Part shown: in pieces, positions 1 to 54,314 of the stretch
How positions within the stretch are numbered: the stretch's first letter is position 1
Layout: every line of letters starts with the position of its first letter
From: an uncultured Saprospiraceae bacterium
GTDB taxonomy: Bacteria; Bacteroidota; Bacteroidia; Chitinophagales; Saprospiraceae
Assembly (NCBI GenBank): GCA_938016265.1
Contig: CALLWB010000033.1
Coordinates: forward strand, 1 to 54,314
DNA: 54,314 bases
Direction: 5' to 3'
Program-made: the position numbers and the translations under genes
The notes under the pieces: generated by a model
What the model saw: the letters and a program-made list of their open reading frames with translations, nothing else
Database searches by the model: none
Told to the model about the DNA's origin: nothing

Positions 1-86
1 GTTATGGCGGTTCATCCCTTATCAGTTTTACGATATTGATTGCCGTACTTGTCAAGCTGGACAGCGTTCGTTTTCAAAGTATATAA
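1..86 (+). CDS. rodA: Rod shape-determining protein RodA/FtsW family, C-terminal fragment
   Basis: The window opens inside a plus-strand reading frame that starts at base 3 in phase and stops at TAA 84-86. The 27 visible residues begin YGGSSLISFTILIAVLV and end LDSVRFQSI. YGGSS followed by a hydrophobic helix and a short basic tail is the usual end of SEDS-family peptidoglycan glycosyltransferases, as in RodA and FtsW of Bacteroidota. RodA polymerises lateral-wall peptidoglycan in the inner membrane. RodA is preferred over FtsW because the tail is so short, but the fragment cannot settle it. Everything upstream lies outside the window. Confidence 0.72.
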   Translation, partial: YGGSSLISFTILIAVLVKLDSVRFQSI

Positions 87-165
87 TTAGTAGTAAGTAG
101 AAGGGAGAGTAAAGACGATTTAACCAATAATATAACTATAAATACAAATTGTTCTTAAAACGCCT

Positions 166-182
166 AATAACTCCATAACCAA
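166..182 (+). repeat. G-poor motif AATAACTCCATAACCAA, copy 1
   Basis: A 17-base stretch is identical to 8726-8742. The core CTCCATAACCA also occurs on the minus strand at 5369-5379, and a shorter CTCCATAAC is at 3118-3126. Here it lies just upstream of, or at the beginning of, the membrane-protein frame that is open from base 171. Confidence 0.6.
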
Positions 183-263
183 ATTAATTCCATACAAACC
201 ATAGCATCCAGAAGGAGATCTCTAGGACTAGGAATAGCCACTCACTTTTTCCTCCTTTTTTCT

Positions 264-1337
264 TTGTTAATTACGTTCAATTTGTGGAAGGGAGACCGGA
301 GGTTTCCAAGTATTCCAATTGCCCAATTTATGCCCCAGTTTCCTGGAATGCTGGATTTGTTTTTGCCAGTTTTGCTGATTGGCGCATTGTTGATTGGCTG
401 TTTTTTTCGCCAACAATGGGTAGGCATTTTGACGGTGTTGCTGTTTGTGGTGCTCCTGCTTCAAGACCAGATGCGTTGGCAGCCGTGGTCGTATCACTAT
501 TTGTTGTTTCTGTTGCCTTTTTGTTTTTCGAAGGAGAATAAAGTCGGGTTGTATTATTTCCAGTTAATTCTAGTGGCGATTTATTTGTGGGGAGGGATTC
601 ATAAATTAAACTTCAATTATTTTGAGACCGTTTTTCCCCGGTTTTTCTTCGACTTTACAGCGTTCCGATTGCAAGGTTCCTTGAAACTACTCGGCCTGTT
701 GATCCCCATCACGGAGATCGCAATCGGCCTCGGCCTTCTTTTCAAATGGACTCGAAAATGGGCAATGTTGGCTGGTATCGGCAGTCATTTGTTTATTTTG
801 ATCTGGTTGAGTCCAATCGGCGGGCATTCCAATACTAGTATTATCCCTTGGAATCTTGCGATGATTGTATTTCTTGTCTTGTGTTTTTACCAAACGGAAA
901 CGGGCAATTTATTGATGGAAGGCTGGAAGGAACGCAAGCGGTATTTGACTGCTGGATTGTTGGTGTTGGTATTCGTTTTTCCAGTGCTCAACTTCGGCCA
1001 GCTCTGGGATCACTATCTATCGTTCAATATGTATTCAGGCAAAAACAACATTTTATATGTTGCCATCGAAGAAAACGAATTGGAAAAATTGCCCTACAAT
1101 TTCCAGGACGCTTTTATCGAAATGGAAGGCCTTGCCGGAGGCAAAATCATCAACATCAACCAGTGGGCAATGAATGAACTAAACGTCCCCGTTCCACCTG
1201 AAGATCGAATATTCAAAGAAATTTCAAGGCTATTTTGCGGACTCGGCATCCCTCCCGATAAAATGAGCTGCCTGGTGTTTGAACAACCAGTTACTGCTAA
1301 TGTTTTTAAGGCCATTTCCTGTAAAGAAATTCAATAA
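264..1337 (+). CDS. Multi-pass membrane protein, HTTM/DoxX-like
   Basis: An integral membrane protein of about 357 residues with many hydrophobic segments in the first 230 residues. The motif IYLWGGIHKLN resembles the GxxK-containing segment of HTTM/DoxX/MauE-like membrane proteins. A soluble tail of about 115 residues follows. No catalytic function can be assigned. The start is unresolved. TTG at 264 is the first conventional start, but the frame is open back to 171 and the codons from 201 encode a plausible N-terminus (ASRRRSLGLGIATHFFLLFS) that makes the first membrane helix whole. No ATG, GTG or TTG lies in 171-263, so either a rare ATA/ATT start is used or a start has mutated. The end overlaps the convergent lipoprotein gene by 7 bases. 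Confidence 0.7.
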   Translation: MLITFNLWKGDRRFPSIPIAQFMPQFPGMLDLFLPVLLIGALLIGCFFRQQWVGILTVLLFVVLLLQDQMRWQPWSYHYLLFLLPFCFSKENKVGLYYFQLILVAIYLWGGIHKLNFNYFETVFPRFFFDFTAFRLQGSLKLLGLLIPITEIAIGLGLLFKWTRKWAMLAGIGSHLFILIWLSPIGGHSNTSIIPWNLAMIVFLVLCFYQTETGNLLMEGWKERKRYLTAGLLVLVFVFPVLNFGQLWDHYLSFNMYSGKNNILYVAIEENELEKLPYNFQDAFIEMEGLAGGKIININQWAMNELNVPVPPEDRIFKEISRLFCGLGIPPDKMSCLVFEQPVTANVFKAISCKEIQ

Positions 1338-1930
1338 TTATCGCTAGAACTTGCTGCGCGGACTCGCCAGCCTTCAATTTGGTTGGCCACATTTGTCCAT
1401 TGATTTGGTGCCTCTCGATGCTCCTCGGAGTTAAAATAAGAAATTCCACGCACCACAAATTGATACCTGTAGTCATGATAAACAATCAATCTCAAGGAGA
1501 TGGTATCCTTCCTCTCCCAATTTACAATACGCAGGGAATCCAGATTCCTATCTAGAAATTTGTACTTATACTTTCCAAACGCCGAATTCATTTCTTGTAC
1601 ATCAAAGGGAAGAAGTACCAAGGAATCTAGCCGATTTTTATCGGTATACCGATCTCTAAAGTTTTTGATTCTAAAGGTGTCCAATCTATACTCAAACCCT
1701 TTTGCAACTACCTGTCCAGGTGTCTCCGAATAAATTTGGTAATAGGTTCTGAGTCTTCCAGTAGGTTGCACCCAATTATAATATCCACACTCCACAGAAA
1801 TCTGTTCGCAATTATCCCGAATCAACTGAGAGATAGAAACATCAAACTGATTGTCGAAGGGATGGTAGTTTGGTGTTTGTTTGCAAGAAAGGATTAGCAG
1901 GATGACTAGAAGTTGGAAGCTAATTTTCAT
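1331..1930 (-). CDS. Hypothetical lipoprotein
   Basis: A 199-residue protein with a lipoprotein signal (hydrophobic LLVILLILSC, cysteine near residue 16), so it is predicted to be exported and lipid-anchored. The mature part is rich in Tyr, Arg and Asp and has no motif I recognise. Patterns such as DTISLRLIVYHDYRYQFVV suggest beta strands. The gene is convergent with the upstream membrane protein and their last 7 bases overlap. About 180 bp separate its start from the divergent DUF4340 gene. Confidence 0.75.
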   Translation of the reverse strand: MKISFQLLVILLILSCKQTPNYHPFDNQFDVSISQLIRDNCEQISVECGYYNWVQPTGRLRTYYQIYSETPGQVVAKGFEYRLDTFRIKNFRDRYTDKNRLDSLVLLPFDVQEMNSAFGKYKYKFLDRNLDSLRIVNWERKDTISLRLIVYHDYRYQFVVRGISYFNSEEHREAPNQWTNVANQIEGWRVRAASSSDNY

Positions 1931-2112
1931 ACTGGTGCAATAACGTTCGGTTTCCTATCAATATTTTACATTGTAAAGAAATAAAATTTATTGCCGTATA
2001 TTAGCCGTAGGATAAAAATCATTACTGATAATGACCTCCTATAACAGACAAACCTGCCGATAGCCAAAAATGAAATTTGGATTTCTTATTTTTGCGCAAC
2101 TAAATATAAATA

Positions 2113-3117
2113 ATGAAAAAATCGACTGGTTTACTTCTTGCTTTTTTGCTCCTTGGATTTGGAGCTTACTTCCTGCTAAACAAAAAAGACAACACTTCCG
2201 ATGGCTATGATTTTGCTATTGAGAATACCGACCAAATCTACAAAGTAGAATTGATCCACAAAAAGACAAACATTGTTCTAGAACGAGTGGATAAAACTAC
2301 TTGGAAAACAGGCAAGCATATCGCCCGGCAAGAATCCATCGATCTCCTGCTAGAAACGTTCCGCAGACTACACATCAAGGAACGAGTGCCCATCGCCGCC
2401 GAAAAAAATGTAATGAAACGCCTAAAAGAAAATGGCATCCTGGCCAAAGCGTACGACAAGTCAGGCAACCTTATAAAATCAATGTATGTGGGCAGCTCTT
2501 CTCCTGGGAAACAAGGAACTTATATGATGCTGGAAGGTGCAGAACACCCATTTGATATCAATATCATGGGATGGGAAGGCGTTTTAAGACCTCGGTTTAT
2601 GCTTGACCCAGAAGACTGGAGAGATAAGTCGGTATTCCACGCCAGCAAAGAAGACGTAGAGACAATTACGGTAAAATATTTTCTGAAAAAGGATCAAAAC
2701 TCCTCTTTCAAAGTGGAAAAAGGAAAAAACAAAGATGAGTATTCAGTAACCAGATTACTAGGTGACAGCAAGGCCGATGCTGTTCCCGAAAAGGGCAAAG
2801 TATTGTTTTTCTTAAAAGCATTCGAAAACATCGGGGCAGAAGCCTTTGAAACTAACAACCCAAAACGAGATTCTGTAGTACAGGAAATCCCGTTCTGCGA
2901 GATAGAACTTCAAAAAACAAACGGCAACAAACGAAATGTCAAATTCTATCCAGTTCCAGGGCCACAAGTTGGGTTCAAACCTGATGGAAGCATCAAGCGT
3001 GGAGAACTGGAAAGGTACTATGCGAACATAAACAACAACCAGGATTTTATGCTCGTTCAGCACAGGGTATTTAGAAAGCTCTTCCCTCCCTACGAATTCT
3101 TCTATAGTAAAGAATAG
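2113..3117 (+). CDS. DUF4340 domain-containing protein
   Basis: A 334-residue protein with one N-terminal membrane anchor (residues 5-23, LLLAFLLLGFGAYFLL) and a long extracytoplasmic region. Fragments such as TTWKTGKHIARQESIDLLLE, YVGSSSPGKQGTYMML and LDPEDWRDKSVF match the pattern of DUF4340 proteins, which in Bacteroidota often accompany ABC-2 or gliding (GldF/GldG) transport components. No such genes are next to it here, so its partner is unknown. A TATTTTTG box at 2087-2094 resembles the phylum's -7 element but lacks a well-placed -33 TTG. The cyclase gene follows after 17 bp, suggesting co-transcription. Confidence 0.8.
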   Translation: MKKSTGLLLAFLLLGFGAYFLLNKKDNTSDGYDFAIENTDQIYKVELIHKKTNIVLERVDKTTWKTGKHIARQESIDLLLETFRRLHIKERVPIAAEKNVMKRLKENGILAKAYDKSGNLIKSMYVGSSSPGKQGTYMMLEGAEHPFDINIMGWEGVLRPRFMLDPEDWRDKSVFHASKEDVETITVKYFLKKDQNSSFKVEKGKNKDEYSVTRLLGDSKADAVPEKGKVLFFLKAFENIGAEAFETNNPKRDSVVQEIPFCEIELQKTNGNKRNVKFYPVPGPQVGFKPDGSIKRGELERYYANINNNQDFMLVQHRVFRKLFPPYEFFYSKE

Positions 3118-3134
3118 CTCCATAACTTGAAGGC

Positions 3135-3896
3135 ATGAAAGCAACAATACAGATTGATAATCAATGGTATGCCACCAATTTACAAGAACCAATAGACCTC
3201 TCTATCCCATTGAAAGAAGGGATGGAAAATGTAAATTGTTTTTACGCGCCTCCTATGCAAGCGGAGCCTGTAGTAGCTGGAGATTTTATAGGGTCAACTG
3301 CTAAAGGTGGCCCCGTGAACTTTCTTAATGTACGGATCAATCCCCATGGCAATGGCACACATACAGAGTGTGTTGGCCACATCGCCAAAGAGAAATACAC
3401 GATAAACAAGGCCTTAACTACTTTTATGTTTCCTGCCCGGCTGATTTCTGTTTTCCCAAAGAAGATGGATAGTGGTGATCGGGTAATATGCAAGGATCAG
3501 CTTGAAGAATTGTTGGAAGGAAATACTATTCCTGAAGCGCTAATTATCAGGACGTTGCCCAATGATTCTTTGAAGTTGAGGACCAATTATTCAGGAGCCA
3601 ATCCTCCGTATATTGATCAGGCGGCGACAGCGTATCTGGTAGAAAATGGAGTCAATCATTTGTTGGTCGATCTTCCGTCTGTCGATAGGGAAGAGGATGG
3701 CGGTAGCCTGCTATCTCACAAGGCATTTTGGAAATATCCAGAAACTCCAAGAACAAATTGTACGATTTCGGAGTTATTATTTTTACCAAATGAAATTAAA
3801 GATGGGTTCTACCTGTTGAATATACAAATTGCTAGTTTTGAACTAGATGTAAGCCCAAGTAAGCCTGTTTTATATAAATTAGTTAAAATGAAATAG
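3135..3896 (+). CDS. Cyclase-family (kynurenine formamidase-like) metal-dependent hydrolase
   Basis: A 253-residue protein of the cyclase/KynB-like family, hydrolases that use a divalent metal on amide or ester substrates. The metal-site signature HGNGTHTECVGH lies at residues 71-82. It corresponds to the family HxGTHxDxPxH, with Glu78 in place of the usual Asp and no Pro. The N-terminal DLSIPLKEGM and C-terminal LLNIQIASFELDVSPSKPV also fit. No signal peptide is seen, so it is probably cytoplasmic. No tryptophan-degradation genes are nearby, so kynurenine formamidase is only one possible activity. It begins 17 bp after the DUF4340 gene, and the motif CTCCATAAC lies 8 bp before its ATG. Confidence 0.83.
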   Translation: MKATIQIDNQWYATNLQEPIDLSIPLKEGMENVNCFYAPPMQAEPVVAGDFIGSTAKGGPVNFLNVRINPHGNGTHTECVGHIAKEKYTINKALTTFMFPARLISVFPKKMDSGDRVICKDQLEELLEGNTIPEALIIRTLPNDSLKLRTNYSGANPPYIDQAATAYLVENGVNHLLVDLPSVDREEDGGSLLSHKAFWKYPETPRTNCTISELLFLPNEIKDGFYLLNIQIASFELDVSPSKPVLYKLVKMK

Positions 3897-4019
3897 GTTT
3901 TTATGTCGGCTGGACACTGGCTTTTTTGACTAAAATTTGGTATATTAGTTGCTAGTATTTTTTTAAGAAAAACCAGTTATTTTTCACGGAATTTAGTTTA
4001 AACTTTCATATCCTAGGTA

Positions 4020-4694
4020 ATGTTAAAACGACCTGATACATATGACTCTAAGGTATTTTTGGAATTCTCCAGATTGGATGAGGAGAATTTCCGTACGGTA
4101 GTACACTTTTTCGAAAAAAACCAAGAGGCTGTTATCACGATGAACTTTGAAGAAAGGTTTATCATGCTGCTTACCTATGCCAATGCGTTATATGAGATCA
4201 ATGCCTACAAACGGCACCTTCGCGTCGCGGATGAGATTATTGAATTATCCATTACTCATAACATCCAGTTTTTTAATGGAGAGGATATCTATCTGAAGAC
4301 GCTGTTTCAAAAAGCAAAATCCTATTTCCACTTACATGAATACAAAGCTTCTGAGCACGTGTCTACAGAATTGGTGAAGATGGTTCCCAACCATTCTCCC
4401 TACAGTAAGTTGCTCAACAAATGTCTGATTCGTCAGCGGCCTGCTTATGTCAAAAACATGCTGGCTAGTGGGGTGTTTTTGTATTTGTTGTCTGTTGTCT
4501 TTGTGGTGGTCAATATTCTAGTCATCAAATCACTCTTTCCTGAATATCATCCAGGTATGGAAGTGGCCAGAATTGCCATTTTTGTTGGTGGCCTCTCGAT
4601 GCTAGTTTTGGCAATGGTACTTCATCATTTTAACGTGTTCAGCCATATTCGGTCGATAAAACATAAGGCGGTTGATAAGAAATTGAAGCCTTAG
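4020..4694 (+). CDS. Hypothetical membrane protein with TPR-like helical N-terminus
   Basis: A 224-residue protein. Residues 1-145 are helical, with alternating patterns that look like degenerate tetratricopeptide repeats (for example LFQKAKSYFHLHEYKASEHV). Two hydrophobic segments follow at about 150-175 and 185-205, then a basic tail. This suggests a cytoplasmic helical scaffold tethered to the inner membrane by a C-terminal hairpin. No enzymatic motif is visible and I do not recognise the family. It stands alone, with 123 bp upstream and 265 bp downstream free of genes. Confidence 0.7.
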   Translation: MLKRPDTYDSKVFLEFSRLDEENFRTVVHFFEKNQEAVITMNFEERFIMLLTYANALYEINAYKRHLRVADEIIELSITHNIQFFNGEDIYLKTLFQKAKSYFHLHEYKASEHVSTELVKMVPNHSPYSKLLNKCLIRQRPAYVKNMLASGVFLYLLSVVFVVVNILVIKSLFPEYHPGMEVARIAIFVGGLSMLVLAMVLHHFNVFSHIRSIKHKAVDKKLKP

Positions 4695-4959
4695 TTTCCT
4701 TAAATATTTTTGCAGGCATTTTGTTTTTTGCTCCCACTAAGCAATTGGTACAGGGATTTGTTTTACTATGCAAATCTAAAGGCAGAGAGTAGAAAGACAA
4801 TGCACCATCTTTGATTAATTAATAAATTATTGGTGGAAACACGAGGGGCTCTGAATTTGCCTCTATATTCTCTACGCGGAGTTTGCCCTAGCAAAACGAG
4901 TCCTTCTACTAAAAATACATTACCTTTACATAGTAATTATTCAAATCAAAAAAATAGAA

Positions 4960-5355
4960 ATGAGATTATTATTTAATGCAAGCCTTTTTGTACTTCCTAT
5001 AATAGCACTTTCATGTAGTGGAAACCCTGGAGGTGGAGGCGATAATCCTGGTGGATTAGAAATTACCATTCATTCTCCTAAGGATAATACAAAATTTAAG
5101 AAGGGCGAGACCATTGTCTTATCGTACACGGTGAAAGACGATGTCCAAATAACAACCATCGCCTGGGATACAAACAGCCAATTTGGTACAGGTTCTCTCC
5201 CTGCAGCAAAACTTTTAGATAAACCGAAGGAATATTCTGGAGAGTTTTCAATCGTTGCAAATGCGGCCCCAGGAACCCACCAAATAAACATTGCCGCAAC
5301 AGATGAAGGGTTTAACAACTCCCTTGAAAAATCTGTTACCGTCATTATCGAGTAA
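4960..5355 (+). CDS. Small lipoprotein with one Ig-like domain
   Basis: A 131-residue protein with a lipobox (IIALSCSG, Cys near residue 19), a flexible Gly/Asn/Pro linker (GNPGGGGDNPGG) and one beta-sandwich domain. The domain is of the Ig-like type seen in Bacteroidota surface proteins: ITIHSPKDNTKFKKGETIVL, a central GEFSIVANAAPGTHQINI and the ending VTVIIE. It is probably lipid-anchored in the outer membrane. No catalytic residues are evident. It is convergent with the M16 gene, 90 bp away. Confidence 0.75.
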   Translation: MRLLFNASLFVLPIIALSCSGNPGGGGDNPGGLEITIHSPKDNTKFKKGETIVLSYTVKDDVQITTIAWDTNSQFGTGSLPAAKLLDKPKEYSGEFSIVANAAPGTHQINIAATDEGFNNSLEKSVTVIIE

Positions 5356-5368
5356 TTAATTTAGTTTA

Positions 5369-5379
5369 TGGTTATGGAG
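5369..5379 (-). repeat. Motif CTCCATAACCA, minus-strand copy
   Basis: The minus strand reads CTCCATAACCA, identical to 171-181 and 8731-8741. This copy lies between two convergent genes rather than upstream of a start. Confidence 0.45.
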
Positions 5380-5445
5380 GAATAGTTAATGGTAAAGGCA
5401 GACATTCTAGCTAAAACAATTAACCATTCTTCCATTTACCAATAC

Positions 5446-6714
5446 CTAGCCAACAAGTACCTCGTACAAATCTTCTTCCTGGAAATATTGATTGGCCAAT
5501 TCCTGCAGACGGCCAGGAGTAATCGTCTTAATAACTTCTACGAGCTTTTCCATATAAGAACCATCCAGTTTTTCTAACACCAACATTTTGTTTAGTGCCG
5601 CGACATTGATTGGGCCGTCCAAACTTGTCAGGATATTGCCTAGCATATAATTTCGGACACGAGATAACTCCTGATCGGTGACGGGTTTGTTGCGCAGACT
5701 TTTTAGCTCCTTGTAGATTTCTTTTTGAGTTAGCGCCGATACATCATGGCTGGTCTCTGTGCTGATGTAGAAATAACTTCCATTCAACATACTGTCTATA
5801 GAAGAGTAGATGCCATAAGTATATCCTTTTTCCTCCCTGATATTCATCATCAATCGACTTCCAAAATAACCGCCGAGCAGATTGTTCAACACAAAAAGAC
5901 CCTGATAGTCTTCATGTTTTCTAGGAACAAGCGGCCGACCAATTCGGATCGCAGTTTGAAGAGAGTCAGGTATTTGCAAGGACAGTTTTTTATCCGATAC
6001 CGGACTAGGAGTATGAGATGGCGTGTATTTTTTTCCTTTTTGGAAATCCTGGCCGAAAACTTCATTCAGAAGACGGATCATTTCTGGCGTAGTTTTTCCG
6101 CTCAAAAGTAACTCACAATTGGCCGAATGAAAGTTGGACTCAAAATGCGTCTGAAGGTCGTTTATCCTCAAATTGTTATAATCGTCGATGGTGCTGTTGT
6201 AGCCATAAGGGTGATCCTGCCCAAACATCAAAGCAGTTATTTCGCGATAAGCGACGATGTCATTTTTTTTCTGTTCCACAAGCAATTGTTGCTTAGTGGC
6301 TTGGACATACTCATTAAACTCTTTTTCTGGAAAGACTGGATTTGTTAGGATATCCTTGAGTAAGGGCAAAAGGTGCTTGAAATGCTTGGTTAGGCAATAC
6401 AACGTTGCAAAAGCAGTATCAAGGCCTCCGTTTATTCGTAAAGTACCGCCATAAAAATCAATTTCTTCTGCTAGCTCTGCGGAATTGTAAGTTGTAGTGC
6501 CCTCCCGCAACATGCGCGTGGAAGAACGAGCAGCCAACCGTTTTTTCTCGTACCATCGACCAGCATGAAAAAGAATGTCCAGCTTCAATATATCCTGAGT
6601 GCCCATGTTGATTTCATGGACGAGGATTCCATTGCTCAACTGATGAACGATCGGCGCTTTTAACCTTATATTTTGAATCTCGCCAAGGGGCGGGGCGTGC
6701 TTTCTGAAATTCAT
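5446..6714 (-). CDS. M16 (insulinase-like) peptidase homologue lacking the zinc motif
   Basis: A 422-residue protein with the two-half pitrilysin/insulinase fold. Family marks include REGTTTYNSAELAEEIDFYG, a middle TYGIYSS with the preceding GYFGSRLMMNIREEKG (the conserved R/Y substrate-binding pair), and a C-terminal half ending NQYFQEEDLYEVLVG. Where active enzymes carry HxxEH (about residues 50-70), this protein reads RLAARSSTRMLREGT. It therefore has no zinc ligands and should not be a peptidase by itself. Such subunits normally pair with an active M16 protein; none is in this window. No signal peptide is seen. It may act as a regulatory or substrate-holding subunit of a partner encoded elsewhere. 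Confidence 0.85.
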   Translation of the reverse strand: MNFRKHAPPLGEIQNIRLKAPIVHQLSNGILVHEINMGTQDILKLDILFHAGRWYEKKRLAARSSTRMLREGTTTYNSAELAEEIDFYGGTLRINGGLDTAFATLYCLTKHFKHLLPLLKDILTNPVFPEKEFNEYVQATKQQLLVEQKKNDIVAYREITALMFGQDHPYGYNSTIDDYNNLRINDLQTHFESNFHSANCELLLSGKTTPEMIRLLNEVFGQDFQKGKKYTPSHTPSPVSDKKLSLQIPDSLQTAIRIGRPLVPRKHEDYQGLFVLNNLLGGYFGSRLMMNIREEKGYTYGIYSSIDSMLNGSYFYISTETSHDVSALTQKEIYKELKSLRNKPVTDQELSRVRNYMLGNILTSLDGPINVAALNKMLVLEKLDGSYMEKLVEVIKTITPGRLQELANQYFQEEDLYEVLVG

Positions 6715-7257
6715 GGCACTAAAAAATTTAATGCAGTTTACACAAAAAAATCACTTTCGTAAAAAAGGGACGTAAAGCTAACAAATAACAGGTAAACTTT
6801 GAGCAGTTGTTTGCCCCAAATTAAAAATTAGGGATAATATGAATGGACAACTTGAGATTTAACTTTCTATTAACAACGTTTTTTTTATAATTAAAAATAT
6901 TGGAACTGAATTTGATTAATGCATAGATGGTAAGCGAAATCAGTAGGTTCTTTTATCTTGTTTTAATTGACAGAGGCAAAATTGTCCCGTCTACTACAAA
7001 ATAACAATTGTATAGATGTAAATTAAAATTGTTGAATTATTCCTATATTGTTAGCGCAAAGCCATAATCCAATTCATTAAGCCTGAAGAACACCGAAAAA
7101 CAGATTTACTAGTTAAAACTGTACTCAGGCCATAGGTGTAACACAGTGAGATCGAATCGCTAAAGTTTCACAATACCACTGAGGACAAAATTAAAGGAAA
7201 AGTGATCAACGTTTTTCGAATTGTTTTGTTCCATTTTTGTTAATTCAAATTTTTATT
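6715..7257. other. 543-bp gene-free region
   Basis: This A+T-rich spacer separates the divergent M16 and TlpA-like genes. I found no tRNA, strong hairpin, repeat or convincing open frame in it. It presumably carries both promoters, but I could not place them with confidence. Confidence 0.4.
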
Positions 7258-8676
7258 ATGCGTTTTTTGCTATTTTTCGTTTTGATGGCGTGTTCCATCT
7301 TGACTTCCGCAGCCAATACAGTAATTACCGGCACGATTAGAAATGCCGTATCTAAGAATATCGTCGTTTATGTAGACCGATTGTACCTGGACAATACTAT
7401 AATTACAGAGACCACCGCCTTAAACAGCGAAAACAAGTTTTCTTTCGATTTAGAAATCAATATCCCTCAATTGATCACTATTGAGTATGCTAGGAATACC
7501 GCCCAACTGTATCTGGAGCCAGGAGGACATCTAGATGTTGAGTTTGAAGCAAACAGCTTTAAATTTTCAATGGTTTTTGGTGGGAGTTGTGGTTCAGCCA
7601 ATGAATTTTTATACAATTTCAAAAAACAATTCCCAGAAGAAACCAACAAGTTCAAGATGAAGCAGGTCAAGAAAGGCATCGTCTACTATGAAATCGAAGA
7701 ACCAATGGAGAAAAAAATGAAGACCCTCGGGCCAATCAATTTTTCCAGCGATATGAATAGCCTCCGCGAACGCAAAAAACGATTCAAAGAGTCCTTCGAA
7801 CAAAGAAAAGGGTACCTCCCGGAAATGTTCAGCAAATACATCAACGCCGAGATTGATTATGACTGGGGATACAAAATGATGGTGTATTACCATAGTTTCA
7901 AAAATTTGCACGCCATTCCTGATGACTTTGCCAACTTCATACAAGAGATCAATCTAGTCACAGATAATGTGTTGGGCAATAAGAAATATAGAGATTTCCT
8001 AATCGCTTTTGTCAATTATAAGCACGATACAAGCAACCCTTCAGGAAATCCATATATTGGTCAATACGAAATGGCAGAACAACATTTAAACGGTGTTCCA
8101 CTAGCTTTTTTTCAAGCAGATATTTTGGCCCGGGGATTTAGAAAGTCAGAACTCAACGAATTGTTGCCAACGTACAACACATTCGTATCATCAGTTCCCT
8201 ACAACGAGTTTTATCTGCGAGCAGTAGATGCTTATTTTAGCAAAAAACCATATGCTACTGGCAGTCCCGCTCCAAATTTCACCATGTTTGACGAAAATGG
8301 GAGCTCGGTTTCATTGTCAGATTTTCAAGGGAAAATTGTACTCATCAACTTTTGGGCTTCTTGGTGTCGACCATGTATTAATAAACTGGAATCCATGAAA
8401 ACGCTCAAAAGCTGGAGCCATGACCAAGAAATAGTTTTCATTAATGTTTCCCTCGAGAGAGACGAAGAAAAATTCAAAAGCGAAGTTTACGATCGTAGCA
8501 TTACAAATATGGTCAATCTCTACGCTTCTGAAGGAATGAAAACCCAAATTATCACTGATTACAATGTACAGGCGATTCCAGAGTTTTTCATTATCAGCAA
8601 AAGCGGTACATTCGCAAGAAAACCGTCAAAAACAGATCCATTCACCATGGAAAAACATCTAAAAACACTGTTCTAG
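7258..8676 (+). CDS. TlpA-like thioredoxin-fold thiol-disulfide oxidoreductase
   Basis: A 472-residue exported protein. The ATG at 7258 is preferred over TTG at 7237 because it gives a clean signal peptide (MRFLLFFVLMACSILTSA). Residues about 20-110 form a beta-rich DUF4369-like N-domain (TVITGTIRNAVSKNIVVYVD). A helical middle follows. The C-terminal third is a TlpA/AhpC-type thioredoxin domain with NFWASWCRPC (Cys370 and Cys373) and a cis-Pro loop in VQAIPEFFII. It should act in the periplasm, reducing or isomerising disulfides. Large proteins of this layout are common and multicopy in Bacteroidota. The ABC exporter gene follows after 76 bp. Confidence 0.87.
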   Translation: MRFLLFFVLMACSILTSAANTVITGTIRNAVSKNIVVYVDRLYLDNTIITETTALNSENKFSFDLEINIPQLITIEYARNTAQLYLEPGGHLDVEFEANSFKFSMVFGGSCGSANEFLYNFKKQFPEETNKFKMKQVKKGIVYYEIEEPMEKKMKTLGPINFSSDMNSLRERKKRFKESFEQRKGYLPEMFSKYINAEIDYDWGYKMMVYYHSFKNLHAIPDDFANFIQEINLVTDNVLGNKKYRDFLIAFVNYKHDTSNPSGNPYIGQYEMAEQHLNGVPLAFFQADILARGFRKSELNELLPTYNTFVSSVPYNEFYLRAVDAYFSKKPYATGSPAPNFTMFDENGSSVSLSDFQGKIVLINFWASWCRPCINKLESMKTLKSWSHDQEIVFINVSLERDEEKFKSEVYDRSITNMVNLYASEGMKTQIITDYNVQAIPEFFIISKSGTFARKPSKTDPFTMEKHLKTLF

Positions 8677-8725
8677 AAATCGGATACAATCAGCTATTCG
8701 TCCTACTCAACAACTCAATACACCC

Positions 8726-8742
8726 AATAACTCCATAACCAA
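8726..8742 (+). repeat. G-poor motif AATAACTCCATAACCAA, copy 2
   Basis: It is identical over 17 bases to 166-182 and sits 10 bp before the ATG of the ABC transporter. The preceding bases (from about 8702) continue a degenerate 7-9-base pattern, ACTCAA / AACTCAAT / ACACCCAAT, almost without G on this strand. Confidence 0.6.
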
Positions 8743-8752
8743 CACACCATAA

Positions 8753-10540
8753 ATGCCAGGAAACAGCGAGCCTCAAAAGCCTATGATTCGGCTTTTTCAA
8801 TACCTACGTTCCTACTATCCTCAATTGGCATTTGCCTCTTCGTCGAGTATTTTAAATAAGGTGCTGGACTTAATGCCACCGATTATGGTGGGCTGGATCA
8901 TCGATACGGTGAGTGGAAATTCGCCCCGCTGGATTGAATCCTTGATGGGGACAAGCGACAATTGGTCGATCGCTATATTTTGTGCCCTTCTGATTCTTGT
9001 CATATTTGGACTGGAAAGCTTTTTTGAATGGTTGTACAAGCTCAAATTTATGCAGCTGGCTCAAAAAGTTCAAAACGACATTCGGGTAGACACTTACAAA
9101 AAACTTCAGGACCGAGAAATTGCCTATTTTGAAGAAGAACGTACGGGCAATCTGATGTCTATGATGAATAATGACGTCAATCAACTAGAACGATTTCTAA
9201 ATACCGGCTTCAATGATCTAATCCAGCTCGCCGTACTTTTCATTTTTGCAAGCATTACCATTTGGATGGTTTCCTGGGAAATGGCTGTTATTGGAATGCT
9301 GCCTATTCCATTTATGCTAGTCGGCAGTTTTTATTATCAACGAAAGATTTCGCCGCACTATAAAAAAGTAAGAGAAGCCGTTGGTGATATCAGCAACCGC
9401 CTTGAAAACAACATCTCTGGGATTCAGGTCATCAAAAGTTTTACCGCAGAAAAATTTGAAGCAGATCGTGTAAAACAAACCTCAGATCACTACGAAAAAG
9501 TAAACTTTGGTGCCATTCGCCTAAGCGCAATTTTTATCCCAGTCATACGAATGCTAATCGCTTTGGGTATGGCAGGAGCAATGTTGTTGGGGGCATACTG
9601 GATTTTGAATGGCTCCGGGAAAATTACTGTTGGCGAATTGACCTTTTTTGCAATGATGATCCAACGATTGTTATGGCCAGTGACTAGACTTGGGCAAGTG
9701 TTTGATGCCTTTGAGCGAGCGAGAGCAAGCGCCCGACGGATATTCGGATTAATGGATTCACCTAATCAATTGCCTGATGCCGAAGATCCGGTGGCCATTG
9801 ATACAGTGAAGGGCAAGGTCTCCTTTGAGGATGTCCATTTTCAATACGGCAACGGGACAACCATCCTCAATGGACTTTCATTCAATATTCAACCCGGCGA
9901 AACCATTGGATTTGCAGGCACAACAGGCGCTGGCAAAACAACCATTGTCAAATTGCTCCTTCGACTGTATGACATCACAGCAGGCCGCGTGACTGTAGAC
10001 AGCCATGACATCAGATCGCTTACAAAAGCAGATCTTCGAAAAAATATAGCATTGGTCAGCCAGGAAGTCTATCTGTTTCACGGTACGATTCGTGAAAATA
10101 TTGCCTACAGTATGGAGCAGGCGAGCGAAGAGCAGATTATTGAAGCCACCAAAAAAGCAGAACTGCACGAGTTTATCCATTCCTTGAAAGATGGCTACGA
10201 CACCTTGGTCGGTGAACGCGGCATCAAATTGTCCGGTGGCCAACGCCAGCGATTGAGTCTGGCACGAGCTATATTAAAAGACGCGCCAATCCTGATCCTT
10301 GACGAAGCTACGAGCTCTGTCGATACTGAAACGGAACGTGCGATCCAGAAAAATCTCAACAAACTGACCCAGGGGAAAACGGCCCTTGTGGTTGCACACA
10401 GATTGTCTACAATAAGAAACGCCGATCGAATTTTCATCTTGGACAAAGGGCAAATTGCAGAAGCAGGTACGCATGAAGAATTGCTGTCTAAGAATGGAAT
10501 TTACGCAGGGCTTTGGGATGTCCAAATTGGCAAACTCTGA
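8753..10540 (+). CDS. ABC exporter, fused permease and ATPase
   Basis: A 595-residue half-transporter. Residues 1-330 form the six-helix type I exporter membrane domain, with the coupling-helix region FEEERTGNLMSMMNNDVNQL. Residues 345-595 form the ATPase: Walker A GTTGAGKTT (about 389-397), Q-loop VSQEVYLFHGTIRENIAY, signature LSGGQRQRLSLARA (about 493), Walker B ILILDEATSSVD and the H-loop VVAHRLSTI. All catalytic residues are present. It should homodimerise in the inner membrane and export lipid, drug or peptide. It belongs to the MsbA/multidrug-type subfamily by layout, but the substrate cannot be read from the sequence. The gene ends before the first intergenic repeat. Confidence 0.93.
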   Translation: MPGNSEPQKPMIRLFQYLRSYYPQLAFASSSSILNKVLDLMPPIMVGWIIDTVSGNSPRWIESLMGTSDNWSIAIFCALLILVIFGLESFFEWLYKLKFMQLAQKVQNDIRVDTYKKLQDREIAYFEEERTGNLMSMMNNDVNQLERFLNTGFNDLIQLAVLFIFASITIWMVSWEMAVIGMLPIPFMLVGSFYYQRKISPHYKKVREAVGDISNRLENNISGIQVIKSFTAEKFEADRVKQTSDHYEKVNFGAIRLSAIFIPVIRMLIALGMAGAMLLGAYWILNGSGKITVGELTFFAMMIQRLLWPVTRLGQVFDAFERARASARRIFGLMDSPNQLPDAEDPVAIDTVKGKVSFEDVHFQYGNGTTILNGLSFNIQPGETIGFAGTTGAGKTTIVKLLLRLYDITAGRVTVDSHDIRSLTKADLRKNIALVSQEVYLFHGTIRENIAYSMEQASEEQIIEATKKAELHEFIHSLKDGYDTLVGERGIKLSGGQRQRLSLARAILKDAPILILDEATSSVDTETERAIQKNLNKLTQGKTALVVAHRLSTIRNADRIFILDKGQIAEAGTHEELLSKNGIYAGLWDVQIGKL

Positions 10541-10587
10541 TTGGTAGTAGATTCCTTTATGATCACCTAGCGTTTGGGTGAAAATCC

Positions 10588-10660
10588 CCAAAGTGATGGA
10601 ACCGCAACGCCAGCTTCACCCTATACGATCCTCCCTGTGCGATAAAACTTTGCGTTTAAA
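10588..10660 (+). repeat. Intergenic repeat with AAGTGATGG core, copy A
   Basis: The core CCAAAGTGATGGAACCGCAA begins at 10589. TACGATCC (10624-10631) and GCGATAAAAC...TTGCGTTTAAAAAA follow. It aligns with 35796-35900 and 39455-39500. It lies about 50 bp after the ABC transporter stop, before the convergent GSCFA gene. See findings. Confidence 0.6.
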
Positions 10661-10707
10661 AAAGACCTCAGAAGAGTCTATCCCAAACGATAAATTTGCG
10701 CCAATTT

Positions 10708-11682
10708 CTAAGAAAAAAAATCAAGATCTTCCTTAAAATCCAAGTCGGGATTCTCCGCTGCCAATTTCCTAGCTAATCCAACATGTTGCTCCCGAAAACG
10801 ACGATGCTCCTCCGAAAGCAGGTCAATAGGACGGTGTTGTCTGGCAGAGGCTAGTTTTCTCAGGTCTTTAAGCAGGGCTGTACTCTTAATAGAGAAATAT
10901 TGTTGTTGGAATTTTTCATAAACATAATCGATCGCTACCTGAGTTGGATGCGCCATGTCTTCCTTGAAAAACCGATAGTCCCTCAAATCATCCATGACCA
11001 ATTCATAGGCAGGAAAATAACTGACATAAGACAGCAGACTACTCATCTGATCGGCAGCAAGCAGGAGTGCGGCTTTGCTTCTGTTGCTTTCCACTAGTCC
11101 ATCGCGGAGATATCTTACGGGGCTAACCGTCAGGATAACCTGTAGTTTTTTGTTGACCCGTTTTAACTGCTCTATGGCAGGCATCAAGGTGCCAGTGATT
11201 TCAGTTAGGGAAAGTCGTTTTCTCACAAATTCTTGGGTTGGAAGCCGATGGCAATTCGCAACGATCTGTTTTGTAGGCTGATGGTAATAATAATGCGCCG
11301 TCCCAAGAGTAATAATCAAGAAATCCAGGTCTTTAACTAATTGGTGGGAGGTATTAATCTCTTTATTTATTGTTTTCAAACATGCCGCTTTGTCCGAATT
11401 TGAATAAGAGCCATGGTGGTCAAAACTATTCCATTTTCCTTCATGAAAAAAAATATCTTGTTGCATCAATGCATAATCGTTGATGATATATTTAATGGAT
11501 TTGCTTATAGATGCAGGATTGTAAATAATGCCGAATGGATTAATAGCGGTATAAAATTTGTCTCTTTGAAGGCAGCCTCCAATATTTGTTGTGAAACAAG
11601 AGCCCATGCAAAGTATCCTTGAATGGTGAGTTATAGCTTGTACCGGAGCGTTTAATTTTATATTTGTACGAAATTTTGACAT
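10708..11682 (-). CDS. GSCFA domain-containing protein
   Basis: A 324-residue protein with the family-naming motif in MGSCFTTNIGG (residues about 27-37). Other marks are NPFGIIYNPASI, DFLIITLGTAHYY and LTVSPVRYLRDGLVESNRSK, followed by a late FKEDMAHPTQVAIDYVYEKF. The GSCFA family resembles SGNH/GDSL-type hydrolases: the Ser of GSC would be the nucleophile and the late H of MAHPT the catalytic His. The substrate is unknown. No signal peptide is seen. It faces the ABC exporter gene, and its upstream side opens into the region before the small lipoprotein. Confidence 0.87.
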   Translation of the reverse strand: MSKFRTNIKLNAPVQAITHHSRILCMGSCFTTNIGGCLQRDKFYTAINPFGIIYNPASISKSIKYIINDYALMQQDIFFHEGKWNSFDHHGSYSNSDKAACLKTINKEINTSHQLVKDLDFLIITLGTAHYYYHQPTKQIVANCHRLPTQEFVRKRLSLTEITGTLMPAIEQLKRVNKKLQVILTVSPVRYLRDGLVESNRSKAALLLAADQMSSLLSYVSYFPAYELVMDDLRDYRFFKEDMAHPTQVAIDYVYEKFQQQYFSIKSTALLKDLRKLASARQHRPIDLLSEEHRRFREQHVGLARKLAAENPDLDFKEDLDFFS

Positions 11683-11889
11683 TGTTAACAGGTTGTTAAG
11701 AATTGGAATGGTTCTTGAAGAGAGAATCGCATTATCACATTATGTATTTTTTATTCGGCCAGATGGTTAATTACTGCCAAAGTTAGTAATTATTCTATTT
11801 GAAGGTAGAAACTATTTTTGGGATAATTCTGGCTTCTAATTTTGGGAGTCAATAATGCATTTTTTTTGACCTATCAAAACTTTATTATT

Positions 11890-12138
11890 ATGAAAAAGAA
11901 CTTATTAAAAGGTTTCGCGGCACTAGCAGTAGTTGCTATTTTACTTCCTTCTTGTAAAAAAGCAGTTAAATGTACAAACATTGCTATTGATATCAGTAAT
12001 GCACAATCTGCTTATATTGCAGATGATTCTGAAGCAAACTGCATTGCTTACCGTGATGAACTTCAAAGAGGAATTGACAAGTGTGATGACAGCGCTTCTG
12101 TTTACACTGAAACAAGAAACGATCTTTCTTGTCTATAA
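11890..12138 (+). CDS. Small cysteine-containing lipoprotein
   Basis: An 82-residue protein. ATG 11890 gives a typical lipoprotein signal (LKGFAALAVVAILLPSC); the upstream TTG at 11842 would only add an unnatural N-terminal extension. The mature part has four further cysteines, at CTN, NCIAY, KCDD and SCL, and is acidic. Disulfide pairing after export is likely. No family is recognised. The gene is followed 22 bp later by a perfect 15-bp terminator, so it is a separate, possibly strongly expressed unit. Confidence 0.7.
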   Translation: MKKNLLKGFAALAVVAILLPSCKKAVKCTNIAIDISNAQSAYIADDSEANCIAYRDELQRGIDKCDDSASVYTETRNDLSCL

Positions 12139-12160
12139 GAAATTCGTTTTACTAAAAGTA

Positions 12161-12196
12161 AAAAAGCTGTTCCGACTTGTCGGAACAGCTTTTTTT
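12161..12196 (+). terminator. Strong intrinsic terminator
   Basis: A perfect 15-bp stem (12161-12175 with 12180-12194), loop CTTG, running into a T tract at 12190-12196. The A tract on the left arm makes it potentially bidirectional, which would also serve the convergent acs gene ending at 12302. Confidence 0.9.
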
Positions 12197-12301
12197 ATTT
12201 CCTATTATATAAATGGTTTAAGTCGCCAAAATCAGGTAATTGGTCAATGGTAATAAGTATTACCCTACTTTCTACCACCAATAGATAAGCCTAAAGTTGG
12301 G

Positions 12302-14200
12302 CTAAATCACACTATTCTTTATGTCTTCTACAATTTGTGGGTCCAGCAAAGTACTGGTATCTCCTAGATTTGAAGTGTCTCCAGAAGCAATTTTTCGAAG
12401 TATCCGTCTCATTATTTTTCCTGAGCGAGTTTTGGGGAGCCCTTTCACCAATTGAATCTTGTCTGGTTTAGCGATGGGCCCAATCTCTTTGGTTACTACT
12501 TGTAGTATTTCCTTACGGAATTCTTCCTCATTTACGGAGTCGTCAAGTGCAATGACATAGCCATAAATGCCCTGTCCCTTTATGTCGTGCGGGTATCCAA
12601 CTACTGCAGATTCTACCACATTAGGGTGCTGGTTGATCGCGTTCTCGACTTCTGCTGTCCCCATCCGGTGCCCCGATACATTGATGACGTCATCTACCCG
12701 TCCGATTATTCGATAATGCCCATCTTTGTCTCTCCGACAGCCATCACCCGTGAAATATAGGTTGTCGAAAGCAGAAAAATAGACTGTCCGACAGCGCTCA
12801 TGATCTCCCCAAGTAGTCCGAATCATTGAAGGCCATGGAAATTTTACACAAAGTAAACCCTCCACGTCATTTTCATGGATCTCCTCACCAGCGGCATTGA
12901 CCAAAATGGGTTGTATTCCCGGCAAGGGCTGCATCGCAAAACAAGGTTTCAAAGGTTCCGTTATTCCAGGTAACGGAGTGATCATGATGCCACCTGTTTC
13001 TGTTTGCCACCAGGTATCTACTATTGGCGAATTGCCTTTTCCTATCTTTTCGTTGTACCAATTCCAGGCCTCCTCGTTGATTGGTTCACCTACTGATCCG
13101 AGTACTTTTAGAGACGAAAGATCATAGGGTTCTACAAATTGATCTCCTTTTGCCATAAGTGCCCGAATTGCAGTAGGGGCAGTATAAAAAATATTGACTT
13201 TATGTTTTTCGCATAGGTCCCAAAACCTCCCCGCATCAGGGTAAGTTGGTACTCCTTCAAACATGATCGTTGTTGCTCCTGCGAGCAGCGGGCCATATAT
13301 AATGTAGGAATGACCAGTTATCCAGCCAATGTCGGCCGTACACCAATACACATCATCTTCGTCATACTGGAATACATTTTCGAACGAGTATTTTGTGTAT
13401 ATCATATATCCGCCACAAGTATGAACAACTCCTTTGGGTTTTCCCGTAGATCCAGAGGTGTATAGAATAAACAAGGTGTCTTCTGATTCCATCACTTCTG
13501 CGTCGAATTGATCAGATTTGCCAGCTAGTTCGTCGTGCCACCATTTGTCTCTGCCCTCTTTCATGGTGACCTCGGTGCCTGTTCGTTTGCAGACGATGAC
13601 TGTTTGAATGGTATCGCACCCTTTGTTAAGTGCGTCATCTACTACTTGTTTGACTGGGATGGTTTTTTTTCCTCGGAAGTTGCCATCGGAAGTAAGCACC
13701 ATTTTGCAGTCAGAGTCCTTGATTCTATCTGCTAGTGCGGTGGCGGAAAATCCTGCAAACACGACAGAATGGATGGCTCCAATTCTTGCACAAGCGAGCA
13801 CCCCGATTGCCAATTCTGGTACCATCGGCATGTAAAAACAAATCCGGTCTCCCTTTTCTATGCCGTTTGCTTTGAGTACGTTAGCGAAGCGGCAAACTTC
13901 AGCATGAAGTTGCTTGTAGGTATATTTTATTGCTGGATCTTTAGGATCATTTGGCTCCCAGAGTAGGGCGACTTTGTCTCCTCTAGTATCCAGATGACGG
14001 TCAAGGCAATTTTCTGTAATATTTAATTGCCCTCCAGAAAACCATTTTACATCTGGTTTTTTGAAGTCCCAGTCCAGAACATTATCCCATTTTTTATGCC
14101 ATTGGAATGTTTCAGCTTGTTGTTCCCAGAAGGATTCTGGATTTTCTACAGATTGTCGATAGGCCTCAAGATATTGGGCGTGTGTTTTAATTCTACTCAT
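12302..14200 (-). CDS. acs: Acetyl-CoA synthetase
   Basis: A 632-residue AMP-forming acetate:CoA ligase, close to the usual length of about 650. It activates acetate to acetyl-AMP and then acetyl-CoA in the cytoplasm. Seen: the N-terminal ACAS domain (ESFWEQQAETFQWHKKWDNV), P-loop YTSGSTGKPKG at 247-257, the substrate-pocket region DTWWQTETGG, the hinge region RIIGRVDDVINVSGHRMGT and the catalytic C-terminal lysine in PKTRSGKIMRR (Lys595). That lysine is the one acetylated for regulation in studied homologues. The start ATG at 14200 fits the family. It is monocistronic; the sigma gene diverges from it 249 bp away. Confidence 0.96.
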   Translation of the reverse strand: MSRIKTHAQYLEAYRQSVENPESFWEQQAETFQWHKKWDNVLDWDFKKPDVKWFSGGQLNITENCLDRHLDTRGDKVALLWEPNDPKDPAIKYTYKQLHAEVCRFANVLKANGIEKGDRICFYMPMVPELAIGVLACARIGAIHSVVFAGFSATALADRIKDSDCKMVLTSDGNFRGKKTIPVKQVVDDALNKGCDTIQTVIVCKRTGTEVTMKEGRDKWWHDELAGKSDQFDAEVMESEDTLFILYTSGSTGKPKGVVHTCGGYMIYTKYSFENVFQYDEDDVYWCTADIGWITGHSYIIYGPLLAGATTIMFEGVPTYPDAGRFWDLCEKHKVNIFYTAPTAIRALMAKGDQFVEPYDLSSLKVLGSVGEPINEEAWNWYNEKIGKGNSPIVDTWWQTETGGIMITPLPGITEPLKPCFAMQPLPGIQPILVNAAGEEIHENDVEGLLCVKFPWPSMIRTTWGDHERCRTVYFSAFDNLYFTGDGCRRDKDGHYRIIGRVDDVINVSGHRMGTAEVENAINQHPNVVESAVVGYPHDIKGQGIYGYVIALDDSVNEEEFRKEILQVVTKEIGPIAKPDKIQLVKGLPKTRSGKIMRRILRKIASGDTSNLGDTSTLLDPQIVEDIKNSVI

Positions 14201-14449
14201 TCCAGGATTTATCTAGGTTAACAAATGGATAGTAATTTATAAAAAATTATAGAATTTTTTATCAAGGGATAAAAATTAGAATTGGAGATTCTTTTTGCTT
14301 ATTTGGGAAATAATTTGGAATTAGGGACCTATATTGCTTATTATTGGATTCGAATCCCTCCGCTCTAGAAGTAAAATATAGTGACGCTAACTTTTATTGA
14401 ACCTTTTTTATGCAAATCACGTAAAAAGGGATTAGTAATTTTACATACT

Positions 14450-15037
14450 ATGTCCCTTACGATAAATAAAAAACTGACATTGGAAAAGAAAGCACTTCAT
14501 AATAAGAATGAGGACTTCGATCTATGGCTGAAAGTCAAAGACGGAGATGAGTCTGCTTTCGAACAGTTTTATCTTGTTCATTTGAATATGCTTTATAATT
14601 ATGGAATGAAGCTGTGCAAAGACCAGGGACTTGTACAAGATTGCATTCAGGACTTGTTTATTACGATCTGGCAAACTAAAGGGAATTTGACATTAACCTC
14701 TTCTGTAAAATATTACTTGCTGCAAGCGCTAAGAAGGTTGATTTTTAGGAAACTTGACCAGAAAAAAAATCTGGTATTGGATGAAAGTGCATTTTTGGGA
14801 TCTAATCTAAGGTTGGTTGATGATAAAGAGGTTTTCTTAGACCAACCAAACCCTAAACTCAAAAGTATAAAGCAAGCTATAGGCTTTTTGCCGAAACGGC
14901 AAAGAGAGGCATTGTTTCTTAAGTACTATGAAAATTTTGATTACGAAGAAATCGCTTCTATTATGTCTATACAAGTCTCGGCGGTCTATAAATTAGTCTC
15001 TGCAGGAATAAAAAAGCTTCGTTCTGGAGCTAAGTAA
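14450..15037 (+). CDS. ECF-type RNA polymerase sigma factor
   Basis: A 195-residue sigma-70 family factor. The ATG at 14450 is chosen because the upstream extension to 14381 is not sigma-like. Region 2 is seen in ESAFEQFYLVHLNMLYNYGMK and DCIQDLFITIWQ, and region 4 in FLPKRQREALFLKYYENFDY followed by the helix-turn-helix EEIASIMSIQVSAVYKLVSA. Downstream lie a FecR-type anti-sigma and a TonB receptor with an STN domain, the classic cell-surface signalling arrangement. It presumably directs transcription of this locus when the receptor binds its ligand. An imperfect 6-bp hairpin at about 15057-15080 followed by a T run could terminate its transcript. Confidence 0.9.
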   Translation: MSLTINKKLTLEKKALHNKNEDFDLWLKVKDGDESAFEQFYLVHLNMLYNYGMKLCKDQGLVQDCIQDLFITIWQTKGNLTLTSSVKYYLLQALRRLIFRKLDQKKNLVLDESAFLGSNLRLVDDKEVFLDQPNPKLKSIKQAIGFLPKRQREALFLKYYENFDYEEIASIMSIQVSAVYKLVSAGIKKLRSGAK

Positions 15038-15348
15038 TAAAAAAATAATTTTTTTGAAGCCCCTGTTTTAAAGGGTTTGATAGGTTTTTTTAAAAAAAAG
15101 AAAATTTATTTTTAAAAAATGGGTAGAAATGAAAAATTGCTGCCTCTTATTACTGAAACAATTTGGATAGTGATTTAAATTTTTTTTAAAGAAATTATAA
15201 TTTACCCTATTATAGGTCCCTTACCCAAATCACCTACTCAGTCGGCAAATCTACCCGATTTAAAATTAAGCGCTTGTGTTTGTCTGTTTGACAGACTCAA
15301 GCGCTTGCCGACACTTTTATAATCTAACCCATGCTATAGCTTACAATC
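15038..15348. other. 311-bp spacer between sigma and fecR-like genes
   Basis: No gene was seen. It holds a weak terminator-like hairpin just after the sigma gene (about 15057-15080) and a strong nested hairpin (15241-15312, listed separately) near the fecR-like start. AGGGACCTATA upstream of the sigma gene (14323-14333) recurs in inverted form at 15211-15221. Confidence 0.5.
15241..15312 (+). promoter_or_regulatory. Nested hairpin in the leader of the fecR-like gene
   Basis: Three nested complementary pairs are visible. GTCGGCAA (15241-15248) pairs with TTGCCGAC (15305-15312), AAGCGCTTG (15268-15276) with CAAGCGCTT (15298-15306), and GTCTGT (15282-15287) with ACAGAC (15291-15296). The first two share two bases and could be alternatives. 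The element ends 36 bp before the fecR-like ATG and is followed by ACTTTTAT. It may be a terminator for the sigma transcript or an attenuator controlling fecR and the receptor. Confidence 0.6.
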
Positions 15349-16386
15349 ATGAACTATAAAGATTTTAATTCAGAGGATTTTATTAAAGATAAATTTTTTG
15401 TAAAGTGGATAAACGAACCTTGTAATGAAACGACAAGTTTTTGGACAAAATGGATAGAAGATAATCCTGACAAAAAAACGATAATTGACGAAGCCAGACA
15501 ATTTGTTGAAAATGTGGTTTTCGATATCGCTCCAGCCCCTGAAGGACTTGCCGATGAAATGTTCTCTAATATCAAGTCCTCCATTACCAACATAAGTACT
15601 ACCATCACTCGCCCGGAAACAGTCAAAACAAAAGCAACTTCCGCTAAAGTAGTCAATCTTTGGACCAAAAAACTTGTAGCGGCTGCAGTGATCGGAGTAA
15701 TGCTATTTGGAGCTACCTATATTATGTATCCCTGGAAAGTAAGCTACCAAACAGCTTTCGGTGAAACTGAAAAAGTAGAATTGCAAGACGGTTCTGTCGT
15801 TACGCTTCACGGAAATTCAAAATTGGTGGTGCAAGAAAAATGGGGTAAAAATTCAGTTCGTGAACTGACCTTTGAAGGCGAAGGAGTATTTGAAATAACG
15901 CAGACTCCCAAAACAGGCGCACGAAAATGTATTGTACGAACACCTAATGGAGCATTCATAGAAGTATTAGGTACCACATTTACAGTGACCACCTGGGACG
16001 AAGAAGTAGACGTCGTGTTGACAGAAGGAAAAGTAAACTTCACTGTACCTAAACTAGAAAATCAAACCACCGTTTTAGCTCCAGGTGAGAAAATCACCCT
16101 AAACAAAGATTCGAAACTTGTTAAAGAAAATGACGTAAATACAAATATCTACAATTCTTGGAAAAATGGCCGACTTACTTTCGATAAGACCCCTGTTTCT
16201 GAAATTGTAAGCCTTATTGAAAATGCACATGGCTACGACGTTATTGTAAGCAACAAAGAAATTTTAAACAAAGAAATATCTGGAACATTTAAAGAAGATG
16301 TTCCTACACTTTTAAAAGCATTAACTTTTGCATTTGACTTAAAAATTGAACAACTTAAGGAAAATCAAATATTGATAAATAAATAA
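15349..16386 (+). CDS. FecR-family anti-sigma factor / signal transducer
   Basis: A 345-residue single-pass inner-membrane protein. The cytoplasmic N-terminus (about 1-100) would bind the sigma factor. The membrane segment is at about 105-125 (LVAAAVIGVMLFGATYIMYP). The periplasmic FecR domain is seen in VELQDGSVVTLHGNSKLVV, EGEGVFEIT and GTTFTVTTWDEEVDVVLTEG. A C-terminal DUF4974-like secretin/STN-type domain begins near LTFDKTPVSEIVSLIENAHG. It relays receptor occupancy to the sigma factor encoded 311 bp upstream. The TonB receptor starts 32 bp downstream, so the two are probably co-transcribed. Confidence 0.92.
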   Translation: MNYKDFNSEDFIKDKFFVKWINEPCNETTSFWTKWIEDNPDKKTIIDEARQFVENVVFDIAPAPEGLADEMFSNIKSSITNISTTITRPETVKTKATSAKVVNLWTKKLVAAAVIGVMLFGATYIMYPWKVSYQTAFGETEKVELQDGSVVTLHGNSKLVVQEKWGKNSVRELTFEGEGVFEITQTPKTGARKCIVRTPNGAFIEVLGTTFTVTTWDEEVDVVLTEGKVNFTVPKLENQTTVLAPGEKITLNKDSKLVKENDVNTNIYNSWKNGRLTFDKTPVSEIVSLIENAHGYDVIVSNKEILNKEISGTFKEDVPTLLKALTFAFDLKIEQLKENQILINK

Positions 16387-16418
16387 GGAGTATTTATTAA
16401 TTAATTTGTAACCGTATT

Positions 16419-19400
16419 TTGTCAATAAATTGCCTCTTGTATCGGTATTTTGACTACATAAGATATTCAATCTTTTTTGTTAGTCTTCTCAGTTTCCAAC
16501 TTTGTTGGAGTCAGGAGACCTTGGATACTAATGTCCCCCCCACAACAAAAAAATCCAGTGGTAAAGAAAAATTGCCACTGGATACTTATTTGGGAAAACT
16601 TGAAAAAAGTTTTGATGTAAGTTTTCTATACGATGCTTCAATCCTTGATGGCTCCTACGCTCCATCTAGTGTCGTCAAAGAAAACAGAGGAATTGCTTAC
16701 AACTTAAATAAAGCACTAAAGCCCAATTCACTTGCGTTTGTTCGAGTTTCCACTTTTACTTATGTTATTATTGAATCTCAAGACCCAGGCTATTTGTTCG
16801 GACGTATTCTGGACAAAAATGGCATCCCTCTTGTAGGAGCAGCTGTCCGAATTACAGGCCTCGCTAAAGGAGCAATCGCCAACCTTAAAGGAAACTACAA
16901 ACTGGAAGTCCCCTACGGAAAACAACAAGTTGAAATCAGTTATGTTGGCCATAATCCCGAATATCGAGTGGTAGAAATAAATGGCAATGACACACTTCGA
17001 TTGAATGTAATACTGTCTGGTCGGGCAAGCCTCGATGAGGTAGTTGTCGTCGGTTCCAGATTTTCAGTAAGCCCACTTCTGGAAAAAACAGAACCTGCTG
17101 ATATCGTCAACGGAAAACGGTTGACCCAAGGTATTCAACAAAAAACAGCACAACTTCTTCACTATACTGTTCCTTCCTTTCATTCTACCGTCCAAACAAT
17201 AAGCGATGGAACCGACCATATAGATCCTGCCACTTTGCGAGGGCTGGGGCCTGACCAACTGCTTGTTTTGATAAATGGCAAACGACGGCATCCAAGTTCA
17301 TTGGTCAATGTCAACGGAACAATTGGCAGGGGCAGTGTCGCTACCGACCTAAACACGATCCCAACGGCCGCCATCGATAGAATAGAAGTCTTGAGAAGTG
17401 GAGCCGCCACCGAATACGGCTCTGATGCAATATCAGGGGTGATTAATATTGTCCTAAAAAAGAATACTTCCTTCCTGGACATGAATGTTTATTCAGGAAT
17501 CTCTCAGCAAGGAGATGGACTAACCTATAAAGCAAGTGGCAACTATGGATTGCCAGTAGGCACAAAGGGCGGATTTCTGAATCTTACCGGCGATTTTATG
17601 AGCACAGATAGCTACAATCGATCCGGCAATTTTAAAGGCACTATTTATGGAGACGATCGAGATGCCGATCCAGTAAAAGTGAAGGAGTTTTTTGACCAAA
17701 CAGGGTACAAAGATCAACGAGTAATGTCTGTGGGTAGCGCCAAATTAACAAACACCAATCTATTTGGTAATCTGGAACTACCAATAGGCCCTAAAGTGAA
17801 ATTTTATTCATTCGCCGGATCAAATTATCGAGTAGGAGAGTCCTTTGGTTTTTATCGGTTCCCTTGGCAAAAAAGAAAGCAATCTGGTTTTTATCCGCTA
17901 GGGTTTTCTCCCGCCATTCAAACAAATATTTTTGACCGGTCAGCTACAATTGGAGTAAAAGCAGAGAAACTACCCTGGCAAATTGATTTTAGTAACTCTA
18001 TCGGGAATAATCGATTTGACTATGCAGTCGGCAATTCTAATAATGCTTCTATGGGACTAGAGTCTCCTTCTGAAGCCAAAGCTGGGGGCTTTACCTATAC
18101 ACAAAACGTAACTAATATAGATGTAAGTCGAGAAGTAAATTGGACCTTCCCTGTATATGTAGAGCTTGGGAGTGAATTCCGGTTAGAAAATTACAGGATT
18201 CGAGCAGGCGAAATGGCTTCCTGGTATAATGGCGGAGATACCACGGCAAGCGGCCTTCCCAAAGAGTATGGCATTCAGGTTTTTCCAGGTTTCCGACCAG
18301 AAAATGAACTTAATGAATACCGACACAACATTGGGGTCTATGGCGAGCTGGAAGGAAAGATAACCGAAGATATTACCCTGGCAGCAGGGGGCAGGTATGA
18401 GTATTATTCCGATTTCAAAAGCAACTTCATTTGGAAAATCTCAGGACGGTATACCTTCAATGACTGGCTGACCTTTAGGGGAACTTATAATACAGGATTT
18501 CGTGCGCCTTCAATGCCACAGGTGCACTTTAGCAGTACAACTTCTCAGTTTGTTTCTGTTGGGGATGACCAAGTATCTAAAGATGTAGGACATTTTAATA
18601 ATGAAAGCCCAGTTACAGCACAGTTTGGTATTTTACCGCTCGAAGCTGAATCCTCAAAAAATCTGAATTTCGGTATTGCCGCAAACTTGCTTGAGCGACT
18701 AGGCATAATGATCGATTTTTACAGAATTGATGTGTCCAACAGGATAGTCATAACTGGAAGGTTTTCTGATAGTGATGACATCCAGTTCAAGGAGATTTTA
18801 GGGCCAATAGGTGTCTCCAATGCCCAGTTTTTTACCAACGCTATTGATACAAAAACAGAAGGAATTGATTTGACACTAAACTATTCTCTAGGCATAAAAA
18901 AGACAAAAATAAACTTATCCCTCGTTTCCAATTTTACAAGAACAAGGCTTAAGAGGAAGGCAAATGGTGACGCAATTATCCGGACGTCTGACTTCCTTGA
19001 GGGCTTTGAAAATATTCTGTTCAACAGAGAGGAAATTTCTAGGATTGAAGTGGCTCAACCACAATCAAAAACAATATTAACAGGGCACTTTCAAGCCAAA
19101 AAAATAAACGTCTTTCTAGCAGCAACTCGCTTCGGAAAGGTAAAATACGTTCATCCCGGAGATGGGAACCCAGACAACTGGGTACTAAATACGCTGACGA
19201 ATCAAGTAGAAACCAGAGATCAGACTTTTTCTTCTAAAGTCGTCACAGATCTTTCCATTGGTTATCAACTGACGAACACCGTCACTTTGTTTGTGGGGGG
19301 GAATAACGTCTTTAATGTCTATCCGGACAAGCATACTCACTCCTCAAACATCGGAAATGGCATTTTTGAATACAGTCGCCGCGTTCAGCAATTTGGTGTC

Positions 19401-19442
19401 CGCGGAGCATTCTGGTTTGGAAAGGTCAATGTCAAGTTCTAA
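16419..19442 (+). CDS. TonB-dependent outer-membrane receptor with STN domain
   Basis: A 1007-residue outer-membrane transporter. In order: signal peptide to about 32 (IFFVSLLSFQLCWSQ); an STN signalling domain at about 50-120; a CarboxypepD_reg-like domain at about 122-205 (FGRILDKNGIPLVGAAVRIT); a plug at about 210-330 (LRGLGPDQLLVLINGKRRHP, IDRIEVLRSGAATEYGSDAI); then the barrel, ending GVRGAFWFGKVNVKF. The start is TTG at 16419, as no ATG precedes the signal peptide in frame. The substrate is unknown. The STN domain and the upstream sigma/FecR pair indicate that it both imports a ligand and signals its presence. It is convergent with the next gene, 9 bp away. Confidence 0.93.
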   Translation: MSINCLLYRYFDYIRYSIFFVSLLSFQLCWSQETLDTNVPPTTKKSSGKEKLPLDTYLGKLEKSFDVSFLYDASILDGSYAPSSVVKENRGIAYNLNKALKPNSLAFVRVSTFTYVIIESQDPGYLFGRILDKNGIPLVGAAVRITGLAKGAIANLKGNYKLEVPYGKQQVEISYVGHNPEYRVVEINGNDTLRLNVILSGRASLDEVVVVGSRFSVSPLLEKTEPADIVNGKRLTQGIQQKTAQLLHYTVPSFHSTVQTISDGTDHIDPATLRGLGPDQLLVLINGKRRHPSSLVNVNGTIGRGSVATDLNTIPTAAIDRIEVLRSGAATEYGSDAISGVINIVLKKNTSFLDMNVYSGISQQGDGLTYKASGNYGLPVGTKGGFLNLTGDFMSTDSYNRSGNFKGTIYGDDRDADPVKVKEFFDQTGYKDQRVMSVGSAKLTNTNLFGNLELPIGPKVKFYSFAGSNYRVGESFGFYRFPWQKRKQSGFYPLGFSPAIQTNIFDRSATIGVKAEKLPWQIDFSNSIGNNRFDYAVGNSNNASMGLESPSEAKAGGFTYTQNVTNIDVSREVNWTFPVYVELGSEFRLENYRIRAGEMASWYNGGDTTASGLPKEYGIQVFPGFRPENELNEYRHNIGVYGELEGKITEDITLAAGGRYEYYSDFKSNFIWKISGRYTFNDWLTFRGTYNTGFRAPSMPQVHFSSTTSQFVSVGDDQVSKDVGHFNNESPVTAQFGILPLEAESSKNLNFGIAANLLERLGIMIDFYRIDVSNRIVITGRFSDSDDIQFKEILGPIGVSNAQFFTNAIDTKTEGIDLTLNYSLGIKKTKINLSLVSNFTRTRLKRKANGDAIIRTSDFLEGFENILFNREEISRIEVAQPQSKTILTGHFQAKKINVFLAATRFGKVKYVHPGDGNPDNWVLNTLTNQVETRDQTFSSKVVTDLSIGYQLTNTVTLFVGGNNVFNVYPDKHTHSSNIGNGIFEYSRRVQQFGVRGAFWFGKVNVKF

Positions 19443-19451
19443 TAATCAATG

Positions 19452-20930
19452 CTATTCTTTTGTTTTTGCTTTTTCGAGCAGCCAATTGGTTTCCACTAGT
19501 GGTTTTCTTTCTTGTATCTCTTTGATTAAATCTGTCCTGATCCGCTTTCCCAATTGTTTGTTGTGCAGTTTTCGGACGATGTGGACAAAATTGAGATAAG
19601 CCGTTTGAAAGTTGTTCCCGATACTTCGATTTCTTCTCAGATAAGATTCAAAAGAATGCAAACTAGCAATAAGCTGCTCCGTTTCTTCCAATTCAAAAGT
19701 GGTCTGAATTTGTAGCGTTTTAAAATAGATATGGTAATAAAAATCGATGAATATTGAGTCTGAAAAATTCAAAATCCGCAGGTAGTCCCAGGCTTTGGTA
19801 AACTCCTTTCTGGCAAAATAGTAATGGGCAATATTATAATTAAAAACATTCTCCCGGTGCTTGGCAGCAACCAACTTTTTATAGTCATAAATAAATTGAT
19901 ACGCCCAGTTGTATTCCTTGATGTCTAGTGCAATTTTGACTAAATTTTTATAATGATGCGGAGAAATAGTCTTTGTCAACCGCCCTTTCCCAACAAAAAG
20001 CATCCCCTTTTCAAGCATTTGTTTATACCACTCAAAATTTTCCTGAGCATATTGTTTTTCGCCATCATTGACTCGCCACATCCCATAATTAATGATCAGT
20101 TGGTAGATTTGTTTTAACTCATAATCCGGGAAACTGGAGGCGTTTGCGATCAGATAGGTTTTTAGCTCGTTGTAATAGGAATGGTTTTTTAAATCTCGCA
20201 AGGCACGAACTAACAAGTATTTGAGGTGAATGGCCGGAATGTCTTCAAACGGATGGCCATCCACAAAAGCCATTAGTTCGTCTAAGTACCAGGATTCATG
20301 TGGTACATTTAGCACCTTTTGTCGACTGATCATGTAGACGGAATAACTCAGTTTGTTGGCCAGATAATACTTGTCAAGATGTTCCGCAGCAGATTGCAGG
20401 GTCGCTTTCACTTTGCGATTGTCGACGACGGTGGTATACCGAAACGATATCTCATCCAGTCGATATTGCTGATAGTAATACCCAATTCCTCTTTTTTGTT
20501 GGGCGTTCTGATACTTGTGAGCGGTCTCCAGAGATTGCTGAAACATCAAATTAAGATTGCGCTTCATCAACGCTTCCAATAGGTAATATTGTTGATCCAT
20601 TTCTGACTCCTCGCTTTCCAGAAAAATTAAAAACTTTCTTGCTTGCTTGACCAAATCTGAAATTAGAGCCCGGAGGTCGGAGTCCTTGTAGTTTTTCCTT
20701 TCGGGGAAGACTTCCTTGTACAATTTTTGTTTAGAAATCTCTTCAAAAGTCGGCCGACCTTGTTTGATTAGACTGAATAATTTGATGAGTCGGTTGTTTT
20801 TGTTGAATATTGGTGAATTCAAAAATTCTCCGAATCTCCTTAGCTCACCGGTGGTAAACGTTCGTAAGATTTCTGGTAACCGCCCTTTGAGGACTTCATT
20901 CTTCAGTGGTATCAATAGTTTGTTCTTCAT
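19452..20930 (-). CDS. Hypothetical helical protein, paralogue of 51852-53252
   Basis: A 492-residue, highly charged, apparently all-helical protein with no signal peptide and no membrane segment. Its N-terminal RFGEFLNSPIFNKNNRLIKL matches HFGEFVASPFFNKDKRLWTI of the protein at 51852. The similarity continues through a middle region that includes NYGMW against NYGVY, and the ends (TNWLLEK against KKWLLEQ) also agree. The spacing of Tyr, Leu and Ala suggests TPR-like repeats. No enzyme motif is seen and I do not recognise a named family. It is encoded opposite the TonB receptor gene and converges on it. Confidence 0.75.
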   Translation of the reverse strand: MKNKLLIPLKNEVLKGRLPEILRTFTTGELRRFGEFLNSPIFNKNNRLIKLFSLIKQGRPTFEEISKQKLYKEVFPERKNYKDSDLRALISDLVKQARKFLIFLESEESEMDQQYYLLEALMKRNLNLMFQQSLETAHKYQNAQQKRGIGYYYQQYRLDEISFRYTTVVDNRKVKATLQSAAEHLDKYYLANKLSYSVYMISRQKVLNVPHESWYLDELMAFVDGHPFEDIPAIHLKYLLVRALRDLKNHSYYNELKTYLIANASSFPDYELKQIYQLIINYGMWRVNDGEKQYAQENFEWYKQMLEKGMLFVGKGRLTKTISPHHYKNLVKIALDIKEYNWAYQFIYDYKKLVAAKHRENVFNYNIAHYYFARKEFTKAWDYLRILNFSDSIFIDFYYHIYFKTLQIQTTFELEETEQLIASLHSFESYLRRNRSIGNNFQTAYLNFVHIVRKLHNKQLGKRIRTDLIKEIQERKPLVETNWLLEKAKTKE

Positions 20931-21216
20931 TATGAGGAGATATTGATTTTACTAGCCCTCCTTATATTTTGTTTTTTAGTATAAAGAAAATCAAGGGCTT
21001 GTAGATATAATTAAATTTTAATGTAAAAATTTCTACAAATTAAGTATTTTAATGTAAGAAAAGGTCATTGTTTACTGAATTAAGTTGGTTTTCTTCACAA
21101 AAAACTGATAAAAAATCTCTACAAAAGTAAAAAACTGTGTTCGTGCAACAGTTTTAGGAAGCGTAAATTTGAATCATAAGGCCTTACTACATTGTTAACA
21201 TTGAAATTTTTGAGAC

Positions 21217-21990
21217 ATGAAAACGACTTTTTATCTACTTCTGTTTTTGCTACTATCTATCCCAATTACCGGATTTGGAAAATGTTTTGTAACGATAAGT
21301 CCATGTGTCGGTCCCTCTCCGTTTGCACCTACTGCATCAAATGCAAAGGTTTTGACAACTGGATACCCGATCATGCCCTACACTGGTGTTTTAATTCCGC
21401 CTAGTTGCGGAACGCTGGTAGACACTATTTATACAAATACTTTTACTGGTTGCGGAGCGTGCACCTTGACTTCTGGGTCATCATCCCTGACGACAGGATA
21501 CACACCTCCCGCAGGCCACTGTATTTATGACGCTTTTTTAGTAGAAAATTGCCTTCCTAATGGACCTTGCTTGCTGGACACCGTTATTGTGACCTTTGTC
21601 ACTCAGTGCCTGGAAATTGAGGAAGATACCTACTTGGCTCCTGTTGACTCAACGGTCATGCTTGTAGCCCACCCCGTATTGAATGACCGAGTTTTTGGAA
21701 TCCCTCAATTAGACCCTTGCGACCTGACTGTGATCGAGCCAGTATCCAACGGAACGCTAATGATGATGGGATCAAGTTGTGACCTTGTTTATGCTCCCAA
21801 TCCAGGCTTTTCTGGAGTAGACACCTTTATCTATGAAATATGTAGTGCGGGTGTCTGCAACTCAGGAGTCGTCTCGATTTATGTTACAAACGCCATCCCT
21901 ACACTTTCTGAATGGGGATTGATTTTGACCGGACTTATGCTACTTCTTTTCGGAAGTAAACAAATCTTAGAATTATCGGCTCTTAGTTGA
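21217..21990 (+). CDS. Secreted Ig-like protein with IPTL-CTERM sorting signal
   Basis: A 257-residue exported protein. It has a signal peptide (about 1-21, FYLLLFLLLSIPITGFG) and a Cys/Pro/Thr-rich region at 22-130. An Ig-like domain at about 145-222 contains LVAHPVLNDRVFGIPQLDPC and FSGVDTFIYEICSAGVCNSG. The C-terminus, IPTLSEWGLILTGLMLLLFG (from about residue 227), is followed by a short tail. This is the IPTL-CTERM pattern: motif, hydrophobic helix, tail. It is thought to be a sorting and processing signal for surface proteins. The Ig-like domain resembles two domains in the giant protein that starts 50 bp downstream, so the genes likely form one operon. Confidence 0.82.
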   Translation: MKTTFYLLLFLLLSIPITGFGKCFVTISPCVGPSPFAPTASNAKVLTTGYPIMPYTGVLIPPSCGTLVDTIYTNTFTGCGACTLTSGSSSLTTGYTPPAGHCIYDAFLVENCLPNGPCLLDTVIVTFVTQCLEIEEDTYLAPVDSTVMLVAHPVLNDRVFGIPQLDPCDLTVIEPVSNGTLMMMGSSCDLVYAPNPGFSGVDTFIYEICSAGVCNSGVVSIYVTNAIPTLSEWGLILTGLMLLLFGSKQILELSALS

Positions 21991-22040
21991 CACAAGACCG
22001 AAATTTCACCTTAAAAAACGAATGAGTAACCAAGTAAACT

Positions 22041-25000
22041 ATGAAAAAACTTTACTCAAAAATCTTTATTATGAAATCATTACAACTTCAAATATTAATT
22101 GCCTCCTTATTTTTCTGCTTGCTGGGAAGTATTGACGTGAATGCACAAGCCTGCAGAGAGGATACAATTGTTCTAAATACAGGATATGATCCCCTTACGG
22201 GAATGAGCATTCCTGCAGGAACGGCAGATTCCCGTTGGAGGGTTATCGCTGATCCGGATCCTAGTACCGTTGAACCCCGGCCAGCATGGGCAATAGTCCC
22301 ACATCCAGCTTGGGCTCCTGCATTGCCCAACACTAGCTGGGTAAGTTCCTACCCAACAAATACCAATAATACAAACGGTGGTTATACCTTCGAGTATTGT
22401 TTCTGTATGGAACCAGGCTTGCAAAATCCTGAAATCCATTTTGGACTGAGAGCAGATGACTACGCCACCGTTTTTTTTAACGGTGCGTTGATTGGCAATA
22501 CTCCAAACCCAGGGTTTAATACCCCAATGCCGACCCCATTCAGTATAGTAAATCCATTTTTGTTTGCACAAGGAGGCAAAAACTGCCTACAAATTGTTAA
22601 CACCAATGCATTTGGAGTAGCCATGGGTTTCGATCTGCAAGGGTTTGCAACCGCCAATTCATTAACTATGCTTCAAGACACTTGTTGCAACGATGGAGGA
22701 AGAATTACTGGAGTAAAATTTAATGACCTTAACGGAAATGGCGCCTGGGATCCATTCGAACCTGAACTTCCAGGTTGGGATATTGTGTTGACAAATGGTA
22801 CTTCTGTTTGGAATACCACCACTGACGCTAGTGGGTATTATTACTTTAATGCCTTATTACCTGGCACCTATACCGTCTCAGAAATCAACCAGCCAGGTTG
22901 GACGCAAACTTTTCCGGCAGGAGCCACACATACAGTATCACTTGGAATGGGAGATCTGGCCACAAACATAAATTTTGGAAACTACAGCGGACCACCGCCA
23001 TCGGTTTGTGATAAAGCAGATTATAGCATTTTTCCTGCAGCTCAACCAAATGTCGATTGTTGCTGGCGGCTTAATATTGACAATGGAATGCTCGACTATT
23101 TTACTTCGCTGTCCCTAGTAGGGCAAGGAGGAGTCACACTTTCTTATAACCCAGGATCTATCAGTCCGGGATGGACGGATATTGCTTCTGGAGCAAACTT
23201 TGTTCAGTTGGCACCGCCAACAACTTATGTGCCTACCGGTTCAACTCCAGGACTGATCCAGTTTTGTGTAGGAAATATTACTTCTTCCCCTCAAGAAGTA
23301 TTTCTAAACTGGTATGGACCCGGCGGCGACATTGAATGTATAGATACGCTGGTGCTAAATTGTCCACCGATGCCTGCCCCTTGTGCATACACAGAAAATG
23401 ATGCTATTATTTGTGATCAGGGACAACCTGTATTAGAATTTTCGCTTTATAATCCGCCTGCTGCGGCATGGGATATAGAAGCATTTACTATAAATGTTGT
23501 TTCGGGAGGGTCTGTTACTCCTACCTTCTTCACAACAACACCAATTGCCGCAGGTAGTGTAGGTGGCCCATTTCAATCATCGGTAACCGGAATACCTGGG
23601 TCTACTATCTGCTATACTGTTACAGTCTATAATGCCGACCCTAATGATGACCCCAATGCCCTTCGTTGTACAACGGATACTATTTGCCTTCAAATCCCAT
23701 ACTGTGATCCATGTGGAGGAATATCTACTTCGGTACAAGGGAATATACAAGACTGTTGTTGGAGTATCAACCTTACTAATAGTTACGCACCTGGTTATTT
23801 CTATGGTGTTGAAACAGAGATTTTGACTCCTGGAGTTTATTTCTCTTCCATTGTCAATCCTCCTGGATCTGGCTGGACATATAATACTTCAACCCCTTAT
23901 TCTACTAGCAATGTACAGTGGAATCTGGCACCGCCTTCCGGAGCAGCTTTACCGATGGGAACTACTTCGTTGCCTAGCTTCTGCCTAGATGGTTTTACGA
24001 CAGCTCCACAGGTTATGTTAGTCAAATGGCTGGCAATTGACGGCACTGTCTGCACTGATACACTGGAATTCGATTGCCCACCTCCACCAATAAATGTATG
24101 CGATAGCACCGATATGGGGTATTATCCTGTAGCTCAACCAAATGATGATTGCTGCTGGATTATTGACACTTACAATGGGATGCCTAATTATTTTACTGCC
24201 TTGGAATTAGAAGGTTTAGGAGGGGTAACAATTTCATACAACCCCGCGGATATTAACCCGATGTGGACAGACAATTCGTTTGGACCAAATTTCGTGCAAT
24301 TAGTTCCGGCCGCACCCTTGACTTATGCTCCAACAGGACCAACTCCAGGGCTCATAGAGTTTTGTGTAGGTAATGTAACTACCTCCCCTCAACAGGTCAT
24401 CCTTAAATGGTACGGACCAAACTTTACGGTAGAATGTACGGACACCCTTACGATTGATTGCGATCCGCCAATACCTCCTTGTGCCTACACCGTAAATGAC
24501 ACAATTATTTGTGAACAAGGGCTATCGATTTTAGAGTTTTCCATACACAACCCGACAACAGCGACATGGGATGTAGAGTCTTTCATGATTAATACTATTT
24601 CTGGAGGTACGGTGACGCCAGCTTACTTTACTACGGCTCCGATCACTCCTGGTAGTACGGCTGGGCCATTCCAAACAACGCTTACAGGAACACCAGGCAC
24701 CAATTATTGCTACACAGTAACCGTTCATGAAGACGATATTGCGGTAAATCCGAATGCGGCTTGCTGCACGACAGATACCACTTGCTTAATAATACCTGAA
24801 TGTGATCCTTGTGAACGTGTTTCTGCATCAGTACAAGGGAATGTGCAGGATTGTTGTTGGAGTATCAATCTGAACAACGGATATGCTCCCGGCTATTTTT
24901 ACGGTATTGAAACGGAAATATTAACACCAGGAGTGTATTTTTCTTCTATTATTAATCCTCCGGGTTCTGGTTGGACATTCAATACCTCCACTCCATATTC

Positions 25001-27296
25001 CAATAGCAATGTTCAGTGGAATTTAGCACCACCTTCAGGGACGACCTTGCCATTAGGCATCACCACGTTACCAAATTTCTGTATGAGTGGTTATACTACG
25101 ACTCCTCAAGTAATGGTCATAAAATGGTTGGCAGTAGACGGCACCATGTGCACAGATACCCTCGAATTTGACTGTCCACCACCGCCACCACCAATTGATT
25201 GCGCAGATTTCATAAAAGATACCATCACCTGTAACCCCGACGGCACCTTCAATTTTAACTTTGCAATATCAAACTACAGTGGTCAGACGATCAATGCAGT
25301 AAATCTGCACACCTTTGCTCCCTCAGGGATCACGATCACTCCGAATCCTATTGGCTTGGGTACTGTTCCGCATTTGAATTCATCACTAATGCAAACGGTG
25401 AATATAAGTGGACCGGATGCCATACCTGGAGCGACTATTTGCTTCAAGTATACTGTTCACGAGTATGACGCAGCCGGCAATCCACTGTTTTGCTGTACGC
25501 CAAATGGGACAATTTGTATAACGCTGCCGAATTGCTGTTGTGATGAGGATCAGAGTATCGTAACGAATGGTTCCTTCACAGGTGGATTGGCACCTTGGAT
25601 TCCTTTTGCAGGATCACCTCAGCACCAAGCAGCGGTAGGTTGTGATGCCTTAGGTAGTGCACAAATGTGGGGTAATCAAGTCGTGGGAGAAGCGATTCAG
25701 CAAAACATGACATTTATTGCTGGCCAAACTTACCAGGTATCTTACTGTGCAAAATGGTGGAACAATAATCCCGCTTTACCTCCTGTGGTTCGATTGAAGA
25801 TGAGAGCTGCCACTGCAACTGGGGCAACTACCTTCACCGCGTGTCCAGCAGGCGATTGTGAGATCGTGGACATCAGTCCTGATTTGACTGTTCCATTCCA
25901 GACTTTTTGCTTTGACTGGACGCCAGCCAATAATTATTCAAGAGTAATTATCCAACCGGAAAACAACTTTGCTGTAAATGATGGGAATTTTGTTTCCTGG
26001 TTGCATGTGGATGATGTGTGTATTCAGCCAACAGACGTTGTAGTGCCCTGTGAAATGGATGCAAATGATGACTTTATTACTGTAAACCCATTGCAATCAA
26101 CGCTGATAAATATTCTGCTGAATGATGTTGGCAGTTCTAGTGCTTGTCCAGTAGATCCATGCTCAGTTACAATAATAACTCCACCCTTAAATGGATCGGT
26201 ATTTTTAGGCGGGGCTCCTGGTTGTCAGGTGGCTTACTCTCCAAACCCGGGCGCTTTCGGAACTGATTGTTTTGAATATAGTGTTTGCGATGCTTGTGGT
26301 TGTTGTGATACTGCACGAGTGTGCATTAAAATAAACAACAAACCAATTGCAGTCGATGACTCTGTGGATCTTCCAGCTGGTACAGCAACTCCGCTATATC
26401 CAATAGCGAATGACGCTGATCCAGATGGACCTCTTGACCCTTGCGATATCCAGATAATCACCCAGCCAGCAAATGGTATTCTTATTCTTGGTGATGCGCC
26501 TGCTTGTGGACTTACTTATCTTCCGCACAATGGTTTCGAAGGAACGGATTCGTTTGAATACGGGATTTGTGATTCACTTGATCTTTGTGATAGTGCATTA
26601 GTAAATATCGTTGTACATCCCTGGATTGCTGATGTTGGTGTAGAGGTGTTGTTGGAAGGTCCTTACGATGCGACCACAGGGTTGATGAATGACGACTTGC
26701 GAATCGCTGGGCTTATTCCTCAGGAAGAACCTTATACAATGCTAGGATATGAACGAGGAGCAGCACAAGGAGGGGAAATGTTTGACCCCTTGGTGCTCGG
26801 GCAAACTGGGCCAAGCGCAATTGTAGATTGGGTATTGATAGAGCTCAGGTCTGCTACGGATCCCGAACATATTTTAACCACTCAAGCTGGGTTGATACAA
26901 AGAGATGGCCGGGTGATAAGTGCTAAAGGAGAATACCCGATGAAAGTGAGAATGCCTGCAATCGAACCAGTCGAATATTTGGTATCAGTGCGGCATAGAA
27001 ATCATTTGAGTGTTATCTCTCCACAGATTTGTGTTTGTTGTAATGGGATTTGTAGCAATGGATTTAGTCAATTGAATATCCCAGGACAAACAGAAGTCGC
27101 TCCGGGGGTTTATGCGATGACTGCAGGAGATGCAACTGGCAATGATGAGGTAGAATCCGGTGACCGATCTATGATCTGGAATGATCGAAATTCGGCAGGA
27201 TACATGGAGTCAGATGTTGATATGAATGGTGTCGTAGAATCTGGAGACCGTTCCATAGCCTGGAATAATAGAAATAAAATGGCGCAAATGCCATAA
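22041..27296 (+). CDS. Giant multidomain secreted surface protein with C-terminal dockerin-like module
   Basis: A 1751-residue protein. Signal peptide about 1-36 (the ATG at 22071 is an alternative start). An N-terminal beta domain to about 215 is followed by an SdrD-B-like domain at about 222-320 (GVKFNDLNGNGAWDPFEPEL). Two tandem copies of a Cys-rich unit of about 364 residues follow (323-686 and 687-1050). Then come another beta domain, a CBM-like jelly-roll (about 1170-1330, NGSFTGG...WLHVDDVCI) and two cadherin/Ig-like domains (about 1335-1530). The C-terminal module at about 1531-1690 contains VDWVLIELR and HRNH, and two EF-hand-like repeats lie at 1696-1751. No T9SS or IPTL signal ends it. 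It is probably a surface adhesin or carbohydrate-binding scaffold. Confidence 0.88.
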   Translation: MKKLYSKIFIMKSLQLQILIASLFFCLLGSIDVNAQACREDTIVLNTGYDPLTGMSIPAGTADSRWRVIADPDPSTVEPRPAWAIVPHPAWAPALPNTSWVSSYPTNTNNTNGGYTFEYCFCMEPGLQNPEIHFGLRADDYATVFFNGALIGNTPNPGFNTPMPTPFSIVNPFLFAQGGKNCLQIVNTNAFGVAMGFDLQGFATANSLTMLQDTCCNDGGRITGVKFNDLNGNGAWDPFEPELPGWDIVLTNGTSVWNTTTDASGYYYFNALLPGTYTVSEINQPGWTQTFPAGATHTVSLGMGDLATNINFGNYSGPPPSVCDKADYSIFPAAQPNVDCCWRLNIDNGMLDYFTSLSLVGQGGVTLSYNPGSISPGWTDIASGANFVQLAPPTTYVPTGSTPGLIQFCVGNITSSPQEVFLNWYGPGGDIECIDTLVLNCPPMPAPCAYTENDAIICDQGQPVLEFSLYNPPAAAWDIEAFTINVVSGGSVTPTFFTTTPIAAGSVGGPFQSSVTGIPGSTICYTVTVYNADPNDDPNALRCTTDTICLQIPYCDPCGGISTSVQGNIQDCCWSINLTNSYAPGYFYGVETEILTPGVYFSSIVNPPGSGWTYNTSTPYSTSNVQWNLAPPSGAALPMGTTSLPSFCLDGFTTAPQVMLVKWLAIDGTVCTDTLEFDCPPPPINVCDSTDMGYYPVAQPNDDCCWIIDTYNGMPNYFTALELEGLGGVTISYNPADINPMWTDNSFGPNFVQLVPAAPLTYAPTGPTPGLIEFCVGNVTTSPQQVILKWYGPNFTVECTDTLTIDCDPPIPPCAYTVNDTIICEQGLSILEFSIHNPTTATWDVESFMINTISGGTVTPAYFTTAPITPGSTAGPFQTTLTGTPGTNYCYTVTVHEDDIAVNPNAACCTTDTTCLIIPECDPCERVSASVQGNVQDCCWSINLNNGYAPGYFYGIETEILTPGVYFSSIINPPGSGWTFNTSTPYSNSNVQWNLAPPSGTTLPLGITTLPNFCMSGYTTTPQVMVIKWLAVDGTMCTDTLEFDCPPPPPPIDCADFIKDTITCNPDGTFNFNFAISNYSGQTINAVNLHTFAPSGITITPNPIGLGTVPHLNSSLMQTVNISGPDAIPGATICFKYTVHEYDAAGNPLFCCTPNGTICITLPNCCCDEDQSIVTNGSFTGGLAPWIPFAGSPQHQAAVGCDALGSAQMWGNQVVGEAIQQNMTFIAGQTYQVSYCAKWWNNNPALPPVVRLKMRAATATGATTFTACPAGDCEIVDISPDLTVPFQTFCFDWTPANNYSRVIIQPENNFAVNDGNFVSWLHVDDVCIQPTDVVVPCEMDANDDFITVNPLQSTLINILLNDVGSSSACPVDPCSVTIITPPLNGSVFLGGAPGCQVAYSPNPGAFGTDCFEYSVCDACGCCDTARVCIKINNKPIAVDDSVDLPAGTATPLYPIANDADPDGPLDPCDIQIITQPANGILILGDAPACGLTYLPHNGFEGTDSFEYGICDSLDLCDSALVNIVVHPWIADVGVEVLLEGPYDATTGLMNDDLRIAGLIPQEEPYTMLGYERGAAQGGEMFDPLVLGQTGPSAIVDWVLIELRSATDPEHILTTQAGLIQRDGRVISAKGEYPMKVRMPAIEPVEYLVSVRHRNHLSVISPQICVCCNGICSNGFSQLNIPGQTEVAPGVYAMTAGDATGNDEVESGDRSMIWNDRNSAGYMESDVDMNGVVESGDRSIAWNNRNKMAQMP
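23007..25190 (+). repeat. In-gene tandem duplication, two units of about 1.09 kb
   Basis: Unit 1 begins at 23007 (CDKADYSIFPAAQPN) and unit 2 at 24099 (CDSTDMGYYPVAQPN), a period of 1092 bp or 364 codons. Both units run through the same landmarks in the same order: FCVGN, PCAYT, DCCWSIN and EILTPGVYFSS. Protein identity is high by eye, while codons differ throughout. The duplication is therefore not very recent. Confidence 0.85.
26631..27293 (+). other. C-terminal surface module: VDWVL/HRNH domain plus dockerin-like repeats
   Basis: This is the coding segment for residues 1531-1751. The first part has LEGPYD, EEPYTMLGYE, VDWVLIELR, a DGRV turn and HRNHLSVIS. The last part has two EF-hand-like loops, DATGNDEVESGDRSMIWNDR and DVDMNGVVESGDRSIAWNNR, with acidic or amide residues at positions 1, 3, 5 and 12. 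That matches the calcium-loop spacing of type I dockerins. The same architecture ends the esterase-like protein at 48687. Confidence 0.7.
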
Positions 27297-27320
27297 ATGA
27301 ATTTGGATTGAACAATAGAG

Positions 27321-27357
27321 AAGGCCAGGGGTGTTAAACGAACACGCCTGTTGCCTT
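27321..27357 (+). promoter_or_regulatory. Hairpin between giant protein gene and T9SS cargo gene
   Basis: AAGGC, CAGG and GTGTT (27321-27335) pair with AACAC, CCTG and GCCTT (27341-27357). There is one G-G mismatch, a two-base bulge and loop AAACG. No T run follows, so it is more likely an mRNA-stability, attenuation or partial-termination element in the operon than a full terminator. Confidence 0.55.
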
Positions 27358-27389
27358 CCAATTTTCAAAAAATATTAAACGTTTAAAAA

Positions 27390-28271
27390 ATGAATAATCT
27401 AAAATATTTGCTGGCAGTTTTGTTGGTTTGGACAACTGTAAGTGTCACTTCGGCCTCTGTCCATGTTTGTATTGCCAATCAGGAAATAAATGGAGACGAA
27501 TTGTCTTTTGATTTATTTCTTTCTACAGAAGCGGAAGGAGAAGTTGCTTATTTGTCCAACTCCGATTTTGTTTTCACCTTAGAGGGGGTTGATTTGGAGG
27601 GCCTCACTTTTACGAAAGTAAGTACAGAAGGTATGTTTGATAAAGGGTATTGCGAATTGACATCCAGCCTGCATACTGACGGTGGAGCATTGACAACAAT
27701 GATCGATGTGCAAAAACCCTATTTCGACAATACACAAACCGCAATAGTCGGTAACCTTCTGGTTGTTAATGTATATGGTCTTACAATCAATACTGAGCAG
27801 GATTTGAAAACGCGAGGTGCCAGAATAGACCACAGACAAGCCACGCACCGACTTGGTCGATTTAAGGTTTCAGGGATTGCAAATCCCCTTTCCAAGATAA
27901 AGTTTTCAGCATCTAGTGGTCTAAAAACCAAAATGTTTGGACACGATGTATTGGATGCTAATCTCCGCACAAAAGGATTGGAATGGAAAGAATGTACTGC
28001 TAGGAAGCCAATGAGTCAGGCTGGTGATATCGGTGATTTCGAACTTGTTTTGTCTCCTAATCCAACAGCAGATAAGGTGCAAATTTCAATAATTGGCGCT
28101 GAGGAAAAAGACCACAACTACCATGTGTACTCAATGGAGGGGCGCAATTTCGCAAGTGGTGTTTTGACGCATAGTAATTCTAATATATTGAATTTGGAGG
28201 CCGCACCAAGTGGTGTATATCTATTGAAAGTAGAAGGTCAACAAGCAGTTTATAAAGTAGTTAAACAATAA
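27390..28271 (+). CDS. T9SS-sorted protein with beta-rich, possibly cohesin-like domain
   Basis: A 293-residue exported protein. Signal peptide about 1-22 (LAVLLVWTTVSVTSA). A single beta-rich domain at about 23-190 contains FDLFLSTEAEGEVAYLSNSD, FVFTLEGV and RLGRFKVSG. The C-terminal type A T9SS sorting domain at about 215-293 contains FELVLSPNPTADKVQISI, YSMEGR and PSGVYLLKVEG...YKVVKQ. The T9SS signal should deliver it across the outer membrane and allow surface attachment. The N-domain strand pattern recalls cohesin-like folds, and the gene directly follows one encoding a dockerin-like protein. A binding partnership is inferred, not shown. The gene lies 93 bp after the giant protein gene and before a clear terminator. 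Confidence 0.83.
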   Translation: MNNLKYLLAVLLVWTTVSVTSASVHVCIANQEINGDELSFDLFLSTEAEGEVAYLSNSDFVFTLEGVDLEGLTFTKVSTEGMFDKGYCELTSSLHTDGGALTTMIDVQKPYFDNTQTAIVGNLLVVNVYGLTINTEQDLKTRGARIDHRQATHRLGRFKVSGIANPLSKIKFSASSGLKTKMFGHDVLDANLRTKGLEWKECTARKPMSQAGDIGDFELVLSPNPTADKVQISIIGAEEKDHNYHVYSMEGRNFASGVLTHSNSNILNLEAAPSGVYLLKVEGQQAVYKVVKQ

Positions 28272-28293
28272 AGGCCGCTCCCATGGAGCATTT

Positions 28294-28331
28294 AGGGTTA
28301 GTGGTTTTCAATGTGCCACTAGCCCTTTTTT
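28294..28331 (+). terminator. Intrinsic terminator of the surface-protein cluster
   Basis: An 11-bp stem (AGGGTTAGTGG 28294-28304 with CCACTAGCCCT 28316-28326, one G-T pair) is followed by T residues at 28326-28331 and a further TTTTT after one G. It closes the 21217-28271 gene set. Confidence 0.85.
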
Positions 28332-28463
28332 GTTTTTATTCCTAGGAGAAAACAGTTTTTTGAAACAAAATCTACTAAAAAAATGATTTTGTTTTGATTT
28401 TATGAATTATTTTGTTTTACTTGCAAATAATTGTTTGACTATAAACATAAAATCTAAAAGACT

Positions 28464-29006
28464 ATGAGACGCATTTGTTTGTTTTTTGCAACTATTTTGT
28501 TTTGCAGCGCAACTTTTATTAACGAAGCTATTATTGAAGACTTTAGTGTAAAGAGGACATGGACGACCTTTACTGATGTAACTGTAGGAGGAAAATCTAC
28601 CGCCATGCTCAAATACAAGAAAGATGGAATCGGTGAATTTAAAGGAGTTTTATCTGGTAATAATAATGCTGGTCTTGCACAGGCGATCAGCCCGGAACTA
28701 ACTGAGTCATTGGAAAATCATAATGGTTTTCTAATACGAGTAAAAGGAGATGGCAAATATTATCATCTAGCTCTACAAGAGCAGGCAAACGTGAAAAATG
28801 GGGTACACTATGAGTACAAATTCCCAACTCGCGCTGGGGAATGGCAAATTCTTAAGCTGCCATTTTCAAAATTTGAAGCTTCGTATTTCGGTGTTCCTGT
28901 CATGGGGCAGGCAATGCAGTTAGAAACCATTAAAAATATTTCCTTTATCAATGCGCAGCAGGAAGGGAAGTTTCATTTGGAGATTGACTATATGAAATTG
29001 TACTAA
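28464..29006 (+). CDS. CIA30 family exported protein
   Basis: A 180-residue protein with a signal peptide (LFFATILFCSATFINEA) and a beta-sandwich domain of the CIA30 (NDUFAF1-like) type. Evidence is WTTFTDVTVGGKSTAMLKYK, FKGVLSGNNNAGLAQA, FLIRVKGDGKYYHLAL, WQILKLPFSKFEASYFG and IKNISFINAQQEGKFHLEID. In mitochondria the family assists complex I assembly. The bacterial members are galactose-binding-like domains of unsettled role, so a complex I link should not be assumed. The protein is predicted to be periplasmic or surface located. Its transcript probably ends at the hairpin at 29089-29126. Confidence 0.85.
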   Translation: MRRICLFFATILFCSATFINEAIIEDFSVKRTWTTFTDVTVGGKSTAMLKYKKDGIGEFKGVLSGNNNAGLAQAISPELTESLENHNGFLIRVKGDGKYYHLALQEQANVKNGVHYEYKFPTRAGEWQILKLPFSKFEASYFGVPVMGQAMQLETIKNISFINAQQEGKFHLEIDYMKLY

Positions 29007-29088
29007 GATTGGACTGCTCGGCAGTCTTGCTAATCGTAGACTGTTCTTGTTTGGAAATTCAATTCATTCTCATTATATATATTTGCGT

Positions 29089-29126
29089 AATACGCCTTTC
29101 ACAAGATTGTGGGAGGCGTATTTTTG
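29089..29126 (+). terminator. Intrinsic terminator after CIA30 gene
   Basis: AATACGCCT (29089-29097) pairs with AGGCGTATT (29114-29122), with an inner CACA/TGTG pairing, and runs into TTTTT at 29121-29125. The left arm also allows read-out in the other direction. Confidence 0.75.
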
Positions 29127-29299
29127 TTTGTGCTACTTATTATCCTTGCGCGATTACTTGCTTAGGGTTTTATTGGTCGCTAGACAGGTCTACTTTTTCT
29201 CGTCTAACTAAAGCACACCTAATCCAGCCGTAACGATTTTTTTATTAAAATAAAAAATAGAAAAATTGCGAAATGTGCAATTCTAATTCAAAAAAATAA

Positions 29300-29319
29300 T
29301 GTCTTGCTTATGCAAGACA
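29300..29319. promoter_or_regulatory. Perfect inverted repeat TGTCTTGC-TTAT-GCAAGACA
   Basis: An 8-bp perfect inverted repeat with a 4-base spacer, about 245 bp upstream of the sigma gene. No T run follows, so a protein-binding operator or a leader hairpin is more likely than a terminator. I know of no regulator for it. Confidence 0.45.
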
Positions 29320-29564
29320 ATCAGGGGAGTATGTATTAGTAGGAATAAAAAAAAGTATTTATTTTTGAGAGAAATGAACCAAACGTAAATTTTTATGGTT
29401 GGAATAAATTAACAGACCTTATATTATGTAATCTTTAACAATAAATTGGCATAATTTTAGGAAATGGTAAGATCGGTATGCGATTTTTAAGAAATAATTA
29501 AGCAACATTCAATCAAATAAGAATATTATAATTGGCGAAAGCTGAAATTTTATACCTTTAGTCT

Positions 29565-30155
29565 GTGAAACAAAACCAACTAGACATAGAACTCCAAAAA
29601 ACACGCGTATTTGAAGAAGAATTCCTTCCTCAGATTGACGCACTCTACAACTTTGCTTTTCATTTGACTTACAATGAAGCAGATGCCAACGATTTGGTGC
29701 AAGACACCTACATGAAAGCTTTCCGATTTATTGAGAAATACGATCGGGGAACCAACGCTAAAGCCTGGTTATTCAAAATATTGAAAAATGCTTTTATTAA
29801 TCAATATCGTAAAAAAAGCAAACAACCTACCAAGGTAGATTACGAGGAAATAGTTAGTTACCATGATGAGGAAGACACCAACTACTCTAGTTATCTCGAC
29901 TTAAGAGAAGAGATATTCCAAGGGATGATGGGGGATGAAGTAACGAATGCTATCAACTCTTTACCTGTTGACTTTAAAACAGTTATTCTTCTGTGTGATA
30001 TCGAAGGATTCACCTATGAAGAAATCGCGAAAATAATTGATATTCCTATTGGTACGGTCCGATCGAGATTGCACCGTGCTCGAAATATGTTAAAAGAAAA
30101 TTTAAAAGTTTACGCTAAGTCTATGGGGTACGAAGACAAGCGAAACAAAACCTAA
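29565..30155 (+). CDS. ECF RNA polymerase sigma factor (RpoE/SigW-like)
   Basis: A 196-residue sigma factor. Region 2 includes LYNFAFHLTYNEADANDLVQ and DTYMKAFRFIEKYDRGTNAK followed by AWLFKILKN. Region 4 includes INSLPVDFKTVILLCDIEGF and TYEEIAKIIDIPIGTVRSRL. It starts at GTG 29565. A candidate promoter, TTG 29532-29534, an 18-bp gap and TACCTTTA 29553-29560, ends only 4 bp before that GTG. If it is used, the message would be nearly leaderless. The anti-sigma-like gene follows after 11 bp. This pair differs in type from the FecR-linked sigma at 14450 and suggests an envelope-stress or housekeeping ECF of the phylum. Confidence 0.92.
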   Translation: MKQNQLDIELQKTRVFEEEFLPQIDALYNFAFHLTYNEADANDLVQDTYMKAFRFIEKYDRGTNAKAWLFKILKNAFINQYRKKSKQPTKVDYEEIVSYHDEEDTNYSSYLDLREEIFQGMMGDEVTNAINSLPVDFKTVILLCDIEGFTYEEIAKIIDIPIGTVRSRLHRARNMLKENLKVYAKSMGYEDKRNKT

Positions 30156-30166
30156 AACCGCGAATT

Positions 30167-30406
30167 ATGAGTAAGCAAAACAACAACAACGACTTTTTGA
30201 ATAAAGTCGCGATGTACCTTGATGGTGCACTCTCAACCGAGCAAGAACGTGATTTGTTAGCAGAAATACGTAAAAGCCCAGAACGGCTCGAAAAGTTCAA
30301 AATTGAAAAATCCTTCCGTGAGTTTCTTAGAGACAAAGTCAACCGACGCGCAGTGTCTCCTACATTGGTGAACGCTATTAAAGAAAAAATACGCACCACA
30401 GCCTGA
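30167..30406 (+). CDS. Small anti-sigma-factor-like protein without zinc ligands
   Basis: A 79-residue soluble helical protein, 11 bp after the ECF sigma gene. VAMYLDGALSTEQERDLLAE and IRKSPERLEKFKIEKSFREF follow the pattern of the anti-sigma zinc-finger domain (YLDGELS...L..CPEC...). The usual CxxC is replaced by SPER and no histidine or cysteine is present. A role as a zinc-independent anti-sigma factor is inferred from position and pattern. It has no membrane segment, so it would act in the cytoplasm. Confidence 0.72.
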   Translation: MSKQNNNNDFLNKVAMYLDGALSTEQERDLLAEIRKSPERLEKFKIEKSFREFLRDKVNRRAVSPTLVNAIKEKIRTTA

Positions 30407-30443
30407 TCCTACTAATTCTATTTAAAATCGCGGGTTCCCGTTT

Positions 30444-31178
30444 ATGAAACCATTTCTTACTGCTGAGTGGCGTAAGTTGATATTGTTAACCTATAGTGTT
30501 TCTCCTAGTCTGGTGCAGACTTATCTGCCAGATGGACTGGTGCCAGATACTATAGATGGCAGAGCTTTCGTCAGCTTAGTGGCATTCGAATTCTGTAATA
30601 CTAAAGTTAGGGGGCTTCCTATTCCGTTTCATGTCAATTTTCCTGAAATCAATCTCCGGTGTTATGTAAAACACGGGGAAGATCGAGGCGTCCTATTTAT
30701 TAAGGAGTTTGTCCCCAGGAAATGTATTGCGTTGGTAGCCAATAAAGTCTACAACGAACCATACGAAGCAATTGGCATGACGTCTGACTCCTACTTTCGG
30801 GGAGATCAGCTGATAGTAGAACATGAGTTTAACTACGGCAATAGAGTAAACGAAATAAGGTTTATTGTTGAAAAAGAACCTGTTATACCTGACATCGCCA
30901 CAAATGATCATTTTTTCAAAGAGCATGAATGGGGCTATGGTGTCAACCACAAAAAACAATTGACTAAATATCGGGTAGAACATCCCGTTTGGAGCGTCTA
31001 TCCATTAAAAACACGGTTTCACTTGGATGTTGATTTTGGATCGCTGTATGGAGAACAGTGGGCGTTTTTGAACGCAAAGATTCCTTACAATATTCTGGTT
31101 GCGGAAGGGAGTAAAATAAAAGTCTTCCCTGGGGAGGTAATAGGAGCGCTGGCACAGAAACAGCCTCAAGGAAATTGA
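30444..31178 (+). CDS. DUF2071 (YqjF-like) family protein
   Basis: A 244-residue soluble protein. MKPFLTAEWRKLILLTYSVS, the region from LVQTYLPDGLVPDTIDGRAF to VSLVAFEF, GLPIPFHVNFPEINLRCYVK and FIKEFVPRK follow the DUF2071/YqjF family (acetoacetate-decarboxylase-like fold). An expected late segment, HPVWSVYPLKTRFHLDVDFG, is also present. The biochemical role is unknown. It starts 38 bp after the anti-sigma-like gene and could be read from the same promoter. A strong symmetric hairpin closes the unit. Confidence 0.85.
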   Translation: MKPFLTAEWRKLILLTYSVSPSLVQTYLPDGLVPDTIDGRAFVSLVAFEFCNTKVRGLPIPFHVNFPEINLRCYVKHGEDRGVLFIKEFVPRKCIALVANKVYNEPYEAIGMTSDSYFRGDQLIVEHEFNYGNRVNEIRFIVEKEPVIPDIATNDHFFKEHEWGYGVNHKKQLTKYRVEHPVWSVYPLKTRFHLDVDFGSLYGEQWAFLNAKIPYNILVAEGSKIKVFPGEVIGALAQKQPQGN

Positions 31179-31216
31179 GGAAGAATTGTTTCCGAAAACA
31201 TTAACATTAAAACAAA

Positions 31217-31255
31217 AAATAAGCTCAAACTATAAGAAATAGTTTGAGCTTATTT
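31217..31255. terminator. Bidirectional terminator between convergent genes
   Basis: A perfect 15-bp stem (31217-31231 with 31241-31255) encloses a 9-base loop. The A tract on the left provides a T run for the minus-strand gene ending at 31320. On the plus strand only TTTAT follows. Confidence 0.8.
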
Positions 31256-31319
31256 ATACCTGCATATTTGCAAAACAGCAAATTCCGTGAGGAAAAACGA
31301 TTTACAAATGAGGTGGTTT

Positions 31320-31928
31320 TTATCCTTTCAACTTTGCGTCTTTGATTTGCTGTAGCATAGGCATAAGCTGCTGTGGCTGCTTGAAACCTGGTGCTTGTTG
31401 GATGAGGTTTAACTGTTCATCCATGAAAACAATCGTAGGAAAGGCTCTAACTCCAAAAGCACTTGAAAGTTGGTGTGTTGCATTTCTACGTTTTTGACCT
31501 TTGGCCTTGTCGTAATTTGGATTTGCAAACTTCTTTCCTTTGAAGTTTATTGGTGTTTCGTGTTGTGCATTAAATTTTACCGCATAGAAGTTGGTGTTTA
31601 CATAATCTGCAACATCCTTGTTGGCGAAGGTCATTCTGTCCATCATTTTGCAAGGTCCGCACCATTCGGTATACACATCTACCATCACACGACGAGGTTG
31701 TTTTTTCTGTTTTTTCTGTAATTCTTCAAAGGATATCCAATCAATTTTCCCTTGTTCTCCTTTGTTTGGTTGCATTTGTTGTCGATTTGAAATGGGTCTT
31801 TGGTTGGTTGGAGCTACTGTTTTTACAGCAGGTTTGTTTTCTATTTTTTCTGCATTTCCTTGTTTACACGAAAAAAAAGTTCCTAAGGCAAATAAGCACA
31901 ATACAGCTAACACAATTTTATTCTTCAT
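31320..31928 (-). CDS. Thioredoxin-fold lipoprotein
   Basis: A 202-residue lipoprotein (lipobox in ALGTFFSCKQG, Cys near residue 21) with a charged, Gln/Pro-rich linker to about residue 60. A thioredoxin domain with active site YTEWCGPCKMMDRMTF and cis-Pro loop FGVRAFPTIVFMD follows. It is predicted to be a membrane-tethered periplasmic thiol-disulfide oxidoreductase of the DUF255/thioredoxin_7 kind. The inserted stretch NFKGKKFANPNYDKAKGQKR lengthens the usual domain between the second and third strands. Monocistronic and convergent with the DUF2071 gene. Confidence 0.87.
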   Translation of the reverse strand: MKNKIVLAVLCLFALGTFFSCKQGNAEKIENKPAVKTVAPTNQRPISNRQQMQPNKGEQGKIDWISFEELQKKQKKQPRRVMVDVYTEWCGPCKMMDRMTFANKDVADYVNTNFYAVKFNAQHETPINFKGKKFANPNYDKAKGQKRRNATHQLSSAFGVRAFPTIVFMDEQLNLIQQAPGFKQPQQLMPMLQQIKDAKLKG

Positions 31929-32220
31929 GATCTTTTTATTATTCCCACTAAAATAACCCTATTAAAGATTATCGAGAGACAAGTTTACAATTTTAATTTT
32001 TATTTAACACAATTCTTACAAAAATACGGAATTTCAGTATTCGAAACAAAACCTTTGCGTCTGCGTATAAATATTTAATGAAAAATTCATTTTAAAAATC
32101 TCACATTTAAGAATTGATATATTTTTAACACCTTCATTAAAAGATAAGTTATAAAAAATATATCTGTTTTTGCAATTGTGGAATTTCAAAATCTTTTTTT
32201 GATTGGACTAACGTAAAAGT

Positions 32221-35200
32221 ATGCATAAACAGGTTACATCGCCGGGACTACCTTCGTCGTATTTAAAATCGATATATGACGAGCAAAATATTGGACTGGC
32301 TATTATTGACGAAAAAGGTGTCATCCAAATCGCCAATCCTCAGCTAAGAAATTTTCTGGATCGCTATCATCAGCAAAGTGCTGATAAGAATATATTCAAT
32401 TCGGATTTTTTTAAACCGATAATGGTGAAAACTGGAATATTAGAGCCGCTCGTTTTCAAACAAACCTTAAATTATAGTTGGGAAGTTCAGCTAAAGGATA
32501 AAAATGGAGCGCCTGGGGAGTATTTACTCAATCTTTCCGGCCTTTACCATGAAAACGGAGATTTTAGCAAAGCCATTTTTACCATTGAGCGCTTAAAGGA
32601 TAGCGCTCAACAGACGTTTAGGCAAAGTGAATTGCGATTTAGGTTGTTGTTTAATGAAAGTCCGTTTGGGATAATTATCAGAGATATAGACAGTCCATTC
32701 ATTACCTATGTGAATAAGAAATTTTGTGAATTGTTTGGATATTCCGAGGAGGAAGTGCAGAAAAAAGAAACGGAAGAATTGATTTTTGGTCAGAAGGATT
32801 GGCTCGCCAGTCTTGAAGAGGCTACTTCGGAAAATGGAACTTCTACAGAATTTGAAAAACAATTTAACACCAAATCTGGTAGGACTTTATGGGCCAAAGT
32901 CTCGATTGCCGTGTTGACGCATAACGGAAGGATAGTGCATCAAGCAGCAATGATAGAAAATATAACAGAACAAAAGAAAGCAGAAAAAGCACTAGAAGAA
33001 AACGAAGAAAAATACCGAAGTATTTTTGAAAATTCGTTTGATGCAATTTTAGTCCTTAACGAGAAAACCAATAAATTTATCGATGCCAATCAACAAGCAT
33101 GTTGGCTATTTCAATACAATAAAGATGAGGTGGTGAACCTTTCTCCGAAAGACATTTGCCAACCAGAACAAGGTGAGCTCAAGATTCCATTCGATCAGTT
33201 TTTTAAAGAACAAAGAGAAAACCTAATACAAAATAAGCGGGTGTCTTTTCCATTGGTCTGTAGAAAGGCAAATGGGGATCAACTGCATTGTGTCGCATCG
33301 ACTGCCCTTGTTGGTTCTAATGGATGGGTAGTGATGACTATTAGAGACATCACAGAGTCGATAGAAGCTGCAGAAAAACTCAAAAATCAGAGCCAATCGC
33401 TCAAGAAAGCACAAGAAGTTGCTGCAATGGGGAGTTGGGAGTTTGATCTAGAATCAAAAAATATAGATTGGTCAGACGAGCTATATACTATTTTTGGGTT
33501 GAAGCCAGGTATTTCGATTACTTTGGAATTTTATTTGAGCTTCATTCCAGAAGATTATCAAAAAGTATTGAATGCTTATATCAAATTGGCCATATTAAAT
33601 AATGAAGCCTACCATCTAAAGCATCCCGTAAAATTGAAAGATGGTACTGAAAAATGGCTTTATTCTATTGGGCGTGCGGTTCAGGACAAGGAAGGAAAAG
33701 CAATCAAGCTTACTGGAACCTGTCAGGATATCTCCGGGCAAAAGGCCGCGGAAAGTGCACTGAAGGAAAGTCAGAAAAACTACCATTCCGTTTTCGAAAA
33801 TAGTAACCTGGGTATTCTAGTAACCGATTATAAAACAAATAAAAAAGAATACAACGCCGCCTTCCTAAATATGTTCGGCTACAATCAAAAAGAGTTGGAT
33901 GAATTGGATTTGCACAATTATACACTTAAGGAAGACTTAGAAGCAAGCCTTGTGCAAATGAAAAAATTGGAATCTGGTGAAATAACTAGTTATAACGTCA
34001 AAAAAAGGTTTGTAAAGAAGGATGGTTCTGTGTTTAATGGGAACACGATGGTTTCTGCCAACTATAATGAAGATGGTACCATCAAAACCTCTATCGCTAT
34101 CATTGAGGAGCTGACAGACTCAAAGTTAGCTATGGATGCACTAGAATCTGTTGGTAATGATTTGGCTTTGACGCCAGGGGAGTCTTTTTTCGATGTGTTT
34201 GTAAAACGCATTTCTGAAACATTGAGCGTACCGTATGTGATGATCACTCAATTTCAGGAAGATGAAAAAGTCCTTCACGTTAAGTCCTTTTGGAAAAAAG
34301 ACAAAATAACCAAAGATTTTCATTTTAATATTTTAGACACCCCTTGCGGTAAAGTATTGGAAGCCAGGGAAATGCAGTTGTTTAATCAAGATGTCAAAAA
34401 AACTTTTCCTGGGTCTGCAATTTTACAAGAACTGAATGTAACGAGCTATCTTGGACTTCCCTTGAATGATTCTAGAAATAAGATTGTTGGCAACATTACC
34501 ATAATGGACCACAAACCATTAGAAAATATTCAATTAATAGAATCCATTCTGAAAATTTATTCTTCCAGAATAAGTGCGGAGTTAGAGCGGAGTTTAAGGG
34601 ACCGGGTGCTGACCGCCAGTGAGCATAGATACCGAGCGATATTTGAACATGCCGTTGATGGGATTTTGATTTTAGATATAAATACGCTGGAAAGGGTACA
34701 ATACAACCCGAATTTGCCCAAACTATTAGGGTATACAATGGAAGAATATTCGTCTGCTCCTTTCGGAAGGTATATGCCCGTGTACCAAGAAAATGGAAAG
34801 AAATCTATTGACCTTGCCATCAAAATGGTTGAGATAGTAAAGGAGAAAGGATTCCATAGGTTCGACTGGATTTCCACAAAAAAAGACGGCACATTATTAC
34901 CAACAGAAACGACCGTTGTACTCTTGCCTCCTCCCGATAACAACTTGATTGTAATACTCTTAAAAGATATTTCTGAGTCGAATAATCAAAAACTGGCCAT
35001 TCAGCAAAAAGTAAAAGAGTTAAACGACAAAAACAGGCAACTTCAAAAGTATATTGATTCGAATATGCAGCTTGAAAATTTCGCCTACATCGCTTCACAC
35101 GATCTCAAAGAACCGCTCAGAACGATTGGGAATTTCACTCAAATCTTAAAGAGAAAATACGAAAATCAATTTGATAGCTCTGCCATTGAGTTTATGGATT

Positions 35201-35742
35201 TTATTGTAGAAGGTGTTCAAAATATGAATCGATTGATTGAAGACTTGCTGACCTATTCAAGAGTCAACTCTCAAGGATTTATAAGAGAAAATGTCAACCT
35301 GAGGGATACCATTTTTCTTATTCTTCGAAACCTGAGCAACATCATTGAAGAAAAAAATGGCGTTGTCAATATCAATAATATTCCTGAATTTATAAGCAGC
35401 GATAAAACCAAAATTTCACAACTATTCCAGAATTTAATTGCCAACGCCATTAAGTTTCATAGAGACGGAGTTCCGCCAGTTATTGACATTTCAGCAACTG
35501 ATGAAGGCGGATATTGGAAGTTTTCTATCTCTGACAATGGTATCGGTATCAAACCAGAGCACTTTGACAACATTTTTAAATTGTTCAAAAAATTGCATTC
35601 CAAATCAGAATATTCTGGAACAGGAATTGGCCTTTCTCTTTGCAAACAAATCGTAGAGCAACACGATGGGGAAATATGGATCGACTCTATTCTAAACAAA
35701 GGCACGACCTTTCATTTTACCCTAAAAAAAGTAAACGAATAG
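32221..35742 (+). CDS. Soluble multi-PAS/GAF sensor histidine kinase
   Basis: A 1173-residue kinase without membrane segments. In order: a divergent PAS (about 15-130), four PAS domains (about 140-255, 265-380, 395-510, 515-635), a GAF domain (about 640-795), a sixth PAS (about 800-915), a coiled linker (VKELNDKNRQLQKYIDSNMQ), HisKA with SHDLKEPLRTIGNF (His960), and HATPase_c with NLIANAIKF, DNGIGI and GTGIGLSLC. PAS plus GAF suggests several cytoplasmic inputs, such as redox, gas or small ligands. No receiver domain or response-regulator gene is adjacent, so its output partner is unknown. Its kinase core resembles that of the protein at 42733. The intergenic repeat copy B follows it. Confidence 0.93.
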   Translation: MHKQVTSPGLPSSYLKSIYDEQNIGLAIIDEKGVIQIANPQLRNFLDRYHQQSADKNIFNSDFFKPIMVKTGILEPLVFKQTLNYSWEVQLKDKNGAPGEYLLNLSGLYHENGDFSKAIFTIERLKDSAQQTFRQSELRFRLLFNESPFGIIIRDIDSPFITYVNKKFCELFGYSEEEVQKKETEELIFGQKDWLASLEEATSENGTSTEFEKQFNTKSGRTLWAKVSIAVLTHNGRIVHQAAMIENITEQKKAEKALEENEEKYRSIFENSFDAILVLNEKTNKFIDANQQACWLFQYNKDEVVNLSPKDICQPEQGELKIPFDQFFKEQRENLIQNKRVSFPLVCRKANGDQLHCVASTALVGSNGWVVMTIRDITESIEAAEKLKNQSQSLKKAQEVAAMGSWEFDLESKNIDWSDELYTIFGLKPGISITLEFYLSFIPEDYQKVLNAYIKLAILNNEAYHLKHPVKLKDGTEKWLYSIGRAVQDKEGKAIKLTGTCQDISGQKAAESALKESQKNYHSVFENSNLGILVTDYKTNKKEYNAAFLNMFGYNQKELDELDLHNYTLKEDLEASLVQMKKLESGEITSYNVKKRFVKKDGSVFNGNTMVSANYNEDGTIKTSIAIIEELTDSKLAMDALESVGNDLALTPGESFFDVFVKRISETLSVPYVMITQFQEDEKVLHVKSFWKKDKITKDFHFNILDTPCGKVLEAREMQLFNQDVKKTFPGSAILQELNVTSYLGLPLNDSRNKIVGNITIMDHKPLENIQLIESILKIYSSRISAELERSLRDRVLTASEHRYRAIFEHAVDGILILDINTLERVQYNPNLPKLLGYTMEEYSSAPFGRYMPVYQENGKKSIDLAIKMVEIVKEKGFHRFDWISTKKDGTLLPTETTVVLLPPPDNNLIVILLKDISESNNQKLAIQQKVKELNDKNRQLQKYIDSNMQLENFAYIASHDLKEPLRTIGNFTQILKRKYENQFDSSAIEFMDFIVEGVQNMNRLIEDLLTYSRVNSQGFIRENVNLRDTIFLILRNLSNIIEEKNGVVNINNIPEFISSDKTKISQLFQNLIANAIKFHRDGVPPVIDISATDEGGYWKFSISDNGIGIKPEHFDNIFKLFKKLHSKSEYSGTGIGLSLCKQIVEQHDGEIWIDSILNKGTTFHFTLKKVNE

Positions 35743-36205
35743 TAGATTTCATTACGATCTCGCAGAGTTTTGAATGTGGTCCGACTTTCTACAATTCAAA
35801 AAGTGATGGGACCGCGAGGGCGGCCATTACATACCTCAGAACCGTCCTTGCTACCACAATAAAATTAAGGACCTTTCCCATCTCTGCGTTTTTTTAAAAA
35901 AAACATGATAATTTTCAGATAAAAAAACGGACTTCTTTTTGCCTGGAATTTTTTAAAAAAAATCGCCCATCGCCAACCATCCTGCCAATAGAAAGGCATC
36001 TTACCAACCAGAAAAAGGAACATTAAAAACAAAATTAACCTATTAAGAATCGTTAAGCTGTGGTTAAATTTAATAGGAACTCCTTAAACTAAATACAATT
36101 TACTATTTTTGCAGACTGCTTGAATTAATAAATTTTTTATTTAGAATAAATCGCTGAGGATATATGTAGTGTCAGCGATAAGATATACAACCCTGAAAAT
36201 ATATT
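35743..36205. other. 463-bp gene-free region
   Basis: The first 150 bp hold repeat copy B with a flanking 7-bp inverted repeat. The remainder is A+T-rich with homopolymer runs. A TATTTTTG box lies at 36104-36111 before the DUF2723 gene, without a clear -33 TTG. I saw no gene in it. Confidence 0.45.
35796..35900 (+). repeat. Intergenic repeat with AAGTGATGG core, copy B
   Basis: The core CAAAAAGTGATGGGACCGCG begins at 35797; CCGTCC (35842-35847), CAATAAAA and CTCTGCGTTTTTTTAAAAAA follow. CGCAGAG at 35761-35767 and CTCTGCG at 35882-35888 form an inverted repeat around this copy, ending in T7 and so resembling a terminator. It starts about 50 bp after the kinase stop codon. See findings. Confidence 0.65.
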
Positions 36206-39200
36206 ATGGGATCATTTAAACAACTTAACAACATTGTCGGTTGGATCGTTTTTGCCTTCGCCGCAATCGTCTATATTTTATCTGCCGAATCTACAGGAAG
36301 TCTGTGGGATTGTGGAGAATTTATCGCGGGAGCCCACAAACTGCAGGTAGTACATCCACCTGGGGCACCTCTGTTTTTGATGATTGGACGGATGTTTACA
36401 TTCGTAGCAGAAAGCTTGTTCGAAGATCCAGCGCAAATTGCACACTCTGTCAATATACTCTCAGGTATTTGTACCGCTTTTGTTGTCCTTTTCGTTTTCT
36501 GGACGACCACCATCTTGTCGAAAATGACCTTGGTTGGAAGATCTGATGACCTTTCCAAATCGCAAACGATCGTGATATTGTGTAGTGGTATCGTTGCAGG
36601 ACTTGCAACAACATTTGCTACATCCGTATGGTTTTCTGCTGTAGAGGGAGAAGTTTATGCGATGTCCAGCTTTTTTACAGCGATTGTAATGTGGTCTTCT
36701 GTGAAATGGTACCATTTGCCAGACAATAAATATTCTGATCGATGGCTGATCTTTACGATGTATATGATTGGACTTTCTATCGGAGTGCATTTACTTAGTT
36801 TGTTAGCCTTGCCGGCGATTACCTTATTGTACTATTTCAAAAAATATAAAACAGTCAACTTCAAAGGAATTGTTGTGGCTTCAGCGGCAGGAGTCGGGAT
36901 TTTTGCAGTAGTCATCATGTGGTTTATCATGAAAAAATTGCCTGCAATCGGAAGAGAATTTGATTTCTTCTTTGTGAATTCCCTCGGAATGCCCTTCAAC
37001 AGTGGGCTGATGTTTTTTGTTTTGGTAATAGCGGGTGTAATGTCTTTCCTGATTTATTATACACACAATAATCGATTGGCGATGTATAACAAAATCGTAA
37101 TGGGAGTAACGATGGTCATGCTAGGGTTCTCGACTTACGGACTTATTGTGATCCGTGCAAATGCGAACACCCCAATCAACATGAACAATCCGAGTGATGC
37201 ATACAGTTTGATCTCTTATCTAAATAGAGAACAATATGGTGCTAGACCTTTGCTGTACGGTCCTCACTTCGATGCAAAACCAACAGGCACTAAGTCCGAC
37301 GATAAGTGGGGACGCGCAGGCGACAGATATGAGGTCATTGACAAAAAATTAGAATATACTTATAGCAATGGGAAAATGTTGTTCCCAAGACTTGGTAGCT
37401 ACGATAGACCACAAGAATACAGACGCTGGCTTGACCCTTCCAAACCAACAAGCAAAAAGCGAATTACCCAGGTAGACAACATCAAGTTCTTCTTCCAATA
37501 CCAAATTGGTTGGATGTACTGGCGTTATTTTATGTGGAATTTCGCTGGAAGGCAAAATGGAGACCAAGGATACCAGTCCTGGGATGTAAGAAATGGCCAT
37601 TGGATTTCCGGAATTGATTTCCTCGATGAAATGCGCCTCCACAATATGAGCGAACTGCCAGAAACAATGAAAAGAAATCAGGCAAGAAACTCCTACTTCC
37701 TTCTGCCTTTCCTTTTCGGGTTTCTAGGGCTGTTCTTCCATTTTAGAAGTCGGCCAAATGAGGCACTGGCTATTTTTGTTTTATTCTTAATGACAGGAAT
37801 CGCCATTATTCTATACTCGAATCAACCACCAAACGAGCCCAGGGAAAGGGATTATGTTTTGGTGGGCTCTGTATTTACCTTCTGTATTTGGATAGGGATG
37901 GCGGTCACCGCAATATATCGATTGATCTTAGATCGGAATTCATTTTTTGGGAGTGCTGCTGATCCGCTTCCTGCACTCGAAGAAACTGGGAAGAGCACGG
38001 GCGTTGCTTTTGGCGCTTTCGCCCTTGTCCTTATTGCTCCGATCATCATGGGTATCCAAAACTGGGATGATCATGATCGGGGATCGCATACTGGATCAAG
38101 AGATTATGCGACCAACTTTCTAAACAGTTGTGAGCCCAACGCCATCATATTTACCCACGGTGATAATGATACGTATCCACTGTGGTACGCCCAGGAGGTA
38201 GAAGGCATCCGTACAGACGTTCGGGTGACCAACTTAAGTCTGTTGGCAGTAGATTGGTACATCAATCAGCTTCGTAGAAAAGTTGGAGAGTCAGATCCTA
38301 TAAAAATGACCATGGATGAATCTGACTACAGAGGAAATAAGCGAAATGTGCTTTACAATAACCCCTACAAAGCGACGAACAGAATGAGCATCCAGCAAAT
38401 TGTGAAATTTATGTCGGATGACCACCCTGTAGCAAGTGGACAAGGAGATGAAATATTAAGTTACATTCCTACGGATAATGCATTCATTCCTGTAGATAAG
38501 AACAAGGTACTTTCTAATGGGACAGTAAGCCCAGCTGATGCTGAAGTAGTGCTTAGTGAACTGCCCTTCAAAATACCTGGCAACCGACTGATCAAGGACG
38601 AATTGGCAATTATGGATATTATTGCTTCCAATAATTGGGAACGACCGATCTATTTTGCAGTGACTTGTCGGCCAGAAAAACTACTTGGTCTTCAGAACTA
38701 TCTGCAGTTGGAAGGACTGGCGCTTCGCTTGGTCCCTATAAGCACACCACAGCCCAATTCGCCATGGGGCAATCTACCTATTGGACAAGGACGAGTAAAT
38801 ACCGATGTCATGTATGATAACATCATGACTAAATTCAGATGGGGTAATTTTGATAAGGAAGAATTGTATGTGAATACCAGCTATATGCCAAGTGTATCCA
38901 GCATCAGATTTTCCATGTTGCGTCTAGGACGAGAATTGCTAGCAAAAGGCGAAGTCCAAAAAGCAGTCAATCTTACGGACAAGTTTTTTGAAGCATTCCC
39001 ACACAAAAATTTCGCGTACGATTTTAATGTGATGTATATGCTGCGACTATATGATGAAGCAAAAGCATATGATAAAGCCAAGCCACACATCAAAAAACTG
39101 GCCACGGAAATGGCAGACTATCTTAAGTTTTATGAATCCTTGGATGATGATGATTTGAAAGGATCTTTCCAGGGAGATTTCCAGAAAACCGCTTCAACGA

Positions 39201-39307
39201 TGCAGGGAGTGAAAGATCTGATAAAAGGAGTTGGGTATGAAGATATTCGAGCAGAGATAGAACAAATTTTTGCACCCTACAATTCATCAGTACCCATTAG
39301 AAACTAA
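36206..39307 (+). CDS. DUF2723 membrane protein (GT-C-like)
   Basis: A 1033-residue protein. About a dozen hydrophobic segments occupy residues 10-330 and 510-620. A long C-terminal soluble region of about 400 residues ends in helical, TPR-like sequence. The first outer loop carries SLWDCGEFIAGAHKLQVVHP, with Asp35 and Glu38. This fits DUF2723 and GT-C glycosyltransferases, where an early acidic loop residue is catalytic. It may transfer sugar from a lipid-linked donor to proteins or surface polymers. Substrate and donor are unknown. It is transcribed alone and followed by a textbook terminator at 39399-39429. Confidence 0.87.
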   Translation: MGSFKQLNNIVGWIVFAFAAIVYILSAESTGSLWDCGEFIAGAHKLQVVHPPGAPLFLMIGRMFTFVAESLFEDPAQIAHSVNILSGICTAFVVLFVFWTTTILSKMTLVGRSDDLSKSQTIVILCSGIVAGLATTFATSVWFSAVEGEVYAMSSFFTAIVMWSSVKWYHLPDNKYSDRWLIFTMYMIGLSIGVHLLSLLALPAITLLYYFKKYKTVNFKGIVVASAAGVGIFAVVIMWFIMKKLPAIGREFDFFFVNSLGMPFNSGLMFFVLVIAGVMSFLIYYTHNNRLAMYNKIVMGVTMVMLGFSTYGLIVIRANANTPINMNNPSDAYSLISYLNREQYGARPLLYGPHFDAKPTGTKSDDKWGRAGDRYEVIDKKLEYTYSNGKMLFPRLGSYDRPQEYRRWLDPSKPTSKKRITQVDNIKFFFQYQIGWMYWRYFMWNFAGRQNGDQGYQSWDVRNGHWISGIDFLDEMRLHNMSELPETMKRNQARNSYFLLPFLFGFLGLFFHFRSRPNEALAIFVLFLMTGIAIILYSNQPPNEPRERDYVLVGSVFTFCIWIGMAVTAIYRLILDRNSFFGSAADPLPALEETGKSTGVAFGAFALVLIAPIIMGIQNWDDHDRGSHTGSRDYATNFLNSCEPNAIIFTHGDNDTYPLWYAQEVEGIRTDVRVTNLSLLAVDWYINQLRRKVGESDPIKMTMDESDYRGNKRNVLYNNPYKATNRMSIQQIVKFMSDDHPVASGQGDEILSYIPTDNAFIPVDKNKVLSNGTVSPADAEVVLSELPFKIPGNRLIKDELAIMDIIASNNWERPIYFAVTCRPEKLLGLQNYLQLEGLALRLVPISTPQPNSPWGNLPIGQGRVNTDVMYDNIMTKFRWGNFDKEELYVNTSYMPSVSSIRFSMLRLGRELLAKGEVQKAVNLTDKFFEAFPHKNFAYDFNVMYMLRLYDEAKAYDKAKPHIKKLATEMADYLKFYESLDDDDLKGSFQGDFQKTASTMQGVKDLIKGVGYEDIRAEIEQIFAPYNSSVPIRN

Positions 39308-39398
39308 TAGTTGAAAAAAATGCGCTTTTTTTAAACCAATTTTAAACTAGCGTGTTTCATTATCAGAGAGTAAATACAGTCTTCTTTTAGAAGACGGA

Positions 39399-39429
39399 GA
39401 ACGCACCGATAGGTGCGTTCTTTTTTTTT
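39399..39429 (+). terminator. Intrinsic terminator after DUF2723 gene
   Basis: A perfect 9-bp stem GAACGCACC / GGTGCGTTC with loop GATA (39408-39411), followed by nine T residues. Confidence 0.95.
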
Positions 39430-39454
39430 GTATTCCTTCACGAAGAGCGACCGT

Positions 39455-39500
39455 TCAAAAAAGTGATGGACCGCGACAGCGCAAATACACAGTACGATCC
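39455..39500 (+). repeat. Intergenic repeat with AAGTGATGG core, copy C
   Basis: The core CAAAAAAGTGATGGACCGCG begins at 39456, and TACGATCC follows at 39493-39500. It aligns with copies A and B over the core and with copy A at TACGATCC. It lies about 25 bp after the T tract of the DUF2723 terminator and upstream of rpiB. Confidence 0.6.
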
Positions 39501-39577
39501 ATTCAGAAATCGCTATCCATTGTGAGCTATTCGTGCTACTGGCTACAAAATTTATCAGGTTTATTGGCAAATAGTGA

Positions 39578-39607
39578 TTGTGTTGTCAAAACAAAAAGAT
39601 AACTTTG
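39578..39607 (+). promoter_or_regulatory. Bacteroidota-type promoter for rpiB
   Basis: TTG at 39578-39580, a 19-bp gap and TAACTTTG at 39600-39607 match the phylum's -33 TTG / -7 TAnnTTTG pattern. The rpiB ATG at 39627 follows 19 bp later. Confidence 0.5.
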
Positions 39608-39626
39608 TTATACAAAACACTTGTTT

Positions 39627-40070
39627 ATGAATAAGAAAGCTATAGCAATTGGCTGTGATCATGCAGGATTCGCCTACAAAAAAATCGTCATGGACGTACT
39701 GGAGGAAAATGGTTTTTCTGTGCTGGATTTTGGGACGGACTCAGAAGAGTCGGTAGACTATCCAGACTTTATTCATCCGGTGGCTGAAAGTATTAAGGAA
39801 GAGAAGGCATTGTTGGGGATTATTATTTGTGGTAGTGGGAATGGGGTTGCCATGACTGCCAATAAACATCAGGGTATCAGAGCTGCGGTTTGCTGGAATG
39901 CTACGCTAGCAGAGCTGTCCAGGCTTCACAACAACGCAAATGTGTTATCCATTCCTGCGCGATTTGTTACAGAGGAGGTGGCGAAAGAAATGGTGTCCGT
40001 TTTTATTAAAACAGCGTTTGAAGGAGGGCGACATCAACGGCGAGTTGGGAAAATTGATGTTTCTTGCTAA
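39627..40070 (+). CDS. rpiB: Ribose 5-phosphate isomerase B
   Basis: A 147-residue protein of the RpiB/LacAB family, the usual length. It interconverts ribose 5-phosphate and ribulose 5-phosphate in the pentose phosphate pathway, in the cytoplasm. Seen: AIGCDHAGFAYK (Asp11, His12), DFGTDSEESVDYPDF, the catalytic ICGSGNG with Cys68, AAVCWN and LSRLHNNANVLSIPARF (His101). All active-site landmarks are present. The ATG at 39627 is preferred over TTG at 39621 because it matches the family start and the promoter spacing. The M28 peptidase gene follows after 68 bp. Confidence 0.96.
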   Translation: MNKKAIAIGCDHAGFAYKKIVMDVLEENGFSVLDFGTDSEESVDYPDFIHPVAESIKEEKALLGIIICGSGNGVAMTANKHQGIRAAVCWNATLAELSRLHNNANVLSIPARFVTEEVAKEMVSVFIKTAFEGGRHQRRVGKIDVSC

Positions 40071-40138
40071 CGAATTAGATTAGTTTTCATTCAATATTTC
40101 AAGTTTTGAGGGGGATTCTTTAACTTCGTTTATCCCAA

Positions 40139-41923
40139 ATGAATATTCATATGTCTATAAAGATAAATATTGTCTTGTTTTCTATCCTGCTTTTGTGCAC
40201 AGGCCTATTAGCGCAAACGCCCTCGAATCCAGTCGTGAAAATCGTCATTGGGGGTAAAACCTTTATTTACACAAGTACAGGAGAAAAAATTGAGGTGAAA
40301 GACGACGACGAAACGCCACTCACAAACCCAAGTACAGAGAGCAAATCACTAACAGAAACCGCCGAAAAAGAAATGCTGGATGAAGACGATAACTGGGAAG
40401 TCACCGACCTCGCCAGCCAATTGGCCGCTACCATTTCTGAAAAAGACTTGAAAACCCACCTTACCATTCTTGCTTCGGACGAATTTGAGGGAAGAGAAAC
40501 TGGCAAAGAAGGCCAGAAAAGAGCAGCAGCCTATATCGCCAATCAGTTTGAAGAATACGGCTTGCCAAAATTGATGGATCAAGAGTCTTCCTATTTTCAA
40601 ACAGTACCACTGGTTTCTGAGCAATGGCGAAATGTTAGCTTAAAAATAAATGGGAATGATTATAAATATAAAAAAGACTTTTATTGCTTCCCTAAGTCAA
40701 ATAGCCCGAGAATTAAAACTGAACGAGAGGAGGTAGTTTTCCTGGGCTATGGTATTGATGACAGAAAGTATAGCGACTATCTTGGAGTGGATGTCAAGGG
40801 AAAGATTATCATTATTTATCAGGGAGAGCCTTTCGATCGGGATAGTATGTCGTATATCACTGGAGACGATTATGCTTCTGAATGGACCACCGACTATAAG
40901 AAAAAGCTTCAAACTGCTAAGAAAAAAGGGGTTCGCGCCGTACTAATGATCGAACGCAACATTCCATTCTACGTAAGTAAATATAACTATCAACTGAATA
41001 AGCCTTACCTCCGAATTGGAGACTTGGATCCAGCAAGAAAATTTGCCAACAGCATGTATATCTCTCCTAATGTAGCCAGAGATGTGATCGGAAAAAAGTT
41101 TGATAAAGTAGTAGAAGCAAGAGATAAAATCCGAGAAACAGGCACCCCAGAATATGTAAAGCTAAATTGCAAAATTGCGATCTATCAGGATGAAGAACAT
41201 AAACGGATCGAAACAGAAAATGTGTTGGGCTATATCGAAGGCACAGATCCTTATCTAAAAAATGAAGTCGTTGTGGTAACTGCCCACTATGACCATCTTG
41301 GAAAATTAGGCGACGATGTGTACAATGGAGCAGACGACAACGGCTCAGGGACCTCTACCGTCCTTGAAATAGCTGAAGCATTTGCCCTGGCGAAAAGTAC
41401 TGGGAAGGGAGCTAGAAGGAGTGTGCTCGTAATGGCGGTTTCGGGGGAAGAAAAGGGACTTTTGGGGTCGGCCTATTATGCGGAAGAGCCCTCGTTTCCT
41501 ATCGTCAATACCGTTGCAAATGTCAATGTAGATATGGTAGGCCGGGTAGACGAAAAACACAAGGACAATCCCAACTATATCTACGTGATCGGAGCAGATC
41601 GAATTAGCACCGACTTGCATAAAATCAATGAAGCAGCCAACGAAAAATACACAAAGTTGGAATTGGACTACACCTACAATGAAGAGGATGATCCCAATCG
41701 ATACTATTATCGGTCAGACCACTACAACTTTGCACAGAAAGGGGTTCCGGCCATCTTTTATTTCAACGGTACACACAGGGACTATCACCGGATAACCGAT
41801 ACCGTAGAAAAAATCAATTTCAAAAAAATGAAACGAATTGCGCGCCTTGTATTTTTGACGACCTGGGAGCTCGCCAATCGAAACGATCGAATTCGCATAG
41901 ATTCTTTCCTGCCTAAAAACTAA
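40139..41923 (+). CDS. Secreted M28-family zinc aminopeptidase
   Basis: A 594-residue exported peptidase. Signal peptide about 1-26 (NIVLFSILLLCTGLLAQ). A short acidic pro-like region lies at 50-105, then a helical start (LKTHLTILASDEFEGRETGK). A protease-associated-like insert spans about 190-350. The M28 catalytic domain is at about 360-590. Metal and catalytic residues are visible as VTAHYDHLG (His383), GADDNGSG, SGEEKGLLGS, VNVDMVGR and the late FYFNGTHRDYHRITDT. The fold acts as a di-zinc aminopeptidase in periplasmic or extracellular peptide use. No T9SS signal is present. The stop lies 4 bp from the end of the convergent LytTR gene. Confidence 0.93.
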   Translation: MNIHMSIKINIVLFSILLLCTGLLAQTPSNPVVKIVIGGKTFIYTSTGEKIEVKDDDETPLTNPSTESKSLTETAEKEMLDEDDNWEVTDLASQLAATISEKDLKTHLTILASDEFEGRETGKEGQKRAAAYIANQFEEYGLPKLMDQESSYFQTVPLVSEQWRNVSLKINGNDYKYKKDFYCFPKSNSPRIKTEREEVVFLGYGIDDRKYSDYLGVDVKGKIIIIYQGEPFDRDSMSYITGDDYASEWTTDYKKKLQTAKKKGVRAVLMIERNIPFYVSKYNYQLNKPYLRIGDLDPARKFANSMYISPNVARDVIGKKFDKVVEARDKIRETGTPEYVKLNCKIAIYQDEEHKRIETENVLGYIEGTDPYLKNEVVVVTAHYDHLGKLGDDVYNGADDNGSGTSTVLEIAEAFALAKSTGKGARRSVLVMAVSGEEKGLLGSAYYAEEPSFPIVNTVANVNVDMVGRVDEKHKDNPNYIYVIGADRISTDLHKINEAANEKYTKLELDYTYNEEDDPNRYYYRSDHYNFAQKGVPAIFYFNGTHRDYHRITDTVEKINFKKMKRIARLVFLTTWELANRNDRIRIDSFLPKN

Positions 41924-41927
41924 TTCC

Positions 41928-42359
41928 CTAATAAAAATAGTTGTTCAGTGCTTTGATAAACCCTGTCTTCCTTCTGGCAGAGACGTCTACTGTTGATCCA
42001 TCTTCCAGTATAAGATACCCTCCTTTTCCTTTGATGTATTTTACGGCCCATTGCAAATTGACGATGTGAGATTGATGCGTGCGGTAGAATGGCGGACATT
42101 TCAATTTGCGTTCAAATTCTTTTAGGGGTTTGGAGACTAGGAGTTTTTTGCCCCCGGCTAAATAGAGTAGGGTATAGCTGTGGTCTGCTTCGAGCCGGAT
42201 GATGTCTTTTATCTTGATGAAGACGATCCCCTCCAATGTAGGCAGTGCTACTTTTTGATTCGGTAGAGCGTGTGGGTAGGGTTGGCGTAATGAATTAATG
42301 CTGGGGGGGTGCTCGTTGAGCGTAACGTCCATTTCTATAATTGGTGTATTGGTATTCAT
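41928..42359 (-). CDS. Stand-alone LytTR-type DNA-binding regulator
   Basis: A 143-residue protein. A short N-terminal tail of about 35 residues is followed by a LytTR DNA-binding domain with IFIKIKDIIRLEADHSYTLL, FYRTHQSHIVNLQWAVKYIK and a C-terminal DGSTVDVSARRKTGFIKALN. It lacks the receiver domain and the membrane segments that usually supply input to LytTR proteins. Signal reception is therefore unexplained; binding to another protein or control by abundance is possible. It diverges from the PAS histidine kinase gene, 373 bp away, which could be its partner. Confidence 0.9.
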   Translation of the reverse strand: MNTNTPIIEMDVTLNEHPPSINSLRQPYPHALPNQKVALPTLEGIVFIKIKDIIRLEADHSYTLLYLAGGKKLLVSKPLKEFERKLKCPPFYRTHQSHIVNLQWAVKYIKGKGGYLILEDGSTVDVSARRKTGFIKALNNYFY

Positions 42360-42732
42360 AACTTTCCTTTTGGGGGATAACTCCCTTGTTTAATAATTGG
42401 AAAGCATTACGTTGAGCTCGGTGTCTTGCTTATTTCCTTTGACAGTTCAAAGATAGGTGAAGTCGGTTCTTCTATACAAGAACAAATGATGGAGTGAATT
42501 ACGTAAAAAGTCGCTACTTGTTGAAGGGGTGATGCTTATAAGGTGCTGTTTTTGAATTGTTTGATTGTATTTTTCGATTGTATATAATTACGATTTTCCC
42601 GAATTATTTTTTAAGCTGTCTTGTGTTTTATGCTATGCTAGAGAATGTTTTTTGTTCTAGTGAATTTAGTTTGAAATTGCAACAAAGTTTTAATATATAC
42701 GTACAAGAACCTTAAACTTTAATTTAAATATT
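42360..42732. other. 373-bp divergent intergenic region
   Basis: It separates the LytTR gene (minus) from the PAS kinase gene (plus). It holds an imperfect inverted repeat, CTAGAGAA...TTCTAG, at 42638-42660, about 70 bp before the kinase start. It could be an operator. I saw no gene in it. Confidence 0.4.
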
Positions 42733-44718
42733 GTGCCCATTAAAAATAAACTTGGACATTCTAATAATCCTGACCTTCCAGCCTCATTTGACTATTCAAA
42801 ATTAGTAGAACAAAATGAAGCAGGGATACTTTTATTGCACAACGATATTATTCAATATGCAAATCCTGCATTTTTGGAGATTCTTAGTTCTACTAAATCA
42901 AGTTTAGTCGGATTGTCCATTCTTGATTTTATAGTAGAAGAAGATCAAAAAATACTTGCCTTAGTTTTTGAAAGAATAATAGCTGGAAATCAGCAGGTAT
43001 CCTCTCATAACTTGCAATTGTCTATGGAAGACAACTCTCTAAAATACATTTCGTTGCATTTGAGAGTGTCTAACCGGACGCTAGATGGGAAAGTTGAAAT
43101 TGTTGGCTCTTCGAGAGATTCAACTAGAAGGGTAATTGACAAAAGAGATGCAGAGACAAACAGAAGAAGATATGAAGCACTTTACGAAAATATCGTGGAA
43201 GGCATCATTGTCTATGATTATCTATCGGAGGAGACATTGGCCTGCAACAATGCTGCCGTCAAAATACTTGGGTACGATTCAGAAGAAGAAATTAAATCCT
43301 CTAAACGGTTTAATTTTATTCCAAAGACCTCCGTTTATTTCCCGGGTCAAGACTTGCATGAAGTTACCAAAGGGCATGGTGAATTGGTAGTGAAAGGCCA
43401 GTCCTTCAAAACTCCCGGCGTTTTTATTAAGAAAGATCAATCTCATATCTTAGTCAGCGTCAACGTGGTGCCTACCTTTGTCAATAAAGGAGTGGCCTTT
43501 GTTGTTTTTAGCGATGTGACCAAAAAAGTACTCAACGCTAAGGCACTCAAAAAAAGCGAGACGAAATACAAGGATATCTTTGAAAATAGCCATGAAGCAA
43601 TTATTTATTCTGATCTGACAACAAGAAAAATTATTGATTGCAATGGCAATGCTGTTCAGCTGTTTGGATATGCATCTGTGAAAGCATTGTTAGATAGTGA
43701 TCCATTATTGTTTTTCAAGGACACAATTATCGAAGGGACTGCCAAATCCGAATTTTATGAAGGCAAGATCAAGGAGGCACTAGAGAATGGACGAACTAAA
43801 TTTACATTTAAGGCGCACAGAGAGGATGACGAATTGCTGTTTTTAGAAGCGACAATGGTGGCTGACCTGACAGATAAACGTGCGCCAAAAATGATCCTTT
43901 TTGCAAGGGATATTACCAAAATTTATCTTGCTCAGCAGACACTGAATGACAAAAACGAGGAGCTTCAAAAGTATATAGATTCCAATCTGCAACTAGAGAA
44001 TTTCGCCTATTTCGCTTCGCACGATTTGCAGACGCCGTTGCGGTCCATAATCAGTTTTACGCAGTTACTAAAGGGAAGCCTAGGCAAAAAACTATCAGAG
44101 AATGAGTTGGAATACATGGCGTTTATCATTAAGTCTGGCAAAAACATGCGGTCCTTGATTGATGACTTGCTTACTTACTCCAGAGTGAATAACTCAAAAA
44201 CTAAATTGGAGCAGGTCAATCTTCCAGGAGTACTGGCAGACTTAGAAACTGAATTTTTGCCTACAGTCAAGAAGAAAAAGGCTGTTATCGTCTTTGAGGA
44301 TATTCCTCAGTTAATAGAAGCGGATTACACCAAAATACGCCAGCTATTTCAAAATTTAATAGGAAATGCCCTCAAATTTACTGCAGAGGAAACCACTCCA
44401 GTGGTGAAAGTTTCTTGTACGGAAATCAAAGATTACTGGCGATTTTGCATAGAAGATAATGGCATTGGAATAGACAAAACCTACCAGGATCGGATTTTCT
44501 TACTCTTCAAACGTCTACACTCCAATGACCAATTTGAAGGTACAGGTATCGGTCTGGCTATGTGCAAAAAAATTGTCGATCAGCACAATGGTAAAATCTG
44601 GTTGCAGTCTAACGAGGGAGAAGGCTGTAAATTCTATTTTACGATTTTAAAAAAACATAAAAAAAAGCAGGAAGAGGAAAACGAAGAGGGACTCAAGAAT
44701 AATTTTCTTCTTCTGTAA
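42733..44718 (+). CDS. Soluble PAS-domain sensor histidine kinase
   Basis: A 661-residue kinase starting at GTG 42733, with no membrane segments. Three PAS domains lie at about 15-130, 145-275 and 280-395. A linker (NDKNEELQKYIDSNLQLENF) is followed by HisKA with FASHDLQTPLRSIISF (His430). HATPase_c has NLIGNALKF, DNGIGI and GTGIGLAMC. A Lys/Glu-rich tail ends it. The linker and kinase core closely match the kinase at 32221, so the two probably share ancestry or a response regulator. No receiver gene is adjacent; the divergent LytTR gene lacks one. It converges on the next gene, 11 bp away. Confidence 0.92.
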   Translation: MPIKNKLGHSNNPDLPASFDYSKLVEQNEAGILLLHNDIIQYANPAFLEILSSTKSSLVGLSILDFIVEEDQKILALVFERIIAGNQQVSSHNLQLSMEDNSLKYISLHLRVSNRTLDGKVEIVGSSRDSTRRVIDKRDAETNRRRYEALYENIVEGIIVYDYLSEETLACNNAAVKILGYDSEEEIKSSKRFNFIPKTSVYFPGQDLHEVTKGHGELVVKGQSFKTPGVFIKKDQSHILVSVNVVPTFVNKGVAFVVFSDVTKKVLNAKALKKSETKYKDIFENSHEAIIYSDLTTRKIIDCNGNAVQLFGYASVKALLDSDPLLFFKDTIIEGTAKSEFYEGKIKEALENGRTKFTFKAHREDDELLFLEATMVADLTDKRAPKMILFARDITKIYLAQQTLNDKNEELQKYIDSNLQLENFAYFASHDLQTPLRSIISFTQLLKGSLGKKLSENELEYMAFIIKSGKNMRSLIDDLLTYSRVNNSKTKLEQVNLPGVLADLETEFLPTVKKKKAVIVFEDIPQLIEADYTKIRQLFQNLIGNALKFTAEETTPVVKVSCTEIKDYWRFCIEDNGIGIDKTYQDRIFLLFKRLHSNDQFEGTGIGLAMCKKIVDQHNGKIWLQSNEGEGCKFYFTILKKHKKKQEEENEEGLKNNFLLL

Positions 44719-44729
44719 CTCCGATGCTG

Positions 44730-45317
44730 CTATTGGAGGCCAAACATAAATTCCTTAAAGTCCCGGGTCTCGGTGTATAGCCGATCAGAGTATCCCGTCG
44801 CCATTAGCCGCAGGTGATGTGTTTTCTCATCTCTGAAAACAAGCTCTATAGTGATATTTCCAAATTGTTGATTGATTGGCTGGGAGCTGTCTGCTTGCGG
44901 ATTCGGCTTTAAATAGTGCCGTTGGACGCCTTCTACAAACGCTCCTTTCTGGTAGGTTTTTTGGTCGGACATGTACGATCGATACCCCATTTCCAAAGTC
45001 TTTTCCTTCAAATAATCCAGCAAAAACACATAGTCCGATGCTAAATGTTCTTCTTGGTAATGGATAATAAACCCTTGTGCTCTTGAATTGTCCATAAAGT
45101 CAAGTGCAGGATCAACATTCCCCGGATTATTTTTTGAACTGGTATATTCTGCAATCAACCAATCTGTCAGTCTCCGCCGTTCCAGGCGATCCTTCCAATT
45201 TTCGTACGCCACCAATTCCTCCTCTGTCCGCTTTATTACTTCATGAATAAACGGTTGAGACGTAGAGCTGGTCTCTGCCTTGTTAAAAAGATTCTTAAAA
45301 TATTCCCAGATATCCAA
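44730..45317 (-). CDS. Conserved hypothetical protein
   Basis: A 195-residue soluble protein with a helical, charged N-terminus (IHEVIKRTEEELVAYENWKD, RLERRRLTDWLIAEY) and a beta-rich C-terminal half (FGNITIELVFRDEKTHHLRL, DFKEFMFGLQ). There is no signal peptide and no motif I can name. It resembles small uncharacterised Bacteroidota proteins only in general style. It is convergent with the PAS kinase gene, and its upstream side opens into the 476-bp spacer before recR. Confidence 0.68.
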   Translation of the reverse strand: MDIWEYFKNLFNKAETSSTSQPFIHEVIKRTEEELVAYENWKDRLERRRLTDWLIAEYTSSKNNPGNVDPALDFMDNSRAQGFIIHYQEEHLASDYVFLLDYLKEKTLEMGYRSYMSDQKTYQKGAFVEGVQRHYLKPNPQADSSQPINQQFGNITIELVFRDEKTHHLRLMATGYSDRLYTETRDFKEFMFGLQ

Positions 45318-45793
45318 TACCTAATTTTTTGTTGAAGATACTTGTTTTTGAATTCATTGGTAAATGCCTCTCTGTCTTCTAGCGTATTTAATATGGAACA
45401 AAACAATTATTCTATAAATAAGTCCACTCTAAATACTCAATTATACTCAATCGCAAATTAAATTTAAAATAATTTTATGCGTAATGCTGTAAACGATTTG
45501 GTGGTTTACCGTCTACATTTGAAGCACCCGTGCGGGAGGCCGATATTATATGTTCGAGGGACGAGTTCATAACAATAATAATAGGAATAAGGTTTTTGGC
45601 CGGACGGCAATCCACCTGGCGACGAATACTCTAGACAGGTTGCATTAATCAATGAAATAAATCACTTAAACCTAGCAAAACGCATCAATGAAAATTGTCT
45701 ACACTAAATAAGTGAGTTTTAGTATAGACTCATAAATAGATAGTTTCTATCATTGATAACAAGGATTGAAACTTACTTTGTATCTTAGCACCC
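45318..45793. other. 476-bp gene-free region before recR
   Basis: It contains the GC-richer self-complementary element at 45477-45640, listed separately. The rest is A+T-rich. Just before recR, TATCTTAG at 45781-45788 resembles a TAnnTTTG box with one mismatch. I saw no convincing gene in it. Confidence 0.45.
45477..45640. repeat. GC-richer self-complementary element (MITE-like or structured RNA)
   Basis: GGTGG (45500-45504) and CCGTC (45509-45513) pair with GACGG (45603-45607) and CCACC (45612-45616) across a symmetric 4x4 internal loop. GGCC at 45538-45541 can pair with GGCC at 45598-45601. The stretch stands out as GC-richer than the flanking DNA. Each strand carries an overlapping 31-codon frame (plus 45477-45572, minus 45475-45570). 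It may be a degenerate mobile-element remnant, an intergenic repeat or a non-coding RNA. The sequence alone does not decide. Confidence 0.5.
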
Positions 45794-46414
45794 ATGAATT
45801 TTTCATCAAAACTCATAGAAGACGCAGTCAATGCGTTCGCCACCTTGCCAGGAGTAGGCAAAAAAACAGCGCTAAGACTTGTGCTGCACCTGCTCAGCCA
45901 AAATGAAGATCAGGTAGAAGGCTTCAGTGCTGCTATTGTCAAAATGAAAAAAGACATTAAGTTTTGTGCTATTTGCCATAATATTTCTGATGCGGAAACC
46001 TGTTCTATCTGCACTAATCCAGCAAGAGACAAGCAGACGGTCTGTGTAGTAGAAAGTCTAAGAGATATCATGGCCATTGAAAATACCGGACAGTTTCGAG
46101 GTGTCTATCATCTCCTAGGAGGCGTCATCTCTCCAATCGAAGGCGTCGGGCCCGGAGATCTGAATATTGACTCCTTGCTCGATCGAGTACAGAAAACGGG
46201 GATCACAGAGGTGATTATGGCAATAAGCCCAACCATAGAAGGAGATACCACGATTTTTTACTTGAACAAAAAATTGCAACCCTTAAACGTGAAAACATCT
46301 ACCTTGGCTCGAGGAATTTCATTTGGTGGCGAATTGGAATACGCCGATGAACTAACCCTGGCCCGCTCTATCACTGCCCGAATTCCTTATGAAAACTCTT
46401 CTCCATCGACCTAG
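45794..46414 (+). CDS. recR: Recombination mediator protein RecR
   Basis: A 206-residue protein, the usual RecR length. It works with RecO and RecF to load RecA at gaps during DNA repair, in the cytoplasm. Seen: helix-hairpin-helix LPGVGKKTALRL (18-29), a four-Cys zinc site CAICHNISDAETCSIC (Cys58, 61, 70, 73), a Toprim domain starting VCVVESLRDIMAIENT with VYHLLGGVISP, and the C-terminal RGISFGGELEYADELTLARS. All family marks are present. The glycosyltransferase gene starts 18 bp after it and is probably co-transcribed. Confidence 0.97.
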   Translation: MNFSSKLIEDAVNAFATLPGVGKKTALRLVLHLLSQNEDQVEGFSAAIVKMKKDIKFCAICHNISDAETCSICTNPARDKQTVCVVESLRDIMAIENTGQFRGVYHLLGGVISPIEGVGPGDLNIDSLLDRVQKTGITEVIMAISPTIEGDTTIFYLNKKLQPLNVKTSTLARGISFGGELEYADELTLARSITARIPYENSSPST

Positions 46415-46432
46415 TTCGTATAAGATCATCCT

Positions 46433-48388
46433 ATGAAGTTGTCGGTTATCATTGTCAATTACAACGTTAAATATTTTCTTGAACAGGCGCTGCGCGCTGT
46501 TCGGAAAGCGGCCCAACACATAGAAACCGAAGTTTTTGTCGTTGACAATAATTCTGTAGACGACTCCGTAAGCATGGTTCGCGAAGAGTTCCCTGAAGTG
46601 AAACTCATAGCCAATAAAGAAAATACTGGATTCTCGGTCGCCAATAATCAAGCCATCAAACAAGCAAAAGGGGAGTACATTCTCCTGCTCAATCCTGACA
46701 CTGTTGTAGAGGAAGATACATTTCTGAAAACGGTGACGTTCATGGACGAGCATCCCGATGCAGGAGGATTGGGTGTCAAAATGATAGATGGAAAAGGTAC
46801 TTTTCTCCCAGAGTCAAAACGAGGCTTCCCTTCTCCTAAAGTAGCTTTTTATAAAACGTTTGGATTATCTCGATTATTCCCTAAATCCAAGATGTTCAAT
46901 GGGTATCATTTGGGTTATTTGGACAAGGATGAAAACCATCAGGTGGATGTGCTCTCCGGGGCTTTTATGTTGTTGAGGAAGTCAGTACTTGACGAAATCG
47001 GGTTGCTGGATGAGACCTTTTTTATGTATGGGGAAGACATTGATCTGTCCTATCGGATTGTAAAAGCAGGGTATAAAAATTATTACTTTTCGGAATCGAC
47101 CATTATACACTACAAGGGCGAAAGTACGAAAAAGGGAAGTCTGAATTATGTACGTGTTTTTTATAATGCCATGATCATATTTGCCCGCAAACACTTCAAA
47201 GGAGAAAAGGCGGCAGCATTTATTTTTATGTTGCAGTGTGCGATATATTTGAGGGCTTTCATGACTATTTTTAGCAACTTTGCCAAGAAGGCTTTTTTGC
47301 CAATTCTAGATGCACTGATCTTGTTTGTCGGACTGTACTTTCTTAAGGATTTTTGGGCCACTTATGTGTATAATAACCCCAATTATTATCCGGCGGTCTA
47401 CATGCAATTTAATGTGCCGTTGTACATTTTTATCTGGTTGACGGCGGTCTTTTTTAGCGGCGGATATGATACACCGAAGAATTTTTGGCGCCTTGTGCGG
47501 GGTATTGCTTTTGGTACGTTAGTCCTAGCTGCGGTATATGGATTTCTTGATTTGGAATACCGAACCTCCAGAGCGTTGATTGTACTTGGCGCCTTGTGGG
47601 GAGTTATTAGTCTTTGGTTGGTGCGGTTGCTACTTCATTTTATTAAGTACCGCAATTTTAATGTGCGTAAGTCGCGCCCGAATAATTTGGTGATTGTCGG
47701 CAGCCAGGATGAAAGTAAAAGAGTCCGCAGCTTGATACATGAAGCCGAGATATTGAAAAACTATATTGGGGCGGTAGCGCCAGATTCTTCTTTCGATAAT
47801 GCGCAGTTCCTGGGAGACACTAGTCAGTTGGATGAGATTGTTGATATCTATAAAGTAAATGAGATTGTTTTTTGTTCTTCTGACGTTCCTGCGCAGCAAA
47901 TTATGCACTGGATGACCAAACTTGGGCCGGAGGTAGATTACAAGATCGTTCCAGAAAAAAGCCTAAGCATTATCGGCTCCAACTCAAAAAATTCTGCAGG
48001 AGATTTGTACACTATTGACATCCGATTTCGGATTGCCAAAACGATGAATCGTCGAAACAAGAGATTGTTGGACTTGATCGTGGCTGCTGTTTTGCTGATC
48101 TGTTGCCCATTGTTAGTGTGGCCTATTCGACGTAAGTCAGGTTATTTTAGCAATATTTTCGAGGTAATAAAAGGTACTAAAACATGGGTTGGCTATTATG
48201 GCCCAAACGAAGGGCTAAGCAACTTGCCTGTACTCAAAAAAGCGGTCCTCTCTCCACTGGACGCGCTAAAACTAAAAACAGTAAACGAACCTACCTGGAA
48301 GCGCCTAAATTATCTCTATGCAAAAGACTTCTCAACTGGTGGCGATTTAGAAATAATCAGAAAGGGTTTCCGCGAATTGGGCCGATAA
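46433..48388 (+). CDS. GT2 glycosyltransferase fused to degenerate sugar-phosphate-transferase-like region
   Basis: A 651-residue fusion. Residues 1-240 are a family 2 glycosyltransferase of the rhamnosyltransferase-like type: VIIVNYN, VVDNNSVDDS, LLNPDT (85-90) in the DxD position, and YGEDIDLSYR (199-208). Residues 260-405 contain about four membrane segments. Residues 415-530 resemble the nucleotide-binding-like domain (NNLVIVGSQDESKRVRSLI) that precedes the catalytic part in WbaP/WcaJ-type sugar transferases. Residues 540-651 (KRLLDLIVAAVLLICCPLLV, GTKTWVGYYGP, LYAKDFSTGGDLEIIRKGF) look like that catalytic part, shortened. A role in surface glycan synthesis at the inner membrane is inferred. 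Confidence 0.85.
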   Translation: MKLSVIIVNYNVKYFLEQALRAVRKAAQHIETEVFVVDNNSVDDSVSMVREEFPEVKLIANKENTGFSVANNQAIKQAKGEYILLLNPDTVVEEDTFLKTVTFMDEHPDAGGLGVKMIDGKGTFLPESKRGFPSPKVAFYKTFGLSRLFPKSKMFNGYHLGYLDKDENHQVDVLSGAFMLLRKSVLDEIGLLDETFFMYGEDIDLSYRIVKAGYKNYYFSESTIIHYKGESTKKGSLNYVRVFYNAMIIFARKHFKGEKAAAFIFMLQCAIYLRAFMTIFSNFAKKAFLPILDALILFVGLYFLKDFWATYVYNNPNYYPAVYMQFNVPLYIFIWLTAVFFSGGYDTPKNFWRLVRGIAFGTLVLAAVYGFLDLEYRTSRALIVLGALWGVISLWLVRLLLHFIKYRNFNVRKSRPNNLVIVGSQDESKRVRSLIHEAEILKNYIGAVAPDSSFDNAQFLGDTSQLDEIVDIYKVNEIVFCSSDVPAQQIMHWMTKLGPEVDYKIVPEKSLSIIGSNSKNSAGDLYTIDIRFRIAKTMNRRNKRLLDLIVAAVLLICCPLLVWPIRRKSGYFSNIFEVIKGTKTWVGYYGPNEGLSNLPVLKKAVLSPLDALKLKTVNEPTWKRLNYLYAKDFSTGGDLEIIRKGFRELGR

Positions 48389-48686
48389 ATTTTGCCGATC
48401 AAAAAAGGCAAAGTCATTATATTTTTAAATTGTATTCCTGGTTTTGATTCCAATCTTTCCAAATTGACGAGCAAATACCTTATATTTGTTAGGCCGACAC
48501 TATAATCCGAAACCCAATTTTATCAGTTTTTATGCACGTCCTAAAGTGATTTGCAAGAAAAGGCAACTATAATTTTTATTCTACTAGAAAAAAATGGTGA
48601 TTGGTATACCATCCGCCTGTTTTTTTAGTTTTAAAAGTAGTTTCTTAATCTTTCCAGTCATTTTGCTGTTGAACTTATGCGCCATT

Positions 48687-50831
48687 ATGAGAATAGGCTT
48701 CACTATATTCTGGATTTTTTGCTGTTTGTCTTTATTTGGGCAACAGGTTTCGGTGCAGTCTTTTCCTATAGATTGGCAATTGTTCCCAAGAGATGTTGTC
48801 ACCAACCAAGCAACGATCAACATTGCAGGCGAGGTAGTAGATAGTAATTTTCAAATCCTTGCTCTAGAGGTTTCCAAAGATAGCATTGTACAATATATTG
48901 ATAGTGTTTTTTTATCCGGACAAGCCAATGAACCCTTCATTTTTACTTCCACCATCCAAGCAGAATTAGCCAATTACTCCTATCGATTGCTACTCGCAGA
49001 TACAAGCAATCAATACGTCATTCAAGAAGCAAATCAAGTAGTAGCTGGCGATGTTTTTTTAATTCAGGGACAGTCCAACGCCTACTCCAGATTAATAGCT
49101 GGCAGCACCTACACGGAGCCTGGGAATCAATGGGTGAGATCCTTTGGAAGCACTGATGTCGATCCTGTTGTAGTACAAAACAACCTGCTTTGGTATCCTG
49201 CCAATGCAATAACAAACGACAATGGCCGCATCGGAATCTGGGGAATGGAAATGGCCATAAAAATCCGTGACTTCCACCAAATCCCAGTTGCAATTATGAA
49301 TGGCGCACTTGGCGCCACCTCCATTTTAACCCATGGACAAAACACTAGCCTAAATTCGATTTATGGCAGATTGCTTTACCGGTGTCAACAGGCAGGGGTC
49401 GATACTTCTGCTAGGGCAATATTCTGGTGGCAAGGGGAGCGGGATTGCTCTGGTACTACGGTTGCCAATCAACAAGAATACTACGATCAGTTTGTCCTGC
49501 TACAAAATGCATGGCAAGCGGATTTTCCTGGACTTCAAAATACTTACATCACTCAAATTCATACTGTACATCGCTACGAAATTGGTAGCGAAATCCGCGA
49601 AGCACAGCGACAATTGAGTCTGGATTTTCCGGAAATTGTCATTCAATCATCGCATAATCTCCCAGACTTTGATGGATTTGCGCATCATTCACCTACTGGG
49701 TACCTACTGTTTGCAGACTGGATATTCCATCAGGTACAAAGAGATATTTACAATAGCAGTTTCATCAATACGGACCCGCCTAAAATACTATCCGCCAAAT
49801 ATACCGATGGACGGAAGAATAAAATTGAATTGGAGTTTACACAGCCTGTCAATTGTCAGGATGACACCGTTATCACAGGATTGGGATTGGTACAATTGGA
49901 AGACTATTTTATGTTGGACAATCTTTGGGGAAATGTGGATAGTGCCGTAGTGATCAACAATACAATCGAGCTTTATCTAGCGGAGTCGGTTTCTGCTGAT
50001 CACGTTTCTTATCTTCCTGGAGGACAATACCACAATAGCTCGCAGGTCTACGATGGTCCATGGATTACCAATGATCTTGGAATAGGCGCCATTTCTTTTT
50101 ATGAATTTCCTATTGAAGAACCGGAATCCGTACTTCAATTAAAGCTATTTCTGGAAGGGAGTTATATGGACAGTTTGGGTAAGATGCGAGTGTCTTTGAA
50201 TACCCCGCATCACCTTTTGCCTGGACAGTCGGGCTCTTCTGGCCCTGTAGGCCAGCCATACGCTTTTCCTCCTTGGAATTATATGGGGTCAGAAGGCATG
50301 TCGTTTGATGATCGTGGGTACAATGGAGATGTGGTCGATTGGGTATTGGTCAGTTTACGAACGGATATTTCTGCGGATTCTGTGGTCTATCAGGCGGCCT
50401 GTTTGCTAGACAGCGATGGGCGAATTCGGCTTGTTTCTCCAGTAGCTATCAAACTTGTGGATACGGACTCTTTTTATGTTGTTGTTGAACATCGAAATCA
50501 TATTGGAGTGATGTCGGCCAATAAAGTACCAGTTATGAATTGTATGCTTGAATACGATTTTACTACTCAGAATACATATACTGGAAATGGAGGGAGTGGT
50601 TCTGTAGAACTAACGTCTGGTGTATGGGCATTGTTTGCAGGAGATGGTGCTCAATTCAATGATGTGGTCAGTTATGACATCAACGGAGAAGATCGTGCGT
50701 TGTGGGAAGACGAAAATGGTGCATTTTTTATCTACAACCCGGCAGATTATAATATGGATGGGGAAGTGAGTGGGCTTGATCGGATTAATTGGCTTAGGAA
50801 TAATGGAGTGAGTTCTAGAGTGCCTAAGTAA
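48687..50831 (+). CDS. Secreted SGNH/sialate O-acetylesterase-like enzyme with dockerin-like C-terminus
   Basis: A 714-residue exported protein. ATG 48687 is chosen over ATG 48594 because it gives a compact signal peptide (MRIGFTIFWIFCCLSLFGQ). The sialate O-acetylesterase-like (SASA/SGNH) domain at about 95-370 shows VFLIQGQSNAYSR (nucleophile Ser), NGALGATSI, IFWWQGERDCSG and the late HHSPTGYLLFADW (catalytic His). A beta domain follows at about 375-480. The module at about 480-640 has LEGSYM, VDWVLVSLR and VVVEHRNHIGVMS. The end carries DYNMDGEVSGLDRINWLRNN, an EF-hand-like loop, preceded by a weaker one. It probably removes acetyl esters from glycans at the cell surface; the true substrate is unknown. 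Confidence 0.86.
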   Translation: MRIGFTIFWIFCCLSLFGQQVSVQSFPIDWQLFPRDVVTNQATINIAGEVVDSNFQILALEVSKDSIVQYIDSVFLSGQANEPFIFTSTIQAELANYSYRLLLADTSNQYVIQEANQVVAGDVFLIQGQSNAYSRLIAGSTYTEPGNQWVRSFGSTDVDPVVVQNNLLWYPANAITNDNGRIGIWGMEMAIKIRDFHQIPVAIMNGALGATSILTHGQNTSLNSIYGRLLYRCQQAGVDTSARAIFWWQGERDCSGTTVANQQEYYDQFVLLQNAWQADFPGLQNTYITQIHTVHRYEIGSEIREAQRQLSLDFPEIVIQSSHNLPDFDGFAHHSPTGYLLFADWIFHQVQRDIYNSSFINTDPPKILSAKYTDGRKNKIELEFTQPVNCQDDTVITGLGLVQLEDYFMLDNLWGNVDSAVVINNTIELYLAESVSADHVSYLPGGQYHNSSQVYDGPWITNDLGIGAISFYEFPIEEPESVLQLKLFLEGSYMDSLGKMRVSLNTPHHLLPGQSGSSGPVGQPYAFPPWNYMGSEGMSFDDRGYNGDVVDWVLVSLRTDISADSVVYQAACLLDSDGRIRLVSPVAIKLVDTDSFYVVVEHRNHIGVMSANKVPVMNCMLEYDFTTQNTYTGNGGSGSVELTSGVWALFAGDGAQFNDVVSYDINGEDRALWEDENGAFFIYNPADYNMDGEVSGLDRINWLRNNGVSSRVPK
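50131..50829 (+). other. C-terminal surface module, second copy
   Basis: This coding segment matches 26631-27293 in order: LEGSYM, a Pro/Gly-rich PY segment, NYMGSEGM, VDWVLVSLR, QAACLLDSDGRIR, EHRNHIGVMS, SGVWALFAGD, then EF-hand-like loops. The second loop (DYNMDGEVSGLDR) has acidic or amide residues at 1, 3, 5 and 12. The first (DINGEDRALWEDENG) is degenerate. Confidence 0.65.
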
Positions 50832-51071
50832 GGTTTCTGTCCATACAATTTCACTGTCTAATGCTACTTTTACAGAAATTACAATGAGTTTTTTGCAGCA
50901 ATTTGCTGAACAAAATCTATAGAAACACTTAAAAGCGGCTATTTTTTCATTTCCTCTGGTGATTTGGATGTTAATAGTTGTTTTATCATCCTAGTTCTCT
51001 CTGTTTTTGTGCAACCCTTTTATTTTTTAGTTGTCCTTTAGGGCATTGTTAATCAATAAAAGAATTCCACC

Positions 51072-51737
51072 ATGAAACATTTCTTTCTATTATTATTCCT
51101 CTTTATTACCGCTACATTGATTGCTCAGGACAAGGATACCGCAAGTGAAGACTCCAAACGCCTAAGCAAAAAAGAGATCAAAAATGATTTAAAACACAAA
51201 TTCCACCCTGGGAAAAAAGGAGCATTCGGATTTTATCTTGGGACCAATTACAATTATGGGTTGATTGCTGATGAGCATGCGCTTATTTTAGGAGGACGAC
51301 TAGGGTTTATCGTCAATCACCATTTGGCATTGGGCTTTGCTGCCCGCGGGATTTACAGCCCACAAGAAAAAGGGAATTCAGGGAGCAATGACTACTTTGC
51401 AACTGGTGGATATGGAGGGTTCTTTGTAGAACCGATTCTTTTTCCTAGTAAAATAGTCCATCTCACGTTTCCGGTCAGTCTGGGTGCTGGGGCGTTTGGC
51501 GGAGTGACTTATGACTTTGAAGACGAACCAACGGCAGAGGAAGAGGATTGGGATTTGGTTATTGTATTGGAGCCGGGCATCAATATAGAATACAAAGCAG
51601 CCAACTGGATTCGAATTGGTGCAGAAGCGAATTACCGCCTAGTTGGGGATCACCAAATCGATCAATTTAAGAATGGTGATTTTGACGGTTTTAGTGCGGG
51701 GATTTGTTTGAAAATTGGCTGGTTTGGCAAGAAATAA
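51072..51737 (+). CDS. Outer-membrane beta-barrel protein
   Basis: A 221-residue protein with a signal peptide (FFLLLFLFITATLIAQ), a Lys/Glu-rich segment at about 20-45, then alternating strands with aromatic girdles: GAFGFYLGTNYNYGLI, LILGGRLGFIVNHHLALGFA, VSLGAGAFGGVTYDF, IRIGAEANYRLV and FSAGICLKIGWFG. It looks like a small eight-strand barrel. An acidic loop, EDEPTAEEEDWD, is at about 150-162. No specific function can be assigned. It follows the esterase gene by 240 bp and precedes the helical paralogue by 114 bp. Confidence 0.82.
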   Translation: MKHFFLLLFLFITATLIAQDKDTASEDSKRLSKKEIKNDLKHKFHPGKKGAFGFYLGTNYNYGLIADEHALILGGRLGFIVNHHLALGFAARGIYSPQEKGNSGSNDYFATGGYGGFFVEPILFPSKIVHLTFPVSLGAGAFGGVTYDFEDEPTAEEEDWDLVIVLEPGINIEYKAANWIRIGAEANYRLVGDHQIDQFKNGDFDGFSAGICLKIGWFGKK

Positions 51738-51851
51738 TTGCAATCACCTACAAATGCGTAGCATTCGCGAAAGCTAAAAATTCTCCCAGTAAATGGCCTT
51801 GTAGCCCCTGCATAACGGAAAAAATCCGCATATTTACAGTAAAGAAAAGGT

Positions 51852-53252
51852 ATGCGGCAAACTAAGCTGATTGCATTGTTGAAAAATTTGGATGCTTTAG
51901 AAATGAAGCATTTCGGAGAGTTTGTAGCCAGTCCTTTTTTTAATAAAGACAAACGATTGTGGACTATCGTGCAAATGCTGCGAAAACACCATCCTGATTT
52001 TACAACCCGGACGTTGGTCAAGGCGGAGGTGTTTAAAAAGCTGTTTCCTGGTCAGCCAATTTCTTTGTCGCTGCAAAACAAGATGCTGCACACGATAGCA
52101 TCGTTGCTGGAAGATTTTCTGGTTTGGAATCGCTTGCAGCAACAATCCAACAAGAAGGAGTTTTTGCTGCTGGAGTCATTTAAGAAACGCGGAATGGACA
52201 AGCAGTTTTTTTCGAAAGCCGAAAAGCTACGCCTGGCCTTGGCAGACAAGAAAGTCGGCGATATGGATTATCATTATGATAATTATTATTTGAATTTTTT
52301 GATTTATGGGCATCCGAATTTGCCAAAGGCCAAAGGGGATGAGTACGCTCACGACTACAATCTTTCTCTGGATCAGTTTTTCTATGGAGCAAAGTTTAAA
52401 AGCATTGCTGGTATTCGATGTTTTAAAAAATATTTTAAAGGAGATGCGGATGGTTTGGATGGAGATCAGCTACTTGAGTTTGTAGATAAGGACAAGCTTT
52501 CTGGTCCTCAAAAAGCCTTTTATCTATTGGCAGTTGCCTTCGGGGCTGAAATTACAGTTCCTAAATATTATGAACTCAAAGATTTTGTATTCAAAGAACT
52601 CCACACTTTTGGAAGTGATCTTGTAGATATTTATCAATTACTATTTAACTATGGGGTCTATTGTCCATTGAAGGATAAAAAGGATAGAGAACTGTTTGAC
52701 TTGTATGTTCTAGGGTTGGAAAACGACCTTTTATTGGAGAATGGATATTTACTGGAAGTGAACTTCAATAACCTGATAATTCTTGCTTGTAGACTGAAGC
52801 GATTTGAATGGGCAAAGAAGTTTCTTGAAGAAAAAATTGATCTGATTTATATTGATAGTAGAAAAAACGTAGAAGCGTATTCTGATGCATATATCTCTTA
52901 CTCGGAGGGAAAATATGAGGAGGCCGTTAGGAAATTGATGAACGGTGATTTAGAGTTCTCTATTCAGTTTTATACGGTGAATGCCAAATTTGTTTTGTTG
53001 AAGACCTACTATTTGATGGATGATTTTGACAATTTGTATCGGTTTATGGATAGTTTGAATGTGTTTTTAAGACGAAACACAATACAAATTTCAAAAGAGA
53101 ATCAAAAGGGGATGTTGAACTTTGTCAGTCATCTAAAGAAGATATATCAATCCGACAATAAGAACGAGCTGCTTGATTTGAAGAAAAGAATGGAGAAGGA
53201 GCCCATTTACAGTAAAAAATGGCTGTTGGAGCAAATCGACCTAAAACTATAA
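51852..53252 (+). CDS. Hypothetical helical protein, paralogue of 19452-20930
   Basis: A 466-residue, charged, helical, apparently cytoplasmic protein. The N-terminal KHFGEFVASPFFNKDKRLWT, the middle VDIYQLLFNYGVYCPL and the C-terminal KKWLLEQIDLKL line up with the protein at 19452, at modest identity. Helical hairpin spacing such as YISYSEGKYEEAVRKL suggests TPR-like repeats. No enzyme motif is visible and I do not know its role. The conserved N-terminal FGEF..SP.FNK..RL block looks like the family's signature. A symmetric hairpin follows the stop. Confidence 0.75.
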   Translation: MRQTKLIALLKNLDALEMKHFGEFVASPFFNKDKRLWTIVQMLRKHHPDFTTRTLVKAEVFKKLFPGQPISLSLQNKMLHTIASLLEDFLVWNRLQQQSNKKEFLLLESFKKRGMDKQFFSKAEKLRLALADKKVGDMDYHYDNYYLNFLIYGHPNLPKAKGDEYAHDYNLSLDQFFYGAKFKSIAGIRCFKKYFKGDADGLDGDQLLEFVDKDKLSGPQKAFYLLAVAFGAEITVPKYYELKDFVFKELHTFGSDLVDIYQLLFNYGVYCPLKDKKDRELFDLYVLGLENDLLLENGYLLEVNFNNLIILACRLKRFEWAKKFLEEKIDLIYIDSRKNVEAYSDAYISYSEGKYEEAVRKLMNGDLEFSIQFYTVNAKFVLLKTYYLMDDFDNLYRFMDSLNVFLRRNTIQISKENQKGMLNFVSHLKKIYQSDNKNELLDLKKRMEKEPIYSKKWLLEQIDLKL

Positions 53253-53278
53253 AAGCCGCGCAATAAATTACGCGGCTT
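53253..53278. terminator. Bidirectional hairpin between convergent genes
   Basis: AAGCCGCG (53253-53260) pairs with CGCGGCTT (53271-53278) around a 10-base A+T loop. It has no long T run on the plus side. It lies between two convergent genes, so termination in both directions is likely. Confidence 0.6.
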
Positions 53279-53298
53279 CAACCTGTTGTTTTGGGATT

Positions 53299-54246
53299 CT
53301 ATTTTGATACCACTATTTTTCTGAATTTGTTTTGCCCAGCTTCCGTATATTTTAGGAGGTAAACGCCTGGGGAGGTCTGCTCTTGAATATTGACATTTGC
53401 TCCTTCATTATTGTATCGAATTCTAGCAGCCAACTGTTCACCAGTCAATCTGAAAATCTGTATTCCTGAAATTGACGAATTGGAGGTAAGTGTGAATTGT
53501 CCATTTTCAATCGGGTTTGGATATATGACAATTTGGTCTTGGTTGGATTCTAGGTTTAGCCTGTTTGTATTGTCGGGTACCGTTATTTCTGAAAAGCACA
53601 TAGAATCACCATTTGGGTCAACCTGACATTCCTTATTTCCATAATTTACCAGAGTTACATCATTAGTAATATCAACTCTCTGGGAGTTTGGACTGCATAT
53701 TGCTTGATGAAAAACTTCAAGTGTTTGAATGAAATTCTTATTGCCTGGTGTGCAAGTAACAGTATGAGTTTCTGGTTTACAATTAGGGAACTCATGTCCG
53801 TCTAGTGGAATTGCTTCTACAACTCCCAATACTGTAGTCCCACTTGATGGAGGAGATTTGGTTATGTATCCACTTCCTGTATGAAAAACTTTATTGTCAA
53901 AAGTATAGCTAGAATTTGGAGGTAAGTGTATGTTAAGTTTGAATTTTTGATTCTGAATGGAACTATAATTTTCCCAAAAAATTGTTTGAACACCTAACCC
54001 TGCATATTGGGTTGGAAAATCTTCGTAGAAAAAATTAAATTGGATGGATTCATCTGTGTCTAGTTCCAAGTCGCCTCCATGAAATGTGACCTTAGTCACA
54101 CCATTCTGCATAGAAAATTCAAGGTGTATTCCTGAATAATCAATGTTATTGGAGAAACATTGCCCAGAAGTACCAACACTAAGCAACATAAACACCGCCA
54201 TCAAACCAGCAGCAAAAAATCGTGATAAGTTTGTAATAAAATTCAT
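53299..54246 (-). CDS. T9SS type A cargo protein of unknown function
   Basis: A 315-residue exported protein. Signal peptide about 1-28 (FFAAGLMAVFMLLSVGTSG). A beta-rich region at about 30-220 has several cysteines (CFSNN, CKPETHTVTC, CSPN, CQVD, CFSE). The C-terminal T9SS type A sorting domain at about 235-315 contains QIVIYPNPIENGQFTLTS, IQIFRLTGEQL, TSPGVYLLKYTEAGQ and KIVVSK. It should be secreted through the T9SS and either surface-attached or released. The cargo domain is not recognised. The bases after its start (54247-54314) hold its presumed promoter region. Confidence 0.85.
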   Translation of the reverse strand: MNFITNLSRFFAAGLMAVFMLLSVGTSGQCFSNNIDYSGIHLEFSMQNGVTKVTFHGGDLELDTDESIQFNFFYEDFPTQYAGLGVQTIFWENYSSIQNQKFKLNIHLPPNSSYTFDNKVFHTGSGYITKSPPSSGTTVLGVVEAIPLDGHEFPNCKPETHTVTCTPGNKNFIQTLEVFHQAICSPNSQRVDITNDVTLVNYGNKECQVDPNGDSMCFSEITVPDNTNRLNLESNQDQIVIYPNPIENGQFTLTSNSSISGIQIFRLTGEQLAARIRYNNEGANVNIQEQTSPGVYLLKYTEAGQNKFRKIVVSK

Positions 54247-54314
54247 GGTTATTGTTTTTTAAGATGTATTATGAAATGAAAGCTAATAACTGAATCCAGG
54301 AAGTCATACCACAA

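Follow-up and report, generated by a model that had tools for sequence, protein, structure and literature searches.

The tail-bearing giant protein and its neighbor

The window, by which we mean the complete stretch of 54,314 nucleotides analyzed here from an uncultured Saprospiraceae bacterium, carries on its forward strand a gene (22041..27296) that, according to the open reading frame list and a domain scan, encodes a giant protein of 1751 amino acids with SdrD_B and Big_9 domains. The C-terminus of this protein is a module of approximately 219 amino acids, termed the tail below, in which a beta-rich domain of ~163 residues (26637..27125) without a Pfam match at E<=1 is followed by two dockerin-type calcium loops of 12 residues (27129..27164 and 27213..27248), each continued by RSxxWNxRN. 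Loop 1 reads D-A-T-G-N-D-E-V-E-S-G-D and loop 2 reads D-V-D-M-N-G-V-V-E-S-G-D, and both fit the dockerin type I pattern D-x-[ND]-x-[DS]-G-x-[VI]-[DN]-x-x-D with single-position deviations. A profile scan detected no T9SS signal in the giant protein at E<=1. A second tail-bearing protein of the window, with a SASA esterase domain, is encoded on the same strand at 48594..50831 (tail 50145-50825).

The next gene on the forward strand (27390..28271) begins 93 bp past the giant gene and encodes the proposed surface receptor, a protein of 293 amino acids. It carries a single putative cohesin-like domain of ~185 amino acids (27456..28010), referred to as the receptor domain, and a T9SS type A sorting domain (28053..28268, residues 222-293) matched by TIGR04183 at 36.8 bits (cut-off 23); its N-terminus resembles a signal peptide by eye. 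The genome also encodes SprA (2393.9 bits, cut-off 200). With a sorting domain over the cut-off and SprA as machinery component, the receptor classifies by sequence as putative T9SS type A cargo. A first-pass annotation of the DNA had described a pair of loops with dockerin spacing at the end of the giant protein, the lack of a T9SS signal of its own, and an adjacent gene combining a domain with a type A signal. All three descriptions were borne out, and the layout of the loops is kept among tails.

Conservation and spread of the tail

The tail module matches at least 150 places in the 7.4-Mb genome of the window, a lower bound as 150 of 187 candidates were scored, and the weakest of these matches has an E value of 1.2e-10. 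Regular loops are present in 63 of 76 distinct tails, with twelfth loop positions 28 or 29 residues apart, and loop 2 of every regular tail has D at position 1, G at position 6 and D or E at position 12 (63/63 each). This regularity is far beyond chance, and chance or low complexity was ruled out as the source of the tail because it is conserved across the 76 tails. In 74/76 the module ends within 20 residues of the stop codon. The proteins that bear it differ widely in content, containing FG-GAP, laminin-G, HYR or SdrD_B domains or no known domain; large proteins of many kinds share one terminal module composed of a beta-rich domain and two dockerin-type loops.

The Pfam dockerin model (Dockerin_1, PF00404) matched neither the giant protein nor its tail alone at E<=1. 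In the same genome 24 of the 37 PF00404 matches at this threshold fall inside tail ends (0.07 expected), and one of the 24, on contig C81, exceeds the cut-off (25.0 versus 22.9 bits). A further tail protein (L117) was matched at 22.9 bits, and in tail set A6 the model matched 2 of the 14 members (best E 6.3e-6). When the PDB was searched with the tail as a single sequence, mostly cyanovirin-N matches were returned, which we read as chance. The tail profile gave one weak match, 5lxv_B (E 0.85), with an alignment spanning both loops; we take this chain to be a dockerin, and its partner chain in the entry, 5lxv_A, is titled scaffoldin C. Controls scored <1% against the tail profile in profile comparison. 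The segments behind the loops, where a type I dockerin would have its helices, have pLDDT values of about 31-46 in the only model that spans them.

The receptor domain and its predicted fold

An AlphaFold model of the receptor domain (pLDDT 71.8, pTM 0.74) was compared with solved structures by Foldseek, and ranks 1-6 as well as 14 of the top 15 matches were cohesins or cohesin complexes. The best E value was 8.5e-4, the sole one below 0.001, and cohesin TM-scores were only about 0.3-0.5. The window's receptor is therefore predicted to have a cohesin-like fold, one nearest to solved cohesins, as the first-pass annotation had supposed. A cohesin again led the matches of a model in which tail and receptor were fused into a single chain (E 3.3e-4). 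In that model (pTM 0.42) the loops have pLDDT values of about 38-46, hence are not resolved, and no confident interface between tail and receptor was obtained.

Sequence profiles divided the proposed pair: the dockerin side stood at the family level, where relatives of the tail match, and the cohesin side did not, since at a threshold of E<=1 none of 28 receptor domains was matched by Pfam cohesin (PF00963). In the same genome PF00963 gave some matches that stay under its cut-off of 24.1. One is to the N-domain of a tail protein from C101 (14.6, and 14.2 when rescanned); the others are to T9SS proteins from C48 (22.9, and 19.2 when rescanned) and C76 (20.4) and lie close to the C-terminus, outside the N-domain. 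In profile comparison, the receptor groups reached weak probabilities of 15%, 13%, 0.3% and 0.9% against type I cohesins, and the receptor profile reached 0.1% against type II cohesins; the reference comparison of type I versus type II cohesin profiles gave 90%. PDB searches with the receptor as a single sequence matched its T9SS part only, without finding the domain fold, and of the receptor profiles the first returned nothing meaningful and a larger one no match. Profile comparison linked divergent receptor domains to the window's family with probabilities of 93%, 95% and 97%; two of the divergent groups, A13 and A15, compare well with receptor profile A10 but reach only 3.8% with one another.

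Linkage of tail and receptor genes

The strongest result of the analysis is the linkage between the two modules. We sampled the phylum by the tail alone. Of the 33 tail-bearing genomes besides the window's own, 32 contributed, with 47 tail ORFs spread over 40 regions; G213 is not among them, nor are several tails from genomes with more than one. Two of the 47 ORFs had no next gene, and the other 45 were counted. The next gene has the receptor domain in 26/45, a T9SS-like C-terminal domain in 34/45 and either in 38/45, counts that are not independent because the HMMs A13, A14 and c3 were built partly from these same neighbors (A10 and ctd were not). Controls were 127 ORFs without a tail, 200 codons or longer, drawn from these regions and having 1.3 kb of sequence available downstream, and among the 87 with a next gene the corresponding counts were 0, 3 and 3 (Fisher p 2e-22). 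A stricter test used A10 and ctd only and dropped the 26 of 87 controls followed by a tail gene, leaving 61; it gave 27/45 versus 3/61 (p 3e-10), and A10 alone gave 7 for tail genes versus 0 for controls (p 0.002). Adjacency of the two modules, which the first-pass annotation had proposed to count, does recur in many genomes: the gene right behind a tail gene often encodes a receptor domain and then a T9SS sorting domain, an order found across the phylum sample.

The curated models TIGR04183 and PF18962 each matched 25/40 next genes; this set of 40 includes two histidine kinases but neither the four next genes that encode tails nor that of L140, with 1667 aa. Neither feature was found in 7/45 next genes, three of which are another tail. 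In genomes with a single tail among the scored candidates, a receptor-domain and/or T9SS-like protein lies directly behind the tail gene in 20/21, the candidates having been scored in part for three of the 21 (G158, G166 and G217); tail scoring covered at most 75 candidates per genome in one search and at most 12 in another. Among ten contigs for which the receptor domain was the sole criterion of retrieval, a tail gene lay directly upstream in seven, directly downstream in one, in the same ORF in one and nowhere adjacent in one, and fused proteins with both receptor domain and tail exist.

In the window's own genome, receptor genes lie just after a tail gene in 3/9 cases, each within 248 bp, versus 1/146 for other scored T9SS-A genes (p 5e-4; 150 of 520 T9SS-A candidates scored; the gap limit was 1000 bp for the receptor genes and 700 bp for the comparison set). 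As far as profile A3 detects, the majority of tail genes in this genome lack an adjacent receptor; this profile matched within the genus only (3/60 genomes) and was too narrow, as the tail neighbors later showed. Of the receptor genes of the genus, 12/20 have no tail adjoining or in the same ORF. Matches of A10 are weak or absent in tail-bearing G005 (63), G047 (36) and G004 (11).

A proposed docking system for surface proteins

Taken together, the two modules probably act as plug and socket for surface proteins, by way of the calcium loops and in the manner of a cohesin-dockerin pair. The T9SS would export the receptor and anchor it to the outside of the cell. The tail would bind the receptor domain with calcium keeping the loops in shape, and the tail protein would thereby be presented at the cell surface. 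A few receptors of this genome may serve its many tail proteins, and proteins that combine receptor domain and tail may act as adaptors. We infer the binding of tail to receptor, and the docking idea as a whole is well supported: the fold nearest to cohesins and the recurrent adjacency speak for it, whereas the lack of a Pfam cohesin match and of a confident interface speaks against it.

The receptor might also be an export vehicle, with signal-less tail proteins binding it in the periplasm and crossing the T9SS pore in trans, an extension that we consider conceivable but doubtful. If true, a few T9SS-A receptors would both export and display the at least 150 tail proteins. The titles and abstract openings listed for T9SS with dockerin or cohesin describe no such carriage.

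Cohesins and carbohydrate-binding modules of the CBM2/CBM3 type have a sandwich fold in common, and structures bearing CBM2 and CBM3 rank close among the Foldseek matches of both models. The receptor domain could be such a module, with both proteins acting on the same polysaccharide and having no mutual contact. This is unlikely, as cohesins rank above CBMs for the receptor-domain model and the tail proteins next to members of one receptor family vary greatly in what they contain, the tail being the common element. Much the same small likelihood attaches to the reading that the tail is itself a T9SS sorting signal, of a third type, and its neighbor a regular T9SS-A protein that assists in some way, for example as a chaperone or processing factor. 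The terminal position of the tail, the lack of a detected signal in the giant protein and a number of tail places on the scale of T9SS-A signals would agree with this, but the tail ends in calcium loops recognized by the Pfam dockerin model in relatives, and a sorting signal alone leaves the neighbors in 20/21 single-scored-tail genomes unexplained. A conserved operon of two co-expressed surface proteins without direct contact is very improbable: adjacency by itself is no proof of contact and the complex was not predicted, but dockerin-like loops and a cohesin-like fold were found independently on the two sides, receptor-tail fusions exist, and such neighbors are rare among controls.

Relation to known systems

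Cellulosomal cohesin-dockerin pairs include X-module-dockerin dyads and are anchored by SLH or sortase. The proposed docking system resembles them in the duplicated calcium loops placed C-terminally behind a beta-rich domain, in a receptor whose predicted fold comes closest to those of solved cohesins, and in the presence of anchor-like, adaptor-like and ligand proteins. It differs in a receptor missed by the Pfam cohesin model, in the spacing of 28-29 residues between twelfth loop positions, and in the T9SS taking the place of SLH or sortase anchoring. A cellulosome has a multi-cohesin scaffoldin gathering cellulases; here, the receptor has one receptor domain and none of 20 tail proteins scanned has a cellulase domain. 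Like T9SS type A cargo, the receptor has a TIGR04183 signal over the cut-off in a genome encoding SprA; unlike such cargo, the tail protein has no detected signal and would be held in trans.

The first-pass annotation considered such a system outside cellulosomes to be new, which is too strong as to kind because cohesins and dockerins are known from settings other than cellulosomes, and a T9SS-anchored cohesin scaffoldin has already been proposed for Candidatus Stygibacter (PMC8542988). As described in the text available from that source, this member of the Cloacimonadota has a proposed cellulosome-like complex of enzymes with C-terminal dockerins and a scaffoldin of 3,755 amino acids with tandem cohesins, CBM2/CBM3 and, at the C-terminus, a domain that would attach it to the surface of the organism itself, given with a T9SS reference. 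The shared features are C-terminal dockerin-type modules on one partner and a putative surface-attachment domain with a T9SS link on the other. Compared with that account, the receptor here is small, has a single domain and is encoded directly behind a tail gene, the sequence family is another one, and the ligands are many more. Dockerin and cohesin proteins without a tie to cellulose are described for ANME archaea in the available part of PMC9012536, which also cites the survey of Peer et al. 2009 for dockerin/cohesin domains on non-cellulose proteins; unlike these cases as described there, the present one involves the T9SS and a conserved two-gene module.

Implications

If many proteins dock by one common tail to an anchored receptor of their own, this would account for the retention at the surface of these bacteria of large secreted proteins that lack a known sorting signal, and the tail would provide an address label for listing such proteins in any genome. 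A genome that has just a single tail and a single receptor offers a small system for direct tests. The pair would show docking of the cohesin-dockerin type as a general means of surface assembly beyond the degradation of plant polysaccharides.

The tail gene and the proposed receptor gene

The giant gene (22041-27296, + strand, 1751 aa) is followed on the same strand after 93 bp by the gene for the proposed receptor (27390-28271, + strand, 293 aa), and a scan of the intergenic 93 bp for a terminator-like site found none on that strand. The final 219 residues of the giant form a single module, the tail, in which a beta-rich domain of ~163 residues leads into two 12-residue loops of dockerin pattern, each with R-S-x-x-W-N-x-R-N directly behind it. 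The first-pass annotation had described two dockerin-spaced loops at the end of the giant, and both are present. It had also described the next gene as encoding a beta-rich domain with a T9SS type A signal, which agrees with the layout found: behind a hydrophobic N-terminus come a domain of ~185 residues and, at 222-293, a T9SS type A sorting domain (36.8 bits vs a cut-off of 23).

The product of the gene ending 50 bp upstream of the giant (21217-21990) combines a Big_9-like stretch with an IPTL-CTERM motif (PF18203, 29.8 bits vs 20.8), a different kind of C-terminal sorting signal adjoining a tail protein. The next gene past the receptor (28464-29006) carries a CIA30 domain (PF08547, 107 bits) and a CBM_11 match slightly below its cut-off. 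A second tail-bearing protein of the window (48594-50831) has a SASA esterase domain in a Pfam scan.

The tail family and its dockerin-like end

The tail occurs in at least 150 places in the 7.44 Mb genome containing the window; 150 of 187 candidates were scored and all matched, the weakest at E 1.2e-10. It is present in 15 of 40 genomes (this one and its relatives), with 75, 74 and 75 matches among 75 scored in each of the three genomes of the genus, and with 63 matches in genome G005 and 36 in G047. Among 76 distinct tails readable to the stop codon, the module ends within 5 residues of the stop in 69 and within 20 in another 5; the two internal tails (L016 and L107) are followed by 228 and 559 further residues. 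Both loops are regular in 63 of the 76, the remaining 13 having variant loops. The twelfth loop positions are 28 residues apart in 53 of the regular tails and 29 in 10, and, compared over 21 positions, the two loops within a protein are 54% alike. Several genomes have a variant loop (loci L143, L151, L158, L165 and L175) with a stretch like YSGSGNDRS inserted between calcium positions, and on a Chlorobiota contig (L091, 2652-6655) the tail reading frame shifts mid-module, ahead of the loops. Pfam domains in 20 scanned tail proteins included subtilase, M43 peptidase, SASA esterase, BPL_N, FG-GAP/ASPIC, laminin-G, HYR, SdrD_B and Big_9; several proteins matched no Pfam domain, and a cellulase domain was found in none of the 20.

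Pfam Dockerin_1 gave no match to the giant at E<=1. At the same threshold it gave 37 matches in the genome containing the window, 24 of which start in the final 173 bases of a tail (chance expectation 0.07). Four of the 37 were marked above cut-off, two of these only with in-frame neighbours, and one of the four lies in a tail (contig C81, 25.0 bits vs 22.9). The tail protein L117 scored exactly at the cut-off, and 2 of the 14 members of tail alignment A6 were matched (best E 6.3e-6). The clustering of matches in tail ends, together with those in L117 and A6, indicates that the tail end is dockerin-like as a family.

Fold and family of the receptor domain

Pfam cohesin matched none of 28 receptor-domain members at E<=1, and the receptor is not classed as a Pfam cohesin. 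Profile searches bore out the dockerin-cohesin suggestion of the first-pass annotation in part, for the tails as a family, and neither for the giant itself nor for the cohesin side. When profiles were compared, six solved type I cohesins reached only 13-15%, though aligned around DFVF in the register expected.

The AlphaFold2 model, based on 13 sequences, is rich in beta structure (pLDDT 71.8, pTM 0.74). When this was compared by Foldseek with 350,542 PDB chains, cohesins or cohesin-containing chains took ranks 1-6 and 14 of the top 15, as expected of the cohesin-like fold suggested earlier; the best match (3kcp_A, E 8.5e-4) was the sole one below 0.001, a cellulose-binding domain stood at rank 7, the CBM fold also being close, and TM-scores against cohesins were modest (~0.3-0.5). 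For a fused model of tail and receptor in a single chain, cohesin 4fl4_K came first (E 3.3e-4), ahead of one cellulose-binding domain, a further cohesin and enzymes that bear CBMs, in that order. The rankings of both models point to a predicted receptor fold within the cohesin/CBM group, with cohesin the closest.

Matches to Pfam cohesin below its cut-off of 24.1 bits occur in the same genome. One, on contig C101, falls in a tail protein's N-domain (residues 37-98; 14.6 bits, 14.2 on rescan), where receptor models also match weakly; those on C48 (22.9 bits, 19.2 on rescan) and C76 (20.4) lie just ahead of the T9SS signal, not in the N-domain. In profile-profile comparisons with receptor profile A10, A13 (the WANGTF-motif group) reached 93% probability over 141 columns, A14 (the L138-L142 group) 95%, and A15, an extension of A14, 97% (E 4.9e-11); A13 vs A15 gave only 3.8%, and all comparisons against the tail profile gave <1%. 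These divergent domains belong with the window's receptor family.

Linkage of tail and receptor

A search made from the receptor alone found this family on ten contigs (two Melioribacteraceae, one Chlorobiota, four Saprospiraceae, one Flavobacteriales and two other Bacteroidota MAGs). In seven of them (L090-L094, L097, L099) a same-strand tail gene stands immediately upstream, in one (L095) it is immediately downstream, and in one (L098) tail and receptor share an ORF; it is absent from one (L096), whose contig stops inside the receptor ORF. The genus has 20 receptor genes in three genomes: five directly follow a tail gene (window, L105, L106, L108, L117), three are fused to a tail (L102, L113, L114) and 12, some on short contigs, are neither adjoining nor fused. 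In the genome containing the window, a tail gene precedes 3 of the 9 receptor genes, compared with 1 among the 146 other T9SS-A genes that were scored (Fisher p 5e-4); no receptor domain was found in that single control gene, on C34.

Across a sample of 247 genomes drawn from the phylum, tails were found in 34 and receptors, by A10, in three, all tail-bearing; in the two besides the one containing the window (G135, G299) the receptor lies directly behind a tail. The search from the tail alone used 40 regions from 32 of the 33 other tail-bearing genomes, with 47 tail ORFs, 45 of them having a next gene. That gene encodes a receptor domain (A10, A13 and A14 at E<=1e-3) in 26 cases and a T9SS-like C-terminal domain in 34; at least one of them is present in 38 cases and both in 22, some of the HMMs behind these counts being derived from the same neighbour genes; the 87 same-region controls gave 0, 3 and 3 for receptor, T9SS-like and either (Fisher p for either 2e-22). 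Restricted to A10 and the T9SS-like model ctd, which were not so derived, and to 61 controls after removal of 26 with a tail as next gene, the comparison is 27/45 vs 3/61 (p 3e-10), with 25 vs 3 for ctd and 7 vs 0 for A10 (p 0.002). The adjacency anticipated by the first-pass annotation is hence seen across genomes. The median gap in the 38 paired cases is 22 bp. Of 40 next genes, 25 were matched by the curated T9SS models; some that bear a T9SS-like signal (e.g. L151, L152, L155, L159) gave no receptor match. The seven unpaired tails comprise L171, L172, L153, L162 and three with another tail next; from the curated-model scan we take the next genes of L171 and L172 (1228 and 1172 aa) for two histidine kinases. 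Where one tail was scored per genome, it was paired in 20 of 21, the exception (G092) being a variant tail with no next gene.

Speaking against the docking reading, the matches that A10 gave in G005 and G047 were all weak (E 0.07-0.33), and it gave none in G004 (11 tails). A14 finds receptor-like domains in regions of G005 and G047 (20-53 bits), in G047 with one fused to a tail and one in each of the two following ORFs. At this G047 locus (L211, contig C254, 3460-14000), in a genome with 36 tails, a 452-aa receptor and tail protein comes first, next an 1813-aa product that combines a receptor-like N-domain with a T9SS signal, and the third ORF has a similar N-domain. At L216 (C48 of the genome containing the window, 1942-5337), a 420-aa protein of receptor domain and tail has a 707-aa product encoded immediately behind it, in which a receptor domain and Big_9 are joined by loops that look dockerin-like by eye, a Pfam cohesin match under the cut-off and a T9SS signal; by their domains the two make a scaffoldin-like pair.

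Discussion

The tail and receptor form a real two-gene module that recurs across the phylum sample. Docking is the best reading of the pair: the tail would bind the receptor, which would be held on the cell surface through T9SS. The fused model had a pTM of 0.42, with the loops at pLDDT ~38-46, too low to speak for or against an interface.

Literature searches on dockerin or cohesin with Saprospir*, T9SS, Bacteroidota, Ignavibacter or noncellulosomal found no description of this two-gene module, judged by titles and abstract starts. The nearest published proposal is that for Candidatus Stygibacter, with dockerin enzymes and a large cohesin scaffoldin bearing a C-terminal domain for surface attachment (PMC8542988). 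Other reports describe many dockerin and cohesin proteins in ANME archaea (PMC9012536), Melioribacter roseus cellulase genes without dockerin or scaffoldin domains (PMC3534657) and dockerin matches in cockroach Bacteroidota single-cell genomes (PMC10266427).

For most tails of the genome containing the window, no receptor was found next door as far as profile A3 detects; this counts against the docking reading, and is compatible with shared receptors but no proof of them.

Cellulosomes are built from anchor, adaptor and ligand proteins and include X-module-dockerin dyads. The anchor role is matched here by a receptor with a T9SS signal, the adaptor role by receptor and tail in one protein (L098, L102, L113, L114, L211, L216), and the ligand side, a beta-rich domain with loops, is like the dyad. 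Most likely, the module works like a cohesin-dockerin pair anchored by T9SS.
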